NCBI GenBank assembly: GCA_029862125.1
Contig: JAOTXY010000016.1
Location: 1 to 55,109, forward strand
DNA: 55,109 bases
Direction: 5' to 3'
Source of the DNA: Gammaproteobacteria bacterium
GTDB taxonomy: Bacteria > Pseudomonadota > Gammaproteobacteria > GCA-001735895
A program made the position numbers and the translations under genes. Under the pieces are notes generated by a model, which saw only the letters and a list, made by a program, of their open reading frames with translations, had not been told where the DNA came from and did no database searches. How positions within the stretch are numbered: position 1 is the first letter of the stretch; each line of letters begins with the position of its first letter. Positions 1-55,109 of this stretch are shown piece after piece.

Positions 1-1
1 A

Positions 2-2437
2 CCGAAACATGCCCAGGTCGCCATCATTGGCGGTGGTATCCATGGTTGCTCTGTGGCTTATCATCTTGCCAAAGAAGGTTGGACCGACATTGTTCTGATT
101 GAGCGGAAGAAACTGACCAGTGGAACAACCTGGCATGCAGCAGGCCTGGTCGGGAGGTTGCAAGGCGGTCACGCAACAACGGATTTTGCCAAGTATGGTT
201 CCGATCTTTTTGAAGAGCTGGAACGCGAAACAGGGCAGAAAACGGGTTATAAACGTTCGGGCTCGATCTCCATTGCAACCAATGAAGAGCGCCTGGCTGA
301 ACTTCGACGGCAAGCGGATTTTGCGTTGATCCACGATGTGGAAGCCTATGAAATCAGCGTTTCAGAAATCAAGGAACGTTGGCCTTTATTGAATCCTGAA
401 GGAGTACTCGGGGGAATTCATGTTCCTGGCAACGGTTACATCAATCCAATCGATTTAACCATGGCTTTGATAAAAGGTGCCCGTTCAAAGGGGGCGCAAG
501 TATTTGAAGACACCAGGGTCGAGGAAGTTCTGATGCACGACGGAAAAGCCTGTGGTGTGCGCACGGACAAGGGGGCTGTCGAAGCTGATTTTGTGGTCAA
601 CTGCGCGGGAATGTGGGCTCGCGAATTGGGACGACAGAACGGCGTGAACATCCCGCTTCATGCCTGCGAACATTATTACCTGGTCACTGATGCCATTCCC
701 GATCTTCCGCAGGATTTACCGATTCTGCGGTCTTATGATGATTCTACCTACTTCAAGGAAGATGCCGGAAAACTACTCTTTGGCTTCGCCCACAATCATG
801 TAAAACCGTGGGGCATGAAGGGCATTGCTGAAGATTTTTGCTTTGATTCGTTGCCGTTTGTTGAAGACGACGTTATGGATGTTCTCGAAATGGCACTGGA
901 GCGTGTTCCTATATTGCAAGAAACGGGAATCCGAACCTTCTTCAATGGGCCGGAAAGTTACTCTTACGATGGTAACTTCATTCTCGGTGAGGCCCCCGAT
1001 GTGAAGGGTTATTTTGTTCTGGCGGGCGTGAACTCGACAGGTATCCAGTCAGGAGCCGGCGCGGGGCGTGCCCTGGCTCAGTGGATTATGAAGGGATTTC
1101 CTCAACATGATTTGAACGATATGGATCCGGCTCGCATTGAAGAATTTCAGGCTCGCGACCTTTACCTGCAGCAGAGAACCCCCGAGACCCAGACGCGAAC
1201 CTATGCCATGCATTGGCCGAACTATCAGCGAGCCACCGCGAGAAACATCAGGAAGACCCCTTTTTACAATGCCTTGAAGGAAAACAGGGCCTGCTTCGCA
1301 GAAGTTCAGGGTTGGGAACGCCCGGCCTGGTTTGCGCCGGAAGGTGTCGAACCAAAGATTAAATACAGCTTTGGCCGACAAAACTGGTTCTGTTACGCAC
1401 AAGAAGAACAAAAGGCGGCCCGCGAATCCGTTGCCATGATTGACTATTCGATGCTGGGTAAGCTTTTGGTCGAAGGGAAGGATGCCGAGAGCTTCCTTCA
1501 GCGGCTGTGCACGAACAATATGGCGATGAATACGGGGCGGCTTGTATACACACTGATGCTCAACGAGCGTGGTGGAATTGAAAGTGACATGACCGTGGCT
1601 CGTTTTGCGCAGGACCGCTTTATGGTCATGAGTTCCATGGCGCGCACCAGGCGTGATTATTTTCGTCTTCGTGACCATATCCAGGTTGACGAGGATGTCA
1701 GGCTTCGTGATGTCACTTCGGCTTATGCAATCCTGTCCATCATGGGGCCGAAAAGTCGCGATCTTATGGAAAAAGTGTCTGGCATTGATATGTCGAACGA
1801 GGTTTTCCCCTTCAATAGCTGGAAAGAATTCCATATTGGGCATGCTGCGGTATGGGCTCAGCGAATATCATTTTCAGGAGAACTCGGATGGGAGATTTTT
1901 ATTACCCCGGATTTTGCAGAGCATGTTTTCGAGATACTCATGGATGAGGGACAGGCCTTTGGTCTCCGCCTGATTGGCGGCGAGGCGCTTAACGCCCTGA
2001 GGATTGAAAAAGGTTATCTGCACTGGGGCCACGACATGTCTTATACCGAGGCACCCCATCAGCTAGGTTGCGAGTTTCTTTGCAAGACCAAGAAACCAGT
2101 TTCCTTTATTGGCAAGGAAGCATACATGGAGAGGCGGGAGCAAAGGTCTGGTCCGTATCTTTGTTCCGTAAAACTTAACGACCCGGATCCCATGCTTTAT
2201 CACAACGAACCAGTTTTGCGAGATGGTCATGTAGCAGGTTTTGTGACATCGGCTGCATACAGCTACACTACCGGTTCCGCCGTTGGCCTTTGTTTTGTCA
2301 ATTTGCCCGAGGGTTCGACAGACAAACAAACCCTTGAAACAGGGAGCTACGAGGTCATGGTTGAAGGAAAGGCAATAGCAGCAACGATTAGCCTGAGTCC
2401 TTTTTTCGACCCATCTAATGAACGAATGTTTTCATAA
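2..2437 (+). CDS. FAD-dependent sarcosine/dimethylglycine dehydrogenase-like protein (5' end cut by window)
   Basis: Partial: the reading frame is open from the first bases of the window, so the true start lies upstream. The visible N-terminus carries a dinucleotide-binding glycine motif ([12 protein letters not shown]) followed by [11 protein letters not shown], as in sarcosine and dimethylglycine dehydrogenases. Domain order is a DAO-type FAD oxidoreductase (about the first 380 residues), a short FAO_M-like linker, then a GcvT aminomethyltransferase fold and its C-terminal barrel. Family knowledge: such proteins oxidatively demethylate N-methyl amino acids and pass the one-carbon unit to tetrahydrofolate. 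The exact substrate cannot be read from sequence. The PLP-enzyme gene follows after a gap of only 32 to 62 nt, so the two may form an operon. Confidence 0.85.
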
Positions 2438-2499
2438 ACGAGAATTAGAACTTAACCAATAGAGGCGCAGTGGATTTAAGTCCGCCGCGATACAAAATA

Positions 2500-3978
2500 A
2501 TGTCGATCAAATTAGAAACCGAAATTGTGAACCGTGAAGCCTATGACCGTGCTGTTGAGCGTTTTCAGCAAGCCAATATTAAACTACCGACAATCTCCCA
2601 GTTGGCCGATCCAGTTTCTTCACGTGCCGAGATTGAGTCCCATATACAATCTGCTGATCCTGACTCACCGGATGCACGTAACCTTTTTCGTGTGCACTGG
2701 CACAACGCTGCTGATCGCAAAAGCCTGGTCGATGTGCCCGAACATATCGTTCTGCCTTCAGAGCTGACCGGTGTTGATGCAAAAATTGTTGTAGCTATCG
2801 GCAATCGTTTCCCAATGATCCGTGCGCATAAAGTCCTGGCCGCTTACGGGTGTCTGGTGCCACGATTGATTACTGGACAGTTTGATCCGACCCATCATCG
2901 CGCGGTCTGGCCTTCGACGGGGAATTACTGCCGGGGTGGCGTCGCTATTTCCCGCATTCTGGGGTGCCGCAGCGTTGCCATTCTGCCGGAAGGCATGAGC
3001 CGGGAAAGATTCGAGTGGCTGGAAAACTGGGTAACCGACCAAAGCGACATTGTGCGAACCTATGGCACCGAAAGCAACGTCAAGGAAATCTACGACGCCT
3101 GCCACGTAATGGCTGAAGATACTGAAAACGTAATCCTCAATCAGTTTAACGAGTTTGGCAATTACATCTCTCATCGTGCTGTAACCGGGCCGGCCCTGGA
3201 GCGTATCTTTAATGCCGTTAATACTAACGGAACAATGAAAGCACGTGCCTACGTGGCTGCCTCTGGTTCCAGTGGAACACTCGCTGCGGGGGACTATCTG
3301 AAACAACAGCTTGGCACGAACATTTGTGTAGTCGAGGCCCTCGAATGCCCGACGCTTCTAAACAACGGCTATGGCGATCATAACATCCAGGGCATCGGCG
3401 ATAAGCATGTGCCATTTATTCATAACGTGTTGAATACGGATTATGTGGTTGCTGTTACAGACAAGGCATCGAACGCGTTGAACCTGGTGTTTAACACACC
3501 TGTCGGCCGGGACTTTTTGACAAAACGCACCGGGATATCTCAAGATGTTATCAACGGGCTGGCCGACCTGGGACTTTCATCCATAGCCAACGTCCTCGGT
3601 GCTATCAAAATGGCGCGCTACATGGGACTGGGCGCCGATGATGTGGTTCTGACGGTGGCAACCGATGGCGCCGAAATGTATGGCACCGAGATCGCCAAGG
3701 CAACCGCAGACGACTTTGGTGGCACCTTTGACGAACTGGCGGCCGCAGAAAGTTACGGTCGCTACCTGTTGGCAACTACCACCGATAACATGGAGGAAAT
3801 GACCCTGCGTAATCGGGAGCGGGTGTTTAATCTTGGTTACTACACCTGGGTCGAGCAACAAGGTGTATCGTTGGCAGACTTTGATGCCCGACGTGACCCG
3901 GGATTCTGGAACAGCCTTATGGAGGTAGTGCCGGCCTGGGATCGGATGATAGGCGAGTTCAATAGCGCGGCGAGCTAA
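2500..3978 (+). CDS. PLP-dependent enzyme, fold type II (cysteine synthase/threonine synthase superfamily)
   Basis: About 492 residues of PALP-fold sequence. The central phosphate-binding region reads STGNYCRGGVAISRILG followed by AILPEGMSRERF, equivalent to the SGNTG...MPE segment of the superfamily. A second glycine-rich loop reads AASGSSGTLAAG. The likely Schiff-base lysine is in MIRAHKVLAAYG, in a context unlike the usual SxKxR motif, so substrate cannot be inferred. ATG at 2500 is chosen. A GTG at 2470, ten codons upstream, has a better ribosome site (AGAGG at 2461-2465) and could be the true start. The gene follows the flavoprotein gene closely and may act in the same amino-acid or methylamine catabolism; that is inference. 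Confidence 0.8.
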   Translation: MSIKLETEIVNREAYDRAVERFQQANIKLPTISQLADPVSSRAEIESHIQSADPDSPDARNLFRVHWHNAADRKSLVDVPEHIVLPSELTGVDAKIVVAIGNRFPMIRAHKVLAAYGCLVPRLITGQFDPTHHRAVWPSTGNYCRGGVAISRILGCRSVAILPEGMSRERFEWLENWVTDQSDIVRTYGTESNVKEIYDACHVMAEDTENVILNQFNEFGNYISHRAVTGPALERIFNAVNTNGTMKARAYVAASGSSGTLAAGDYLKQQLGTNICVVEALECPTLLNNGYGDHNIQGIGDKHVPFIHNVLNTDYVVAVTDKASNALNLVFNTPVGRDFLTKRTGISQDVINGLADLGLSSIANVLGAIKMARYMGLGADDVVLTVATDGAEMYGTEIAKATADDFGGTFDELAAAESYGRYLLATTTDNMEEMTLRNRERVFNLGYYTWVEQQGVSLADFDARRDPGFWNSLMEVVPAWDRMIGEFNSAAS

Positions 3979-4031
3979 CCTGGAACCTGTTTTCAGAGAA
4001 AGGATAGGTATACTGTCCCTCGAATTCCAAT

Positions 4032-6056
<2,025 letters not shown>

Positions 6057-6177
6057 CTATTCTGGTAGCGACCAAATCAACTCAAAGCAAGATACAGCAG
6101 GTAAACGACGAATTGCCTGTCATCTCAGGAGTCGCCCGCAGATAACATCAGGGTGCGCCCCTGCGGTTCAACAGGCT

Positions 6178-6191
6178 TTGACCTATGTCAA
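6178..6191 (-). promoter_or_regulatory. Dnr/FNR-family box upstream of nirS
   Basis: TTGACCTATGTCAA is a perfect palindrome of the TTGAC-N4-GTCAA type bound by Dnr/NnrR-class Crp-Fnr regulators. Its centre is about 158 nt upstream of the nirS ATG. If it sits at -41.5, the transcript would carry a leader of roughly 115 nt. A Dnr-type protein is encoded at 27123-27800. Binding is inferred. Confidence 0.75.
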
Positions 6192-6251
6192 ATCGATCAA
6201 ATTAAAAATAGCAGGTCCAGTTGGCGACCGTCGGCCATGCCAAGCGGCCTT

Positions 6252-7241
6252 TTATTTCAGATACTGTTCCCTGTTTTTGTCCGTCAAGGTCTTTAGAAAA
6301 GCCGTTATATCACTCACCTGCTGGTCACTGAGTTCCTGGTCCAGCTGCAGTTTGCCCATTTCTCGCACCGCTTCATCGAGCGTGGCGATTTTGCCATCGT
6401 GAAAATAGGGCGCAGTCAGGGCAACGTTACGCAGCGGCGCGACCTTGAAAAACATGCGATCGTCTTCGTCCCCGGTGAGTTCGTAAATACCCTGGTCGGC
6501 CTGGTTTTCGTAAGCATGCTCCTTGCCGAGCGGTTCGTAGGTTTCACCTCCAAGCAGCACTCCATCATGACAAGAATCGCAATCGAGCTTGAGAAAGGTT
6601 TGTAACCCTTGCCGCTCTACCTCGTTCAAAGCCGCACTATCGCCATTTAAAAATTCATCGAATCGGCCAGGCGTAATCAGGGTACGCTCAAATGCCGCGA
6701 TGGCTTCCGCAATATTTTGGTAAGTAATCGCGGGTTCGTCGCCTGGAAATGCACTGGCAAAAGTTTTTTGGTATTCGTCGATGCCACGGATTTTCGCTTC
6801 GACTGTTATTTCATCCGGCATACCCATTTCGATCGGATTCAGAATTGGCTGCTTGGCCTGTTCCACCAGGTTTTCGGCACGACCATCCCAAAACTGGGCG
6901 TCCTGCCAGCCAGCATTTAGCACGGTCGGGCTGTTGCGGGTACCCTGCTCGCCTCGTGCCCCGGGAGAAGTAGCCAGATTATCGACGCCGGCAAAACCTT
7001 CATCGAGTCGATGGCAGGAAGCGCATGACTGGTTGTCATTAATGGACAGGCGTTTTTCAAAAAAGAGTTGCTTACCGAGTGCAATACGTTCCGGAGTATC
7101 GTTTTCCGCACCCGGCATGGCATCGGGCAAGGGTTCGAAAAAACGGTTCGCACGCTTGATCAACAGGTTGATATCGCTGGCGAAAGCACCACTTGTCATC
7201 GACAATAACAGAGCCACGATGCACCAAATTACAAGTTTCAC
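6252..7241 (-). CDS. ccpA: Di-heme cytochrome c peroxidase (CcpA/MauG family)
   Basis: Periplasmic enzyme that reduces hydrogen peroxide with electrons from small cytochromes. A signal peptide covers residues 1-21. The two heme sites are CASCH (73-77) and CDSCH (221-225), spaced as in bacterial di-heme peroxidases. Other family segments are LGKQLFFEKRLS, RNSPTVLNAGWQDAQFWDGR and APYFHDGKIATLDEAV. At 329 residues it is full length. It is transcribed towards nirS with a 225 nt gap that holds the nirS promoter. Peroxidases of this type are often induced in low oxygen, which fits the location. No Crp-Fnr box is seen in the 142 nt upstream of it. Confidence 0.92.
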   Translation of the reverse strand: MKLVIWCIVALLLSMTSGAFASDINLLIKRANRFFEPLPDAMPGAENDTPERIALGKQLFFEKRLSINDNQSCASCHRLDEGFAGVDNLATSPGARGEQGTRNSPTVLNAGWQDAQFWDGRAENLVEQAKQPILNPIEMGMPDEITVEAKIRGIDEYQKTFASAFPGDEPAITYQNIAEAIAAFERTLITPGRFDEFLNGDSAALNEVERQGLQTFLKLDCDSCHDGVLLGGETYEPLGKEHAYENQADQGIYELTGDEDDRMFFKVAPLRNVALTAPYFHDGKIATLDEAVREMGKLQLDQELSDQQVSDITAFLKTLTDKNREQYLK

Positions 7242-7383
7242 AGCTGCCTCTAACCTGCCTTCATGATACCTGCGAGATTATACCTGCTTTCGTGTGATTG
7301 AAAGCTGCTGGTAGCGATTGGAGAAAAACATAACCTCGTAACCATGCATCCCGGAAAAGGATTGAGCGCAAGAATACCTTAAT

Positions 7384-8349
7384 TTAAGTTTCCCGGGATG
7401 CGTGTTCATTCCCGATAACCTGCTTCAAAATTCCTATTCGATCAAGCGCTGTCGAAGTCAATCTTTGCGCCGCTCGCATAATGGATTCCTCGGTCGTGCT
7501 TTCGACAATTGCATCGTAGAAGGCAAAACTGCGATCACAAAAACCGCTGAGTCGCTGTAGCTCCAGGTCCAGGCTGGCAGACTCCCCTTCGATATCCGGG
7601 TCGCTTGAATCGAGTTGGACGAGGCTCATTGAGATGTCGTCAGTCGGCAATTCCTTAGTATTAGGCATTATGCGGTTAAGGGCTTTTTCATTATCAATAA
7701 TCTGCTGCTGTGTTTTCTGGATCAGGGTGGTTAGTTCAGGAGGGCCTGTAATGATCTCGCTCATCGCATCTGCAAGGCAACGATCGAGACGAATCGCTAT
7801 TGCCAACAGCTCCGCTTCACTATGGATGGTACTGGGATCGGGCACGGGTCCTGTCAGGCTAGCGTCACGTTCTGCGTGAAATGCGAGTCGTCGCTCAGCT
7901 CTGAGTAATGCGGCGTGCCCCAGTTCCTCGCGAGCCAGGATTTCAGCGTACTTGCTTACCGCTTCGTTGTCCGATTCAGCCGCCACGTGGGTATAGAAGC
8001 GAAACGCGTTTTCTTCGTTGTTAACGGCAAACGCAAGTGCCTTGTATGGAGTGCTGTAACGGGGATCTCGTGCCTCCTCGTTATAGGTGGTCGAAACGTT
8101 TGGATCGCGCCAACGGATGGGACCAATGTCGGGATTCGGGACTATTGATTCCTTTGCCATCCATTCCAGCAGTAGACGTTCATGCTCCTGCTCCTCGGTG
8201 ACCATGCGCTCAAACAGGGCGGCGGCTGACTCATTGCCGGCCTCACGCATATTTTCGGCAAGCCTGGAATAACGCCGGATGGCTTCACGTTCTGCCTGTA
8301 GCGCGATGGACATCAGGTCACCCGTGGTTTTGACCTTGGTTGATTGCAT
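7384..8349 (-). CDS. Ferritin-like di-iron protein (rubrerythrin-type, two repeats)
   Basis: The 321 residues contain two ferritin-like helical repeats with di-iron ligand patterns: E20/E22 with EEQEHE (E53, H56), and EENAFRFY with AREELGHA (E141, H145). A long C-terminal helical region follows, without recognised motifs. There is no signal peptide, so it is probably cytoplasmic. Family knowledge suggests peroxide or iron handling; a specific role is not assignable. It diverges from nosR and has a good ribosome site (GGAGGATC). The Crp-Fnr-type box at 8402-8415 could serve both promoters. Placement among nir, nos and peroxidase genes suggests protection against reactive oxygen or nitrogen, which is inference. 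Confidence 0.75.
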   Translation of the reverse strand: MQSTKVKTTGDLMSIALQAEREAIRRYSRLAENMREAGNESAAALFERMVTEEQEHERLLLEWMAKESIVPNPDIGPIRWRDPNVSTTYNEEARDPRYSTPYKALAFAVNNEENAFRFYTHVAAESDNEAVSKYAEILAREELGHAALLRAERRLAFHAERDASLTGPVPDPSTIHSEAELLAIAIRLDRCLADAMSEIITGPPELTTLIQKTQQQIIDNEKALNRIMPNTKELPTDDISMSLVQLDSSDPDIEGESASLDLELQRLSGFCDRSFAFYDAIVESTTEESIMRAAQRLTSTALDRIGILKQVIGNEHASRET

Positions 8350-8401
8350 GTTTAGTGATCCTCCAGGATGCCTATTGTCTTACTTGCGACCGGATGCTTA
8401 G

Positions 8402-8415
8402 TTGATATAAGTCAT
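8402..8415 (+). promoter_or_regulatory. Dnr/FNR-like box in the divergent ferritin-like/nosR promoter region
   Basis: TTGATATAAGTCAT matches TTGA(T/C)-N4-(A/G)TCAA except for the last base. Its centre is about 125 nt before the proposed nosR ATG and about 60 nt before the ferritin-like ATG. Either or both genes could be controlled from here. Confidence 0.55.
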
Positions 8416-8532
8416 ATGACATGTCCCGGGTCGCCCGCACAATGGTGCCATCTAATAAAACTCGACCTTTACTCATTGAATTATCAATTCGCTCTGACTA
8501 TCCCGTCGCGTTTGAACGGCATACACGCCGGG

Positions 8533-10713
8533 ATGAGGGTGCCAAACATCGGTAGACGCACGCTTGTCGTCCTGGCTTGTGCGTTGTTGCTGATTCAATA
8601 CCTGTCATGCGTTGGCGTGGCTCGTGCTGGTCCGGAATTGCCGCGTTTTGTCGACGCGATCAACCCTGCGGAAATATTTCCGGGCGCGGACAGGCTCGGA
8701 TCGGTTACCGGTGAACCACCGGTGGCGCCCGCTTACAGGAAGGGAGAGCAGCTCGGTTTTGTGTTCTTGACCTCGGATTACATGAATACCACCGGTTACT
8801 CGGGTAAACCGATTCATCAACTGGTTGCCATCGATATGCAAGGCATTATTCAAAAAGTCCTGCTGGTTGAGCATCACGAACCCATCGTGTTGATTGGCAT
8901 CCCCGAGAAGCGCATCGTCGCCGTGCTCGATGATTACCAGGGGCTCGACGTCGGCAAACTGGTGCGGGGCACACAGGATCACGATGTCGACATCGTCACC
9001 GGTGCCACGGTGACGGTAATGGTAATGGACGACACGATTTTACGCAGTGCAATCAAGGTAGCCCGAAATTTTGGATTGTCCGGGCTCAGGGCCGAGATAA
9101 AACAGGCCGGGCCGGTAGCATCGGTGAATATGGACATTAGTGATGTCGAAGACTGGACGGGCCTGGTCAGCGATGGATCGGTAACTCGACTGAAAATCAG
9201 TCTTGGGCAAATCAATCAGGCCTTTGCAAATTCAGGTGAGCCCCTTGCACTCGAATTTCCCGAGGAAGGCGAGCCCACTGAGATTTTCATCGAGCTGTAT
9301 GCCGCGGTCGCGTCCATACCCAGCATTGGCCGCAGCCTGCTGGGTGAAAACGAGTACCGTAACCTGACCAAAAAATTGAACCCCGGTGAGCAAGCCATTT
9401 TGTTGGCAGGTGATGGCCGCTACTCGTTCAAGGGTTCCGGTTACGTACGCGGTGGGATCTTCGATCGTTTCCAGATCGTTCAGGGTGACACGTCCATCCG
9501 TTTCCATGACAAAAATCATAAGCGCCTGCGTCGCCTGGCAGCCGCGGGGGCGCCCGAACTAAAAGAGGTGGACCTGTTCAGAACGCCGGCTGACCTGAAA
9601 TTCGATGCGGCCGCCCCCTGGAAACTGGAGTTACTGGTAGGTCGTAACATCGGCCCGACAGAAAAGGTTTTTCTGACCTTCGATCTTGGTTACAGCCCGT
9701 CAGATAAATACCTTAATTTCACCGAAGTTGAAACTCCGGCCGAGCTGGAAACTACATCAATGGCTCGCACCCAGGGAGCCGAGCCGATCTGGAAAAAGAT
9801 GTGGCAGCTCAAGATTGCGGAAATCGTGGTGCTCGGCCTGGCGCTGGCAGTGCTTACCTTTGTCTTTTTTTTCCAGGACTGGCTGGTCAAACGCCCAAAA
9901 GTCGTGGACCGGGTTCGAATCGGTTTTCTCGTCTTTACGCTGTTCGGCATCGGCTGGTATTTCAACGCCCAGCTGTCGGTTGTCAATATCCTGTTTATGT
10001 TTAATGCCCTGGTGAGTGGTTTTGACTGGGAGTATTTCCTGATGGAGCCGCTGATTTTCATTTTATGGGCCGCGGTTGCCGCTGCATTGCTGTTCTGGGG
10101 GCGCGGACCTTATTGCGGGTGGTTATGTCCCTTTGGCGCATTGCAGGAGTTGATTAACCGGATCGCCAAGCTACTGAAAGTAAAACAGGTCGCGGTGCCG
10201 TGGGCGATACATGAGCGCGTCTGGACCATCAAGTACCTGATATTTCTATTGTTGTTCGGGTTGTCGCTGTACTCGCTGGAATGGTCCGAGCGCCTCGCAG
10301 AAGTCGAACCGTTCAAGACCGCGATTATTTTGAAATTCATGCGTGAATGGCCCTACGTTTTGTTCGCGCTGGCGGTATTGATACCCGGTATTTTTATCGA
10401 ACGTTTTTACTGCCGTTACCTGTGCCCATTGGGTGCGGCGCTGGCTATCCCGGGCAGAATACGCATGTTCTCGTGGCTTAAACGCTACAAGGAATGCGGT
10501 AGCCCCTGCCAGCGATGTGCCAACGAATGCATGGTTCAGGCGATTCATCCGGAAGGCAATATCAATGTCAATGAATGTCTTTTTTGCCTGCACTGCCAGG
10601 TGGTTTATTCAGATGATCACGTCTGCCCGGTGTTGATACAAAAGCGACTTAAACGCGAACGCCGTGAGGCCTTGTACAAAAAGCCCGACGGTATCCAGGA
10701 TTTTGCACTTTAG
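8533..10713 (+). CDS. nosR: NosR: membrane flavo-/iron-sulfur protein for nitrous oxide reduction
   Basis: Passes electrons to NosZ and is needed for nosZ function. ATG at 8533 is chosen because it leaves a normal signal segment (RRTLVVLACALLL) directly ahead of the mature region. The frame stays open 55 codons further upstream without family-like sequence and across the promoter box. The 726 residues show a periplasmic FMN domain with the flavinylation motif TGATVT. Several membrane helices follow. CGWLCPFGA and CRYLCPLGA are polyferredoxin-like CxxxCP motifs. The cytoplasmic C-terminus is cysteine rich (CGSPCQRCANEC, CLFCLHC) for 4Fe-4S clusters. It is followed by nosZ after a 193 nt hairpin-rich gap. 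Confidence 0.95.
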   Translation: MRVPNIGRRTLVVLACALLLIQYLSCVGVARAGPELPRFVDAINPAEIFPGADRLGSVTGEPPVAPAYRKGEQLGFVFLTSDYMNTTGYSGKPIHQLVAIDMQGIIQKVLLVEHHEPIVLIGIPEKRIVAVLDDYQGLDVGKLVRGTQDHDVDIVTGATVTVMVMDDTILRSAIKVARNFGLSGLRAEIKQAGPVASVNMDISDVEDWTGLVSDGSVTRLKISLGQINQAFANSGEPLALEFPEEGEPTEIFIELYAAVASIPSIGRSLLGENEYRNLTKKLNPGEQAILLAGDGRYSFKGSGYVRGGIFDRFQIVQGDTSIRFHDKNHKRLRRLAAAGAPELKEVDLFRTPADLKFDAAAPWKLELLVGRNIGPTEKVFLTFDLGYSPSDKYLNFTEVETPAELETTSMARTQGAEPIWKKMWQLKIAEIVVLGLALAVLTFVFFFQDWLVKRPKVVDRVRIGFLVFTLFGIGWYFNAQLSVVNILFMFNALVSGFDWEYFLMEPLIFILWAAVAAALLFWGRGPYCGWLCPFGALQELINRIAKLLKVKQVAVPWAIHERVWTIKYLIFLLLFGLSLYSLEWSERLAEVEPFKTAIILKFMREWPYVLFALAVLIPGIFIERFYCRYLCPLGAALAIPGRIRMFSWLKRYKECGSPCQRCANECMVQAIHPEGNINVNECLFCLHCQVVYSDDHVCPVLIQKRLKRERREALYKKPDGIQDFAL

Positions 10714-10906
10714 GGGAGTCCACAGATGAAGACGGAGCAGAAATCGAATTGATATAAACGAGCTTTGTAGCGGGTATTTTGGTTCAGGCATTCCAATGCC
10801 TGGAGATGCGCTTCGCAAGGCTCGGCACAGGTTACACCCCATGATAGATGGGGGGTTTGTTTAATCCGCCCGCAGCACAGCGGGCATCCTTTATGAGGTA
10901 AGTAAA
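10714..10906 (+). promoter_or_regulatory. nosR-nosZ intergenic leader with three perfect stem-loops
   Basis: This 193 nt gap contains three perfect inverted repeats. They are CAGGCATT-CC-AATGCCTG (10785-10802), CCCCAT-GATAG-ATGGGG followed by GGTTTGTTT (10837-10853), and GCCCGC-AGCACA-GCGGGC (10868-10885). The third ends about 10 nt before the nosZ ribosome site (GAGGT, ATG at 10907). They may act in attenuation, RNA processing or mRNA stabilisation. A TTGAT half-site (10749-10753) lacks a matching partner. Confidence 0.5.
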
Positions 10907-12823
10907 ATGAAAAAAGTACGAGATAAATCAGATAAAGAAGGCCTGACCCGGCGCGACGTGCTGGGTGGCTCGGTAAAACTGACAGCACTTGCTGGCGTGG
11001 GCGCGATGGCGGGACTCGCGGCCATGAAACCCGAAACTGCTAAAGCTGCGGTCGGAAGCAAGGCTGAAGTCGCACCAGGAGACCTGGATGAGTACTACGG
11101 TTTCTGGAGTAGCGGCCAGGCGGGTGAGTTACGTATTCTGGGCCTGCCGTCGATGCGTGAATTAATGCGGGTGCCGGTCTTCAACCGCTGCAGCGCATCG
11201 GGCTGGGGTTCGACTAACGAAAGCCGCAAGATCATGCGCGACGGCATGCTGCCCGAAACCAGGGAGTACCTGGATTCAGGTGGACGCGGCGGTGTCTGGA
11301 CCAACGGGGATCTGCATCACCCCCACATGTCATTTACCGAAGGCACTTATGACGGTCGTTACCTGTTCATGAACGACAAGGCTAATACCCGGGTAGCCCG
11401 GGTACGTTGCGATATCATGAAGTGCGACAAGATGATTGAAATTCCGAACGCTGCCGACATCCATGGCTTGCGGCCACAAAAGTATCCGCGCACCGGCTAT
11501 GTCTTCGCCAACGGTGAGCATCGCATTCCGATACCCAATGACGGCAGCGTCCTCGACGATCCGGAAAAATATCATGCGATCTTTACCGCGGTTGATGGTG
11601 ATGAAATGAAGGTGGCATGGCAGGTGATAGTCGATGGAAACCTCGACAACTGCGATGCCGATTACCAGGGACTTTATGCCTTCTCGACCTGTTACAACAG
11701 CGAGGAAGCCGTCAGCCTGGGCGGCATGATCGCCAGCGAACGTGACTGGGCGGTGGTGTTCGACCTTAAAGCGATCGAAGCCGGGGTCAAGGCCGGAGAC
11801 TTTAAGGAAATCAGTGGTGTGCCGGTGCTCGATGGACGAAAGGGATCGAAATACACCCGCTACATTCCAATCCCTAACAGTCCGCATGGTTGTAATACTG
11901 CGCCGGATGGCAAGCATGTCGTCATCAACGGCAAGTTGTCACCCACGGTAACGGTTATCGATGTCAGGAAATTACCGGACCTGTTCGCGGACAAGATCAA
12001 ACCCCGCGATACGGTGGTTGCCGAACCCGAACTGGGACTGGGCCCGCTACATACTGCATTCGACGGCAAGGGCAATGCTTACACCACGCTGTTTCTGGAT
12101 AGCCAGGCGGTGAAATGGAATATTCAAAAAGCCATCGATGCTTATAATGGCAAGAATGTCAATCCGATTCTCGACAAGCTCGATGTGCATTACCAGCCGG
12201 GACATAACCATACCAGCATGGGTGAAACCAAGGAGGCTGACGGCAAGTGGCTGGTTTCTCTCAACAAGTTCTCCAAGGACCGTTATATCAATGTTGGTCC
12301 CGTGAAACCGGAGAACGAGCAATTGATTGATATTACCGGTGACAAGCTGCAACTGGTGCACGACGGCCCGACCTATGCCGAGCCGCATGACTGCATCATC
12401 GTGCGCGCCGATATCGTAAACCCGGATTCAACCTGGACCAAGGGAGATTCTTTCTGGGCCGAATGCAGCGCGCAGGCAAAGAAAGACGGTATCGTGTTGG
12501 GCACTGATTCCAAGATAGTGCGGGATGGTAAAAAAGTTCGCGTCTACATGTGGTCGATCGCGCCCAGCTTCAGCATGGAGAAATTTTCCGTTAAACAGGG
12601 TGATGAAGTCACGCTCATCGTCAGTAACAACGATGCGATTGATGACCTGACCCACGGTATCACCATGGCCAATTATGGCCTGGCGATGGAAATAGGACCG
12701 CAGGCAACATCATCGATTACCTTTACCGCCGATCGTCCCGGTGTTCACTGGTTCTACTGCCAGTGGTTCTGTCACGCCCTGCATATGGAAATGCGCGGCC
12801 GGATGCTGGTCGAACCGGCCTAG
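10907..12823 (+). CDS. nosZ: Nitrous oxide reductase, Tat-exported (clade I)
   Basis: Reduces N2O to N2 in the periplasm. The N-terminus carries a Tat signal (TRRDVLGG near residues 14-21), which marks clade I (typical) NosZ. The seven CuZ histidine segments are all present: DLHHPH (H137, H138), DIHGLR, NSPHGC, GPLHTAF, PGHNHTS and AEPHDC. The cupredoxin C-terminus holds the CuA site in [12 protein letters not shown] (C618, W620, C622, H626, M629), and LTHGI supplies the other histidine. At 638 residues it is full length. It is preceded by nosR and followed 7 nt later by nosD, in the classical nosRZDFY order. Confidence 0.98.
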
Positions 12824-12830
12824 GTCCTGC

Positions 12831-14177
12831 GTGATATCACGACGGCTCAAAACTTGTACGCCAGTCGCCCCGCGGGTAGTCCGCGGGTTGGCTGGCGCAC
12901 TGCTTTTTTGCCTGTTGTTACAAGCGTTTGCGGTATATGCAAAGGAATGGCAGGTGCAACCGGGTAAGGGAACCCTGCAAATCGCCATCGATACGGCCAG
13001 CGACGGCGATACCCTGCAACTGGCGGCGGGCACTTATACCGGGTCGATCGATGTCCACCGTAGCCTGACCTTGTCGGGCACCGATGATGGTACCAGCATC
13101 GTCGATGGTGAAGGTTCGTCGCATGTCATTCTTGTATCGGTGCCCGACGTGACGATTAGTGGATTAAACATTCGCCATTCGGGCGAGGTGGCAGAAGACG
13201 AAAACAGCGGGATTTTTATCACCGACAAAGGTGATCGCGCGCTTATTCACAATAATCACTTGCAGGATAACCTGATCGGCGTGTACTTAAAGGGTCCGGA
13301 CGCCGCGGTGGTGCGCAACAACGTGATTGTCGGCAGCCAGTTTCATCGCATGAATGATCGCGGTAACGGGGTTTACCTATGGAATACACCTGGTTCTGTT
13401 ATCAAGGACAACGTGATCCGCTATGGCCGCGACGGTATCTTCGTCAACGGCAGCCGCGATAATGTTTTCAGCGGCAACCATATGTCTGACTTACGTTTCG
13501 CGATACATTACATGTACGCTCACGATAGCGAGGTCAGCAACAACATTTCGATCAACAATCACGTCGGTTTTGCGATCATGTTTTCAGATCGCATCACCGC
13601 TAAGAACAACTACTCTTCGGGCGACACCGAGCGCGGCCTGTTTTTCAACGCCGCGAATTATTCGGTAATAGCGGGCAACCGGGTCGTCGGCGCCGAGAAA
13701 TGCGTGTTTATTTATAACGCCAACTTCAACCAGATCAGCGACAACTCGTTCGAAGAGTGTCAGATCGGTATTCATTTCACCGCCGGCTCCGAAAAGAATG
13801 AAATCCACGGCAATGCCTTTATCGATAACCGCACCCAGGTGAAATATGTCGGCACCCGTTACATCGAGTGGTCGAAAGACGGCCGCGGCAACTACTGGAG
13901 CGACAATGCCGCGTTCGATATCGATAGCGACGGCATCGCCGACCAGATATACAAGCCCAACGACCTGGTGGATCAGATTGTCTGGCGTCACCCGCTCGCC
14001 AAATTACTGTTGAACAGTCCTTCCATGCAGTTACTGAAATGGGTGCAATCGGAATTTCCCACGCTGCATCCGGGCGGAGTCACCGACAGCAAACCGCTGA
14101 TGTCGCCAGCGGCGCCCCGGCAAAGGTCGAACGACGATACGCTCGATCTCGCCAGGCTTGCAGAACCGGGTTATTAA
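12831..14177 (+). CDS. nosD: NosD: periplasmic beta-helix protein for NosZ copper-site maturation
   Basis: GTG at 12831 is chosen: it lies 7 nt after the nosZ stop and starts a normal signal peptide (hydrophobic LAGALLFCLLLQAFAVYA). The longer frame would overlap nosZ by about 80 nt and bury the signal. The 448-residue product has right-handed parallel beta-helix repeats across about 60-330, with recurring motifs such as SGLNIRHSG, VRNNVI and IKDNVIRYGRDGIF. Family knowledge: NosD works with the NosFY ABC transporter in assembling the CuZ site. It is followed 4 nt later by nosF. Confidence 0.93.
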   Translation: MISRRLKTCTPVAPRVVRGLAGALLFCLLLQAFAVYAKEWQVQPGKGTLQIAIDTASDGDTLQLAAGTYTGSIDVHRSLTLSGTDDGTSIVDGEGSSHVILVSVPDVTISGLNIRHSGEVAEDENSGIFITDKGDRALIHNNHLQDNLIGVYLKGPDAAVVRNNVIVGSQFHRMNDRGNGVYLWNTPGSVIKDNVIRYGRDGIFVNGSRDNVFSGNHMSDLRFAIHYMYAHDSEVSNNISINNHVGFAIMFSDRITAKNNYSSGDTERGLFFNAANYSVIAGNRVVGAEKCVFIYNANFNQISDNSFEECQIGIHFTAGSEKNEIHGNAFIDNRTQVKYVGTRYIEWSKDGRGNYWSDNAAFDIDSDGIADQIYKPNDLVDQIVWRHPLAKLLLNSPSMQLLKWVQSEFPTLHPGGVTDSKPLMSPAAPRQRSNDDTLDLARLAEPGY

Positions 14178-14181
14178 AGCG

Positions 14182-15114
14182 ATGACGCAGCTAACGAATC
14201 AACCGGTTGTGTCACTGGATGCCGTCAGCAAGTCCTACGGCAGAGAAACCGTGGTGTCCGACGTGAGCTTTAACATCCAGTCAGGCGAGTGCGTTGTGCT
14301 GGTCGGACATAATGGCGCCGGTAAAACCACGTTAATGAAGCTGATGCTGGGACTTACCCGACCCACTTCCGGCAGTGTCGAGGTACTCGGTGGAAATCCG
14401 GCCTTCGGCAAAGCGGTGGCACAGCACAAGAACCTGGGATATCTACCCGAAAGCGTGGCACTTTACGAGGCCATGAGCGGGCGCGAAGTACTGGCATTTT
14501 TTGCCCGGCTGAAAGGGGTATCCGTTGTCGATTATGAGCAACTGCTGGAGACCGTCGGGCTTGCCGATGCAGCCAAACGGCGTGTCGGCACCTATTCGAA
14601 AGGCATGCGCCAACGGCTGGGCCTGGCGCAGGCGATGTTGGGAAATCCGCGGCTACTGTTCCTCGATGAGCCCACCACCGGCCTCGACCCCGGTTTGCGC
14701 CACCAGTTTTACGAATTAATCGAAGGCTTGCATGAAGCCGGTGCAACTTCGCTTATTTCGTCGCATGCGCTCAGCGAAGTAGAGGCCAGGGCGAATCGAT
14801 TCATTATCATGAAATCCGGTGTCGTGATTGCAAGCGGTACGCTCGACGAGCTTTATCTGCAAGCGGCGCTGCCGGTACGTTTAAAGATAGCGGTTGCGCC
14901 AGGTCTTGCCGGCAGTGTCGCCGAACGCCTCGGTTCCGAAATCAATATCAGCGCTATCAGCGATACAACGCTTAGTGTTTCATGTTTCAACGGCGATAAA
15001 ATGTCATTGGTTCGTCGTATCGGCGAGCTCGGCGACCTGGTTGATGACTTACAGATCAAACCACCCAAACTCGACGAGGTTTACAGCCACTTCATGAATC
15101 GGGAACTGTCATGA
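14182..15114 (+). CDS. nosF: NosF: ABC transporter ATPase
   Basis: Cytoplasmic ATPase of the NosDFY system. ATG at 14182 is chosen over an upstream TTG that lies inside nosD. The 310 residues have Walker A GHNGAGKTTL, signature YSKGMRQRLGLAQ, Walker B LLFLDEPTTGLDP and a switch histidine in SSHALSE. A C-terminal extension of about 90 residues is common in NosF-type ATPases. The stop overlaps the nosY start (ATGA), indicating translational coupling. The partner permease is NosY. Confidence 0.95.
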   Translation: MTQLTNQPVVSLDAVSKSYGRETVVSDVSFNIQSGECVVLVGHNGAGKTTLMKLMLGLTRPTSGSVEVLGGNPAFGKAVAQHKNLGYLPESVALYEAMSGREVLAFFARLKGVSVVDYEQLLETVGLADAAKRRVGTYSKGMRQRLGLAQAMLGNPRLLFLDEPTTGLDPGLRHQFYELIEGLHEAGATSLISSHALSEVEARANRFIIMKSGVVIASGTLDELYLQAALPVRLKIAVAPGLAGSVAERLGSEINISAISDTTLSVSCFNGDKMSLVRRIGELGDLVDDLQIKPPKLDEVYSHFMNRELS

Positions 15115-15938
15115 AGATGCTCTGGACACTGGCATTAAAGGAGTTGCGTGACGGTTTTCGCAACCGCTGGGTTGCCGCGGCCATCATTGTGCTGGGCATA
15201 CTGGCACTGGTGCTGTCAGTACTGGGTTCGGCGCCAACCGGCTCGGTACGGGTCAGCGAGCTCGATATCAGCGTTATCAGCCTCGCCAGTTTGAGCGTTT
15301 ACCTGATTCCGCTGATTGCGCTGATGTTGTCGTACGATGCCCTGGTCGGAGAGTTCGAGCGCGGCACCATGATGCTACTGCTGGCTTACCCGGTGACGCG
15401 TTGGCAGATCATCATGGGCAAGTTTCTGGGGCACGTAATGATATTGTCGATTGCTATTGTGGTGGGTTATGGAGGCACCATCGTCGCCCTGACCCTGGTC
15501 AGCGGTAGCGGCACAGAAGGTTGGCAGGCGTATGCCACGATGATGGCCAGTTCACTGGTGCTGGGGGCGGTGTTTGTCGCGATGGGATACCTGGTCAGCG
15601 TAACTGTCAGGGAAAGAGCAACCGCAGCCGGTGCAGCCATAGGACTGTGGCTGGTATTTGTCGTATTGTACGATTTACTGCTGTTTGGCGTATTGACGAT
15701 GGATGAGGAGCAACAGATAGGTCAGCAACTGTTTTCGATGTTGATGCTGGCTAATCCGACCGATAGTTACCGCGTCCTCAACCTGAGCCTGTTCGAAGGG
15801 ATCAGCGAAGCCGCGGGTATAGCCGGTGTCGCCAGTGAAGCAGGCCTGAGCGGCACCTTGTTGATCAGCTCCATGCTGGCCTGGATAATCCTGCCATTAG
15901 TAACCACCTTGTTGGTTTTCCAGCGCCGTGAACTTTAG
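15111..15938 (+). CDS. nosY: NosY: ABC-2 type permease
   Basis: Integral membrane partner of NosF. The 275 residues begin with an amphipathic coupling segment (LALKELRDGFRNRW) typical of ABC-2 permeases. About six membrane helices follow, including VAAAIIVLGILALVLSV and LIPLIALMLSY. A conserved GEFERGTMMLLLAYPVTRW segment lies after the second helix. The start overlaps the nosF stop by 4 nt. This is the last recognisable nos gene; no nosL lipoprotein gene follows. Downstream, an imperfect hairpin (TAACCT...AGGTTA, 15955-15975) has no T tract, so termination is uncertain. Confidence 0.94.
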   Translation: MKMLWTLALKELRDGFRNRWVAAAIIVLGILALVLSVLGSAPTGSVRVSELDISVISLASLSVYLIPLIALMLSYDALVGEFERGTMMLLLAYPVTRWQIIMGKFLGHVMILSIAIVVGYGGTIVALTLVSGSGTEGWQAYATMMASSLVLGAVFVAMGYLVSVTVRERATAAGAAIGLWLVFVVLYDLLLFGVLTMDEEQQIGQQLFSMLMLANPTDSYRVLNLSLFEGISEAAGIAGVASEAGLSGTLLISSMLAWIILPLVTTLLVFQRREL

Positions 15939-16095
15939 CAATTATGGTGACAGTTAACCTCAAATTCCAAGGTTAGATCCCGCGTGTCGGCATTCAACTA
16001 ACAATAAACATATCCTGGTACGTATCCGCGATAAGTTTACTGCCAGGTTAATTTAAAATGTGAACTATTCGCCAGGTCTGCCGGTCATCATAAGA

Positions 16096-16689
16096 ATGAA
16101 CAATAGTAAATCTACCGACATGATTACTCGGCGCAGTGTATTAAAATCAGGAGCGATTGCTTTTGGCTCAATGGTGTTACCCAGCTCAAATTTCGTTATG
16201 GCTGCAACTTCAAATTATGGAATTACGGGACAAATTGCACCCGAACTGCAGATCGACTACTGGATTGATGAAAATGGCGGTCCGGCAACTTTCACATTAG
16301 CCGAGCATGAAGGTAAATGGGTGTTCCTGAAATGCTTTCAAAGCTGGTGTCCCGGGTGCCATTCACATGGATTTCCGGCACTCAAACAAATATCCGATGC
16401 ACTAGCGGGGAACCCTGAAATTGCTTTCGCCGGAATACAAACGGTGTTTGAAGGGCGCTATACCAATACAATCGATAAGGTTCGCGAAATTCAGCTGCAG
16501 TATGATCTCCGCATGCCGATGGGTCATGACCCAGGCCCGGAAAGTGGCAATCCAAAGACCATGGTGGACTATCGTACGGGAGGTACACCATGGATGATCC
16601 TGATTAACCCTGATCGCGAAGTAATCTTCAATGATTTTGGTATCAATGTGGAAAAGGCAATCGCCTTCCTCGTTAGTCAGACATCGTGA
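16096..16689 (+). CDS. Tat-exported thioredoxin-fold (TlpA/redoxin-like) protein
   Basis: The 197 residues start with a twin-arginine signal (ITRRSVLKSGAIAFG). A thioredoxin-like domain with the active-site motif WCPGC follows (FQSWCPGCHSHGFP), then GGTPWMILINPD with the cis-proline region. ATG 16096 is preferred; GTG 16060 adds only 12 unconserved residues. It lies 157 nt after nosY on the same strand, where nosL is often found. Periplasmic thiol-redox proteins can support copper-site or cytochrome assembly, but a link to NosZ is inferred only from position. The second cysteine and the cis-proline suggest catalytic rather than structural use. Confidence 0.8.
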   Translation: MNNSKSTDMITRRSVLKSGAIAFGSMVLPSSNFVMAATSNYGITGQIAPELQIDYWIDENGGPATFTLAEHEGKWVFLKCFQSWCPGCHSHGFPALKQISDALAGNPEIAFAGIQTVFEGRYTNTIDKVREIQLQYDLRMPMGHDPGPESGNPKTMVDYRTGGTPWMILINPDREVIFNDFGINVEKAIAFLVSQTS

Positions 16690-16730
16690 CCAGGAAATTT
16701 CCTAAAGGCGACAAGCGTCCGTTGCTGAAG

Positions 16731-16757
16731 GTCACGAGTTCGACTCTCGTACCCCAC
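16731..16757 (+). pseudogene. tRNA 3'-end remnant (T-arm plus acceptor strand)
   Basis: GTC is followed by a perfect T-arm: stem ACGAG, loop TTCGACT, stem CTCGT (16734-16750). ACCCCAC comes next, a 3' acceptor strand lacking CCA, and then a T run. Upstream sequence does not fold into an anticodon arm, D-arm or matching GTGGGGT 5' strand, so this is not a functional tRNA. It may be a decayed tRNA or the duplicated tRNA end left by integration of a mobile element. Confidence 0.45.
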
Positions 16758-16826
16758 TTTTTTCATAATGGATTTGTGACATATGTCGCTGTTAGCTGTC
16801 AGCGCTTGCTATAACCTGTCCCGACC

Positions 16827-17036
16827 ATGTTTGCTTCAATCTTTCAAACTGATTTAGTTTCGGTCGTCCCCATCCAGGTCGCCATCTGGTTATTCGGCAC
16901 AGCGCTCATCTATTTCCTGTTCCGGTACTCCCAGGTTGTTACTGCAGGAACCGAACCTAATCCAATGGTTTTGTTCCTGGCTTCCATCTCGGGAGAGCCA
17001 TACGACACCCTGCCCGGTTCAGATTTTTCTTTCTAG
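16827..17036 (+). CDS. Doubtful small membrane protein
   Basis: A 69-codon frame with one clear hydrophobic helix (VAIWLFGTALIYFLF, residues about 18-32) and a polar tail. There is no recognisable ribosome site ahead of the ATG and no family I recognise. It lies in the gene-poor stretch and may be a chance frame or the remains of a longer membrane protein. Confidence 0.25.
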   Translation: MFASIFQTDLVSVVPIQVAIWLFGTALIYFLFRYSQVVTAGTEPNPMVLFLASISGEPYDTLPGSDFSF

Positions 17037-17299
17037 CAAAACCCGTAGTGGCCGGCGAACCGTTTTTAGTTGCAGCAGGTTTATATCCTGCACATCCTTG
17101 AGTGACCTGGCGATTATCGACCCATAGCGTTAACACTATTCCTGTTCGACTCCAATGTTTGCATCCACCACGTAACTGGCAAGGCTTCGCTCTGCCAAAA
17201 TGAATTTGGCCTGTTTTGAATCGAACGGAATTGATGATCGTCAAGCAAAATTTCTTTTACGGTTACAAGATAGTCATGTACTGGTAAAATTGAAATTGT

Positions 17300-18364
17300 A
17301 TGCGAGATTCTATCCGAGTCCTGATTTTAGGTACCGGGCAAATGGGATCAGGAATAGCCCGCATGGTGCTTGCCAAGCCCGGCCTGGAGCTGGTTGGTGC
17401 CTTTGGCGAAAGGGCTCATCGAGCTGGTATGGATCTTGGCGAGGTTATTGGGCTCGATCGGGCGATTGGAATACCGATAAACGCTGACCTTGACAAGGTC
17501 ATCGAGGAAACACGGCCCGAGATAGCCATCCAGGCGACCTGCTCGCGTGCCACCGATGCCGCCGGCGAAATATCCATCCTGGTACAACACGGCATTAACG
17601 TCATCTCCATTGCCGATGAGATGGTGTATCCCCAGCATAAATTTCCAGCGCTTGCTGATTCGTTGCACTGGGAGGCTGTCAGCCACGGGGTATCGATACT
17701 CGGTACCGGCGCGAATCCCGGTTTTGTACTCGATTTACTGGTCATTACCTTGACCGGGGTGTGCGCCGATATCCATACAATCACGGCCAGGCGCGTGAAT
17801 GATCTCTCTCCTTACGGTCCATCGGTGCTGACGAGCCAGGGTGTGGGCCTGACGCCGGACGCGTTTAACTCGGGTTTGCAAAATGGCACCATCATCGGAC
17901 ATGTCGGCTTTGTCGAATCGATGCACATGATTGCCAGGGCCGTCGGTTGGGAGATTGAGCGCATCGAAGAATCGCGTGAGCCGATCGTCTCGCAGGTAAG
18001 ACGCGCCACGTCCTCCGTCACCGTCGAGCCAGGCCAGGTGGCTGGTTGTCACCACAAGGCAATAGCATACGTGGGTGGCATACCGGTGATTACACTTGAT
18101 CACCCACAACAGGTTGAGCCGCAACTTGAAGGTATTCAGACCGGTGACAGTATCGAAATACTAGGTTCGCCACACTTAAATCTTGCCGGCAACCCTGAAA
18201 TTCCGGGTGGACAGGCAACCATGGCGCTCGCGGTAAACACTATCCCGCGGGTGCTAAGTGCGGCGCCTGGTTTGCACACAATGGTCGACCTGCCGGTATC
18301 CGCTGCAATGCTGGCCGATGCCCGCAGTTTCTTACCCGAGGGAATAAAAAAGGAGTCAGGCTAG
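17300..18364 (+). CDS. 2,4-diaminopentanoate dehydrogenase-like NAD(P)-binding oxidoreductase
   Basis: The 354 residues begin with a Rossmann motif (VLILGTGQMGSGIAR). They continue as a DapB-N-like nucleotide domain with IQATCSRATDAAGEI and GINVISIADEM. A catalytic domain follows with GTGANPGFVLDLL, the signature region of the 2,4-diaminopentanoate dehydrogenase family of ornithine breakdown. Substrate is not certain, because the family also covers uncharacterised dihydrodipicolinate-reductase-like enzymes. It stands alone; no partner genes for ornithine fermentation are nearby. An inverted repeat (CGCCGG...CCGGCG, 18412-18434) lies just downstream. Confidence 0.75.
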   Translation: MRDSIRVLILGTGQMGSGIARMVLAKPGLELVGAFGERAHRAGMDLGEVIGLDRAIGIPINADLDKVIEETRPEIAIQATCSRATDAAGEISILVQHGINVISIADEMVYPQHKFPALADSLHWEAVSHGVSILGTGANPGFVLDLLVITLTGVCADIHTITARRVNDLSPYGPSVLTSQGVGLTPDAFNSGLQNGTIIGHVGFVESMHMIARAVGWEIERIEESREPIVSQVRRATSSVTVEPGQVAGCHHKAIAYVGGIPVITLDHPQQVEPQLEGIQTGDSIEILGSPHLNLAGNPEIPGGQATMALAVNTIPRVLSAAPGLHTMVDLPVSAAMLADARSFLPEGIKKESG

Positions 18365-18568
18365 ATTGATTTTGTTATTTATTTGTGCGTACGTTTCAGG
18401 CCGAAGTGCCTCGCCGGTAAGCGTGTTGCCGGCGTGGGCTACGGAGAAAGTTATCGACTGGAATTCACCCGCCATATTCTCGCGATGGCCAATCATAGGA
18501 CCGCAGAAAACCGGTGAAATAACGCAAACATATTCCCTGTTTTATGCTTTTAATTAATTATCCGGTTA

Positions 18569-18582
18569 TTGCCGGGGATCAA
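18569..18582 (+). promoter_or_regulatory. Possible Crp-Fnr-type box before the cNMP-domain gene
   Basis: TTGCCGGGGATCAA keeps the TTG of the left half and a full ATCAA right half with the correct 4 nt spacer. Its centre is about 70 nt before the chosen start, suitable for class II activation. The left half is degenerate, so confidence is low. Confidence 0.35.
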
Positions 18583-18644
18583 TAAAAACTAATGAAATAA
18601 GACTTAAATTGCTCATCCTGATTTAAAACATGGAGCCAAGACAA

Positions 18645-19118
18645 ATGAGTAAGCAAGAAATTGAGGATTACTTGTCCACCCATGCATTCTTTTCCGAAAT
18701 GGATAAAAGCTTTGTGGAGTTCCTGTCAGACACGGCAACCGAGCTGCAGATTAACAGGGGTGACGTCTTGTTTCAGCATGGAAAGCCTGCGGATAAATTC
18801 TATTTATTGCGCAAAGGGCAGGTATCTGTGCAAGTACCGGCATTGATGGGGCCGACGCTTGATATACAGACCCTTGTCGAGGACCAAATACTCGGCTGGT
18901 CCTGGCTGATACCACCATACCGTTGGAGTTTCCAGGCGCGCGCGTTAGAAGATTCCGATTTACTCGAGTTCGATGGCAGCGCCATATTGGCGCGTTGCGA
19001 GGAAGACTCGAGATTCGGCTACGAATTATTCAAGCGTTTCGCGGCGCTAATGTCCGAGCGCCTCGATGCTGCCCGTCAGAAGATGATGGATGAGTGGAAT
19101 CCACCAGGATTCGCTTAA
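18645..19118 (+). CDS. Single-domain cyclic-nucleotide-binding (CAP_ED) protein
   Basis: The 157 residues form one double-stranded beta-helix effector domain of the Crp-Fnr type (RGDVLFQHGKPADKFYLLRKGQVSV) and a C-terminal helix (AALMSERLDAARQKMMDEW). No DNA-binding helix-turn-helix follows. ATG 18645 is chosen because GGAG (18632-18635) sits 9 nt upstream; an ATG at 18630 overlaps that site. It may bind a nucleotide, heme or another ligand and act through a partner protein. Its location between the nos and nirE-J clusters suggests a sensing role in respiration, which is inference. Confidence 0.75.
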   Translation: MSKQEIEDYLSTHAFFSEMDKSFVEFLSDTATELQINRGDVLFQHGKPADKFYLLRKGQVSVQVPALMGPTLDIQTLVEDQILGWSWLIPPYRWSFQARALEDSDLLEFDGSAILARCEEDSRFGYELFKRFAALMSERLDAARQKMMDEWNPPGFA

Positions 19119-19176
19119 GCATCGAATTCGTCGCCGTAAGACGTGAAGACCGCTAATCCATCAAGGAGGTGTAAAA

Positions 19177-19212
19177 GTGACCGCTCCGATACGGTCAGTC
19201 GGCTGCCTGTAA
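19177..19212 (+). other. 11-codon ORF behind a strong ribosome site
   Basis: AAGGAGGT (19163-19170) is followed 6 nt later by GTG and eleven codons (MTAPIRSVGCL) to TAA. An inverted repeat TGACCG...CGGTCA (19178-19197) lies over the first codons. It could be a leader peptide, the start of a lost gene, or chance. Confidence 0.25.
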
Positions 19213-19434
19213 CTGCCGTGATTTTTCCAGCTGTGCGCTGACAACCCTTAATCGTGTTTCGAGTTTTTGACGTTTTCCGGGATCATCGGTTGCGGCAAGT
19301 TTCGCCTCGTAGCGAGATTTTTTATCGCTTAGCAATTGCTGTAGCTTACCCAGTTTCTTGGGTTTGATCCGTTTACCCTTCTCATGTTTACCGACAAGTT
19401 TTTCAGCCTTTTCAACCAGCTCAGAGAATTTCAT
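19195..19434 (-). CDS. Small basic coiled-coil-type hypothetical protein
   Basis: A 79-residue, lysine-rich protein (KHEKGKRIKPKKLGKLQQLL) that should be largely helical. It has no signal peptide or cysteines. A good GAGGGG ribosome site precedes the ATG. It lies 61 nt downstream of the Na/Pi cotransporter gene on the same strand and is probably co-transcribed. I do not recognise a characterised family. Confidence 0.65.
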   Translation of the reverse strand: MKFSELVEKAEKLVGKHEKGKRIKPKKLGKLQQLLSDKKSRYEAKLAATDDPGKRQKLETRLRVVSAQLEKSRQLQAAD

Positions 19435-19495
19435 TCGTACCCCTCGTTAATTTAGGATTGCGCCGCGAAATATATCGGCCGTTTCTCAACCGCGC

Positions 19496-21298
19496 TCAGG
19501 CAGCGGATGCTTTTTCAATTTCGTCTTCATCCAGCACGACTTCCTGAGCCGCTTCAGCCACGAGATCGGAGTGCGAGAACAGTAGCGCCTGGGCCGTGTC
19601 GAGCAGATGGCGCGAAGTTTCGTCCACGTAATTGAAGTCATTGAGCAGCGAGGTTGCCATAATCGGCGTAATCCGATCATCTCTCAGTATCTCAGTGATC
19701 CGTACGTCAAGATCCGCGTGCGCAGACTGTACTTCCGCCTTAAGCTCGTCCATCTCCAATATCGCAATCGCATGATCAATATCTTCTTCACCGCGCAGGC
19801 GATAAATTTCCCGCAGAATCATCGCGATCTGGTACCTGAGTTTGTTGTATTCGTCGCGAATATGTTCATTGTCGGAAAGCATGTACTTGGTTGTGTTCTT
19901 GCGCAAATGCTTAATGTGCTTGACGCATTCGACGATTTCACCCGCGGCCCTGCGCAGACGGTACATTTCCTCGGAAAAATCGCTGGACATGTGCGCCTGA
20001 GCGTTTGAAATGAAATCCACGATCGCGCTGTACAGGACTTTGACCTTGCTCTCGTATAACTCGTCCAAATCAAATTCGTGCACTTCCCTGTCATTATCGA
20101 TAGTTTTTTCAAGGTCCTCGGAGGTCAGTATCTCGGTTCGATGCAGATTGATCCCGTGGGCCATGAGCTCGAAGGCTGAATCGAACAGGTGCCAGACCTC
20201 CTTCTTCAGTGACTTCAGCACGGTTTCGGGGAACTCGATCGCTGCTTCGCTGAGGTACAGGGGTTCGGCAAGATCCTTCGCTTTTTCGGGGAGAGACTTG
20301 ATCAGAAAATTCGACAACCGATGGATCAGGGGAACCATTATCAGAACACCCGCGAGATTGAACAAGGTATGAAATACCGCCAGTTTCATCGTGTAATTGT
20401 CGTCGGCTATGCCCACGCTGTTGCTGACGACATCGACCGCCCAGATAAACTGGCTGATGAAAGCGATTGCGACAACACCGGTGACGACATTGAATATCAG
20501 GTGCGCACCCGCCAGCCGTTTGCCTTCAACATTGGCGCTCAGTGCTCCGATGATGGCGGTTATCGTCGTGCCGACGTTGGCGCCGATGGCAAGCGCAAGG
20601 CCATTATCATAGGTTATCTGTGATGCCGCCAATGCCGTTAGAATCAGCACCAGCGTGGCGTGGCTGGATTGCATGACTACAGTCGCCGCGGCACCGATCG
20701 CGGCAAACAGGAATAATCCGGGATAACCCGCTACCGCCAGTGAAGCCAGGTCGAAGCTGTCTTTAAACGCTTCGAATCCTTCCTTCATGTAATGAATGCC
20801 CAGAAACAGGAATCCCAGTCCGGCGAGGACGGCACCCGCACCCTTTAGGTACTTGGACTTCTGGAACGACAAAACAATGCCGAACACCAGCATCGGCATA
20901 GCATAAGCGGAGATTTTTACCTTGAGTCCGAAGGCGGCGACCAGCCAGGCGCCGGTCGTAGTGCCGATGTTGGCACCGAAAATAATTCCGATCCCGGCAA
21001 CCAGCGTAACCAGCCCGGCACTGATGAAGGAAATGGTGATGACCGACACCAGCGAGCTTGATTGCATGATCGACGTGGACACAACCCCAAATAACAGGCT
21101 CTTCCAGGTTTTATTGGTGGTTTTCTGTAACAGCTTTTCCAGCACGCCGCCGGTAAAAGCCTTGAATCCATCTTCGAGGAAGAGCATGCCAAATAAAAAT
21201 ATCGAAACACCGGCAGCGATTTCCTTGAAGTCAGGGCTTACCCAGAATCCATAGGCCAGTATTAGCAGAATGGTTGGTAGAAGTGTTTTTTTCAGCAT
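19496..21298 (-). CDS. Na+/phosphate cotransporter family protein with PhoU-like tail
   Basis: 600 residues. The N-terminal about 330 form two inverted Na_Pi_cotrans repeats, each with the signature QSS (MQSSSLVSV and MQSSHATLV) and glycine-rich GANIGTT / GANVGTT segments. About eight membrane helices are apparent. The C-terminal about 230 residues are a cytoplasmic helical PhoU-like region. Family knowledge: sodium-driven phosphate transport or related anion efflux, for the NptA/YjbB type. ATG 21298 has GGGGAG 7 nt upstream. It is followed by the 79-residue gene. Confidence 0.9.
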   Translation of the reverse strand: MLKKTLLPTILLILAYGFWVSPDFKEIAAGVSIFLFGMLFLEDGFKAFTGGVLEKLLQKTTNKTWKSLLFGVVSTSIMQSSSLVSVITISFISAGLVTLVAGIGIIFGANIGTTTGAWLVAAFGLKVKISAYAMPMLVFGIVLSFQKSKYLKGAGAVLAGLGFLFLGIHYMKEGFEAFKDSFDLASLAVAGYPGLFLFAAIGAAATVVMQSSHATLVLILTALAASQITYDNGLALAIGANVGTTITAIIGALSANVEGKRLAGAHLIFNVVTGVVAIAFISQFIWAVDVVSNSVGIADDNYTMKLAVFHTLFNLAGVLIMVPLIHRLSNFLIKSLPEKAKDLAEPLYLSEAAIEFPETVLKSLKKEVWHLFDSAFELMAHGINLHRTEILTSEDLEKTIDNDREVHEFDLDELYESKVKVLYSAIVDFISNAQAHMSSDFSEEMYRLRRAAGEIVECVKHIKHLRKNTTKYMLSDNEHIRDEYNKLRYQIAMILREIYRLRGEEDIDHAIAILEMDELKAEVQSAHADLDVRITEILRDDRITPIMATSLLNDFNYVDETSRHLLDTAQALLFSHSDLVAEAAQEVVLDEDEIEKASAA

Positions 21299-21480
21299 CG
21301 CGATCTCCCCATATCAGGCTTAAATTGCCGAATTACCTTAAAGATACTGCGCGAAGTCATTTATTATGGGAGGCAATCTTATTGATTTTTATAAAGTTTT
21401 TCCCCATAAACCATTTCTTTGAAAACCCGGGCTTGCAAAGAAATCAGGCTTCAGGCTCTCACTCTACCACACAATAAAAC

Positions 21481-21504
21481 GTCATACCCGCTTCAGCGGG
21501 AATC
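21481..21504 (+). repeat. REP-like palindromic unit
   Basis: GTCATACCCGCTTCAGCGGG followed by AATC, with stem CCCGC-TTCA-GCGGG at 21487-21500. This resembles the GTCATTCCCGC...GCGGGAATCC repeats scattered between genes in many gammaproteobacteria. Only one copy was recognised in the window. Confidence 0.45.
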
Positions 21505-21552
21505 TGGCATCGCAACAACTGGGATTCAAACCATAGCACCCTGCGCCTGTGG

Positions 21553-21566
21553 TTGACATTTATCAA
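21553..21566 (+). promoter_or_regulatory. Dnr/FNR-family box upstream of the nirE operon
   Basis: TTGACATTTATCAA has one Dnr-type half (TTGAC) and one FNR-type half (ATCAA) with a 4 nt spacer. Its centre is 120 nt before the nirE ATG, so transcription would start near 21601 if it is class II. Confidence 0.7.
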
Positions 21567-21679
21567 ATACAAAAAAAGGCCCTCTATCAATAATGATGCC
21601 ATCGATTCGCAGCCTCGATAACAGGTAAAACAAACACGTAAAGGCCCTGAAAACCAGGCCACAGCGACAGGTACCATCT

Positions 21680-22486
21680 ATGACGACTAAAGGCTTTGTT
21701 TCACTGGTAGGCTCCGGCCCCGGGGACCCCGAATTACTCACCGTAAAAGCGCTGAGATTGATACAGCAGGCCGACGTAGTGGTTTTCGACCGCCTGGTCA
21801 GCGCCGAAATACTGAACCTGATTCCGCACGGGGTAAGCCAGATCTCGGTCGGTAAGTCCCCCGGAAAACACTGCGTGCCGCAGGATCAAATCAATGAAAT
21901 CATCGTCAGCCTGTCACTCTCGGGTCGACGCGTGGTGCGCCTGAAAGGTGGGGATCCGTATATCTTCGGGCGCGGTGGCGAAGAGGCCCTGGTATTGCGT
22001 CAACACGGCATCCCTTTCGAAGTTGTCCCCGGGGTTACCGCCGCAGCGGGCTGCAGCAGCTATAGCGGCATCCCACTGACGCATCGCGGTCTCAATCATG
22101 GGGTGCGCTTTATCACCGGACATCAAATGAACGATGAAACCCTGGATATCGACTGGAACAAGGTGGCCGACCCGGACTGCACCCTGGTGATTTACATGGG
22201 ACTCGCGAACCTGCAGACAATCTGTGTCGAACTCGTGCGTGCGGGCCTGCCCGCATCGACACCAGCCGCCGCGGTGCACGGCGGCACGACCGCGCACCAA
22301 CAGAAAGTCATTGCGACTTTATCGGACCTGGCCGAAGCGGTAGTCACCGCGGGATTGAAATCACCAGTCACCACAATCATTGGCGAGGTTGTTACGCTCA
22401 GCGATGAGCTCGACTGGTTTCAGTCTGACTACCAGCAAGACGAGAGGGTCGTGGCATATGACTCGTTTAACCTGGCTCGCGCTTAG
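21680..22486 (+). CDS. nirE: Uroporphyrinogen-III C-methyltransferase of the heme d1 operon
   Basis: SAM-dependent enzyme that methylates uroporphyrinogen III at C2 and C7 to precorrin-2, the first committed step of heme d1 synthesis. The 268 residues carry VGSGPGDPELLTVKA near the N-terminus, then KGGDPYIFGRGGEE, VPGVTAAAGCSSYSGIPLTHR and IYMGL, all family signatures. No fused CysG dehydrogenase or HemD domain is present. It is the first gene of an operon in which all following genes overlap. Its placement with nirC-F-G-H-DL-J supports the name nirE rather than cobA. Confidence 0.92.
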   Translation: MTTKGFVSLVGSGPGDPELLTVKALRLIQQADVVVFDRLVSAEILNLIPHGVSQISVGKSPGKHCVPQDQINEIIVSLSLSGRRVVRLKGGDPYIFGRGGEEALVLRQHGIPFEVVPGVTAAAGCSSYSGIPLTHRGLNHGVRFITGHQMNDETLDIDWNKVADPDCTLVIYMGLANLQTICVELVRAGLPASTPAAAVHGGTTAHQQKVIATLSDLAEAVVTAGLKSPVTTIIGEVVTLSDELDWFQSDYQQDERVVAYDSFNLARA

Positions 22487-22778
22487 CCTCATGGTTGCGG
22501 CTCCACTTGCCGCAAGCGATCAACTTTCCGGTGATCGCCAACAGGAGCTACGCAATGTTCTGATCCAGGATTGTGGCTCTTGCCACGGCCTGACGATGCA
22601 CGGTGGACTGGGACCCGCACTGGTGCCAGACAAGCTGTCGGGGAAATCCATCGAGTATCTCAGTAGCGTGATTTTAAACGGTCGACCCGGTACGGCTATG
22701 CCAGCCTGGCGCTCGCTATTGTCTCCCGCCGAAGCGCGCTGGATGGCAAACCAACTGTTACAGGGAGAGGTACAGTGA
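22458..22778 (+). CDS. nirC: NirC: small periplasmic cytochrome c
   Basis: ATG 22458 is chosen because it begins a normal signal peptide (LTWLALSLMVAAPLAA). A longer frame would extend deep into nirE. The 106-residue protein has one heme motif (CGSCH) and a likely axial Met in GRPGTAMPAW. NirC-type cytochromes are linked to NirS maturation or electron supply in Pseudomonas-type clusters. The gene overlaps nirE by 29 nt and nirF by 4 nt (GTGA). Confidence 0.88.
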   Translation: MTRLTWLALSLMVAAPLAASDQLSGDRQQELRNVLIQDCGSCHGLTMHGGLGPALVPDKLSGKSIEYLSSVILNGRPGTAMPAWRSLLSPAEARWMANQLLQGEVQ

Positions 22779-23941
22779 GCAGGTTTGCGATTTGCCTGTT
22801 ACTGCTAGCGCTGACAAGCTTGCCAGCGGCTGCACGAGGTACCGGCGACCTCGGTCTTTTCATTGAACGCGCCAGCAGTAGCGCCCAGATTATTGAAACC
22901 AGCACCAATACCAGCATCGGCCGGGTCAGTGAACTCGGTGATTTATCTCATGCTTCAGTGGTTTATTCGCGTGATGCTCGTTTTGCCTATGTTTTCGGAC
23001 GCGACGGGGGCTTGAGTAAAGTTGATATCCTGAACGCTGAGATCAGCGCGCGTATCCTGCAATCCGGCAATAGTATTGGTGGCGCAATTTCGCAGGATGG
23101 TCGCCTGGTCGCGGTTTCGAACTACGAGCCCGGTGGCGTCAAAGTATTTGACGCTGACACACTCGCACTGGTCGCCGATATCCCGGCCACGTTCGGCGAT
23201 AACCAGCAACGCTCCAAGGTCATCGGGCTGGTCGACGCACCCGGCCACAAGTTCGTGTTTGCACTCTGGGATGCGGACGAAATCTGGGTGCTCGATATGT
23301 CAGACCCGACCAGTCCGCATATCCAGAAGTTTCACGACATCGGCCGCAATCCCTATGACGCGCTAATCACTTCCGATGGACGCTATTACCTTGCCGGCCT
23401 GTTCGGTGAAGACGGCATGGCCATGCTCGACCTGTGGAACCTCGAGTCGGGGATTACCCGCATCCTGCCGAATTACGGTAAGGGCGAACAAAAATTACCG
23501 GTCTACAAGATGCCTCACCTCGAGGGTTGGGCGGTCGCCGGAGACTTCGCATTCGTGCCCGCCGTGGGCCGCCACGAGGTGCTCGTGATCAACCTGCGCA
23601 ACTGGAAGGAAGCTGGTCGAATCAAGGTGCATGGTCAACCGATTTTCGTCATGGCGCGTCCCGATGGTCGCCAGGTCTGGGTTAATTTCGCGCTACCCGA
23701 CAACGATACGATCCAGGTGATCGATACGCAGACACTTGCAGTTATACGGAAGCTCAAACCAGGCAAAGGGGTTTTACATATGGAATTCGAACCACGCGGC
23801 GAGGAAGTCTGGTTGTCGGTGCGTGACGAAAACCGCGTCGAGGTTTACGACACCAGGACCTTCGAGCGCAAAACCTCGCTACCGGCGACCAAACCCAGCG
23901 GCATTTTCTTTACCGCGCGTGCACATCGGATCGGGCTGTGA
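22775..23941 (+). CDS. nirF: NirF: heme d1 biosynthesis protein
   Basis: Periplasmic propeller protein related to the d1 domain of NirS and needed for a late step of heme d1 formation. The 388 residues begin with a signal peptide (FAICLLLLALTSLPAAA). They continue as repeated beta-blades with motifs such as AYVFGRDGGLSKVDI and GEEVWLSVRDENRVEVYD. It starts with GTG overlapping the nirC stop and ends overlapping the nirG start. Length is normal for NirF, and it lacks a cytochrome c domain, unlike NirS or NirN. Confidence 0.93.
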   Translation: MSRFAICLLLLALTSLPAAARGTGDLGLFIERASSSAQIIETSTNTSIGRVSELGDLSHASVVYSRDARFAYVFGRDGGLSKVDILNAEISARILQSGNSIGGAISQDGRLVAVSNYEPGGVKVFDADTLALVADIPATFGDNQQRSKVIGLVDAPGHKFVFALWDADEIWVLDMSDPTSPHIQKFHDIGRNPYDALITSDGRYYLAGLFGEDGMAMLDLWNLESGITRILPNYGKGEQKLPVYKMPHLEGWAVAGDFAFVPAVGRHEVLVINLRNWKEAGRIKVHGQPIFVMARPDGRQVWVNFALPDNDTIQVIDTQTLAVIRKLKPGKGVLHMEFEPRGEEVWLSVRDENRVEVYDTRTFERKTSLPATKPSGIFFTARAHRIGL

Positions 23942-24396
23942 GGCAGTATTCCAAACTCGAACAACGTCTGCTAAACGAGTTTCAGCAGGGTATGCCGCTG
24001 AGTTCAACGCCCTATGCCGATATAGCCAAACAGCTTGGCGTCTATGAAACCACGGTACTTGAAACCCTGAAACGACTGCAGACAGAGGGCGTGGTCAGTC
24101 GAGTGGGTGCGGTTTTTCGCCCCAACCGAATTGGTGCCAGTACCCTGGCGGCAATGGCGGTGCCCGCAACGGAACTCGAAGATGTCGCCGCGATCGTCAA
24201 TGAATTCGACGAAGTCAATCACAACTACGAACGCGAGCACCGCTTCAACCTGTGGTTCGTAGTGGTCGCAAGTGACGAGGATCAGCTGGAAAAGGTCATG
24301 GCTGAAATCGAGGAGCGATGCGGATACCCGGTGCTCGACCTGCCACTACTGAATGAACACTTCATCGACCTGGGATTTGATCTGAAATGGACATGA
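23938..24396 (+). CDS. nirG: Siroheme decarboxylase subunit, NirG-like (Lrp/AsnC fold)
   Basis: The 152 residues have an Lrp/AsnC-type winged helix (PYADIAKQLGVYETTVLETL) followed by an AsnC ligand-binding-like half (HNYEREHRFNLWFVVVA). Proteins of the NirD/G and NirL/H types together decarboxylate 12,18-didecarboxysiroheme precursors in heme d1 synthesis. The segment SRVGAVFRPNRIGASTLAAMAVP fits my memory of NirG better than NirD, but that assignment needs alignment. It starts with GTG overlapping nirF and overlaps the next gene by 10 nt. Confidence 0.8.
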   Translation: MRQYSKLEQRLLNEFQQGMPLSSTPYADIAKQLGVYETTVLETLKRLQTEGVVSRVGAVFRPNRIGASTLAAMAVPATELEDVAAIVNEFDEVNHNYEREHRFNLWFVVVASDEDQLEKVMAEIEERCGYPVLDLPLLNEHFIDLGFDLKWT

Positions 24397-24914
24397 GAAG
24401 AGATTCCCGCTTTGAGAATGCGCTGATCGAGGTAATCAGCCAGGGCTTACCGCTGACCAGCCATCCGTACGCAGCGATCGCGGAGCAGCTCAACTGCAGC
24501 GAGGCACAGGTCATCGAAGGCATTAATCGAATCATGATGCGTGGCGACATGAAACGTTTCGGCGTCGTCGTTCGCCACCGCAAGCTGGGTTACCGTGCCA
24601 ACGGCATGGTGGTGTGGGACATTCCGGATGCGCGCGTTACCGAAATCGGCCATTGCATCGGCCAATATTCTTTCGTTACGCTGTGTTATCAACGCCCCAG
24701 GCGGCTGCCCGAATGGCCCTATAACCTGTTCAGCATGATCCACGGGCAAGACCGGGATGCCGTCATCGAGCAGGTCGAGTTCATCGTCCGGCAATGCGGA
24801 TTAAGCGACATCAACCATGAGATTCTGTTCAGCAACCGCTGCTTCAAACAGCGTGGCGCAAGCTACGCGCGCAAACAAAACCTGACCCTGCCCGGAATGG
24901 TGCGCAGTGAATGA
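24387..24914 (+). CDS. nirH: Siroheme decarboxylase subunit, NirH-like (Lrp/AsnC fold)
   Basis: A 175-residue partner of the preceding protein. It has an Lrp-like helix-turn-helix (PYAAIAEQLNCSEAQVIEGI), then KRFGVVVRHRKLGYRANGMVVWD and CYQRPRRLPEWPYNLFSMIHG, the conserved region of the NirL/NirH subunits. The RFGVVVRH wording suggests NirH rather than NirL; confidence in the letter is moderate. Its stop overlaps the start of the nirDL fusion gene. Confidence 0.8.
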   Translation: MDMRRDSRFENALIEVISQGLPLTSHPYAAIAEQLNCSEAQVIEGINRIMMRGDMKRFGVVVRHRKLGYRANGMVVWDIPDARVTEIGHCIGQYSFVTLCYQRPRRLPEWPYNLFSMIHGQDRDAVIEQVEFIVRQCGLSDINHEILFSNRCFKQRGASYARKQNLTLPGMVRSE

Positions 24915-25884
24915 ATTGAGCCGCCAGTTTATTAATCGCTACCAGGGTGGTTTCCCGATCGAGGAACAGCCTTTTGCCAGCGTTGCCAGCGAACTCGGAA
25001 CCGACAGCACCACGATTATCGGCATGATCCAGGAATTGCTGAATGACGGCGTATTGAGCCGTTTTGGTCCGCTGTATGACGCTTCCAGCATGGGTGGCAG
25101 TCTGACCCTGGCCGCGTTGTCGGTGTCGGATGACAGGTTCGACGAGGTCACGGAAATGGTAAATGCGATGACCGAAGTTGCGCATAACTACCGCCGCGAA
25201 CACGAACTCAACATGTGGTTCGTGATCGCTACCGAAACCCCTGAACAATTACAGAAAACCATAGATCAAATCGAGCAGGCAGCCAACCTGCCGGTATACA
25301 ACTTTCCCAAGTTGCAAACCTTTTACCTTGGACTGTGGTTGCTGCTCGATGACTCGGGCGGGGTTAGCACGCAACCCCTGCCAGGCCCACTCAAGCAAGG
25401 GGGCATGATAATCGATGAACTGGACCGCAAAATCGTGCAGGCAACCCAGGATGGCCTGCCACTGCAGACGGCGCCCTATACCGAAATCGCCGGGTCCTGC
25501 GGCTGCGATACGGAAACCGTGATGCAGCGCATGCGTCGTATGCTCGAACGCGGTGTCATTCGTCGCATCGGCGCAATACCGAACCACTATCGTTTAGGCT
25601 TAAGCGCTAACGGCATGTCAGTCTGGGATGTCAATGACGAAAAACTGCTTGAACTTGGCGCCCGGGTCGGCAGGCTGGATTTTGTCAGCCACTGTTATGA
25701 AAGGCCACGTCATTTGCCACTATGGCCCTATAACCTGTTTGCGATGGTGCACGGTCATGATCGTGACGAGGTTAGTTCTAAAGTCGAGCAGATCACCGAA
25801 CTGCTGGGGTCTGAGTGCAAGCAGCATGACGTCCTCTTCAGCACCCACATCCTTAAAAAAACCGGATTGAGGTTAGTCGCCTGA
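24907..25884 (+). CDS. nirDL: Fused siroheme decarboxylase NirD-NirL
   Basis: 325 residues made of two Lrp/AsnC-type units. Residues about 1-150 are NirD-like (VLSRFGPLYDASSMGG, VAHNYRREHELNMWF). Residues about 165-325 are NirL-like (VIRRIGAIPNHYRLGLSANG, CYERPRHLPLWPYNLFAMVHG), joined by a short Pro/Gly linker. Family knowledge: fused NirDL proteins occur in some denitrifiers and carry the complete siroheme decarboxylase activity. Together with the separate G- and H-like genes, all four classical subunits are present in three genes. It overlaps the nirH-like gene by 8 nt and nirJ by 1 nt. Confidence 0.85.
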   Translation: MNELSRQFINRYQGGFPIEEQPFASVASELGTDSTTIIGMIQELLNDGVLSRFGPLYDASSMGGSLTLAALSVSDDRFDEVTEMVNAMTEVAHNYRREHELNMWFVIATETPEQLQKTIDQIEQAANLPVYNFPKLQTFYLGLWLLLDDSGGVSTQPLPGPLKQGGMIIDELDRKIVQATQDGLPLQTAPYTEIAGSCGCDTETVMQRMRRMLERGVIRRIGAIPNHYRLGLSANGMSVWDVNDEKLLELGARVGRLDFVSHCYERPRHLPLWPYNLFAMVHGHDRDEVSSKVEQITELLGSECKQHDVLFSTHILKKTGLRLVA

Positions 25885-27107
25885 TGTTTCGTATAAGCCG
25901 ATATATGCATGCACTCGCAAGCGGGCAGAGTGTTTCTCCCACCCCTAAACCCGTGATGATGGGTAGTGGGCCGGTCGTGATCTGGAACCTGATTCGGCGC
26001 TGCAACCTGGCCTGCAAACATTGCTATGCAACCTCCGCGGACATCGATTTTGAGGGAGAGCTTAGCACTGAAGAAGTGTTTGCGGTAATGCAGGACCTCA
26101 AGTCATTCGGGGTATCGGTGCTAATCCTCTCGGGTGGCGAACCACTACTGCGCCCGGATATTTTCGAGATTTCCGCGGTTGCCAGGGAGATGGGCTTCTA
26201 CGTCGGGCTCTCCAGTAACGGCACCCTGATCACCGAGGAGAATATCTCTGATATTGAGCGCATTGGCTATGACTATGTCGGGGTCAGCCTCGATGGCATG
26301 CGTGAAACCCATGACTGTTTTCGTCGCAAGCAGGGCGCATTCGATGAGTCCTTACGAGGGATCCGGTTATGCCATGATGCGGGGATCAAGGTTGGATTAC
26401 GTTTTACCTTAACCCAGGACAATGCCAGCGAACTTCCGGACCTGCTGCAATTAATGCATGCTGAAGACATCGACAAGTTTTACCTGTCACACCTTAATTA
26501 CGCTGGACGTGGTAATCGCAACCGTGCAAGTGACCTGCACTACCGGATGACGCGTAGCGCCATGGACCTGTTGTTCGAAACCTGCTGGCAGGACGTCCAG
26601 GCCGGCGTGAAACGAGAATTCGTCACCGGTAACAACGACGCCGATGGCGTATACCTGCTGCAATGGGCCGCCCAGCATATTCCCGAGCACGTAGAGGCAT
26701 TGCGCAAGCAGTTGCTGCGCTGGGGTGGTAATTCGTCCGGCGTCAACATCGCTAATATTGACAACCTGGGCACCGTGCACCCGGATACCATGTGGTGGGA
26801 TTACAGCATCGGTAACGTCCGGCAGCGACCTTTTTCAGAAATCTGGCAGGACACCTCGGATCCCCTGATGGCCGGTTTGAAAGCCGCGCAGCGACCGCTC
26901 GAAGGACGCTGTGCAAAATGTCAGCACCTCGCTATCTGTGGCGGTAATTCGCGCACCCGGGCCTGGCAGCTAACCGGCAATCCATGGGCAGAGGACCCGG
27001 GTTGTTACCTCAGTGATGCGGAGATTGGCGTAGAGAATATGCCACAGCGAGTCGAATTGACACCTTACCGACGCAAGCAGGAAGCCGAAAAGGAATTACA
27101 CACCTAG
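25884..27107 (+). CDS. nirJ: NirJ: radical SAM enzyme of heme d1 biosynthesis
   Basis: Radical SAM protein that introduces the side-chain changes converting didecarboxysiroheme towards heme d1. The 407 residues have the 4Fe-4S motif CNLACKHC (C40, C44, C47), the SAM-binding GGEPLLRPD segment, and a SPASM-like C-terminus with CAKCQHLAICGG and a final Cys in EDPGCYL for an auxiliary cluster. Start and preceding stop overlap (TGATG). It is the last gene of the operon and ends 15 nt before the convergent dnr gene. Confidence 0.94.
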   Translation: MFRISRYMHALASGQSVSPTPKPVMMGSGPVVIWNLIRRCNLACKHCYATSADIDFEGELSTEEVFAVMQDLKSFGVSVLILSGGEPLLRPDIFEISAVAREMGFYVGLSSNGTLITEENISDIERIGYDYVGVSLDGMRETHDCFRRKQGAFDESLRGIRLCHDAGIKVGLRFTLTQDNASELPDLLQLMHAEDIDKFYLSHLNYAGRGNRNRASDLHYRMTRSAMDLLFETCWQDVQAGVKREFVTGNNDADGVYLLQWAAQHIPEHVEALRKQLLRWGGNSSGVNIANIDNLGTVHPDTMWWDYSIGNVRQRPFSEIWQDTSDPLMAGLKAAQRPLEGRCAKCQHLAICGGNSRTRAWQLTGNPWAEDPGCYLSDAEIGVENMPQRVELTPYRRKQEAEKELHT

Positions 27108-27122
27108 GCAGGATTGGTTACG

Positions 27123-27800
27123 CTATCCCGAACAAAGGCTGATCATCGCTTCCCGATCGTGAATCGTGACATTACGGCCGTCGATCGACACAATTTCCTG
27201 TTCGTGCAGATTTTTCAGAATCCGTGAAAAGGTTTCGGGTTTGACCGATAACCGCGACGCTATGACGCTCTTGGCGATCTTGAGTTCAAAGCTATCCTTG
27301 TCAGGCGCAGAATGGTGCAACAGGTAGGCAACCGTGCGCACGGTGCCGGTGTCCAGGCTGAGCGCGTCAATTTCACTAATCAGCCCGCGCAAGCGAAAAC
27401 TCATCTTACCCAGCAGCAGAAAACAGGTATCGATTGACTCGCGCAACATTGACTTGAAGTCCTTGCAGTTAATGCCAATCACCCTGCTCGGCGTGAGCGC
27501 GGTCGCGGTAACCGGGTAATGGGGTTCATCCATAAACATCAGGGCCTCGGCAAAGGTCGCACCGTCCTCCATGATTTCGACGACCTTTTCCTTACCTTCG
27601 GGTGATACGCGAAACAACTTGATCCGTCCCGACAACACGAGGTAGAAACTGGTAGCGTTATCCCCCTGGAAAAATAGCGACTCACCCTCGACCATGTCGG
27701 TGACATGGGAATGACGGCGTACGCGATCCATTTGAGCTTCCGTCAACTCAGAAAACAGGTGTGACGTGCTCAGCGCTTCGAGTATACCTTTGGAATCCAA
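27123..27800 (-). CDS. dnr: Dnr/NnrR-type Crp-Fnr regulator (predicted NO sensor)
   Basis: 225 residues: a cyclic-nucleotide-like sensory domain (1-120), a dimerisation helix, and a winged helix with recognition helix KPETFSRILKNL. The E-xx-SR of that helix reads TTGAC/TTGAT half-sites in this family. The N-terminal cysteine cluster of oxygen-sensing Fnr is absent, placing it with the heme-type NO sensor Dnr. The frame starts with TTG at 27800, with AGGGA 7 nt upstream; no ATG fits near the start. It is convergent with nirJ. Boxes of the matching type precede nirS, nosR and nirE. Confidence 0.85.
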   Translation of the reverse strand: MDSKGILEALSTSHLFSELTEAQMDRVRRHSHVTDMVEGESLFFQGDNATSFYLVLSGRIKLFRVSPEGKEKVVEIMEDGATFAEALMFMDEPHYPVTATALTPSRVIGINCKDFKSMLRESIDTCFLLLGKMSFRLRGLISEIDALSLDTGTVRTVAYLLHHSAPDKDSFELKIAKSVIASRLSVKPETFSRILKNLHEQEIVSIDGRNVTIHDREAMISLCSG

Positions 27801-27891
27801 TCTAAGTCCCTGTGAAATTCAGCATTTGACCAGGGCGGAATATTGACATGAAACCGATTGATTCGCACCGGTTTTTTCGATCAAGCCGGGC

Positions 27892-28701
27892 TCAGTCATG
27901 GCGTAATAACTGTTGTCGAATAGCCTCGAGCCTCAGCGCGTGGTTGGTGAAAATCCAGTCCACACCCCGGTTCAATTCGCGGTAAAAACCAAAGCGAGAT
28001 TCGACAAAGCCAGTGCCTACTTTTTGTCCTCCCAGGTGATGACGCTTGATCATGTTCCGATTCGCTAACAGGTAGTGTCCACAAACGCCTCCAAGATCAT
28101 TGGCCTGCGCCGCGCGACTAAAGTCCCCGGTATTTAACTCGGCTACCGGCAGGCAGCTACCGCCACCGGCAAACTTGACCAGGTCGAACAGGTCGAACTG
28201 TAGCGCCAGGAAATGATAATCGGTGCCAGCTGTAAGCGAGGCAAAGATTTCCTGCAAACGTCCTGACTTACTCGCCTCCGAACCCAGCTCATCACGTTTC
28301 AGTTCGACCATTAAATGACTGATCCCACCAAAACGTTCTACGACTTCTGCCAGTGTCGGGATATCAGGCACCCGTTTTCTTAACTCGGTCAAACTCGTTT
28401 CAGCCACCACCAGCTCGACATCGAATACACGTCGAGTATCGGTATCATGAATAACCACCGGCTCCAGATCACGGGTCCATCGCACATCGAACTCGATCCC
28501 CCAGGCACCCGCTTCGACAACCCGCGTAAAAGCTGCCATGGTGTTTTCTTTAACCTGAAGATTATCGTGTTCGCCACGGTGCGAAATAACCTTGCCTTCA
28601 AGCAATGCCTGATGAGAAGGTCGGGGTCGGGGTATGATCATGAACCATTTTTCGACCAGGTACTGAACAACACGTTCCAGTTGGTAACGCAGGCGTATCA
28701 C
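27892..28701 (-). CDS. Glycerophosphodiester phosphodiesterase family protein
   Basis: Hydrolyses glycerophosphodiesters to glycerol-3-phosphate and an alcohol, or a related phosphodiester. The catalytic HRGEHDNLQVKENTMAAF and GIEFDVRWTRDLEPVVIHD motifs supply the general acid/base His and the metal-binding Glu/Asp residues. A C-terminal WIFTNH segment is also typical. GTG 28701 is chosen because it overlaps the stop of the 64-codon gene upstream (GTGA); a longer frame to 28785 runs inside that gene. Length is then 269 residues. The helix RLRYQLERVVQYLVEKWF ahead of the catalytic domain has no clear function. Confidence 0.85.
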   Translation of the reverse strand: MIRLRYQLERVVQYLVEKWFMIIPRPRPSHQALLEGKVISHRGEHDNLQVKENTMAAFTRVVEAGAWGIEFDVRWTRDLEPVVIHDTDTRRVFDVELVVAETSLTELRKRVPDIPTLAEVVERFGGISHLMVELKRDELGSEASKSGRLQEIFASLTAGTDYHFLALQFDLFDLVKFAGGGSCLPVAELNTGDFSRAAQANDLGGVCGHYLLANRNMIKRHHLGGQKVGTGFVESRFGFYRELNRGVDWIFTNHALRLEAIRQQLLRHD

Positions 28702-28892
28702 TGTTGCCAGTCCAGGTCGCGGCAGGGTACCGGGTAAGACAGGCTGACCGGTGCAAGGGCAAAGTCGCGGGCGCTTTCGTAACAAGTAACCTTGCCTTTA
28801 CCGTCGACCCAGAATAGATGCGGATCGAGATCCCTGGTCGCCAGCATTATAAAAAGTGCCCTAATCGAGATGCGCATAGTTAAAAGAGGCAT
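28698..28892 (-). CDS. Small hypothetical protein coupled to the GDPD gene
   Basis: A 64-residue frame (ATG at 28892, or at 28877 to give MRISIRALFIML...). The N-terminus is hydrophobic and the remainder reads LFWVDGKGKVTCYESARDF. Its TGA overlaps the GTG of the phosphodiesterase gene, a translational-coupling arrangement that supports it being real. I do not recognise a family. Confidence 0.55.
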   Translation of the reverse strand: MPLLTMRISIRALFIMLATRDLDPHLFWVDGKGKVTCYESARDFALAPVSLSYPVPCRDLDWQQ

Positions 28893-28956
28893 CAGGGAAC
28901 TCTAATAGAATAAGTCTCTAATTTATATGATTACGCAGAATTAAAGTTTAATAAAA

Positions 28957-28970
28957 CCAACTCGTGTTGG
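28957..28970. other. Perfect hairpin in intergenic region
   Basis: CCAAC-TCGT-GTTGG stem-loop between the divergent or tandem small genes, with AT-rich flanks. No T tract follows on the strand read by the 77-residue gene, so a terminator is not certain. Confidence 0.3.
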
Positions 28971-29041
28971 CGTCAATCGGTGTTGAGAGGAGTCCGCCAT
29001 CCTTGGCAGAGAGGGGAAGTCAAAACACGGAGAATTTCTAC

Positions 29042-29275
29042 CTAGCTGGCAATCGCTTTCTCGCGCACCGATCTCAAACGCTTGTTCAAAAAGCGCAGTT
29101 CCGATATCAGGTAACGCTTACGTCCGGATTCGAGCTGCGACGCATTACTCGTCCCGACTTGTTGTCTAATACTGTCTATCGATCGTACCAGTTTGATTTC
29201 GTCGATCGCGAGACCCATGTTTTTCAAAACACATTGCGTCGACAGCGGGTCGATATGGATATTTACCTGGCTCAT
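29042..29275 (-). CDS. Small hypothetical protein preceded by Crp/Fnr-like sites
   Basis: 77 residues starting MSQVNIHIDPLSTQCVLKN. ATG 29275 has GAGGT 6 nt upstream. The C-terminal half is basic and probably helical (RKRYLISELRFLNKRLRSV). No signal peptide, metal motif or known family is visible. Two palindromic Crp/Fnr-like sites lie 80-130 nt upstream (29355-29370 and 29396-29409), suggesting control by oxygen, NO or carbon status. Confidence 0.6.
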   Translation of the reverse strand: MSQVNIHIDPLSTQCVLKNMGLAIDEIKLVRSIDSIRQQVGTSNASQLESGRKRYLISELRFLNKRLRSVREKAIAS

Positions 29276-29354
29276 GGTATACCTCAACTTAAATTTGAAG
29301 AGGATATATAGGACTGCAACCGGCGCTTATCTGTGACTCAAATTGCGCTCCATC

Positions 29355-29370
29355 TGTGAATTTATTCACT
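29355..29370 (-). promoter_or_regulatory. Crp-like palindromic site
   Basis: TGTGAATTTATTCACT contains the perfect palindrome GTGAA-TTTA-TTCAC. It matches TGTGA-N6-TCACA in all but the last base. It lies 80 nt upstream of the 77-residue gene. Confidence 0.45.
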
Positions 29371-29395
29371 GCCATAGGCCCCATAGAACAAGGCT

Positions 29396-29409
29396 GTGAC
29401 CGAAGTCAA
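29396..29409 (-). promoter_or_regulatory. Dnr-like box
   Basis: GTGACCGAAGTCAA has a full GTCAA half and a GTGAC half with the correct spacer, one base from the TTGAC-N4-GTCAA palindrome seen before nirS. It lies about 125 nt upstream of the 77-residue gene. Confidence 0.4.
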
Positions 29410-29455
29410 AATTTATTTGGGCAGTGCGTCACAGTCAGGTTTTGCCGTGATTCGC

Positions 29456-30277
29456 TCAATCCGAATCGATATGATCCAGTGCCGCGTTTAGCGTTATGCC
29501 ACAATCCTGCTCGACCTTCAGTTGCAGCAATTCATCGGCGCGGGTTTTACCACGATTAATTGCCGCAATCGGAATTCCCGTTCGCTGCGCCTCGCGGATA
29601 AAGCGAAACCCCGAGTACAACATTAACGAGGATCCAACAACCAGCATGGCATCGGCCGACGCAAGCGCATCGAAACATTCCTGCACCCGCACCCGGGGTA
29701 CGGTTTCACCAAAAAACACAACCTGCGGTTTCAATACCCCACCACAAGATTCGCAAGCGGGCACATCGATCGCGCAGTGATCGAAATCGTTGAGCAATGC
29801 ATCGCCGTCCGGAGCGCTTTTAGCCGATAGATCTATCAGCACAGAATTGTGATCGAGCAACCGCTGCTGCATCGCCGCACGCTCGATGGTAACCCCACAG
29901 TCGAGGCAAACCACCCTGGCCAGCGAGCCATGTAACTCGGTAACCTGTTTGCTGCCAGCGCGCTGATGCAGGCCATCGACATTTTGGGTGACGGTAGTTG
30001 CGAGCCAGCCCAGCTCTTCGAGGCGTGCCAGTGCCTGGTGGGCCTGGTTGGGCGCGGCAAGGCAAAACCGCTGCCAGCCAATATATGAACGCGCCCAGTA
30101 TCGCTGCCTGGCCTCGTGCTGTTCGACGAATTCACCATACTCGATCGGTTTCTGGTGCTTCCAGTTGCCACTGTCATCACGGTAGTCGGGAATACCGGAC
30201 GCGGTGCTGACACCGGCACCGGTAAGCACGAAGATGCGCTCGTGGTCAGTGATAAAATTGGATAGCAATGAAGACAT
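29456..30277 (-). CDS. Sir2-family NAD-dependent deacylase (sirtuin)
   Basis: Removes acyl groups from protein lysines using NAD+. The Rossmann NAD site is GAGVSTASGIPDYR, followed by TQNVDGLHQRAG and the catalytic His in ELHGSL. Two zinc-binding pairs (CLDCG and CESCG) are complete. ATG 30277 is chosen; the frame continues 30 codons upstream, overlapping the divergent MetE-like gene, without conserved residues. At 273 residues it is full length. An NQA-type insertion between the zinc pairs (about 35 residues) is longer than in minimal sirtuins. Confidence 0.9.
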   Translation of the reverse strand: MSSLLSNFITDHERIFVLTGAGVSTASGIPDYRDDSGNWKHQKPIEYGEFVEQHEARQRYWARSYIGWQRFCLAAPNQAHQALARLEELGWLATTVTQNVDGLHQRAGSKQVTELHGSLARVVCLDCGVTIERAAMQQRLLDHNSVLIDLSAKSAPDGDALLNDFDHCAIDVPACESCGGVLKPQVVFFGETVPRVRVQECFDALASADAMLVVGSSLMLYSGFRFIREAQRTGIPIAAINRGKTRADELLQLKVEQDCGITLNAALDHIDSD

Positions 30278-30351
30278 GCGCACCAGTTTAACAGGCTCGA
30301 AGCGTTGATTAGCGCTTTTATCCGCTACCCTTCTTCCATTATTATGAGCTG

Positions 30352-31401
30352 ATGGCCATCCGCACAACCTGCATCGGTGCTTACCCGAAACCAGACTATA
30401 TCGAGATCGGCAACTTCGCCGAAACCGAGGAGCAGGATGGCAGCGTGACGCGCGCTTTCACCTATACCCAGGACAACGCCGACAAGGTGCCCGAGGAATT
30501 GCTGAGCAGGGCAACTCGCGAGGCGATCCAGGACCAGATTGATTGCGGCATTGATATCCCGACTGACGGAGAACAGCGGCGTGAGAATTATATTCACTAT
30601 CACTGCCGTCATCTCGACGGTATCGATTTCGAAAACCTTAGCAACAAGGTGCATCGTAACGGTGCGGCCGTGGCCGATCTGCCGACCATTAGTGCCAGGA
30701 TCGAGCCCGGGGGTGATCATTTCCTCGATCGGGATTTCCAGGTCGCGCAGGATTACAGTGACCGTCCGGTCAAGATTACCGTGCCGGGTCCCCTGTCGAT
30801 CATCGACACTACTGCAAACGTTTATTACCGCAGTGAGCGCGAACTCGCTTTCGACCTGGCAGATGCGCTTAACTTTGAAATTCGGGCGCTCGCCGCCGCA
30901 GGCTGTCAGTATATACAGGTCGACGAGCCCCTGTTTGTGCGCAAGGTTGATGACGCCCTGGCCTTTGGCACCGAGTGTCTTGACCGCTGCTTCGATGGCG
31001 TACCCGAGCATGTCACACGGGTGATGCACATGTGTTGCGGCTACCCGGGTCATATCGACGACGAAGACTATATAAAAGCCGATCCCGAATGCTACTTTCA
31101 ACTGGCCAGAAAAATTGACAAGACCGGTATCCACCAGGTTTCGATCGAGGACGCTCATTGCCTCAACGATCTGAAACTACTCGAGAACTTTGCCGACACC
31201 GCCGTGATCCTCGGCGTGGTCACGATCGCAAACAGCAGAATCGAAAGCACTGAAACTATTCAGCAACGCCTCGAGCTTGCGCTGCAGCACATCGATGCGG
31301 ATCGGCTACTGGCGGCGCCCGACTGCGGCCTGATGATGCTGGGCCGCGACCTGGCAATGGCCAAGCTGAAAAACATGTGCACGGCAGCGGGGACAATCTG
31401 A
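30352..31401 (+). CDS. MetE C-terminal-like cobalamin-independent methyltransferase
   Basis: 349 residues of the UROD/MetE TIM-barrel type. Zinc-thiolate ligands are visible in MHMCCGYPG (H226, C228) and in the C-terminal APDCGLMML, with the substrate segment QYIQVDEPLF between them. The large N-terminal domain of full MetE (about 750 residues) is missing. That is normal for the stand-alone MetE-C group, which may use other methyl donors than methyl-tetrahydropteroyl-triglutamate. Start ATG 30352 has only a weak GAG. It diverges from the sirtuin gene. Confidence 0.82.
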   Translation: MAIRTTCIGAYPKPDYIEIGNFAETEEQDGSVTRAFTYTQDNADKVPEELLSRATREAIQDQIDCGIDIPTDGEQRRENYIHYHCRHLDGIDFENLSNKVHRNGAAVADLPTISARIEPGGDHFLDRDFQVAQDYSDRPVKITVPGPLSIIDTTANVYYRSERELAFDLADALNFEIRALAAAGCQYIQVDEPLFVRKVDDALAFGTECLDRCFDGVPEHVTRVMHMCCGYPGHIDDEDYIKADPECYFQLARKIDKTGIHQVSIEDAHCLNDLKLLENFADTAVILGVVTIANSRIESTETIQQRLELALQHIDADRLLAAPDCGLMMLGRDLAMAKLKNMCTAAGTI

Positions 31402-31465
31402 CTTTGTATTACAAACCGGTTAAGCAGCAACCTGGAGCCGTTCAACCAAATAGCAGGGAATTCAT

Positions 31466-32461
31466 ATGCCGATAGATCTCACTACCAAGAAGATAATCAT
31501 GATTCACGGCCTGGCCTCCAAGCCACCGCGGAATCAAACGCACCAGTTATGGCGCCGTACCCTGACCGAAAATATCCGCGTCAGTCATCGCCGACTCGCG
31601 CGCAGCCTCGACGCCAATCCCGAGGTGTTCGAGTCCGCTTACTGGGCCGACGTGGTACCTCACCATATTCCTGACGATGCCGGCTACACCAAAAAACTGC
31701 AGCTACAGGTAGACAAGGTCATCGCCGAACGGCGGAAAATAAAAGACAAATTCCATGTCGGCATGGGTGAAAAAGTATCCGGATTTTTCAAGGATCGCGG
31801 CGTCGACCTGGTGAAGTTGCTGGCCGGTGCATTGACGGTCAAAGACAACGTCATGAACAATTTTCTGCGCGAGACCGAGCTCTACGACACAGACCAGTAT
31901 ATTGCCGATCAAATGCGCGCACCGCTCGAAAACGCGCTACGCCGTGCCTGGGATGAAGGACGCGAACCCGTCGTCGTTGCACACAGCATGGGCAGCTTTA
32001 TCGGCTATGACGTGCTGTGGCGGTTTTCGCATCGTAAAACTGCCGGCTTTAAAATCTACAATAAAAAACGGGTGAAAATGTTTATCACGATGGGCTCACC
32101 GCTCGGTGATTCGGTGGTGCGGGATTTGCTGTTCGCCAAACATCACAAGTCTTATAGCCCGCGATGGTTTCCAACCAATATTGATTTTTGGCACAACTAC
32201 GCCTGCCTTGGTGACGTGGTCTCGCATCAGAGAAATTTCGATACCGAATTTTATGAACCGATGCGCAAGTTGAAGTTATTCCCGAAAAAACCCAGATTTC
32301 GCACCATCGATTATGTCGATTTACACAATCCATTCGAAGTCGTGACTCACTCCGGGAATCGCAAACGGGAAAAACGCAACCCGCACAAGTCCTATGGTTA
32401 CCTGGCGCAGCCGCGACTGGGTAGCTGGATTGCGGATTACCTGCTGGATCGATTGCGTTAG
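31466..32461 (+). CDS. Alpha/beta-hydrolase-fold protein
   Basis: 331 residues. IMIHGLASKPPRN (oxyanion HG loop) and VVVAHSMGSFIGYD (nucleophile elbow, Ser of AHSMG) identify a serine hydrolase. Candidate Asp/His partners lie in the C-terminal half (CLGDVVSHQRN, DLHNPFEVVTHS). A basic insertion (about 75-125) with KVSGFFKDRGVDLVKLL may be a lid. There is no signal peptide. Substrate unknown; lipase or esterase activity is a family-level guess. It lies 64 nt after the MetE-like gene. Confidence 0.7.
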   Translation: MPIDLTTKKIIMIHGLASKPPRNQTHQLWRRTLTENIRVSHRRLARSLDANPEVFESAYWADVVPHHIPDDAGYTKKLQLQVDKVIAERRKIKDKFHVGMGEKVSGFFKDRGVDLVKLLAGALTVKDNVMNNFLRETELYDTDQYIADQMRAPLENALRRAWDEGREPVVVAHSMGSFIGYDVLWRFSHRKTAGFKIYNKKRVKMFITMGSPLGDSVVRDLLFAKHHKSYSPRWFPTNIDFWHNYACLGDVVSHQRNFDTEFYEPMRKLKLFPKKPRFRTIDYVDLHNPFEVVTHSGNRKREKRNPHKSYGYLAQPRLGSWIADYLLDRLR

Positions 32462-32511
32462 GCAAGCCGGGAAATACCGGCCGACGTCGGTTTTAACTTG
32501 ATCGCGGTGTA

Positions 32512-34074
32512 TCAGGAGTAAGTGTCAAAACTGCAAATCCGGTTACGCCCGCTTTGCTTTGCCTGGTAAAGGGCAATATCCGCCTGCTCTATCAACAAGG
32601 TGCTGCTTTTATCGTAGATCGGCAACATAGCCGCTACGCCGATACTGACGGTTACATAGGGCGAAACGCTTGAGGTAACGTGTGGCAATTTTGCATCCTC
32701 GACCGAGCCAAGGCATTCTTCAGCAACCTTTATTGCACCTTCTAAGTCAGCCGCAGGCAGCAAGGCAATAAATTCCTCGCCACCGTATCGCGCAATCAGG
32801 TCACCTGTACGCTGCATGCAATCACTCAGAATTTTCGCCACCGCGACCAGGCACTCATCGCCACGCAAGTGACCGTGGTGGTCATTGTATTCCTTGAATT
32901 TATCAACATCGATCATCAGCAATGCCAATGACTGTTCGGCGCGGGCGCTGCGACTCCATTCAGCCATCAGTCGCACATCAAATTCGCGTCGGTTACAAAT
33001 CGATGTCAACGCATCGACGCGGGCAATATTGTTAAGTTCCTGCTGCGATCGACGGGCCTGCAAATGCATGTTCAATCGTGCCCGCAACACCCTGGGATGA
33101 AACGGCCGGGCAATGAAATCGGCGGCACCTGACTCAAACGCCTGCACTTCGGCCTCGGTGGTTTTGTCATCGGAAATAAAAACGACCGGAACCACGGTAT
33201 CAAGATCAGAATCGGTCGAATTACGCCACCAGTCGGTGCTTTCGATGCCACCGATTAATGCCGTATTCACCAGCACCAGGTCCGGCATCCCGTGATCTAA
33301 CGCCGAAGCCACGAGCCCTTTGAAATTCGCGGCGACTTCCACCTGGACATCGCGCATTTGCTCTATGATCATTTGCAGACTCTGCACATCGTCATCGAGC
33401 ACCAGCATCCGCTGCATCGCGGGCTGCTCGCAGACTGCTTTCGAGCTGTCGTCGGAGATCATCGAGCCGGTTTTCAGAAATGCATCCAGTTCGGATTCCA
33501 GCGGAAAGCCGATGACCAGTTCACCCTGGTCGCTGATAACGATGGGTATATTGCGGTCAAATTCACGATTGCCATCCCACTGGGTTTGCCATTTAGCCAG
33601 TTCCTCATCCTGACGGGCGTCATCCTGGGGCGGCTCGATACCCAGTTCTTTAAGTAGCGCGGCGAGCAGTTCCGGATCAGAAATATCCTGGCCGTCGAGC
33701 CACAAGGCGCGAAATATGCGTCGGCGCAACTGGCTTGCCCTGGCGGGATCACTTTTATTAACCGTGTTGAACAGCGTCGAAGCAGCCGCCGAGTTGGGGC
33801 GAAACATGGGGACGTTAATCCGGGTTGACGGTGCCTTGCGGCGTACCTCAGCGACCTCGGTCACGAGTTCGCTAAGGACTTTGAAACCCGCCTGTTTGCT
33901 GGAAACGGATGGGGCATGCTGAATACTGCGAAATTCAACCTGGTCTTCCAGGTCCATCGCATGTAGACGTTCATTTAACGCGTAACAGAAAGGACAGTTA
34001 AAATCGGCGTACACGGTGAAATTACCAACACCCGACTCGCCTGACTGCGCCCCTGCTTGTGATGCATTTCCCAT
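32512..34074 (-). CDS. DsbA-like thioredoxin fold + degenerate receiver + GGDEF diguanylate cyclase
   Basis: 520 residues with three domains. Residues about 17-205 form a DsbA/FrnE-type thioredoxin fold with active site CPFC (27-30). Residues about 222-340 form a receiver domain whose acidic cluster is kept (DDD 227-229), but the phosphoacceptor Asp is Asn (LVLVN270) and the conserved Lys is Arg (ARPFHP). Residues about 350-515 form a GGDEF domain with GGEEF (431-435) and an inhibitory-site RTGD (422-425). Predicted to make c-di-GMP under control of thiol redox or a bound partner rather than phosphorylation. No signal peptide or membrane helix is seen. Confidence 0.88.
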   Translation of the reverse strand: MGNASQAGAQSGESGVGNFTVYADFNCPFCYALNERLHAMDLEDQVEFRSIQHAPSVSSKQAGFKVLSELVTEVAEVRRKAPSTRINVPMFRPNSAAASTLFNTVNKSDPARASQLRRRIFRALWLDGQDISDPELLAALLKELGIEPPQDDARQDEELAKWQTQWDGNREFDRNIPIVISDQGELVIGFPLESELDAFLKTGSMISDDSSKAVCEQPAMQRMLVLDDDVQSLQMIIEQMRDVQVEVAANFKGLVASALDHGMPDLVLVNTALIGGIESTDWWRNSTDSDLDTVVPVVFISDDKTTEAEVQAFESGAADFIARPFHPRVLRARLNMHLQARRSQQELNNIARVDALTSICNRREFDVRLMAEWSRSARAEQSLALLMIDVDKFKEYNDHHGHLRGDECLVAVAKILSDCMQRTGDLIARYGGEEFIALLPAADLEGAIKVAEECLGSVEDAKLPHVTSSVSPYVTVSIGVAAMLPIYDKSSTLLIEQADIALYQAKQSGRNRICSFDTYS

Positions 34075-34321
34075 GCCCAGGGTTCCAGTTTTTGGTTATT
34101 GTAGTTATCTACGAATAATCGCGCTTATCTGACGCGGATTATATGCTATTCCCGTTCGCAATCGAAACTTTGATTTTTCACCCCTGAAAAGCGGTTGGCT
34201 CGTGCCGCGGATATCCGCATTGAAGTTCATCTTAAGCACCTGAATTTAATCATTTTCTACCTCCATATCGAACCCCATGTTAAGGTGAACGCGGGGCAAT
34301 TGACAATGACCCTATAATTCA

Positions 34322-35638
34322 ATGACCTTGAAGCGACTAATCCTGCCGATTGCAATCGTTACCCTGTTGACGCTTGTGTTGTACTGGTTGGTTGCATCGC
34401 GACTACTGCTGGACCCGCCTGATACTACCTCGTCACCCGATACCTCCACGAACTCGGCAGAAGTCGTAAAAACCGAATTCGAACCAGTCGTAACCGCTGC
34501 AGTCGAACCTGCCACCAATGCCGCGAGTATTAGCGAAGACAGTGGCCGCCGGGGAAGCTCGAAACTGGTCGAAATATTCGGACGCGTACTGGACCCGGAA
34601 CTGCAACCTGTCGACGACGTTTTCATTACCGAAGAACGCTATTTCTTCAATACGCGCAGTGACGCGGAGGGCAACTACAGGATCTCATTGAACTTGCCCC
34701 AGCATCGCTATCCAACGCTCAATTTTCTGCGCCACAAGTTCAATGGCAAACGCATCAAGCTTACAAAAGAGCTATTACAACAAAAACAATCATATGAGCT
34801 CAACGTCATACTTGAGGATAATCCCGACACGGTCAAACTATCGGGCTGGGTTGGCAACGAGCTCGGCGTTGCACTCGAGGGCGCGCGAGTCGAACTCACC
34901 GCGCAGGAAGTGTTTGACGGGGAAAATTTTTACCTGACCGTGTTTTCAGATCCCCGGGGTAATTTTCAACTTGACGGTGTTCGGGTTGCGGAAAAATACA
35001 GGCTATCGGTAAACCTGGCGCCCGAGTATCCCGTTTTCCTGGACCCCGATTTCAGTGTCAGTCTCAATCCACAACCGCTTAACATCGAGCTTAAGTCTCT
35101 CAAGTTTGTCGATATCGACGGCATGATAATGAATCGGGAAGCCGCCCCGGTAGCCGACTTTGAGATCTATGTCAGCAATGTTACGACCGGGGTGCACTCC
35201 GGCAAAATCGTCAGCGACTCTTCCGGATTTTTTTCGCTCAAGCACTTCCCGGTAGGTGAAATCAGCCTGGCAACCCGTGGTTCCGATATCTATGAAATTA
35301 CCGGCCTGGTATTGACCGACAACGAGTACCAGAACCTGCTATTGACAATCGACAGGGGCAACCAAAACCTGACCGGGTGGATCAAGGGAGAAAACGGCAT
35401 CGTACCCCAACGCGCGATGGTGACACTGGATCAAACCTTGCTCGATGGCCAGATCAGGTATCATCAATACCGCTCGCAAGCCACCGACATCGATGGCAGG
35501 TTTACCTTTAGCAATCTCGGTAGCGGCGAATATCGAATCACAACATACGCGCAGGGCTACCAGAAACAGGAATTGATGCACCGCCTGCGTAGCCGGTCTG
35601 ACGAAGTCCAGGTCACGCTGCGGCGCCTCGAAGACTGA
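34322..35638 (+). CDS. Membrane-anchored protein with carboxypeptidase-regulatory-like repeats
   Basis: 438 residues. One N-terminal membrane helix (LPIAIVTLLTLVLYWLVA), a Ser/Thr/Pro-rich spacer (34-75), then about four beta-sandwich repeats of the CarboxypepD_reg type. Typical lines are GRVLDPELQPVDDVFI, GWVGNELGVALEGARVELTA, GNFQLDGVRV and GRFTFSNLGSGEYRI. It probably faces the periplasm and could bind protein or polysaccharide. No catalytic residues are seen. It diverges from the GGDEF gene across a 247 nt AT-rich gap with TATAAT at 34313-34318, near its start. Confidence 0.7.
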   Translation: MTLKRLILPIAIVTLLTLVLYWLVASRLLLDPPDTTSSPDTSTNSAEVVKTEFEPVVTAAVEPATNAASISEDSGRRGSSKLVEIFGRVLDPELQPVDDVFITEERYFFNTRSDAEGNYRISLNLPQHRYPTLNFLRHKFNGKRIKLTKELLQQKQSYELNVILEDNPDTVKLSGWVGNELGVALEGARVELTAQEVFDGENFYLTVFSDPRGNFQLDGVRVAEKYRLSVNLAPEYPVFLDPDFSVSLNPQPLNIELKSLKFVDIDGMIMNREAAPVADFEIYVSNVTTGVHSGKIVSDSSGFFSLKHFPVGEISLATRGSDIYEITGLVLTDNEYQNLLLTIDRGNQNLTGWIKGENGIVPQRAMVTLDQTLLDGQIRYHQYRSQATDIDGRFTFSNLGSGEYRITTYAQGYQKQELMHRLRSRSDEVQVTLRRLED

Positions 35639-35818
35639 GAATCTTGATTCGCTTGTTTCCCTGCGATCAGGATAAATCGACGCACGACCGCCGAAACAAA
35701 TGTTATTATCCGCGCAATAATGATTACCTGAAACTGTATCCGCTGCTGGAACTTTGCTCGCGGCCGCCGGTGAAAGAATTTTCAGAATAATAGTGTTCAG
35801 CCACGACGAGGGGGAAGC

Positions 35819-37165
35819 ATGAACAAAACTGCAGAATATCTTGAGCGTTTCTTAAATGGAGTTAAAAAACGTAATCCTGGAGAAACAGAATTTCACCAGG
35901 CGGTATCCGAGGTCGCGAGCACCGTTTTTCCTTACATCGCGGATAAACCCATCTACCATAAAATGCAAATCATGGAACGTATGGCGGAACCTGACCGGGT
36001 CATCATGTTTCGCGTGCCCTGGACCGACGACAAGGGCAATATTCGAAATCAACGCGGTTACCGCGTGCAGTTCAACAACTCGATTGGCCCTTACAAGGGC
36101 GGCCTGCGTTTTCATCCCTCGGTCAACCTGAGCGTACTCAAGTTTCTCGGCTACGAGCAAACCTTCAAAAACAGTCTTACCGGGCTACCCATGGGCGGTG
36201 CCAAGGGCGGCTCTGATTTCAATCCCAAGGGCAAGACCGACAACGAGGTGATGCGTTTTTGTCAATCTTTCATGGTCGAGTTGCACCGCCACATCGGCGA
36301 GGATACCGATGTGCCAGCAGGCGATATCGGCGTCGGCGCCCGTGAAATCGGGTACCTGTTCGGTATGTACAAGCGCATCGAAAACCGATTTGTCGGCGTA
36401 CTTACCGGCAAGGGCATCGAATTTGGCGGCAGCAAGATCCGCACCGAGGCGACCGGTTACGGCGCGGTTTACTTCATGGAAAACATGCTACAACGTGTCG
36501 GCGACAGCATCGACGGAAAAACGGTGGCGGTTTCAGGTTCCGGAAATGTCGCCACCTATGCCGTCGAAAAGATAAATCACCTTGGTGGCAAGGTGGTCAC
36601 GCTATCGGATTCTTCCGGTTTTGTGCATGACCCGGAAGGCATCGACGCTAGCAAACTGGAGTATGTCCTCGATCTCAAAAATGTGCGTCGCGGGCGCATC
36701 AAGGAATACGCCGATGAATTTAACTCGGCCACTTTCCACGAGGGCAGGCCCTGGGGTGTTCCCTGCGCCCTCGCCCTGCCCTGCGCAACCCAGAATGAAA
36801 TTAACGAGGAAGAGGCAAAAACCCTGCTCAAGAACGGCTGTATCGGTGTTTCCGAGGGCGCCAATATGCCCACCGAACTCGCCGGTATCGATGCCTTCCA
36901 GCACGCGAAAATCCTGTATGCGCCGAGCAAGGCCGCCAACGCTGGTGGTGTCGCGGTTTCAGGTCTCGAGATGAGCCAGAACAGCAGCCGGATATCATGG
37001 GAAGAAGACGACCTGGACAATCTACTCAAGCAAACGATGCTTAGAATTCACGATAGTTGTGTCGAGTACGGCAATGAAGCCGGCCATATCAACTACCTCG
37101 CCGGTGCCAATATAGCGGGATTTGTCAAAGTGGCTGAAGCAATGCTCTCCTTCGGCCATACCTGA
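35819..37165 (+). CDS. gdhA: NADP-specific glutamate dehydrogenase
   Basis: Assimilates ammonium by reductive amination of 2-oxoglutarate. The 448 residues match the hexameric biosynthetic type. Signatures are YKGGLRFHPSVN, the catalytic-lysine segment LPMGGAKGG, DVPAGDIGVGAREIG and the Rossmann VAVSGSGNVA. ATG 35819 follows a strong GAGGGGGA. A hairpin with flanking A/T runs (37219-37236) lies about 55 nt after the stop. It stands alone, as gdhA often does. Confidence 0.96.
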   Translation: MNKTAEYLERFLNGVKKRNPGETEFHQAVSEVASTVFPYIADKPIYHKMQIMERMAEPDRVIMFRVPWTDDKGNIRNQRGYRVQFNNSIGPYKGGLRFHPSVNLSVLKFLGYEQTFKNSLTGLPMGGAKGGSDFNPKGKTDNEVMRFCQSFMVELHRHIGEDTDVPAGDIGVGAREIGYLFGMYKRIENRFVGVLTGKGIEFGGSKIRTEATGYGAVYFMENMLQRVGDSIDGKTVAVSGSGNVATYAVEKINHLGGKVVTLSDSSGFVHDPEGIDASKLEYVLDLKNVRRGRIKEYADEFNSATFHEGRPWGVPCALALPCATQNEINEEEAKTLLKNGCIGVSEGANMPTELAGIDAFQHAKILYAPSKAANAGGVAVSGLEMSQNSSRISWEEDDLDNLLKQTMLRIHDSCVEYGNEAGHINYLAGANIAGFVKVAEAMLSFGHT

Positions 37166-37218
37166 CATTTGCAGGCATCCCGAAACGCCCGGGTAAACTT
37201 TGCTCCACTCTCGGAGTA

Positions 37219-37236
37219 AAAAGCCAACTGGCTTTT
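37219..37236 (+). terminator. Probable gdhA terminator
   Basis: AAAAGCC-AACT-GGCTTTT is a 7 bp stem with a 4 nt loop, A-rich before and T-rich after. It lies 54 nt after the gdhA stop and could act in either direction. The T tract is short. Confidence 0.5.
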
Positions 37237-37360
37237 ACAGGCGGTAACTGATCGGATTGCTGCACCACAACGTATAACTAACCACTCTCCATGCCCTGGT
37301 CGCGCAACTAACTTGCCGCGGCCCGGCGAACATTGGCACAGGTAGCATACGAGGCATAGC

Positions 37361-39142
37361 GTGCTAGTTTCCAGGACCTATCATTTCGATTTTGACCACC
37401 CGGTAGACAAACTCTGGGCCGTGGTATCCGACACCCCCAGGTGGGGTGAAGCCTCTGGTTTCCCGAAGTACCAGGTCAGCGAGCAGCTGCAAACTGACGG
37501 CACGGTCAAGGTGTTCGGCAAAATTGAAGTGGCAGGCATGACTATCCGCTGGGAAGAGCCGCCGGTTAACTGGATCGCCGAACGCTGGTTCGAGCAACAG
37601 CGTATTTTCATCAAGGGGCCAATGATCAGCATGACCACGGTTGCCACGCTCGAAGATAAAGGTCCAGCCAGCGCGCTCGACCTAGAACTGGTTTTCGAAA
37701 CCCGTAACCTGGTCGGAACTTTCCTGGCAAAGCGCATGGTGGCAGCATTCGGGGATAAAGTAGGCGCGCTGCTGGACAATGCCGATCACCTCATCAAGGC
37801 CGAAGAACCCGACCTGTTCGTTTCCAGTTATCAACCGTCCAGGTCTTCGCTCGAGCGCGCCGCGAAACTGTGTGAAAAAATTGACGCCTCACCCTACGGC
37901 CACGGGCTGGCAGCAAAACTGGTGGACTATATTAACGAAACCCAGGAAGTCGATTTGTGGGCGATGCGCCCGATCGCAATTGCGCGTCGCTGGAACACAA
38001 AAACCCTCGATGCAATCGAACTGTTTCTGCAGGCGGTACGCTCAGGATTACTGGAATCACGCTGGGATGTTTTATGTCCACGCTGTCGTGTTTCTAAATC
38101 GACCACTTCCGATATGGGTGATTTGCCACAGGGCGTTCACTGCGACGCCTGCAATATCGACTTTCATTCCGACTTTGCCAGCAACGTAGAATTGAGCTTC
38201 AGCCCCAGCCCATCGATTCGCGGTGTGGAGTATGGTCATTACTGCCGTTCCGGTCCCGGCGTTACGCCGCATATCAAAGGCCAGTGCTCGCTGCCTCCCG
38301 GTGCCAGCCGTAGCCTGCCGCTGGTTTTACACGCTGGCGATTACCGCGTGCGCACGCTTGAAGCGAGCGAAGAAATTGAGTTGACCTGGAAACAGGAGCG
38401 CTTCCCCGAAATCCATGTTCAGAATAGCGAGGTCAAGATTGTGGGCGATTCCCCCGAAGCTGAAATCCGCATGGTCAACAACGGCAAGCTACACAGGACC
38501 ATCGTAATCGAAGAACAGAGCTGGCTGCGCGATGTGCTTACCGCGGAACGCGCGACCACGATGCAGGCCTTTCGTGATCTCTTTTCCGACCAGGTGTTGC
38601 GCCCCGGGGACGAGGTCAGCATTCGCAATATCGCTTTCGCGTTTACCGACCTGGTCGGCTCATCGGCGCTGTTTTCACGCATGGGCGATGCCGAGGCCTA
38701 TCACCTGGTGCGCGAGCATTTTTCCGAACTGAGTGAAATCGTACGCCGTAACCTGGGGAATATTGTTAAAACCGCTGGAGATGGTATCCACGCTGCCTTC
38801 TTGACACCCGACGATGCGCTGCGTGCGTCAATCGAGATGCAGCAAGCGATGCCCGCATTCAACCAGCGCTTCGACACGGACGACGTCTCCATACGTGTCG
38901 GCCTGCATAGTGGCAGCAGCATCTCGGTTACACTTAATGATCGCCTGGATTACTATGGTGAGGCGGTTAACCTCGCGGCACGGCTCGAGGGCCTGGGAGT
39001 TGATGGCGATATCACGATGTCAAAAACCTTTGCCAGTGATCCGGCAGTTAGTGCTATGCTGATCGAGTACGAGCCGCATGAACGTGAAGAAATTCTGAAA
39101 GGCTTCACCAGACCCGTCGAGATTGTACAGATAAGACCCTGA
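37361..39142 (+). CDS. SRPBCC domain + zinc-ribbon middle region + class III nucleotide cyclase
   Basis: 593 residues. Residues 1-148 are SRPBCC (START/polyketide-cyclase-like). A middle DUF5939-type region (150-415) contains a CPRC...CDAC zinc ribbon (C239, C242, C261, C264). The C-terminal class III cyclase domain (about 424-593) has metal Asp residues in FTDLVGSS (D430) and TAGDGIHAAF (D474), and NLAARLEG. Predicted cytoplasmic adenylate cyclase controlled by a hydrophobic ligand or metal. GTG start with GAGG a few nt upstream. It is followed 8 nt later by a GIY-YIG gene. Confidence 0.85.
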   Translation: MLVSRTYHFDFDHPVDKLWAVVSDTPRWGEASGFPKYQVSEQLQTDGTVKVFGKIEVAGMTIRWEEPPVNWIAERWFEQQRIFIKGPMISMTTVATLEDKGPASALDLELVFETRNLVGTFLAKRMVAAFGDKVGALLDNADHLIKAEEPDLFVSSYQPSRSSLERAAKLCEKIDASPYGHGLAAKLVDYINETQEVDLWAMRPIAIARRWNTKTLDAIELFLQAVRSGLLESRWDVLCPRCRVSKSTTSDMGDLPQGVHCDACNIDFHSDFASNVELSFSPSPSIRGVEYGHYCRSGPGVTPHIKGQCSLPPGASRSLPLVLHAGDYRVRTLEASEEIELTWKQERFPEIHVQNSEVKIVGDSPEAEIRMVNNGKLHRTIVIEEQSWLRDVLTAERATTMQAFRDLFSDQVLRPGDEVSIRNIAFAFTDLVGSSALFSRMGDAEAYHLVREHFSELSEIVRRNLGNIVKTAGDGIHAAFLTPDDALRASIEMQQAMPAFNQRFDTDDVSIRVGLHSGSSISVTLNDRLDYYGEAVNLAARLEGLGVDGDITMSKTFASDPAVSAMLIEYEPHEREEILKGFTRPVEIVQIRP

Positions 39143-39150
39143 ACAGATTA

Positions 39151-39417
39151 ATGAAAGCAGCCAATCCGACCTGGTCGCTATATATTATTGAAGCCAGCGA
39201 TGCTTCGCTCTACACCGGCATTACTACCGATGTCGATCGCCGCTTCGAGGAGCACTTGAACTGCCAGAAAGGCGCAAAGTATTTCAATGGGCGCAGCCCG
39301 GTTAAGGTAGTTTACCGCGAAGACGGCCATACCCGCAGCAGCGCCAGCCGACGCGAAGCGGAGATCAAGAAACTGTCAAGACAGGCAAAAGCAGCGCTGA
39401 TTATCAGTCAGTGCTAG
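39151..39417 (+). CDS. GIY-YIG domain protein (UPF0213/YhbQ type)
   Basis: 88 residues with YIIEASDASLYTGITTDVDRRFEEH, the GIY-YIG core (YII...YTG and the Arg in RRFEEH), and a C-terminal REAEIKKLSR carrying the conserved Glu. It belongs to the short stand-alone group whose nuclease activity is proposed in DNA repair. It lies 8 nt after the cyclase gene, so it may be co-transcribed, though the functions are unrelated. Confidence 0.85.
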   Translation: MKAANPTWSLYIIEASDASLYTGITTDVDRRFEEHLNCQKGAKYFNGRSPVKVVYREDGHTRSSASRREAEIKKLSRQAKAALIISQC

Positions 39418-39430
39418 ATTCCGGTAACAA

Positions 39431-39514
39431 TTAAATACCGATTCCGAGAATTACAATAACCGTGATCAGTTTAACCAGAGTAAATCCCTTAGATTTGTCT
39501 TGTAACCTATTCAT
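39431..39514 (-). pseudogene. Truncated type IV prepilin-like 27-codon ORF
   Basis: Encodes MNRLQDKSKG followed by FTLVKLITVIVILGIGI and TAA. This is the leader, prepilin-peptidase site (G-F) and start of the hydrophobic helix of type IV pilins or pseudopilins, cut off within the helix. The usual Glu at mature position 5 is Lys. No ribosome site is evident and the flanks are AT-rich. It is probably the 5' remnant of a deleted pilin gene; a short membrane peptide is less likely. Confidence 0.5.
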
Positions 39515-39639
39515 ATTTAAAGATATTAGTTGAGAAATGAAGTCGTTTTTATGCTCAGGTCACAAATTTCGATAAAAATCGCAGGAATTAATTATCAGAA
39601 AATCAGTAATATTTTTTTAAAAATCACAATAATAGACCC

Positions 39640-40260
39640 ATGTATGACCTGTTAAACGAATTCGAATTCGAACAACTACCCCTGCCCGACGCTGATCTGC
39701 TGTTGTGGCGGCAGGTAGACCTCGGTCGACCATACGACTCTGTGTTGCAGGAACTGATCGTCTCGACCGACTGGCGCCAGGAAGAAATTACCGTCTATGG
39801 CAAGCCCTACCTGCAGCCGCGCCTGAGCGCCTGGCACGGCGACCTGTCTTACAGCTATTCCGGAATCAGGCTTGAACCCCAGCCGTGGACTCTGAGCCTA
39901 CTTGACCTCAAGGCCCGCGTGGAAGCGCTAACCGAACGCGAATTCAATAGCGTTTTACTCAATTATTACCGTGATCAGAACGACAGCATGGGCATGCACA
40001 GTGACGATGAACGCGAGCTCGGCCCACAACCGGCGATCGCATCACTTAGCCTCGGCGACGAACGAACCTTCCTGCTCAAACACAAAACCCGCAAGGATCT
40101 GAAAACCACCAGGCTGGCATTACCCACGGGTAGCCTGTTGTTAATGTGGGGAGATACCCAGCAATACTGGCGGCACGGAATCAACAAGGAAAGGCGTCCC
40201 TGTGGGCCACGCGTCAACCTGACTTTTCGCGCTATCAAACATGAAGCGAATTTACGATGA
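39640..40260 (+). CDS. alkB: AlkB-type 2-oxoglutarate/Fe(II) dioxygenase
   Basis: Repairs alkylated bases by oxidative demethylation. The 206 residues have the iron-binding HxD in MGMHSDDE (H120, D122), the distal His in YWRHGI (H179), and the 2-oxoglutarate Arg pair in PRVNLTFR. Preceding segments NSVLLNYYRDQND and SLSLGDERTF are typical. It resembles the AlkBH2/3-like group more than classical E. coli AlkB. Its stop overlaps the next start (ATGA). Confidence 0.88.
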   Translation: MYDLLNEFEFEQLPLPDADLLLWRQVDLGRPYDSVLQELIVSTDWRQEEITVYGKPYLQPRLSAWHGDLSYSYSGIRLEPQPWTLSLLDLKARVEALTEREFNSVLLNYYRDQNDSMGMHSDDERELGPQPAIASLSLGDERTFLLKHKTRKDLKTTRLALPTGSLLLMWGDTQQYWRHGINKERRPCGPRVNLTFRAIKHEANLR

Positions 40261-40613
40261 CTGAAGTCGAATCAATCGAGCTGGCCAGGGCCTACGTTGC
40301 ACTCTCCAACTCACACCGGATCGAGCTGATTCTGCCGATGTTTTCTGCCACTGCTGTTTACAGTTCGTCAGCGGTAGGTGAATTCGTCGGGTCAGACTCA
40401 ATCGGAGAAATGATGCGGGAATTTTTTACCAGCTACCCGGACGTTTTCTGGCTGGCAGAAAACTATCGCTACGATAACAACCGGGTGACCTTTGATTTCA
40501 GCCTGCAGGCAAACGCCGCGGCAACCGGCGAGCACCTGCAGCGCCAGGGAGTAGAACGTATCGAGTTCGACGAAGATGGATTGATCAAAAAACTCGAAGT
40601 GAAGGCGTCCTAG
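40257..40613 (+). CDS. SnoaL/NTF2-like protein
   Basis: 118 residues beginning SIELARAYVALSNSHRIELILPMFSATAVYSSSAVGEF (shown in part), a cone-shaped NTF2-like fold with the usual EFVGSDSIGEMMREFF segment. Such proteins are either small-molecule enzymes or binding proteins; no catalytic residues stand out. It is translationally coupled to alkB by a 4 nt overlap. Confidence 0.7.
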   Translation: MTEVESIELARAYVALSNSHRIELILPMFSATAVYSSSAVGEFVGSDSIGEMMREFFTSYPDVFWLAENYRYDNNRVTFDFSLQANAAATGEHLQRQGVERIEFDEDGLIKKLEVKAS

Positions 40614-40679
40614 AACCTGGAATCTCTCGAATAAAAAAACGACGTAAATACGGGCCCTGGAGTCCAGGTCGCCCGAAAT

Positions 40680-41234
40680 CTACATTTTTTCAGCTCGCTC
40701 GATAAAGCCGCTGCCAATCGCGGAGAACGGTAACTCCAACTCGAGCTCAGGTACTCGTAGCGCGATCCAGGCGATGAAGGTATTGCTATTGGGCCCGGGG
40801 AAAGCGCGGTAGGTCTTTTTCCACGGATAAAGCCGGGCCGCGGCATCGACGGCATCTATAAGCGATTCTGCACTTACGCCCCGGTGCTCTTTGAGTAGGC
40901 GCGGCCGGGCACCGTACCAGTGGCGATCGGGAATATCGCGGTGTATCCCCATAACCTGTCGTCCGCTATATCCGCGCCAACCAACCACGTCGTACAGGGT
41001 GTAATGCTCCTCGTCCTTGCGCTTGGCCGCGATCCAGGTGTGAATCGCGAACCATCCGCGCCAGCCCCAGGCATCGGCGCCATAGACGTGCAAAACCGCC
41101 TCGCTGGTGTCAGCAGGGTCGGGCGCTATACCTGCCGATTCACGGCTGGCAGTACGCCAGTCACCGCGCCCGGAGACACTCACTAAAATGCCTCCCAGCA
41201 GGACGACGAGCAGTACAGGTGTGAGGAAACGCAT
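40680..41234 (-). CDS. DUF3750 family protein
   Basis: 184 residues with an N-terminal signal or membrane segment (LTPVLLVVLLGGILVSVSG). A conserved body follows with VYGADAWGWRGWFAIHTWIA, YDVVGWRGY and GPNSNTFIAWI. The Cys/His-poor fold resembles the DUF3750 family, for which no function is established. It probably acts in the periplasm. Convergent with the SnoaL-like gene. Confidence 0.75.
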   Translation of the reverse strand: MRFLTPVLLVVLLGGILVSVSGRGDWRTASRESAGIAPDPADTSEAVLHVYGADAWGWRGWFAIHTWIAAKRKDEEHYTLYDVVGWRGYSGRQVMGIHRDIPDRHWYGARPRLLKEHRGVSAESLIDAVDAAARLYPWKKTYRAFPGPNSNTFIAWIALRVPELELELPFSAIGSGFIERAEKM

Positions 41235-41331
41235 CGAGTTTCATATTTTGCAAACACGGCCGCCTATTTTAATTGAATTTGCCGCTCGAAGCACACTGGC
41301 GATTCGAGTGGCCCGGTGGAGCCGGCCTCGA

Positions 41332-41934
41332 TCAGGCAGTCAGCAGCTTTATCGCCATCGCTCTCGCTTTGGCCACGGTTTTCTGCGGTAACTGCTGATG
41401 CTTTTCAGTACTGATCATCCCGGTAAACAGCGTCCCGACCGGTTCCGCGCCAATGGTTTGCGCAGCCATCTTGAGCTGCTTGCTGGAACCGAACAACCAG
41501 CGGCCCATCAAGGCGGGCGCGGCGCTGGACGAAATCAACATTGCCTTCTTGCGCGGCGCTTTCGCCTTTCTAAACTGGGGGTACGGCTTGTCCCATGGCC
41601 AGTAGGCATAGGCGATGAGGCGCTCCATAAAGCGTTTGAAAATCGCCGTCACCGAGCCGAAGTTAGTGGGTGCCGCGAGGATAAATCCCTGCGCGGCTTC
41701 AATTTTTTCGATCAAGGCTTGCATGCCATCGTCGAGAACACATTTCCCCGGGCTTTCTCCGGGCTGCAGGGAGCATTCACGACAGTTCAGGCAAAATTCT
41801 ATCGGGTACTCGCGCAGGTTGATGATTTCGGTTTCGGCACCCGAACCCTTCAATGCCGCGACCGCGACTGCAACCGCCTGGTCGGTGATGCCATCGTCGC
41901 GGTAGGAACCGTTGATCACCAGTATTTTGTTCAT
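41332..41934 (-). CDS. Flavodoxin-fold NAD(P)H-dependent FMN reductase
   Basis: 200 residues from ATG 41934 (MNKILVINGSYR). The frame extends 5 codons upstream to 41949. The FMN phosphate loop is NGSYRDDGITDQAV. AAPTNFGSVTAIFKRFMER is the flavin ring segment of the family. A cysteine cluster (CLNCRECSL) follows the second strand, as in the multimeric flavodoxin WrbA-like / iron-sulfur flavoprotein group. Probable quinone or FMN reductase; the substrate is not determined. Confidence 0.82.
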   Translation of the reverse strand: MNKILVINGSYRDDGITDQAVAVAVAALKGSGAETEIINLREYPIEFCLNCRECSLQPGESPGKCVLDDGMQALIEKIEAAQGFILAAPTNFGSVTAIFKRFMERLIAYAYWPWDKPYPQFRKAKAPRKKAMLISSSAAPALMGRWLFGSSKQLKMAAQTIGAEPVGTLFTGMISTEKHQQLPQKTVAKARAMAIKLLTA

Positions 41935-42075
41935 CGTCGTCACAATCACCCTCGCGTTATCATGTTATTCGGCAACACCCCTGTTGTATTGATACAAATC
42001 AAAGGCCCGGGAATTGATCGTGAAATGCCGCTCGGGGTCGCATAGAATCAGGTCCTGGACAAAGGGTTTCACAGC

Positions 42076-43608
42076 TTGCCGATAACACTGGAAAAACTGA
42101 TAGATCATCACGCGCGCTATCGCGGCGATCGCCTGGCGGTAATATTTGACGACCAGCGACTGAACTGGGCCGAATTCAATGCGCGCGTCAATCAGCTTGC
42201 CAACGCATTACAGGACCGGGGCATCGACAAGGACGACAAGGTTGCGACCGCGCTGCCCAATAGCATGGAACTGCTCGTCATCTACTGGGCCACGGTTTCA
42301 ATTGGTGCGGTGCTGGTGCCGCTGAGCCCGTTGCTGAAGGCAGGCGGGTTAATCAATTTACTCAACAATGCCGATGTCAGGTTACTGTTTTTAACCGCGG
42401 CGCTGATGGATGAAATTAGCGATCGCGGTAATGAGATAGAAAACATTTCGGCCGAGAACTATATCCAGGTCGACATCGGGCAAAACGAAAACTCAAGCTA
42501 TTCGAGTTTCGTATCGGTCCATTCACCCAGCCCACCCGCCTTTCCGAAAATGCAGCAGGAAGACCTGTTTAATATCGTTTACAGCAGCGGCACTACCGGC
42601 TTACCCAAAGGCATCATGCACAGCCACCTGGTGCGCTCACACTATGGCAGCCATTTTGCCGCATCGTTTCGTATGACACCGGAAAGCGTGGTGCTGCATA
42701 CCGGGTCAATCGTCTTTAACGGTGCCTTTGTCACGCTGATGCCCTGCTTTTTTCTCGGCGCGCGCTATATCCTGCATCCGCATTTTGACGTCGATGCGAT
42801 GATCGAAACCGTCGACCGTGAAAAGGTTACCCATATCATGATGGTGCCTGCCCAAATCATCGCGCTATTACAGAGCCCTGATTTCAGCCCACAAAAGATG
42901 CAATCACTAGAAATGCTGCTGACCATTGGCGCGCCTTTGCAGCAGCACTACAAGGAGGCGGTTAACGACGTTATTCCGGGTCGTTTTTATGAACTTTACG
43001 GGCTCACCGAGGGTTTTGTAACAATTCTCGACCGTGATGATTTCAACCAGCAGCCCGGTTCGGTCGGTTGCCCGCCACCAGGCTATGATATGCGCATTGT
43101 CGGCGAAGATGGTCAGGACCTGGGGCCGGGTGAAATCGGTGAAATCGTCGGCCGTGGGCCTGCGCTATCACCCGGCTACTACAAGCAAGCGGAATTGACC
43201 CGCGAAACTTTTCGCGACGGTTGGCTCTATAGCGGAGATCTCGGCTATCTCGACGAAGCCGGATTTCTGTACCTGGCCGGCAGAAAAAAGGAGCTGATTA
43301 TTTCCGGGGGTGTTAATGTTTATCCGCAGGATATCGAGGAGATTGCGAGCGCACATGAGCTGATACTGGAAGTCGCCGTATTCGGCGTCGAGTCCGAAAA
43401 ATGGGGTGAAACCCCGGTCGCCGCGGTGGTGCTGCAGGCCGAAGCTGAAATCGACCCAGACGACCTGCGGGAATGGATCAATAGCCGCGTCGAAGCCCGT
43501 TTCCAGAAAATCTCGGATGTAGTAGTTATTAACCAGATGCCGCGTAACGTCGCCGGCAAAACTCTTAAAAACGAACTTAAGGAAGACTATCTTGCAAATC
43601 AAAAATAA
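42076..43608 (+). CDS. Acyl-CoA synthetase (AMP-dependent ligase)
   Basis: Activates a carboxylic acid to its CoA thioester via an acyl-adenylate. The 510 residues have the P-loop-like YSSGTTGLPKGIMHSH, FYELYGLTEG, and the hinge/adenylation segment YSGDLGYLDEAGFLYLAGRKKELIISGG with NVYPQDIEE. A C-terminal catalytic Lys is expected in GKTLKNEL. TTG start at 42076, with AAAGGG upstream; there is no ATG before the conserved region. It overlaps the following SDR gene by 17 nt, suggesting a shared fatty-acid or aromatic-acid pathway. Confidence 0.88.
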   Translation: MPITLEKLIDHHARYRGDRLAVIFDDQRLNWAEFNARVNQLANALQDRGIDKDDKVATALPNSMELLVIYWATVSIGAVLVPLSPLLKAGGLINLLNNADVRLLFLTAALMDEISDRGNEIENISAENYIQVDIGQNENSSYSSFVSVHSPSPPAFPKMQQEDLFNIVYSSGTTGLPKGIMHSHLVRSHYGSHFAASFRMTPESVVLHTGSIVFNGAFVTLMPCFFLGARYILHPHFDVDAMIETVDREKVTHIMMVPAQIIALLQSPDFSPQKMQSLEMLLTIGAPLQQHYKEAVNDVIPGRFYELYGLTEGFVTILDRDDFNQQPGSVGCPPPGYDMRIVGEDGQDLGPGEIGEIVGRGPALSPGYYKQAELTRETFRDGWLYSGDLGYLDEAGFLYLAGRKKELIISGGVNVYPQDIEEIASAHELILEVAVFGVESEKWGETPVAAVVLQAEAEIDPDDLREWINSRVEARFQKISDVVVINQMPRNVAGKTLKNELKEDYLANQK

Positions 43609-44353
43609 TACCTTCGTGATCACCGGGGCCGCACAGGGTCTGGGTGAAGCCATCAGCCTCTCACTTGCCAGGCTGGGGGCGAAACTCGCCCTGCTCGATG
43701 TAAACGCCGAGCGTCTCGACCAGACGCTGTCCACCTGCAAGAATGAAGGATCGGACAGTTACGCATTTACCTGCGATGTCGCCGACGAAACCGGCGTGCG
43801 ACGCTGCTTTGCGTCGATCGAAGAACACCTCGGGCCCATTTCCGGCCTGGTCAACAATGCCGGCATCTTGCGCGATGGCATGCTGGTCAAGGTCAAGGAT
43901 GGGGAAATCGTCGATCGGTTATCGCTCGAACAATGGCAGCAGGTCATCGACATCAATTTAACCGGGGTGTTCCTGTGCGGGCGTGAAGCCGCGACCAGCA
44001 TGATTCGCAACGACAACGGCGGAGTTATTGTTAATATTTCCAGCATCAGTCGGGCCGGTAATATCGGGCAATCGAACTATGCCGCCGCCAAGGCCGGAGT
44101 GGCCGCATTGTCCACCACCTGGGCACGTGAGCTGGCGCGTCACAAGATACGCAGCGCCGCAATCGCACCGGGGGTATTCGAAACCGAAATGGTAGCGTCG
44201 CTGAAGCCGGAAGCGCATGAACGCATCACCAGCGCGGTGCCATTGAACCGCACCGGCAGCGTCGAGGAACTCGCGCACGCGGTCCGCTTTATCATCGAAA
44301 ATGACTATTACAGCGGTCGCATCCTCGAGCTCGACGGTGGCCTGAGACTGTAA
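43592..44353 (+). CDS. Short-chain dehydrogenase (FabG/3-oxoacyl reductase-like)
   Basis: 253 residues of the classical SDR type. TGAAQGLGEA is the NAD(P) glycine motif, NNAG the structural motif, and SSISRAGNIGQSNYAAAKAG holds the catalytic Ser, Tyr and Lys. The end GGLRL is also typical. TTG start with AAGGAAG 6 nt upstream. It overlaps the acyl-CoA synthetase gene and probably works on its product or a related beta-keto acyl thioester. Confidence 0.88.
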   Translation: MQIKNNTFVITGAAQGLGEAISLSLARLGAKLALLDVNAERLDQTLSTCKNEGSDSYAFTCDVADETGVRRCFASIEEHLGPISGLVNNAGILRDGMLVKVKDGEIVDRLSLEQWQQVIDINLTGVFLCGREAATSMIRNDNGGVIVNISSISRAGNIGQSNYAAAKAGVAALSTTWARELARHKIRSAAIAPGVFETEMVASLKPEAHERITSAVPLNRTGSVEELAHAVRFIIENDYYSGRILELDGGLRL

Positions 44354-44366
44354 TTCTGCTGTTTCC

Positions 44367-45176
44367 CTAATGATGCGCGGCAGGATTTAAGCTGACACGC
44401 CACAGTTGTTTAATAATAAATACGGCCGCATAGAAAAAACCCAGCGGGAACAGAATCGACTTCAACAGGTAAATCGCGACCAGGTTGATAAAGTTTTCGA
44501 TGCCGCGGCTGATCTTGCGGTTCAGCTCGTCGAGGCTAAGGCCCTGCCAGAACGCGATCGTCGAATCCTTGATACTGTCGGTATCGAATTCCTTTTCGGC
44601 CTCGATGCTCATGATATCGGACTGAAAGTTTTTGATCTCGCTGTCATTGACCTGTCGCTGCTGATCGATAAACAGGTAATCGACACCGCTGTTGAGTGTC
44701 ACCGCCAACCCCAGCGCGAAGCGAATAAATACCACCACCAGGAAGGTTTTGAAAAACAGGTTCTGCGCCCGCGGCTGGCCATAAAAAAGCAACAGCAATG
44801 TGGATACGCCAAGTACCGCGACCAGGTAGAGAAACAGCTCGTGCGAGGCAAGCAATAGCAACACCTTCTGTGCCGCGAGCGACGCCAGCACCCAGGTCAT
44901 GACGGTCGAAAAGCGCTCGATCATGTCATTCAGCGGATCGAGTAATTCACCTACTGTTATAGAACCGGAAACAACACCGATTCCGGCCTCGACTTCACTA
45001 CTCTGCACCATCGATACCAGCGCGTTGATACCGCGGGCGGTAGCGTAGGTTATGGCCGCATTGGTTATCGATTCGGTGGTGTAATCATCGACGTAGTTAT
45101 CAAGCACCCGGGTGCTTGAAAGCGCAACCAGCACAACGATTAAAATCGAGATCAGCGCTTTGCTGCTAATCCGCAT
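44367..45176 (-). CDS. Uncharacterised inner-membrane protein
   Basis: 269 residues with about five hydrophobic helices, including [47 protein letters not shown] and [20 protein letters not shown] polar, acidic region (about 165-220) lies between the last two. No known motif is visible. Its start overlaps the stop of the upstream pterin dehydratase gene by 11 nt, so the two are coupled. Confidence 0.6.
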
Positions 45177-45507
45177 AGACCTCGTCCGTGCGCGCCGCCA
45201 TGATTAAATCGTTTCGATGCAGGCCCTTGATCTTGTGGCTCCACCAGGTCACGGTCACCTTGCCCCATTCGGTTAATATCGCGGGATGATGATCTTCGGC
45301 CTCGGCGATCTCTCCAACTCGATTCGAGAATGCCATCGCCTGCTCAAAATTCCTGAACGCAAACTCGCGTGACAGTTGCATCACGCCGTCGACGACAAGA
45401 ATGCTCCAATCGGGAATATTCGGCATTAGCGTTTTGAGGTCCTCGTCGCTGATTTTAGGTGCATCTGCACGACAGGCTTCACAGTTTTGTTTGCTTAGAT
45501 CAAACAT
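45166..45507 (-). CDS. phhB: Pterin-4a-carbinolamine dehydratase
   Basis: 113 residues from ATG 45507, which has a GGAGAGGAGAG site directly upstream; the frame starts 5 codons earlier at GTG. Conserved [30 protein letters not shown] holds the catalytic histidines (shown as separate segments EDHHPAI and WWSHKIKGL). It recycles 4a-hydroxytetrahydrobiopterin, classically for phenylalanine hydroxylase, and also occurs without one as a stand-alone protein. No phhA lies in the window. Confidence 0.9.
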
Positions 45508-45543
45508 CTCTCCTCTCCTCACAAATTTCAGGTTATTATTGGA

Positions 45544-45561
45544 GTTGAATAAAAATTCAAC
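45544..45561. other. Perfect AT-rich hairpin upstream of the DUF748 gene
   Basis: GTTGAAT-AAAA-ATTCAAC stem-loop, followed downstream by a run of T on the plus strand. A second hairpin, CGGCT-GGTTT-AGCCG (45598-45612), follows. It could be a terminator or operator in the divergent region between phhB and the DUF748 gene. Confidence 0.35.
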
Positions 45562-45712
45562 AAGTAAACTTTTTTAATCTTAATTAAACTAATTCCTCGG
45601 CTGGTTTAGCCGCGGTGATTGTAAGGGATATCGGGTCCACACACCGCTCGTCAGCATTAATATTAATAGAATATGTGTATCGGAGTCCGTTTTTTAGCGT
45701 GATTTACTGTAA

Positions 45713-47731
45713 ATGAATCGTACATTGAAAAATTTCGTTATCTGGCCATTAGTGGTGATATTTCTGCTATTGGTGATTCTGAGGCTTGTTCTCGCACCCA
45801 TAGCCAAGGTCAGCATTAACAATTGGTTCGAACAACAAGGAGTCGAATCCGGCATCGAGGATATCAGCTTTGACCTCAGTAACGGGAGCCTGACCGTGAC
45901 AAACCTGACCGCCAATACCAACGGATCCCAGGTACTGGCACTGGAGCAGGCAAGCCTGGGCTGGTCCTGGTCGGCCCTGCTCGAAAGCCAGGTAAAAATC
46001 AACTCCATTGACATCGCCGGGCTGACGTTTGATGTCGAGAGAGGCCCGGGTGAACGCCTGGTCATCGCCGGAATCGATCTCGATAAGCTCTCCGCACCGG
46101 ATGAACAGGCAACAGTCGACCAAACGGATAGTGAGCCGGTGGAGTGGTCGATTGTGCTGCAGCAGCTGAAAATGAACAATTTCAGACTTTGTTACCTTGC
46201 GCTACCGCAACATGACTACTGCAATGAATTTGAGTCGCTCAGCTGGGACGGGAATATCGACCTGGACCTGGCCAGGCTTTCCGGACCCGCACTGCCGCTT
46301 AGTGTCGCCGGCGACTTCAGACTGTCAAATCTGAGGATTCACAACAACCAGCTTGAACGCAAATTGCTTGGCCTGGGCGAGTTTTCGATGCAGCAGATAG
46401 ATGTCGAAACGACGGACAATATTTCGATCGGATCGATTGTGCTGGAAACACTGACAGTCTTCGAGCGGGCTGCAGAATCCGGACAGACACAAATTACCCG
46501 CCTCGAAAAAATTGCGATCGAGCAACTCAAGCTAACGCAAATGTCGCACCTGGACATCGCCGAGGTCAATTTGCAAGACCACGAGGCCATACTCGTTAAC
46601 TTGTCGACTAAAAAGCTCGAAATCGATGAGTGGCTTGCAGCCTTTGCCACCGATACCACAGAAAATGAGACGGCGGCTACATCCGAAAAATCGACGCCAT
46701 TCAGTTTTGCGATCGCCAGGCTCAGCTACCTGACGGATAAGTCGCTAGAGTACCAGGACCTGAGTTTAGAGAAACCATTTGCAGCCAACCTTAATTCAAT
46801 CAAATTGACGATCGAAAACCTGGATAGCCGGAACCCCGAACAGGAAAGTCCTCTGCAATACTCAGCAAAATACGCCGAGCACGGTTTGATCAACATCGAT
46901 GGCAACATAACACCACTCGATAAAAAACAATCGTTTGATCTGAGCGGCAGAATTGAAGGTCTGGACCTGCGCGATCTGTCACCATTTACGGCGAGTACCA
47001 TCGGTCACAACATCAAAAGCGGGCAACTGGACGCTGACCTGAAGCTTAAGGCGGATAACAATGTCCTCACCAGTGAGATAGACCTGATCCTGCACCAGTT
47101 CAATCTTAAAGCGCTAAGTGCGGCTGACCAGGAAAAGATTGACGCCAGTTTTGGTTTCCCACTCAATACCAGCCTTTCGCTGCTAAAGGACCGGGATAAC
47201 AGGATCGAGCTTAATATTCCGATCACCGGGGATTTGCAGAACCCCGATTTCGATCCCAGCGATGCAATAACCAAGGCCACATCGAGCGCGATTACTGCCG
47301 CGGTTCTCAATTACTACACGCCGTTTGGACTGATAACCGTGGTTGATGGCCTGTTCAGTCTCGCGACAGCACTCAAGTTTGAACCCGTCGAATTCGCCAG
47401 TGGCGCAAGCGATATCACCCAGGTCGATAACGCCAGCCTCGATAAAATCATAGCCTTGATGCAGGACCGCCCGGGGATTGTTGTGACCCTGTGTGCCTTT
47501 ACCAATAGCACCGATCGCGTGCTGTTGGTGCCGGAGACAGCAGAAATTGCAGCAGACGATCTCAAACTTGAAGATGAGCAAGTAGCAAAGTTAACCGAGC
47601 TCGGAGAAACACGCGCAGCAGCGGTTAAAGACTTGCTGGTAAAAGCCCAAATCGATGCCGCAAGATTAGTGCTGTGTGCATCCGAGCACGTCGAGGGCGA
47701 AGGCCTGGCCGGTGTCGAAATCAGTATCTAG
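45713..47731 (+). CDS. DUF748/AsmA-like envelope protein
   Basis: 672 residues. One N-terminal membrane helix (FVIWPLVVIFLLLVILRLVL) is followed by a long periplasmic beta-rich region. It contains LNINNWFEQQG-like and DISFDLSNGSLTVTNLT segments typical of the DUF748 family, related to AsmA-like proteins that bridge the envelope. The C-terminus (RPGIVVTLCAFTNSTDRVLL) resembles an OmpA-like or DUF748 end domain. It is shorter than many relatives (900 or more). A role in lipid transport or envelope integrity is a family-level inference. Confidence 0.8.
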   Translation: MNRTLKNFVIWPLVVIFLLLVILRLVLAPIAKVSINNWFEQQGVESGIEDISFDLSNGSLTVTNLTANTNGSQVLALEQASLGWSWSALLESQVKINSIDIAGLTFDVERGPGERLVIAGIDLDKLSAPDEQATVDQTDSEPVEWSIVLQQLKMNNFRLCYLALPQHDYCNEFESLSWDGNIDLDLARLSGPALPLSVAGDFRLSNLRIHNNQLERKLLGLGEFSMQQIDVETTDNISIGSIVLETLTVFERAAESGQTQITRLEKIAIEQLKLTQMSHLDIAEVNLQDHEAILVNLSTKKLEIDEWLAAFATDTTENETAATSEKSTPFSFAIARLSYLTDKSLEYQDLSLEKPFAANLNSIKLTIENLDSRNPEQESPLQYSAKYAEHGLINIDGNITPLDKKQSFDLSGRIEGLDLRDLSPFTASTIGHNIKSGQLDADLKLKADNNVLTSEIDLILHQFNLKALSAADQEKIDASFGFPLNTSLSLLKDRDNRIELNIPITGDLQNPDFDPSDAITKATSSAITAAVLNYYTPFGLITVVDGLFSLATALKFEPVEFASGASDITQVDNASLDKIIALMQDRPGIVVTLCAFTNSTDRVLLVPETAEIAADDLKLEDEQVAKLTELGETRAAAVKDLLVKAQIDAARLVLCASEHVEGEGLAGVEISI

Positions 47732-47898
47732 TAGCGGATAATTTCAACCAGCCAACAGGATACCCGGTCGATCCCCTCTAATGTAATCCTCGATGCCAGG
47801 TTTCTAAAAAACTGGACCCATGACTTTCCGAACCACGAAGTTTACCCCAGGCCGTTCGTGTTACCATACCTGGTCAACATACGCACGAGGAGAGACCC

Positions 47899-48225
47899 AT
47901 GAGCGCTTACCTGATTGCCAATGTCAAAGTAAACGACGATTCCTGGATTCCAGAATATGCACAAAAGGTACATGACATTGTGCACAAGCATGGTGGTAAG
48001 TACCTGTCGCGCAGCGGCAATTTAACCCCGATAGAAGGCGAACTGCCCGATGTTACCGTTATTGCCCTGATCGAGTTCCCGACAGTAGAGGCGTGCAAGG
48101 CCTTTGTAAACGACCCGGATTACGCACCATTTGCGCAGGCACGTCAGGCCGGAACCGAAAGCAATTTTTACGTTATCGACGATACCGACCTTGCACAGGG
48201 CGTGCCCTACCTGCCCCCGGGCTAA
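47899..48225 (+). CDS. DUF1330 family small protein (dimeric alpha+beta barrel)
   Basis: 108 residues. AYLIANVKVNDDSWIPEYAQ and GGKYLSRSGN are typical DUF1330 segments, ending IEFPTVEACKAFVNDPDYAPFAQAR. Dimeric ferredoxin-like fold. No catalytic function is established for the family. ATG preceded by GAGGAGA. Stand-alone, convergent with the YegP-type gene. Confidence 0.85.
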   Translation: MSAYLIANVKVNDDSWIPEYAQKVHDIVHKHGGKYLSRSGNLTPIEGELPDVTVIALIEFPTVEACKAFVNDPDYAPFAQARQAGTESNFYVIDDTDLAQGVPYLPPG

Positions 48226-48267
48226 ACCTGCCCCGGGGTTGGGTATTGTTCACTAGTTAATGACGAG

Positions 48268-48597
48268 CTAGGCTTCTACAACCTTGGCGTCGGGCGCATT
48301 CTTCTGCACCGACGCGATACCGTTGTCACGGCCGGAAGCGCTGCTATAGGACTGGCTGGTGCCGATTACCTGCTTATTCGCGGCTTTAAGATTGAACCTG
48401 AATTTTCCGGAAGCGGTTTCCTTTTTTTCGAAGTTTGCCGCGTCGGCCGAATTTTTACGCACCGACTCAATACCATTCGCACATCCCGCCTTGGCACTAT
48501 ATCCCTCGCTGGAGAGAATAATTTCGCCATTTCCCGCTTTCAGACGAAAGCGATGTTCACCCGATTTATCTCTATAAACTTCAAATTTCCCAGCCAT
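48268..48597 (-). CDS. YegP-type protein with two DUF1508 repeats
   Basis: 109 residues made of two copies of the DUF1508 unit: residues about 1-50 (GKFEVYRDKSGEHRFRLKA...GIESVRKN) and about 55-105 (GKFRFNLKAANKQVIGTSQSY...GIASVQKN). The family is small, cytoplasmic and of unknown function. Start ATG at 48597 follows GGGAGATGAC. Confidence 0.88.
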   Translation of the reverse strand: MAGKFEVYRDKSGEHRFRLKAGNGEIILSSEGYSAKAGCANGIESVRKNSADAANFEKKETASGKFRFNLKAANKQVIGTSQSYSSASGRDNGIASVQKNAPDAKVVEA

Positions 48598-48736
48598 GTC
48601 ATCTCCCTGGATTGTTAGTTGTTTGGGGCCGCTATAGTCTCTAATTGCAACTAATTTTACAAGTGTTCACGGGGGCTTCCAAATCAGCTGAAAAAGACGT
48701 AAATTCCGAGAACTTATTGGAATGTGGGTAATAAGC

Positions 48737-49657
48737 ATGCGATGGCGTGGCCGAAGGCAGAGTAGCAATGTCGTAGACAAGCGCGGATCGCGTATGCCCC
48801 GGATGGCGCGTCTTGGTGCCGGCGGTGGCGGTATCATGCGCCTGCTGCCGCTCGTGTTTCGAGTTCTGGGTTTCAAAGGGACGCTGATCGCAATCGTTTT
48901 AGTGGTTGGATACAGCTATTTCAGTGGTGATTTGCAGCGTTTTCTGGGTGACGGCGGAATGGCGAGCAGCCAACCCGGTTCGACCAACCAGCCGGTAAAA
49001 CAAAGCGAGGCAGAAAAACAACTGGTCGAGTTCGTATCCACGGTACTTGCCGATACCGAGGACAGCTGGAACGAATTATTCAGGCAGGCAGGCCAAAGTT
49101 ACCGCGAACCACGGCTGGTTTTATTTCGCGAGGCGGTCGCGACCGCTTGTGGTACCGGTTCGGCACAAATCGGGCCTTTTTATTGCCCGGCCGATCAAAA
49201 GGTTTATCTCGATCTCAGTTTTTTTGACGAACTTCAAAGACGGCATGGGGCGCCCGGGGATTTTGCACAGGCCTACGTCATCGCGCACGAGATCGGCCAT
49301 CACGTGCAAACCCTGGCCGGTATCTCGGCAAAGGTTCATAAGGCTAAACAATCTTTAAGCCAGGTAGAGGCTAACCGGCTATCGGTCAAACAGGAACTGC
49401 AGGCCGATTGCTATGCGGGAATCTGGGCACATGACGCCAGGCGTTCACGGCAGGTCCTGGAAGCGGGTGACATCGAGGAAGGTCTGGCCGCGGCCAGTGC
49501 AATCGGTGACGACCGCCTGCAGAAGCAGGCACGGGGTTATGTTACGCCGGACTCCTTCACCCACGGCAGTTCCGAACAACGCGTGGCCTGGTTTAAAAAG
49601 GGTTTGTCAGAAGGCACATTAAAGGCCTGCGACACTTTCGCCGCAGGTGCACTTTAA
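48737..49657 (+). CDS. YpfJ-type neutral zinc metallopeptidase
   Basis: 306 residues from ATG 48737; the frame begins 5 codons earlier. A short basic N-terminus and one membrane helix (TLIAIVLVVGYSYF) precede a conserved body with GSAQIGPFYCPADQKVYLDLSFF (given in part: GPFYCPADQKVY). The zinc motif AHEIGHHVQTL is an HExxH. The C-terminal QADCYAGIWAHDAR, with its Glu/Asp, supplies the third ligand region. Predicted membrane-anchored protease facing the periplasm. Substrate is unknown. Confidence 0.88.
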   Translation: MRWRGRRQSSNVVDKRGSRMPRMARLGAGGGGIMRLLPLVFRVLGFKGTLIAIVLVVGYSYFSGDLQRFLGDGGMASSQPGSTNQPVKQSEAEKQLVEFVSTVLADTEDSWNELFRQAGQSYREPRLVLFREAVATACGTGSAQIGPFYCPADQKVYLDLSFFDELQRRHGAPGDFAQAYVIAHEIGHHVQTLAGISAKVHKAKQSLSQVEANRLSVKQELQADCYAGIWAHDARRSRQVLEAGDIEEGLAAASAIGDDRLQKQARGYVTPDSFTHGSSEQRVAWFKKGLSEGTLKACDTFAAGAL

Positions 49658-49691
49658 ATATTCGATACTGCAAGCCCGAGTTGCCTTGTCG

Positions 49692-50552
49692 CTAGAGTCC
49701 GTGCGTGCCCGAGTAACCGCTGCGGCAGGGCGATGTCCAGTCGTTTAACGATCCATCAGCCGGTTTATAAATCTCGACCTTGAGCGGGAAACAGGGTGTG
49801 CTGTCGTCGGAATGACTGCTACCGCAGTCTCCACCGGGGCAGGTAGACAAGGCACCGAGCAAATCGATTTCGGCAAAAAACTCGATGAAATCACCCGGAC
49901 GCACCGGGCTCGCCTTCATGAAATATTGATGGGTATCGCGCTTGAACCCGGTGCACATGAATACGTTCATGACGTCATGCACGTGCAACTCGGCCTCACC
50001 GGGCGGCAGGTTTCTCCCCGCGACCAGCGCACGCGTCAGGTTTGAATGGCAGCAATGATGGTAATCGACACCCTTTAGCATGTAATTAGTGTACGGATCG
50101 CAGCGCGTGCCGATGACGTCATGCACACCGCCGCCATCCTCATCCCAGCCGTACCAGTCCAGGGTATCGTGGGTAATCGTCGCCATCGGCCGCAGCCCCG
50201 GCAGCGTGCTCCACAGGCGATCGCCGGTGCTGACATGGGTGGCGTGCAATTGTCGGGTCTTGCCACTGAAAAAGCGCTCGGATAGATCGTGCGCATTCCA
50301 CAGGTTCAGATCACCCACCTGCGGACCCTCGACACTGACAATACGAAAAAACGAACCAGCCGCAACCTCGAAGGTCGCGCCATCGCGCGGCGGTACCGTA
50401 ATCTCGTCAACCTTGTTCATACCCTCTCGCACCTGCTGGTACAGGGCAAGATTAGACGGTGGTAGCTGATCAACTTCGTAGCAAACAATTGGTATTGCCG
50501 CGCGACGACTGGCCGCATCTGCAGGTGATCTATTGGAATTTTCTTCGGACAT
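49692..50552 (-). CDS. DUF1989 (urea-carboxylase-associated-like) protein
   Basis: 286 residues from ATG 50552; the frame extends 32 codons upstream into the next gene without conserved residues. Conserved segments are FRIVSVEGPQVGDLNLWNAHDLSE, RCDPYTNYML, CHSNLTRAL, and HVHDVMNVFM, and a Cys-rich CPGGDCGS near the C-terminus. Family members are found with urea carboxylase and as stand-alone proteins of unknown function. No urea carboxylase genes are nearby. Confidence 0.82.
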   Translation of the reverse strand: MSEENSNRSPADAASRRAAIPIVCYEVDQLPPSNLALYQQVREGMNKVDEITVPPRDGATFEVAAGSFFRIVSVEGPQVGDLNLWNAHDLSERFFSGKTRQLHATHVSTGDRLWSTLPGLRPMATITHDTLDWYGWDEDGGGVHDVIGTRCDPYTNYMLKGVDYHHCCHSNLTRALVAGRNLPPGEAELHVHDVMNVFMCTGFKRDTHQYFMKASPVRPGDFIEFFAEIDLLGALSTCPGGDCGSSHSDDSTPCFPLKVEIYKPADGSLNDWTSPCRSGYSGTHGL

Positions 50553-50604
50553 GTCGAGGCTCGCTGTCAGATTCGAATTAAAGCTTATCTTACTGTATCC
50601 CGGC

Positions 50605-52470
50605 TCAATCCTGCAGCAGGCGATTGGCGACGCCGTTAGCCAGGGCAAGACGACACTGGTCGGGAGTTAACTTCTGGCTCTCGGGACGGGTGCGTCCCTG
50701 CATCAGGTTGGCGACGCCCTCGACGTGTTCGCCGCTGTTGGCAATCACGTGGAAAAGCTCGTGCGCGAGCGCGACACCGGGGTCATCGACACCCAGCATC
50801 AGCCACACGCTCGGCGCAAGCCAGGGCCGCATACGCGTATTACCCAGGCCAAAAGCCTCGCCATCAAACGCGGCCTGCATGCGGGTATCGCGCGCGAATA
50901 CTACTGTCGCGTTCGCAGTGCCGGCAGCTTTGAGCAGCGTGCGCGCGCTACCGGTGGACAGGTCGCGCAGGTAATCTTCAGCCTCGATGGCATGTATCGA
51001 CACCTCGCCGGCGATGATCGAACACTGTGCGAGTATCTCGTAAGCCTGCTGCACGGCCTGCTCGACCCGTTGATGCGTCCAGCGTGAATCGAGCACCAGT
51101 ATGTCAATCGGCAAGCGGAATCCGTTATCGATTCGCGGCGGCACCAGGTCGAGACCGGGAAGCGGCTGTTTAATCACCCCGGCGCCGGCGAGCGGATCGG
51201 CAATATAACCGCTGCTAACCCAGTCGCGAGCACCCGGGCTGCTGTTGCCGTAGCGATTACGGAGTTCACCGGCGATGTCGGCCGCATCCCATTGTGGACG
51301 CGCCATTTTGAGCCGGGCAGCAAGCGCGGTTACCCTGGATACGGCATAGCTCGAACCCGAAACCCGGGTCTCGGAACCGGAATAGTCGAGTGCCGTCACC
51401 CGCTCCGCCGGCACCAGGTAATCGACCGAGACCCTGCCCCAGTTGGTACGCTCGGCGGGTTGCACGAAGTCGTCCGCCGAGGTCACCACGATTACGTTGG
51501 CAAGATCGAGCGCCGCCGGGTATACCGGTCGTTCATCGATGTCTCGCCCGTCGTTACCGGCCGAGACAATAAACAGCATTTGCGAATGAGCACTCGCGGC
51601 ACGCTCGAAACTGCCCCAGTCTTCCAGCCGGTTGCTGCCGAGCGGCATACCGAGAATAGTCACCTGGTTGTCCGCGGCGTGCTCGACCAAGGCCATCATG
51701 CGCGACATATCAGGCCTCGGATAGCGATAGGGGACCAGTTCGACAGTCGGGGCCTCGCGCAATAACAGCGATGCGGTGCGGGTGCCATGACGCTGCAGGA
51801 AGAATCCTGAATTGACCGGGTGGGCGTCATAGGGCAGGTCGTCCATGTCCCAGAAATCGTAGCCGACCAGTTGCCCGTCGCTGTCCCTGGCGAGGCGGTG
51901 GTTGATTTCGGGTAAGCGATAGTTAACGCCTGAATCCACCATGCCGACACGGATTGGCGTGTTCTCACCGGGATGTTTTAACGGTTTTGCGGGGTTCCGT
52001 TCGATAAATTCCAGAGGCGGGTTTAACCAGTCGGGATCTCCTTTTGGCTCAAGCTCCGTATCCAGCGTTACGATATTGATCGCCTGTCCCTGCGCGGTAT
52101 AGTTAATCTTGCGCGCGACCTGCAGGCTGCAATCGGCACTTAGCGACAGAAGTACCAGGGGGTCACCAAACTCGCCGAATAGTGAACTGACAAAACGGGA
52201 CGGCTGGCCCGCGCGTTCGATGACATCCAGTTCCACGAGGCCCTTGTCAGCAACCTCGAAGCGATACCGGGTGCCAACTACCATTTCACGAAACCTGATT
52301 TTGGATTTAACAATAGCCCCGGTTGTAAATCCCGGTGCGGGTTCGGCAGTGACTTCCCAATCCTGGCAGGTCGTCGTTGCGAACTCCAACAAACGCCGGG
52401 CCTGCCATTCGTTTGCCATTGCGGTGTTGGAGATCAACAACAACCCGATAAAAATAAACTGGAACTTCAT
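50605..52470 (-). CDS. Exported subtilase (S8) with C-terminal HExxH motif
   Basis: 621 residues from ATG 52470. A signal peptide (FQFIFIGLLLISNTAMA) is followed by an N-terminal region (20-170), then an S8 domain. Its triad is Asp in GMVDSGVN (D179), His in QRHGTRTAS (H228) and Ser in SGSSYAVSR (S374), with oxyanion Asn in AGNDG (N306). The remaining 220 residues are not S8 and contain AHELFHVIANSGEH (HExxH at 570-574 with a further His), resembling a zinc-metallopeptidase site. The long ORF starts 16 codons upstream without support. Overlaps the DUF1989 region only outside its coding start. Confidence 0.82.
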   Translation of the reverse strand: MKFQFIFIGLLLISNTAMANEWQARRLLEFATTTCQDWEVTAEPAPGFTTGAIVKSKIRFREMVVGTRYRFEVADKGLVELDVIERAGQPSRFVSSLFGEFGDPLVLLSLSADCSLQVARKINYTAQGQAINIVTLDTELEPKGDPDWLNPPLEFIERNPAKPLKHPGENTPIRVGMVDSGVNYRLPEINHRLARDSDGQLVGYDFWDMDDLPYDAHPVNSGFFLQRHGTRTASLLLREAPTVELVPYRYPRPDMSRMMALVEHAADNQVTILGMPLGSNRLEDWGSFERAASAHSQMLFIVSAGNDGRDIDERPVYPAALDLANVIVVTSADDFVQPAERTNWGRVSVDYLVPAERVTALDYSGSETRVSGSSYAVSRVTALAARLKMARPQWDAADIAGELRNRYGNSSPGARDWVSSGYIADPLAGAGVIKQPLPGLDLVPPRIDNGFRLPIDILVLDSRWTHQRVEQAVQQAYEILAQCSIIAGEVSIHAIEAEDYLRDLSTGSARTLLKAAGTANATVVFARDTRMQAAFDGEAFGLGNTRMRPWLAPSVWLMLGVDDPGVALAHELFHVIANSGEHVEGVANLMQGRTRPESQKLTPDQCRLALANGVANRLLQD

Positions 52471-52538
52471 CGATATATTTTGCGTGAGTAACACACGTCT
52501 AGTCCAATAAAACAGCACATCGGGTAGAATCCCGGGCC

Positions 52539-53129
52539 ATGATTGCTTTTTGCCTTGCGGTACTGCTGTTACTGGTCACGCCGGGACCCGGAGTGTTGTC
52601 GACGGCCGGAGTCGGTGCCGCATTTGGATTTAACGCCGGTCTGCGATATGTCACCGGTCTTTGTATCGGCACCAACCTGGTGGCGTTGTTCGTGGTTTCC
52701 GGGCTGGCGGCGATTATCCTCGCCACCCCCTGGGCCAGGAACACGTTGCTGGTAGCCTCGGCTTGTTACCTGCTGTATCTCGCCGCGCGCATCGCCTTTG
52801 CCGGTAAAAAAATTGCGTTCATAAGCGCTGACGAAAAACCCGGCATTCGTGCCGGCCTGCTGCTGCAATTGATCAATCCAAAAGCCTACGCCGTCAACAT
52901 GACCTGGTTTAGCGGCTTCGTATTGTTCCCGGGTTCGCTGGTCACCGAAACGCTGGTTAAATTCCTGGTGATCAACCTGATCTGGATTCCCATTCACCTG
53001 TTATGGCTTTTCGCCGGCAATATCGTCAACCAACTCGACCTGCGCCCGCAGACCCATTTTCTGATCAATTGCGCGATGGCCCTGGCGATGGTGGTCGTGG
53101 TTGGACTGGCAATATTTTCGCTGGCCTGA
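52539..53129 (+). CDS. LysE/RhtB-family amino-acid exporter
   Basis: 196 residues with about six membrane helices. The N-terminal LLLLVTPGPGVLSTAGVGAAFGFNAGLRY contains the family signature (TPGP and the following Gly-rich helix, given as LVTPGPGVLSTAG). LYLAARIAF and INPKAYAVNMTWFSGF are the other conserved parts. Exports amino acids or derivatives; the substrate is not predictable. It diverges from the peptidase gene with a 68 nt gap. Confidence 0.88.
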   Translation: MIAFCLAVLLLLVTPGPGVLSTAGVGAAFGFNAGLRYVTGLCIGTNLVALFVVSGLAAIILATPWARNTLLVASACYLLYLAARIAFAGKKIAFISADEKPGIRAGLLLQLINPKAYAVNMTWFSGFVLFPGSLVTETLVKFLVINLIWIPIHLLWLFAGNIVNQLDLRPQTHFLINCAMALAMVVVVGLAIFSLA

Positions 53130-54059
53130 TTATTTCTCGTCGACGAGAAAGCGATAGCGACTGGACCATTGCTGGACCTGCCCCGGGGCCAGGTTAATAC
53201 GGATAAACGGTTCAGGACAGGCTGCGCGCTCGACCGCCCAGAACACCATGCGCGTGATCGGCGCGTCGCCGCGGAACTCGACCGCGGCGCCGGTTTTATT
53301 GTTACGCACCAGCGCGGCATTGTAATCACCGGGATCGACACCCTCGAACACCGGAATCCACAGTGATTTCTGCCGCAGCGGTTCATCCACCTCGATTGCG
53401 TTGGCACGAAACCAGGCCAGGTTGCTTATCGATAACGGCTCCCGCGTCGAAAACGGAAACTCGACCCGGTAATCGGGGCCATAGGGCACATCGTCGATGA
53501 GCGTGAAATTATGGTTGTAGTGATTGATGTCGATGGTTTTGCTGCCCGCGTTCTCGAGACGATGCTCGATGGCAAACTTGGGCTGGCCGGGTACCAGGCG
53601 AATGGTTTTACGGTAGCGATAGGCCCAACCGCGTTCACCCTCGAGGTCGTGCTCAAAACTCACCCAGTCGGGGCCATGTTCGATATCCCATTCGCCCGCG
53701 CGAATAACCCGGTAATCGCCGTGAAACAGGTACTCATCCGAGTCACCTTTTGCCAACAGCCCGACGCCAATCTTGACAAAAGACTCTCCCGCCTCGGCCT
53801 CGGCAAATCCCATCGGGTTGAACATCGCATATTCCTCGGCGGGGCCGCTGACCGAGTCATGACCCGTTGGATTATGTTCGACGTTCAGGGGAGCGTAGAA
53901 ACGGTGGTCGGCATATTCGACGCGCTCGATGATTCCCGACCAGTCGAAGCGGGTACCACGATAAAAGCCATGCGCGGCATCGGGCAGGTAAATCGAAACC
54001 TGGATAAAATCGTTATCCAGTTCGACTTTCGGATAATCCATGGCGGCGAAAACGTACAT
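53130..54059 (-). CDS. Aldose-1-epimerase-like (galactose mutarotase fold) protein
   Basis: 309 residues, all-beta, with AAHGFYRGTRFDWSG, HNPTGHDSVSGPAEEYAMFNPMGF (GHDSVSGPAEEY is the conserved core) and DINHYNHNFTLIDD. The pattern resembles mutarotase-fold proteins that handle sugars. Active-site His residues may be in NHYNHNF and the Glu in AEEY. ATG 54059 has GGAGG 12 nt upstream; a second ATG is at 54041. It follows the GH1 gene on the same strand, suggesting a sugar-use unit. Confidence 0.65.
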   Translation of the reverse strand: MYVFAAMDYPKVELDNDFIQVSIYLPDAAHGFYRGTRFDWSGIIERVEYADHRFYAPLNVEHNPTGHDSVSGPAEEYAMFNPMGFAEAEAGESFVKIGVGLLAKGDSDEYLFHGDYRVIRAGEWDIEHGPDWVSFEHDLEGERGWAYRYRKTIRLVPGQPKFAIEHRLENAGSKTIDINHYNHNFTLIDDVPYGPDYRVEFPFSTREPLSISNLAWFRANAIEVDEPLRQKSLWIPVFEGVDPGDYNAALVRNNKTGAAVEFRGDAPITRMVFWAVERAACPEPFIRINLAPGQVQQWSSRYRFLVDEK

Positions 54060-54146
54060 GCTTTATGTCAGCCTCCAGGTAGCAATAATCAATCTCTTCA
54101 TGAAAACAGTCGCAGGAATTCAGCTACCATCACGGGTCGAATTCGC

Positions 54147-55109
54147 TCAGGCGATTGCTTTCGCTAACATTCGGGGCCTGCCCGGCGGAATCTCGTTCGC
54201 GGCGATAACGTGGCTGTACCAGTACGCGGAATTCTTGAGGGTACGCTGCTGGGACTCGTAATCGACATGAATAATGCCGAAGCGCTTCGAATAGCCCTCG
54301 GCCCATTCGAAGTTATCCATCAGCGACCACAGGGAATATCCGATACAGGGCACACCATCCTCGATTGCGCGACCATATTCAGCGAGGTAATGGCGGTGAA
54401 ACTCGATGCGCGCCTCGTCTTCGACCACGCCCTCGTGCACGGAATCGGTATTGGCCATACCATTTTCGGTGACTACCAGCGGCAACCGGTAGCGTTCATG
54501 ATAAAATTTCGGCGCCCAGTACATGACTTCGGGCGTCACCGGCCAGCCCATGTCTGTGTAGGCAAGACCTTCCCTGTCGACAATTTCAAAACCGGTTTCG
54601 TCGTTGGCACGCACGTAACTACCCCAGTAGATGTTGGTGCCGAAATAATCGAGCGGCTGGCAAATCGTCTCCAGGTCACCAGCCGGAATTTCGGGCATGT
54701 CGGTGGCGAACAGCTCCATTCCGTCCGCGGGGTATTGACCCAGGATAATGGGATCGGAGAACCAGGTGTTATTGAAGATATTCTTTTCCAGGATCGCAAA
54801 GTTGCGCGCCCGCGCCGCCTCGATATCCTGCTCGAGATCGGTCTCGGGCATGAAAAAATTGCCCGTGTTGGAGGCGCTGATAAAAGGGTCTTTTTTTGCT
54901 CGCGCCCTGATGACCTGCACCGCCTTACCGTGGGCCAGCAGGGTATGATGCGCGGCGCGCAAAACTTCGGCAAAACCCATCCTGAGTCCGGGCGCATGCG
55001 TGCCCTGTTGATGACCCTGGCCAATATAAACCTGGGGTTCGTTGAGCGTGCACCAGTTAGACACGCGGTCGGACAGCCGGTCGACGATGAGCGCCGTGTA
55101 TTCGGCAAA
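54147..55109 (-). CDS. Glycoside hydrolase family 1 (beta-glucosidase/beta-galactosidase), 5' end cut by window
   Basis: Partial: the frame is open to the right edge (FAEYTALIVDRLSD... continuing upstream). The acid/base Glu is in TLNEPQVY and the nucleophile Glu in VVTENGMA. Other GH1 marks are GYSLWSLMDNFEWAEGYSKRFG (given as SLWSLMDNFEWAEGY) and DYFGTNIYW. Full-length GH1 enzymes have about 450 residues; 320 are seen. It probably cleaves beta-linked sugars and is likely cytoplasmic. The mutarotase-fold gene follows it. Confidence 0.92.
   Translation of the reverse strand, partial: FAEYTALIVDRLSDRVSNWCTLNEPQVYIGQGHQQGTHAPGLRMGFAEVLRAAHHTLLAHGKAVQVIRARAKKDPFISASNTGNFFMPETDLEQDIEAARARNFAILEKNIFNNTWFSDPIILGQYPADGMELFATDMPEIPAGDLETICQPLDYFGTNIYWGSYVRANDETGFEIVDREGLAYTDMGWPVTPEVMYWAPKFYHERYRLPLVVTENGMANTDSVHEGVVEDEARIEFHRHYLAEYGRAIEDGVPCIGYSLWSLMDNFEWAEGYSKRFGIIHVDYESQQRTLKNSAYWYSHVIAANEIPPGRPRMLAKAIA

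Follow-up and report, generated by a model that had tools for sequence, protein, structure and literature searches.

A recurrent fusion of a DsbA-like domain, a pseudo-receiver and a GGDEF domain as a predicted diguanylate cyclase with a possible cytoplasmic thiol input

What signal would set the output of a diguanylate cyclase whose receiver lacks the phosphoacceptor aspartate and is preceded by a DsbA-like thioredoxin-fold domain? The question is raised by a gene in the window, as the whole analysed stretch of 55,109 nucleotides from a gammaproteobacterial contig (JAOTXY010000016.1) is called here. The original prediction described the gene as a fusion of a DsbA domain, a degenerate receiver and a GGDEF domain, considered that a phosphorelay input looks impossible, and proposed that c-di-GMP synthesis may be gated by thiol redox state or by a DsbA-like substrate, an unusual coupling. 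To our knowledge, the signals sensed by most diguanylate cyclases are largely open. For pseudo-receivers, the abstract of PMC12632262 states that the switching mechanisms "remain a mystery". A soluble protein in which the input domain is naturally fused to the receiver and the cyclase offers a test case for pseudo-receiver control.

The fusion was confirmed as an exact, intact open reading frame at 32512-34074 with three Pfam domains; it lies on the minus strand, which had not been stated. In the 520-aa protein, DSBA (residues 21-152, E 3.4e-12), Response_reg (224-334, E 4.9e-8) and GGDEF (351-512, E 7.2e-48) all score above the Pfam cut-offs, and all three domains were modelled by AlphaFold2 with good confidence (full-length pLDDT 86.2, pTM 0.66). 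The best Foldseek matches of the full-length model were PA3702 (3bre), which we take to be WspR, P. syringae WspR (3i5a), DgcR and PleD, with the top rows covering about 300-330 columns, and none of the 50 matches listed was described as a DsbA-receiver-GGDEF protein. Among the 25 NCBIfam families listed for the whole protein, the general GGDEF domain model was the sole one to pass its cut-off and no named cyclase did so; the DsbA subfamily, too, has no curated NCBIfam name. An assembly or reading-frame artefact can be set aside, because other genomes of the genus contain 19 further full-length frames with 54-96% identity (second copies counted), and because the surroundings recur: either or both window neighbours adjoin the gene in 17 of the 21 own-genus loci examined. 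At L060, L062, L063 and L065 neither was detected; of these loci, L062 is short, and L063 and L065 are second copies. The shared neighbours point to vertical inheritance of the gene. On one side stands a convergent gene (31466-32461, plus strand) with weak hydrolase matches below the cut-off, and on the other a divergent gene (34322-35638, plus strand) with carboxypeptidase-regulatory-like repeats; there is no operon partner in the window, and the gene is therefore probably transcribed on its own. The 520 residues include no stretch that looks like a membrane span or a signal (the 19-residue Kyte-Doolittle mean peaks at 1.42, at residue 466, and reaches 0.68 near the N-terminus), and therefore the DsbA domain is predicted to be cytoplasmic, as GGDEF domains are. 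A periplasmic DsbA oxidase is not what the sequence describes, as the protein has no hydrophobic N-terminus and is fused to GGDEF. It reads as a soluble diguanylate cyclase with predicted activity, and its features are collected in Table 1.

Table 1. Features of the fusion gene and its product, with positions in the window
Feature	Position	Strand	Basis
Whole gene, DsbA-like / pseudo-receiver / GGDEF protein	32512..34074	minus	ORF, 520 aa plus stop, ATG start
DsbA/FrnE-type thioredoxin-fold domain with helical insertion, residues about 18-205	33460..34023	minus	Pfam DSBA, AF2, Foldseek
CPFC, Cys27-Pro-Phe-Cys30	33985..33996	minus	sequence; alignment of fused proteins
Pro177, presumed cis-Pro of the thioredoxin fold	33544..33546	minus	invariant in alignments A1, A2, A3; role by analogy
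Pseudo-receiver domain, residues about 220-338	33061..33417	minus	Pfam Response_reg, AF2, hhalign
Asn270 at the phosphoacceptor Asp position	33265..33267	minus	sequence, alignment
Arg323 (RPF) at the conserved Lys position	33106..33108	minus	sequence, alignment
Helix 327-352 joining receiver and GGDEF	33019..33096	minus	AF2 secondary structure
GGDEF domain, residues 351-512	32539..33024	minus	Pfam 7.2e-48; Foldseek matches WspR, DgcR
RTGD, RxxD product-inhibition site, residues 422-425	32800..32811	minus	sequence, alignment
GGEEF active-site signature, residues 431-435	32770..32784	minus	sequence, alignment

The N-terminal domain belongs to the PF01323 fold, as judged from its score (47 bits against a cut-off of 25.6), the CPFC motif, Pro177 and the fold search. 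AlphaFold2 applied to 56 DsbA-domain sequences gave a mean pLDDT of 88.4 and a pTM of 0.84, and the 10-residue blocks between residues 21 and 200 reached 89-98, with one block at 79. In the Foldseek comparison of this domain with the PDB, GST kappa came first (3rpp_A, E 6.5e-8, TM 0.63), followed by HCCA isomerase (3fz5) and FrnE (5xwh, 5co3), then YjbH bound to Spx (6gho_B, E 2.1e-5) and, lower, DsbM (5hfi, E 2.6e-4). A profile search of the PDB sequences placed FrnE at the top (8.9e-6). FrnE, DsbM, GST kappa and HCCA isomerase thus share the fold with its helical insertion, FrnE being a distant sequence match; what sets the present subfamily apart from them is a DFNCPFCYAL-type motif, the fusion to signalling domains or frequent location beside them, and the replacement of Cys30 in some members. 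Position 27 is Cys in all 60 fused proteins that cover it, whereas position 30 is Cys in 51 of 60 and Ser in nine, with at least four changes in a quick tree built without that column. Trp125, Trp162, Trp166 and Pro89 are further invariant residues. Patterns used in the contig scan contained DFNCPF[CS]Y, and cysteine conservation was judged mostly on the genome-search rows instead. The CPFC motif was found as originally read, but as an obligatory redox switch it was rejected, owing to the Cys30-to-Ser replacements. A reactive Cys27 fits these counts better than an obligatory CxxC disulfide switch, since only the first cysteine is kept throughout. The conservation pattern points to single-cysteine chemistry, or to binding, and thiol-disulfide exchange by the window domain is a putative activity. 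Another DsbA-fold match in the same genome (C59), which by resemblance we take to be an HCCA-isomerase-like protein, carries SPFA instead of CPFC and was set aside as no kin of the subfamily.

At the other end of the protein, the output domain has the marks of a diguanylate cyclase: a GG[DE]EF signature, the GGDEF fold and an RxxD site. The GGEEF and RTGD motifs are intact, in agreement with the original prediction, and c-di-GMP synthesis by the window protein is predicted from them. The first Glu of the signature is Glu or Asp in 57 of the 61 fused rows that cover the site, and 60 of 61 retain RxxD, the remaining one having RxxE. The helix between receiver and GGDEF is presumed, by analogy with WspR and PleD, to be a dimer or signalling helix. 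Second copies with the same three domains were observed in three own-genus genomes, G028, G021 and G011 (L032 = L065, L033 = L063, and L034, respectively). These paralogues have lost the signature (GGGSF, RGGSF and KGGMF) and keep RxxD; L194, from another group, is similar to them, with GGNEV. The signature-less own-genus paralogues could possibly be c-di-GMP receptors instead of cyclases.

The middle domain is a receiver by fold: in hhalign comparisons with three receivers of other proteins, the own-genus domain reached 97.7% and that of the other lineages 98.0%, and the two matched each other at 99.5%. Pfam Response_reg was not called in L128, L165 and L194, the three fusions from outside the genus that were scanned and extend to the receiver. 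Of the phosphorylation quintet (DD, D, T/S, K) the window protein keeps three of five residues, Asn270 and Arg323 being the differing ones, as had been read earlier. The complete quintet is present in none of the 62 fused proteins compared (23 own genus, 39 other lineages), and each of the 39 keeps at most three residues. In this 62-row alignment, L053, L055, L061, L063 and L065 stand for their genome-search twins; L207 (same as L070), L073, L076 and L122 (near-copies), L094 (= L206), L187 (unknown bases), fragments below 300 aa and a repeat of the G012 match were dropped; L206 is a 443-aa frame and L014 ends after residue 298 at a contig end. A phosphorelay input is therefore unlikely, but the word "impossible" was too strong: Asp occupies position 270 in six of 23 own-genus rows, three of which also have Ser301 and Lys323, and Asn in receivers can deamidate to Asp according to a section of PMC4395418. 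Asp is also found at the equivalent of position 270 in seven of the 39 rows from outside the genus. Within the genus, all six Asp270 rows have Lys, Arg, Asn or Ser at 228 in place of an acidic residue, and all ten Asp228 rows carry Asn270. Asp270 and Asp228 are thus mutually exclusive in the 16 own-genus rows with either, as raw counts over related rows.

The architecture is real and recurrent, and it is little described. In its own order, the DsbA part was detected in 23 of 41 genomes, all of them among the 31 of the own genus and none among the ten of two other genera. The whole fusion could be read in 17 of these 23, was cut by contig ends in five, and was split in one (G012, contig C25; L029/L035), where the orthologue forms two overlapping frames of 119 and 423 aa, which may reflect a disrupted copy or an error in the sequence. 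In the Aliamphritea family, a marine one, DsbA profile matches occur in 45 of 116 genomes, 44 with a frame of 501-565 aa and Aliamphritea spongicola (G1304) with one of 443 aa; all 30 frames read, out of 51 long ones, are fusions. Fusions are also present in Halieaceae, Pseudomaricurvus (three matching genomes of 120 in its family) and Pseudoalteromonas, and in a single genome from yet another group. The A3 profile matched 26 of 369 genomes of the class sample at E 1e-12, of which five belong to the subfamily (E < 1e-30: three of the own genus, G097 with a fusion and G121 with a stand-alone copy); the other 21 score E 7.7e-18 or weaker, and the 15 with loci look FrnE-like. With the narrower A1 profile, a single genome of the 398 in the phylum sample matched at E 1e-8, namely that of the window. 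In Nitrospira, 64 of 79 genomes match, and the open frames are roughly 184-257 aa long; across its phylum, 41 of 198 genomes match, 38 at E < 1e-37. In the phylum of the L104 genome, eight of 140 match at E 1e-12, and for three of these E lies below 1e-37. The 79 loci retained from the contig scan come, among others, from the Olavius algarvensis Gamma 3 endosymbiont, from Halieaceae and Pseudoalteromonas denitrificans and, in many cases, from Nitrospira, and nothing with the DsbA part was found among the viral contigs scanned.

The relationship of fused and stand-alone copies was examined in a quick tree of 88 DsbA domains with SH-aLRT as the sole support. A branch with SH-aLRT 99 divides the fusions, together with the Nitrospirota copies and three further stand-alone ones, from 16 rows labelled FrnE-like from motif and score, a separation that sets the subfamily apart from FrnE proper; the 37 fusions form one group with support of 81, and support is 99 for the own-genus group and likewise for the Nitrospirota group. 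Several branches are long, including those of the stand-alone copies L104, L127 and L188, whose placement is unsure. Of the 47 stand-alone loci scanned, 46 of them from Nitrospirota, 32 have a hybrid kinase encoded upstream in the same orientation, and none was found in the other 15; the distance from the kinase stop to the opening of the DsbA frame is 3-136 nt in 31 loci and 460 nt in L119. Pfam resolved the kinases of L107 and L113 (Nitrospira) as PAS-HisKA-HATPase-REC. A hybrid kinase accompanies the DsbA gene in all 30 of the best-scoring loci from the 64 Nitrospira genomes with the gene, and in six of 11 further Nitrospirota loci, the remaining five having none. The synteny in Nitrospira partly reflects common ancestry and does not amount to many independent events. 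The Nitrospirota copies that were read carry CPFC.

Comparable arrangements exist elsewhere, in two unrelated genomes. In G121 (L127:3768-7152) the DsbA gene overlaps a PAS-HK-REC gene, which is followed by REC-HD-GYP (HDIGK, HHE, GKGYP); the stand-alone protein has no Pfam match and was placed by the A3 profile (E 3.1e-32). In G1124 (L239:4234-5963) the DsbA gene is followed by a PAS-HisKA_2 kinase whose possible GTG start overlaps the DsbA stop (GTGA). G1105 (L187) has a Ser/Thr kinase domain fused ahead of the DsbA-like domain; Pfam calls kinase and DSBA only, and receiver-like and GGDEF-start-like sequence was read by eye behind them, before unknown bases. Its second copy is a DsbA / middle domain / GGDEF protein with GGNEV. 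For the stand-alone L104, no kinase was recognised from a listing of its neighbours. The kinase-adjacent copies suggest a dedicated signalling module. More broadly, the cytosolic DsbA-fold subfamily with the DFNCPFCYAL motif may be a general sensory module, fused to pseudo-receiver-GGDEF, fused behind a Ser/Thr kinase, or encoded beside or overlapping histidine kinase genes, in which one conserved cysteine would couple the thiol chemistry of the cytoplasm to c-di-GMP and two-component signalling; this generalisation is put forward tentatively, as a proposal slightly more apt to fail than to hold. A linkage of the Nitrospira loci to HD-GYP phosphodiesterases was considered and dropped, as the three DUF3391-HD genes tested are without HD-GYP motifs. 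Such genes lie ahead of the kinase in L077, L105 and L119 (Pfam) and in L091, L095 and L096 (BLAST), and an HD-GYP-type gene lies on the opposite strand in L075 and L087 (Pfam; HHE and GSGYP seen) and L089 (BLAST only).

For the window protein, input through the DsbA-like domain is likely on the sequence evidence, and we infer redox gating of the cyclase. In the scheme favoured here, the DsbA-like domain would be the sensor, and Cys27 would react reversibly with a thiol-bearing ligand. This could be glutathione or another small thiol, an oxidant, or a cysteine belonging to a partner protein. Cys30 may help as a resolving cysteine where it is present; single-cysteine chemistry, as a mixed disulfide, a glutathione adduct or partner binding, would probably suffice. 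The Ser residues that replace Cys30 show that some members do without a CxxC disulfide. The change would be relayed via the pseudo-receiver, retained as a dimerisation unit in the style of WspR and PleD, and via the connecting helix; the dimer geometry would thereby set c-di-GMP output, which c-di-GMP bound at RxxD would cap. In other bacteria, the same sensory module would act as a separate protein encoded beside histidine kinases. The scheme is consistent with the nearest folds (GST kappa, HCCA isomerase, FrnE and, lower, DsbM), all of proteins that use glutathione or work on thiols, and with the conserved Cys27, the incomplete receiver quintet and the linkage of stand-alone copies to signalling genes; the normally reducing state of the cytoplasm, the missing operon partner in the window and the stand-alone loci that show no kinase count against it. 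Taken as a whole, it is a possible reading to which we give a little less than an even chance. Of the gating originally proposed, the DsbA domain stands as a conserved candidate input, while the obligatory CPFC disulfide switch does not.

The main rival to this thiol-based scheme is an adaptor role without redox chemistry, in which the DsbA-like domain would bind a protein or a non-redox ligand, Cys27 would be structural or part of the binding site, and a partner would switch the cyclase. YjbH is an adaptor for Spx, and the YjbH-Spx complexes among the Foldseek matches are in line with such a role, as are the Cys30 replacements in nine of 60 fused proteins, the invariant Trp and Pro residues, which may form a binding surface, and the stand-alone copies beside kinases, which could be partner subunits. 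Retention of Cys27 in all 60, CPFC in the Nitrospirota copies and the thiol- and glutathione-using enzymes among the closest folds argue the other way, and we regard an adaptor as rather unlikely, if a serious contender. The same DsbA domain weighs on the view of a constitutively active enzyme whose control lies only in its expression and in product inhibition at the I-site. Such control would agree with the almost universal I-site and with the missing operon partner in the window, but the DsbA domain is well conserved and has stayed with GGDEF across distant lineages; it is considered improbable.

Ordinary or weak phosphoreceiver control, with the DsbA domain incidental, would draw on a deamidated Asn or on the Asp270 relatives. 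The Asp residues in six of 23 and seven of 39 rows, three of the former with Ser301 and Lys323, and the deamidation noted in PMC4395418 lend it something; against it stand the full quintet in 0 of 62 rows, the exchange between positions 228 and 270, in which all six own-genus Asp270 rows miss the second acidic residue and all ten Asp228 rows have Asn270, and the three or fewer residues kept in the 39 other rows. It appears very improbable. A reversed flow, in which c-di-GMP or GTP on the GGDEF part would control a thiol-disulfide reductase as the true output, is held to be just as improbable: three own-genus paralogues and one outside protein did lose the GGDEF signature while keeping RxxD and the DsbA domain, but the first Glu/Asp of the signature is kept in 57 of 61, and the CxxS members could hardly be dithiol reductases.

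WspR, PleD and DgcR, among the best matches with solved structures, share with the window protein a receiver fold, a long helix and a GGDEF domain with an I-site; the window protein differs in its N-terminal DsbA/FrnE domain, which replaces the phosphoreceiver input, and in its incomplete phosphorylation site. The WspR receiver relays a dimerisation change to GGDEF. PleD also holds a pseudo-receiver, and its receiver acts through dimerisation (a passage of PMC12632262). Disulfide-based control of c-di-GMP turnover is reported for HmsC/HmsD and for the CSS domain of PdeC in part of PMC8846402, in the main text of which "thioredoxin" has no match. These systems have thiol/disulfide control in common with the proposed scheme but sense in the periplasm, whereas the window domain is of the DsbA fold, predicted to be cytoplasmic and fused to the cyclase. 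If the scheme is true, c-di-GMP output would come under cytoplasmic thiol control, unlike those periplasmic cases (PMC8846402), and a DsbA-type domain may report thiol state or a thiol partner to cells. The input domain, with one conserved and possibly reactive cysteine, provides natural CxxC and CxxS variants as ready-made probes, and the stand-alone homologues beside histidine kinases would make the same sensor accessible in two signalling systems.

Leptospirillum belongs to the phylum that holds Nitrospira. Its TFP8 is described, in a portion of PMC7084401, as a predicted cytoplasmic thiol-disulfide oxidoreductase with its gene beside a GGDEF gene; by this description it resembles the window fusion in the pairing of a thioredoxin fold with a diguanylate cyclase, but the two are separate genes there and a single fusion here. 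Literature on DsbA/thioredoxin with GGDEF, on redox-controlled cyclases (best 25 of 90) and on Neptuniibacter DsbA yielded no description of the DsbA-receiver-GGDEF family, and that on Nitrospira, DSBA and histidine kinases none of a DsbA-like gene downstream of a PAS-HK-REC kinase. The coupling had been called unusual; a family description was indeed not found, but the architecture is not unique, given its presence in the Aliamphritea family and a protein mentioned in 2015. In that protein, from Neptuniibacter caesariensis, a DsbA module is joined to a Cys-ALR in one chain (a section of PMC4395418). By this description it is like the window fusion, a DsbA module with an aspartate-less receiver in a marine bacterium, and it is possibly a member of the same family. 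The mention is a passing one that does not state GGDEF as part of the protein, and the section is without a family, a tree or a kinase linkage for it beyond the Cys-ALR receiver tree; an enrichment of ALRs with GGDEF is reported in the same paper. One Aliamphritea-family fusion, L214, has a Cys aligned to position 270 and is thus of the Cys-ALR type named there for N. caesariensis (PMC4395418).
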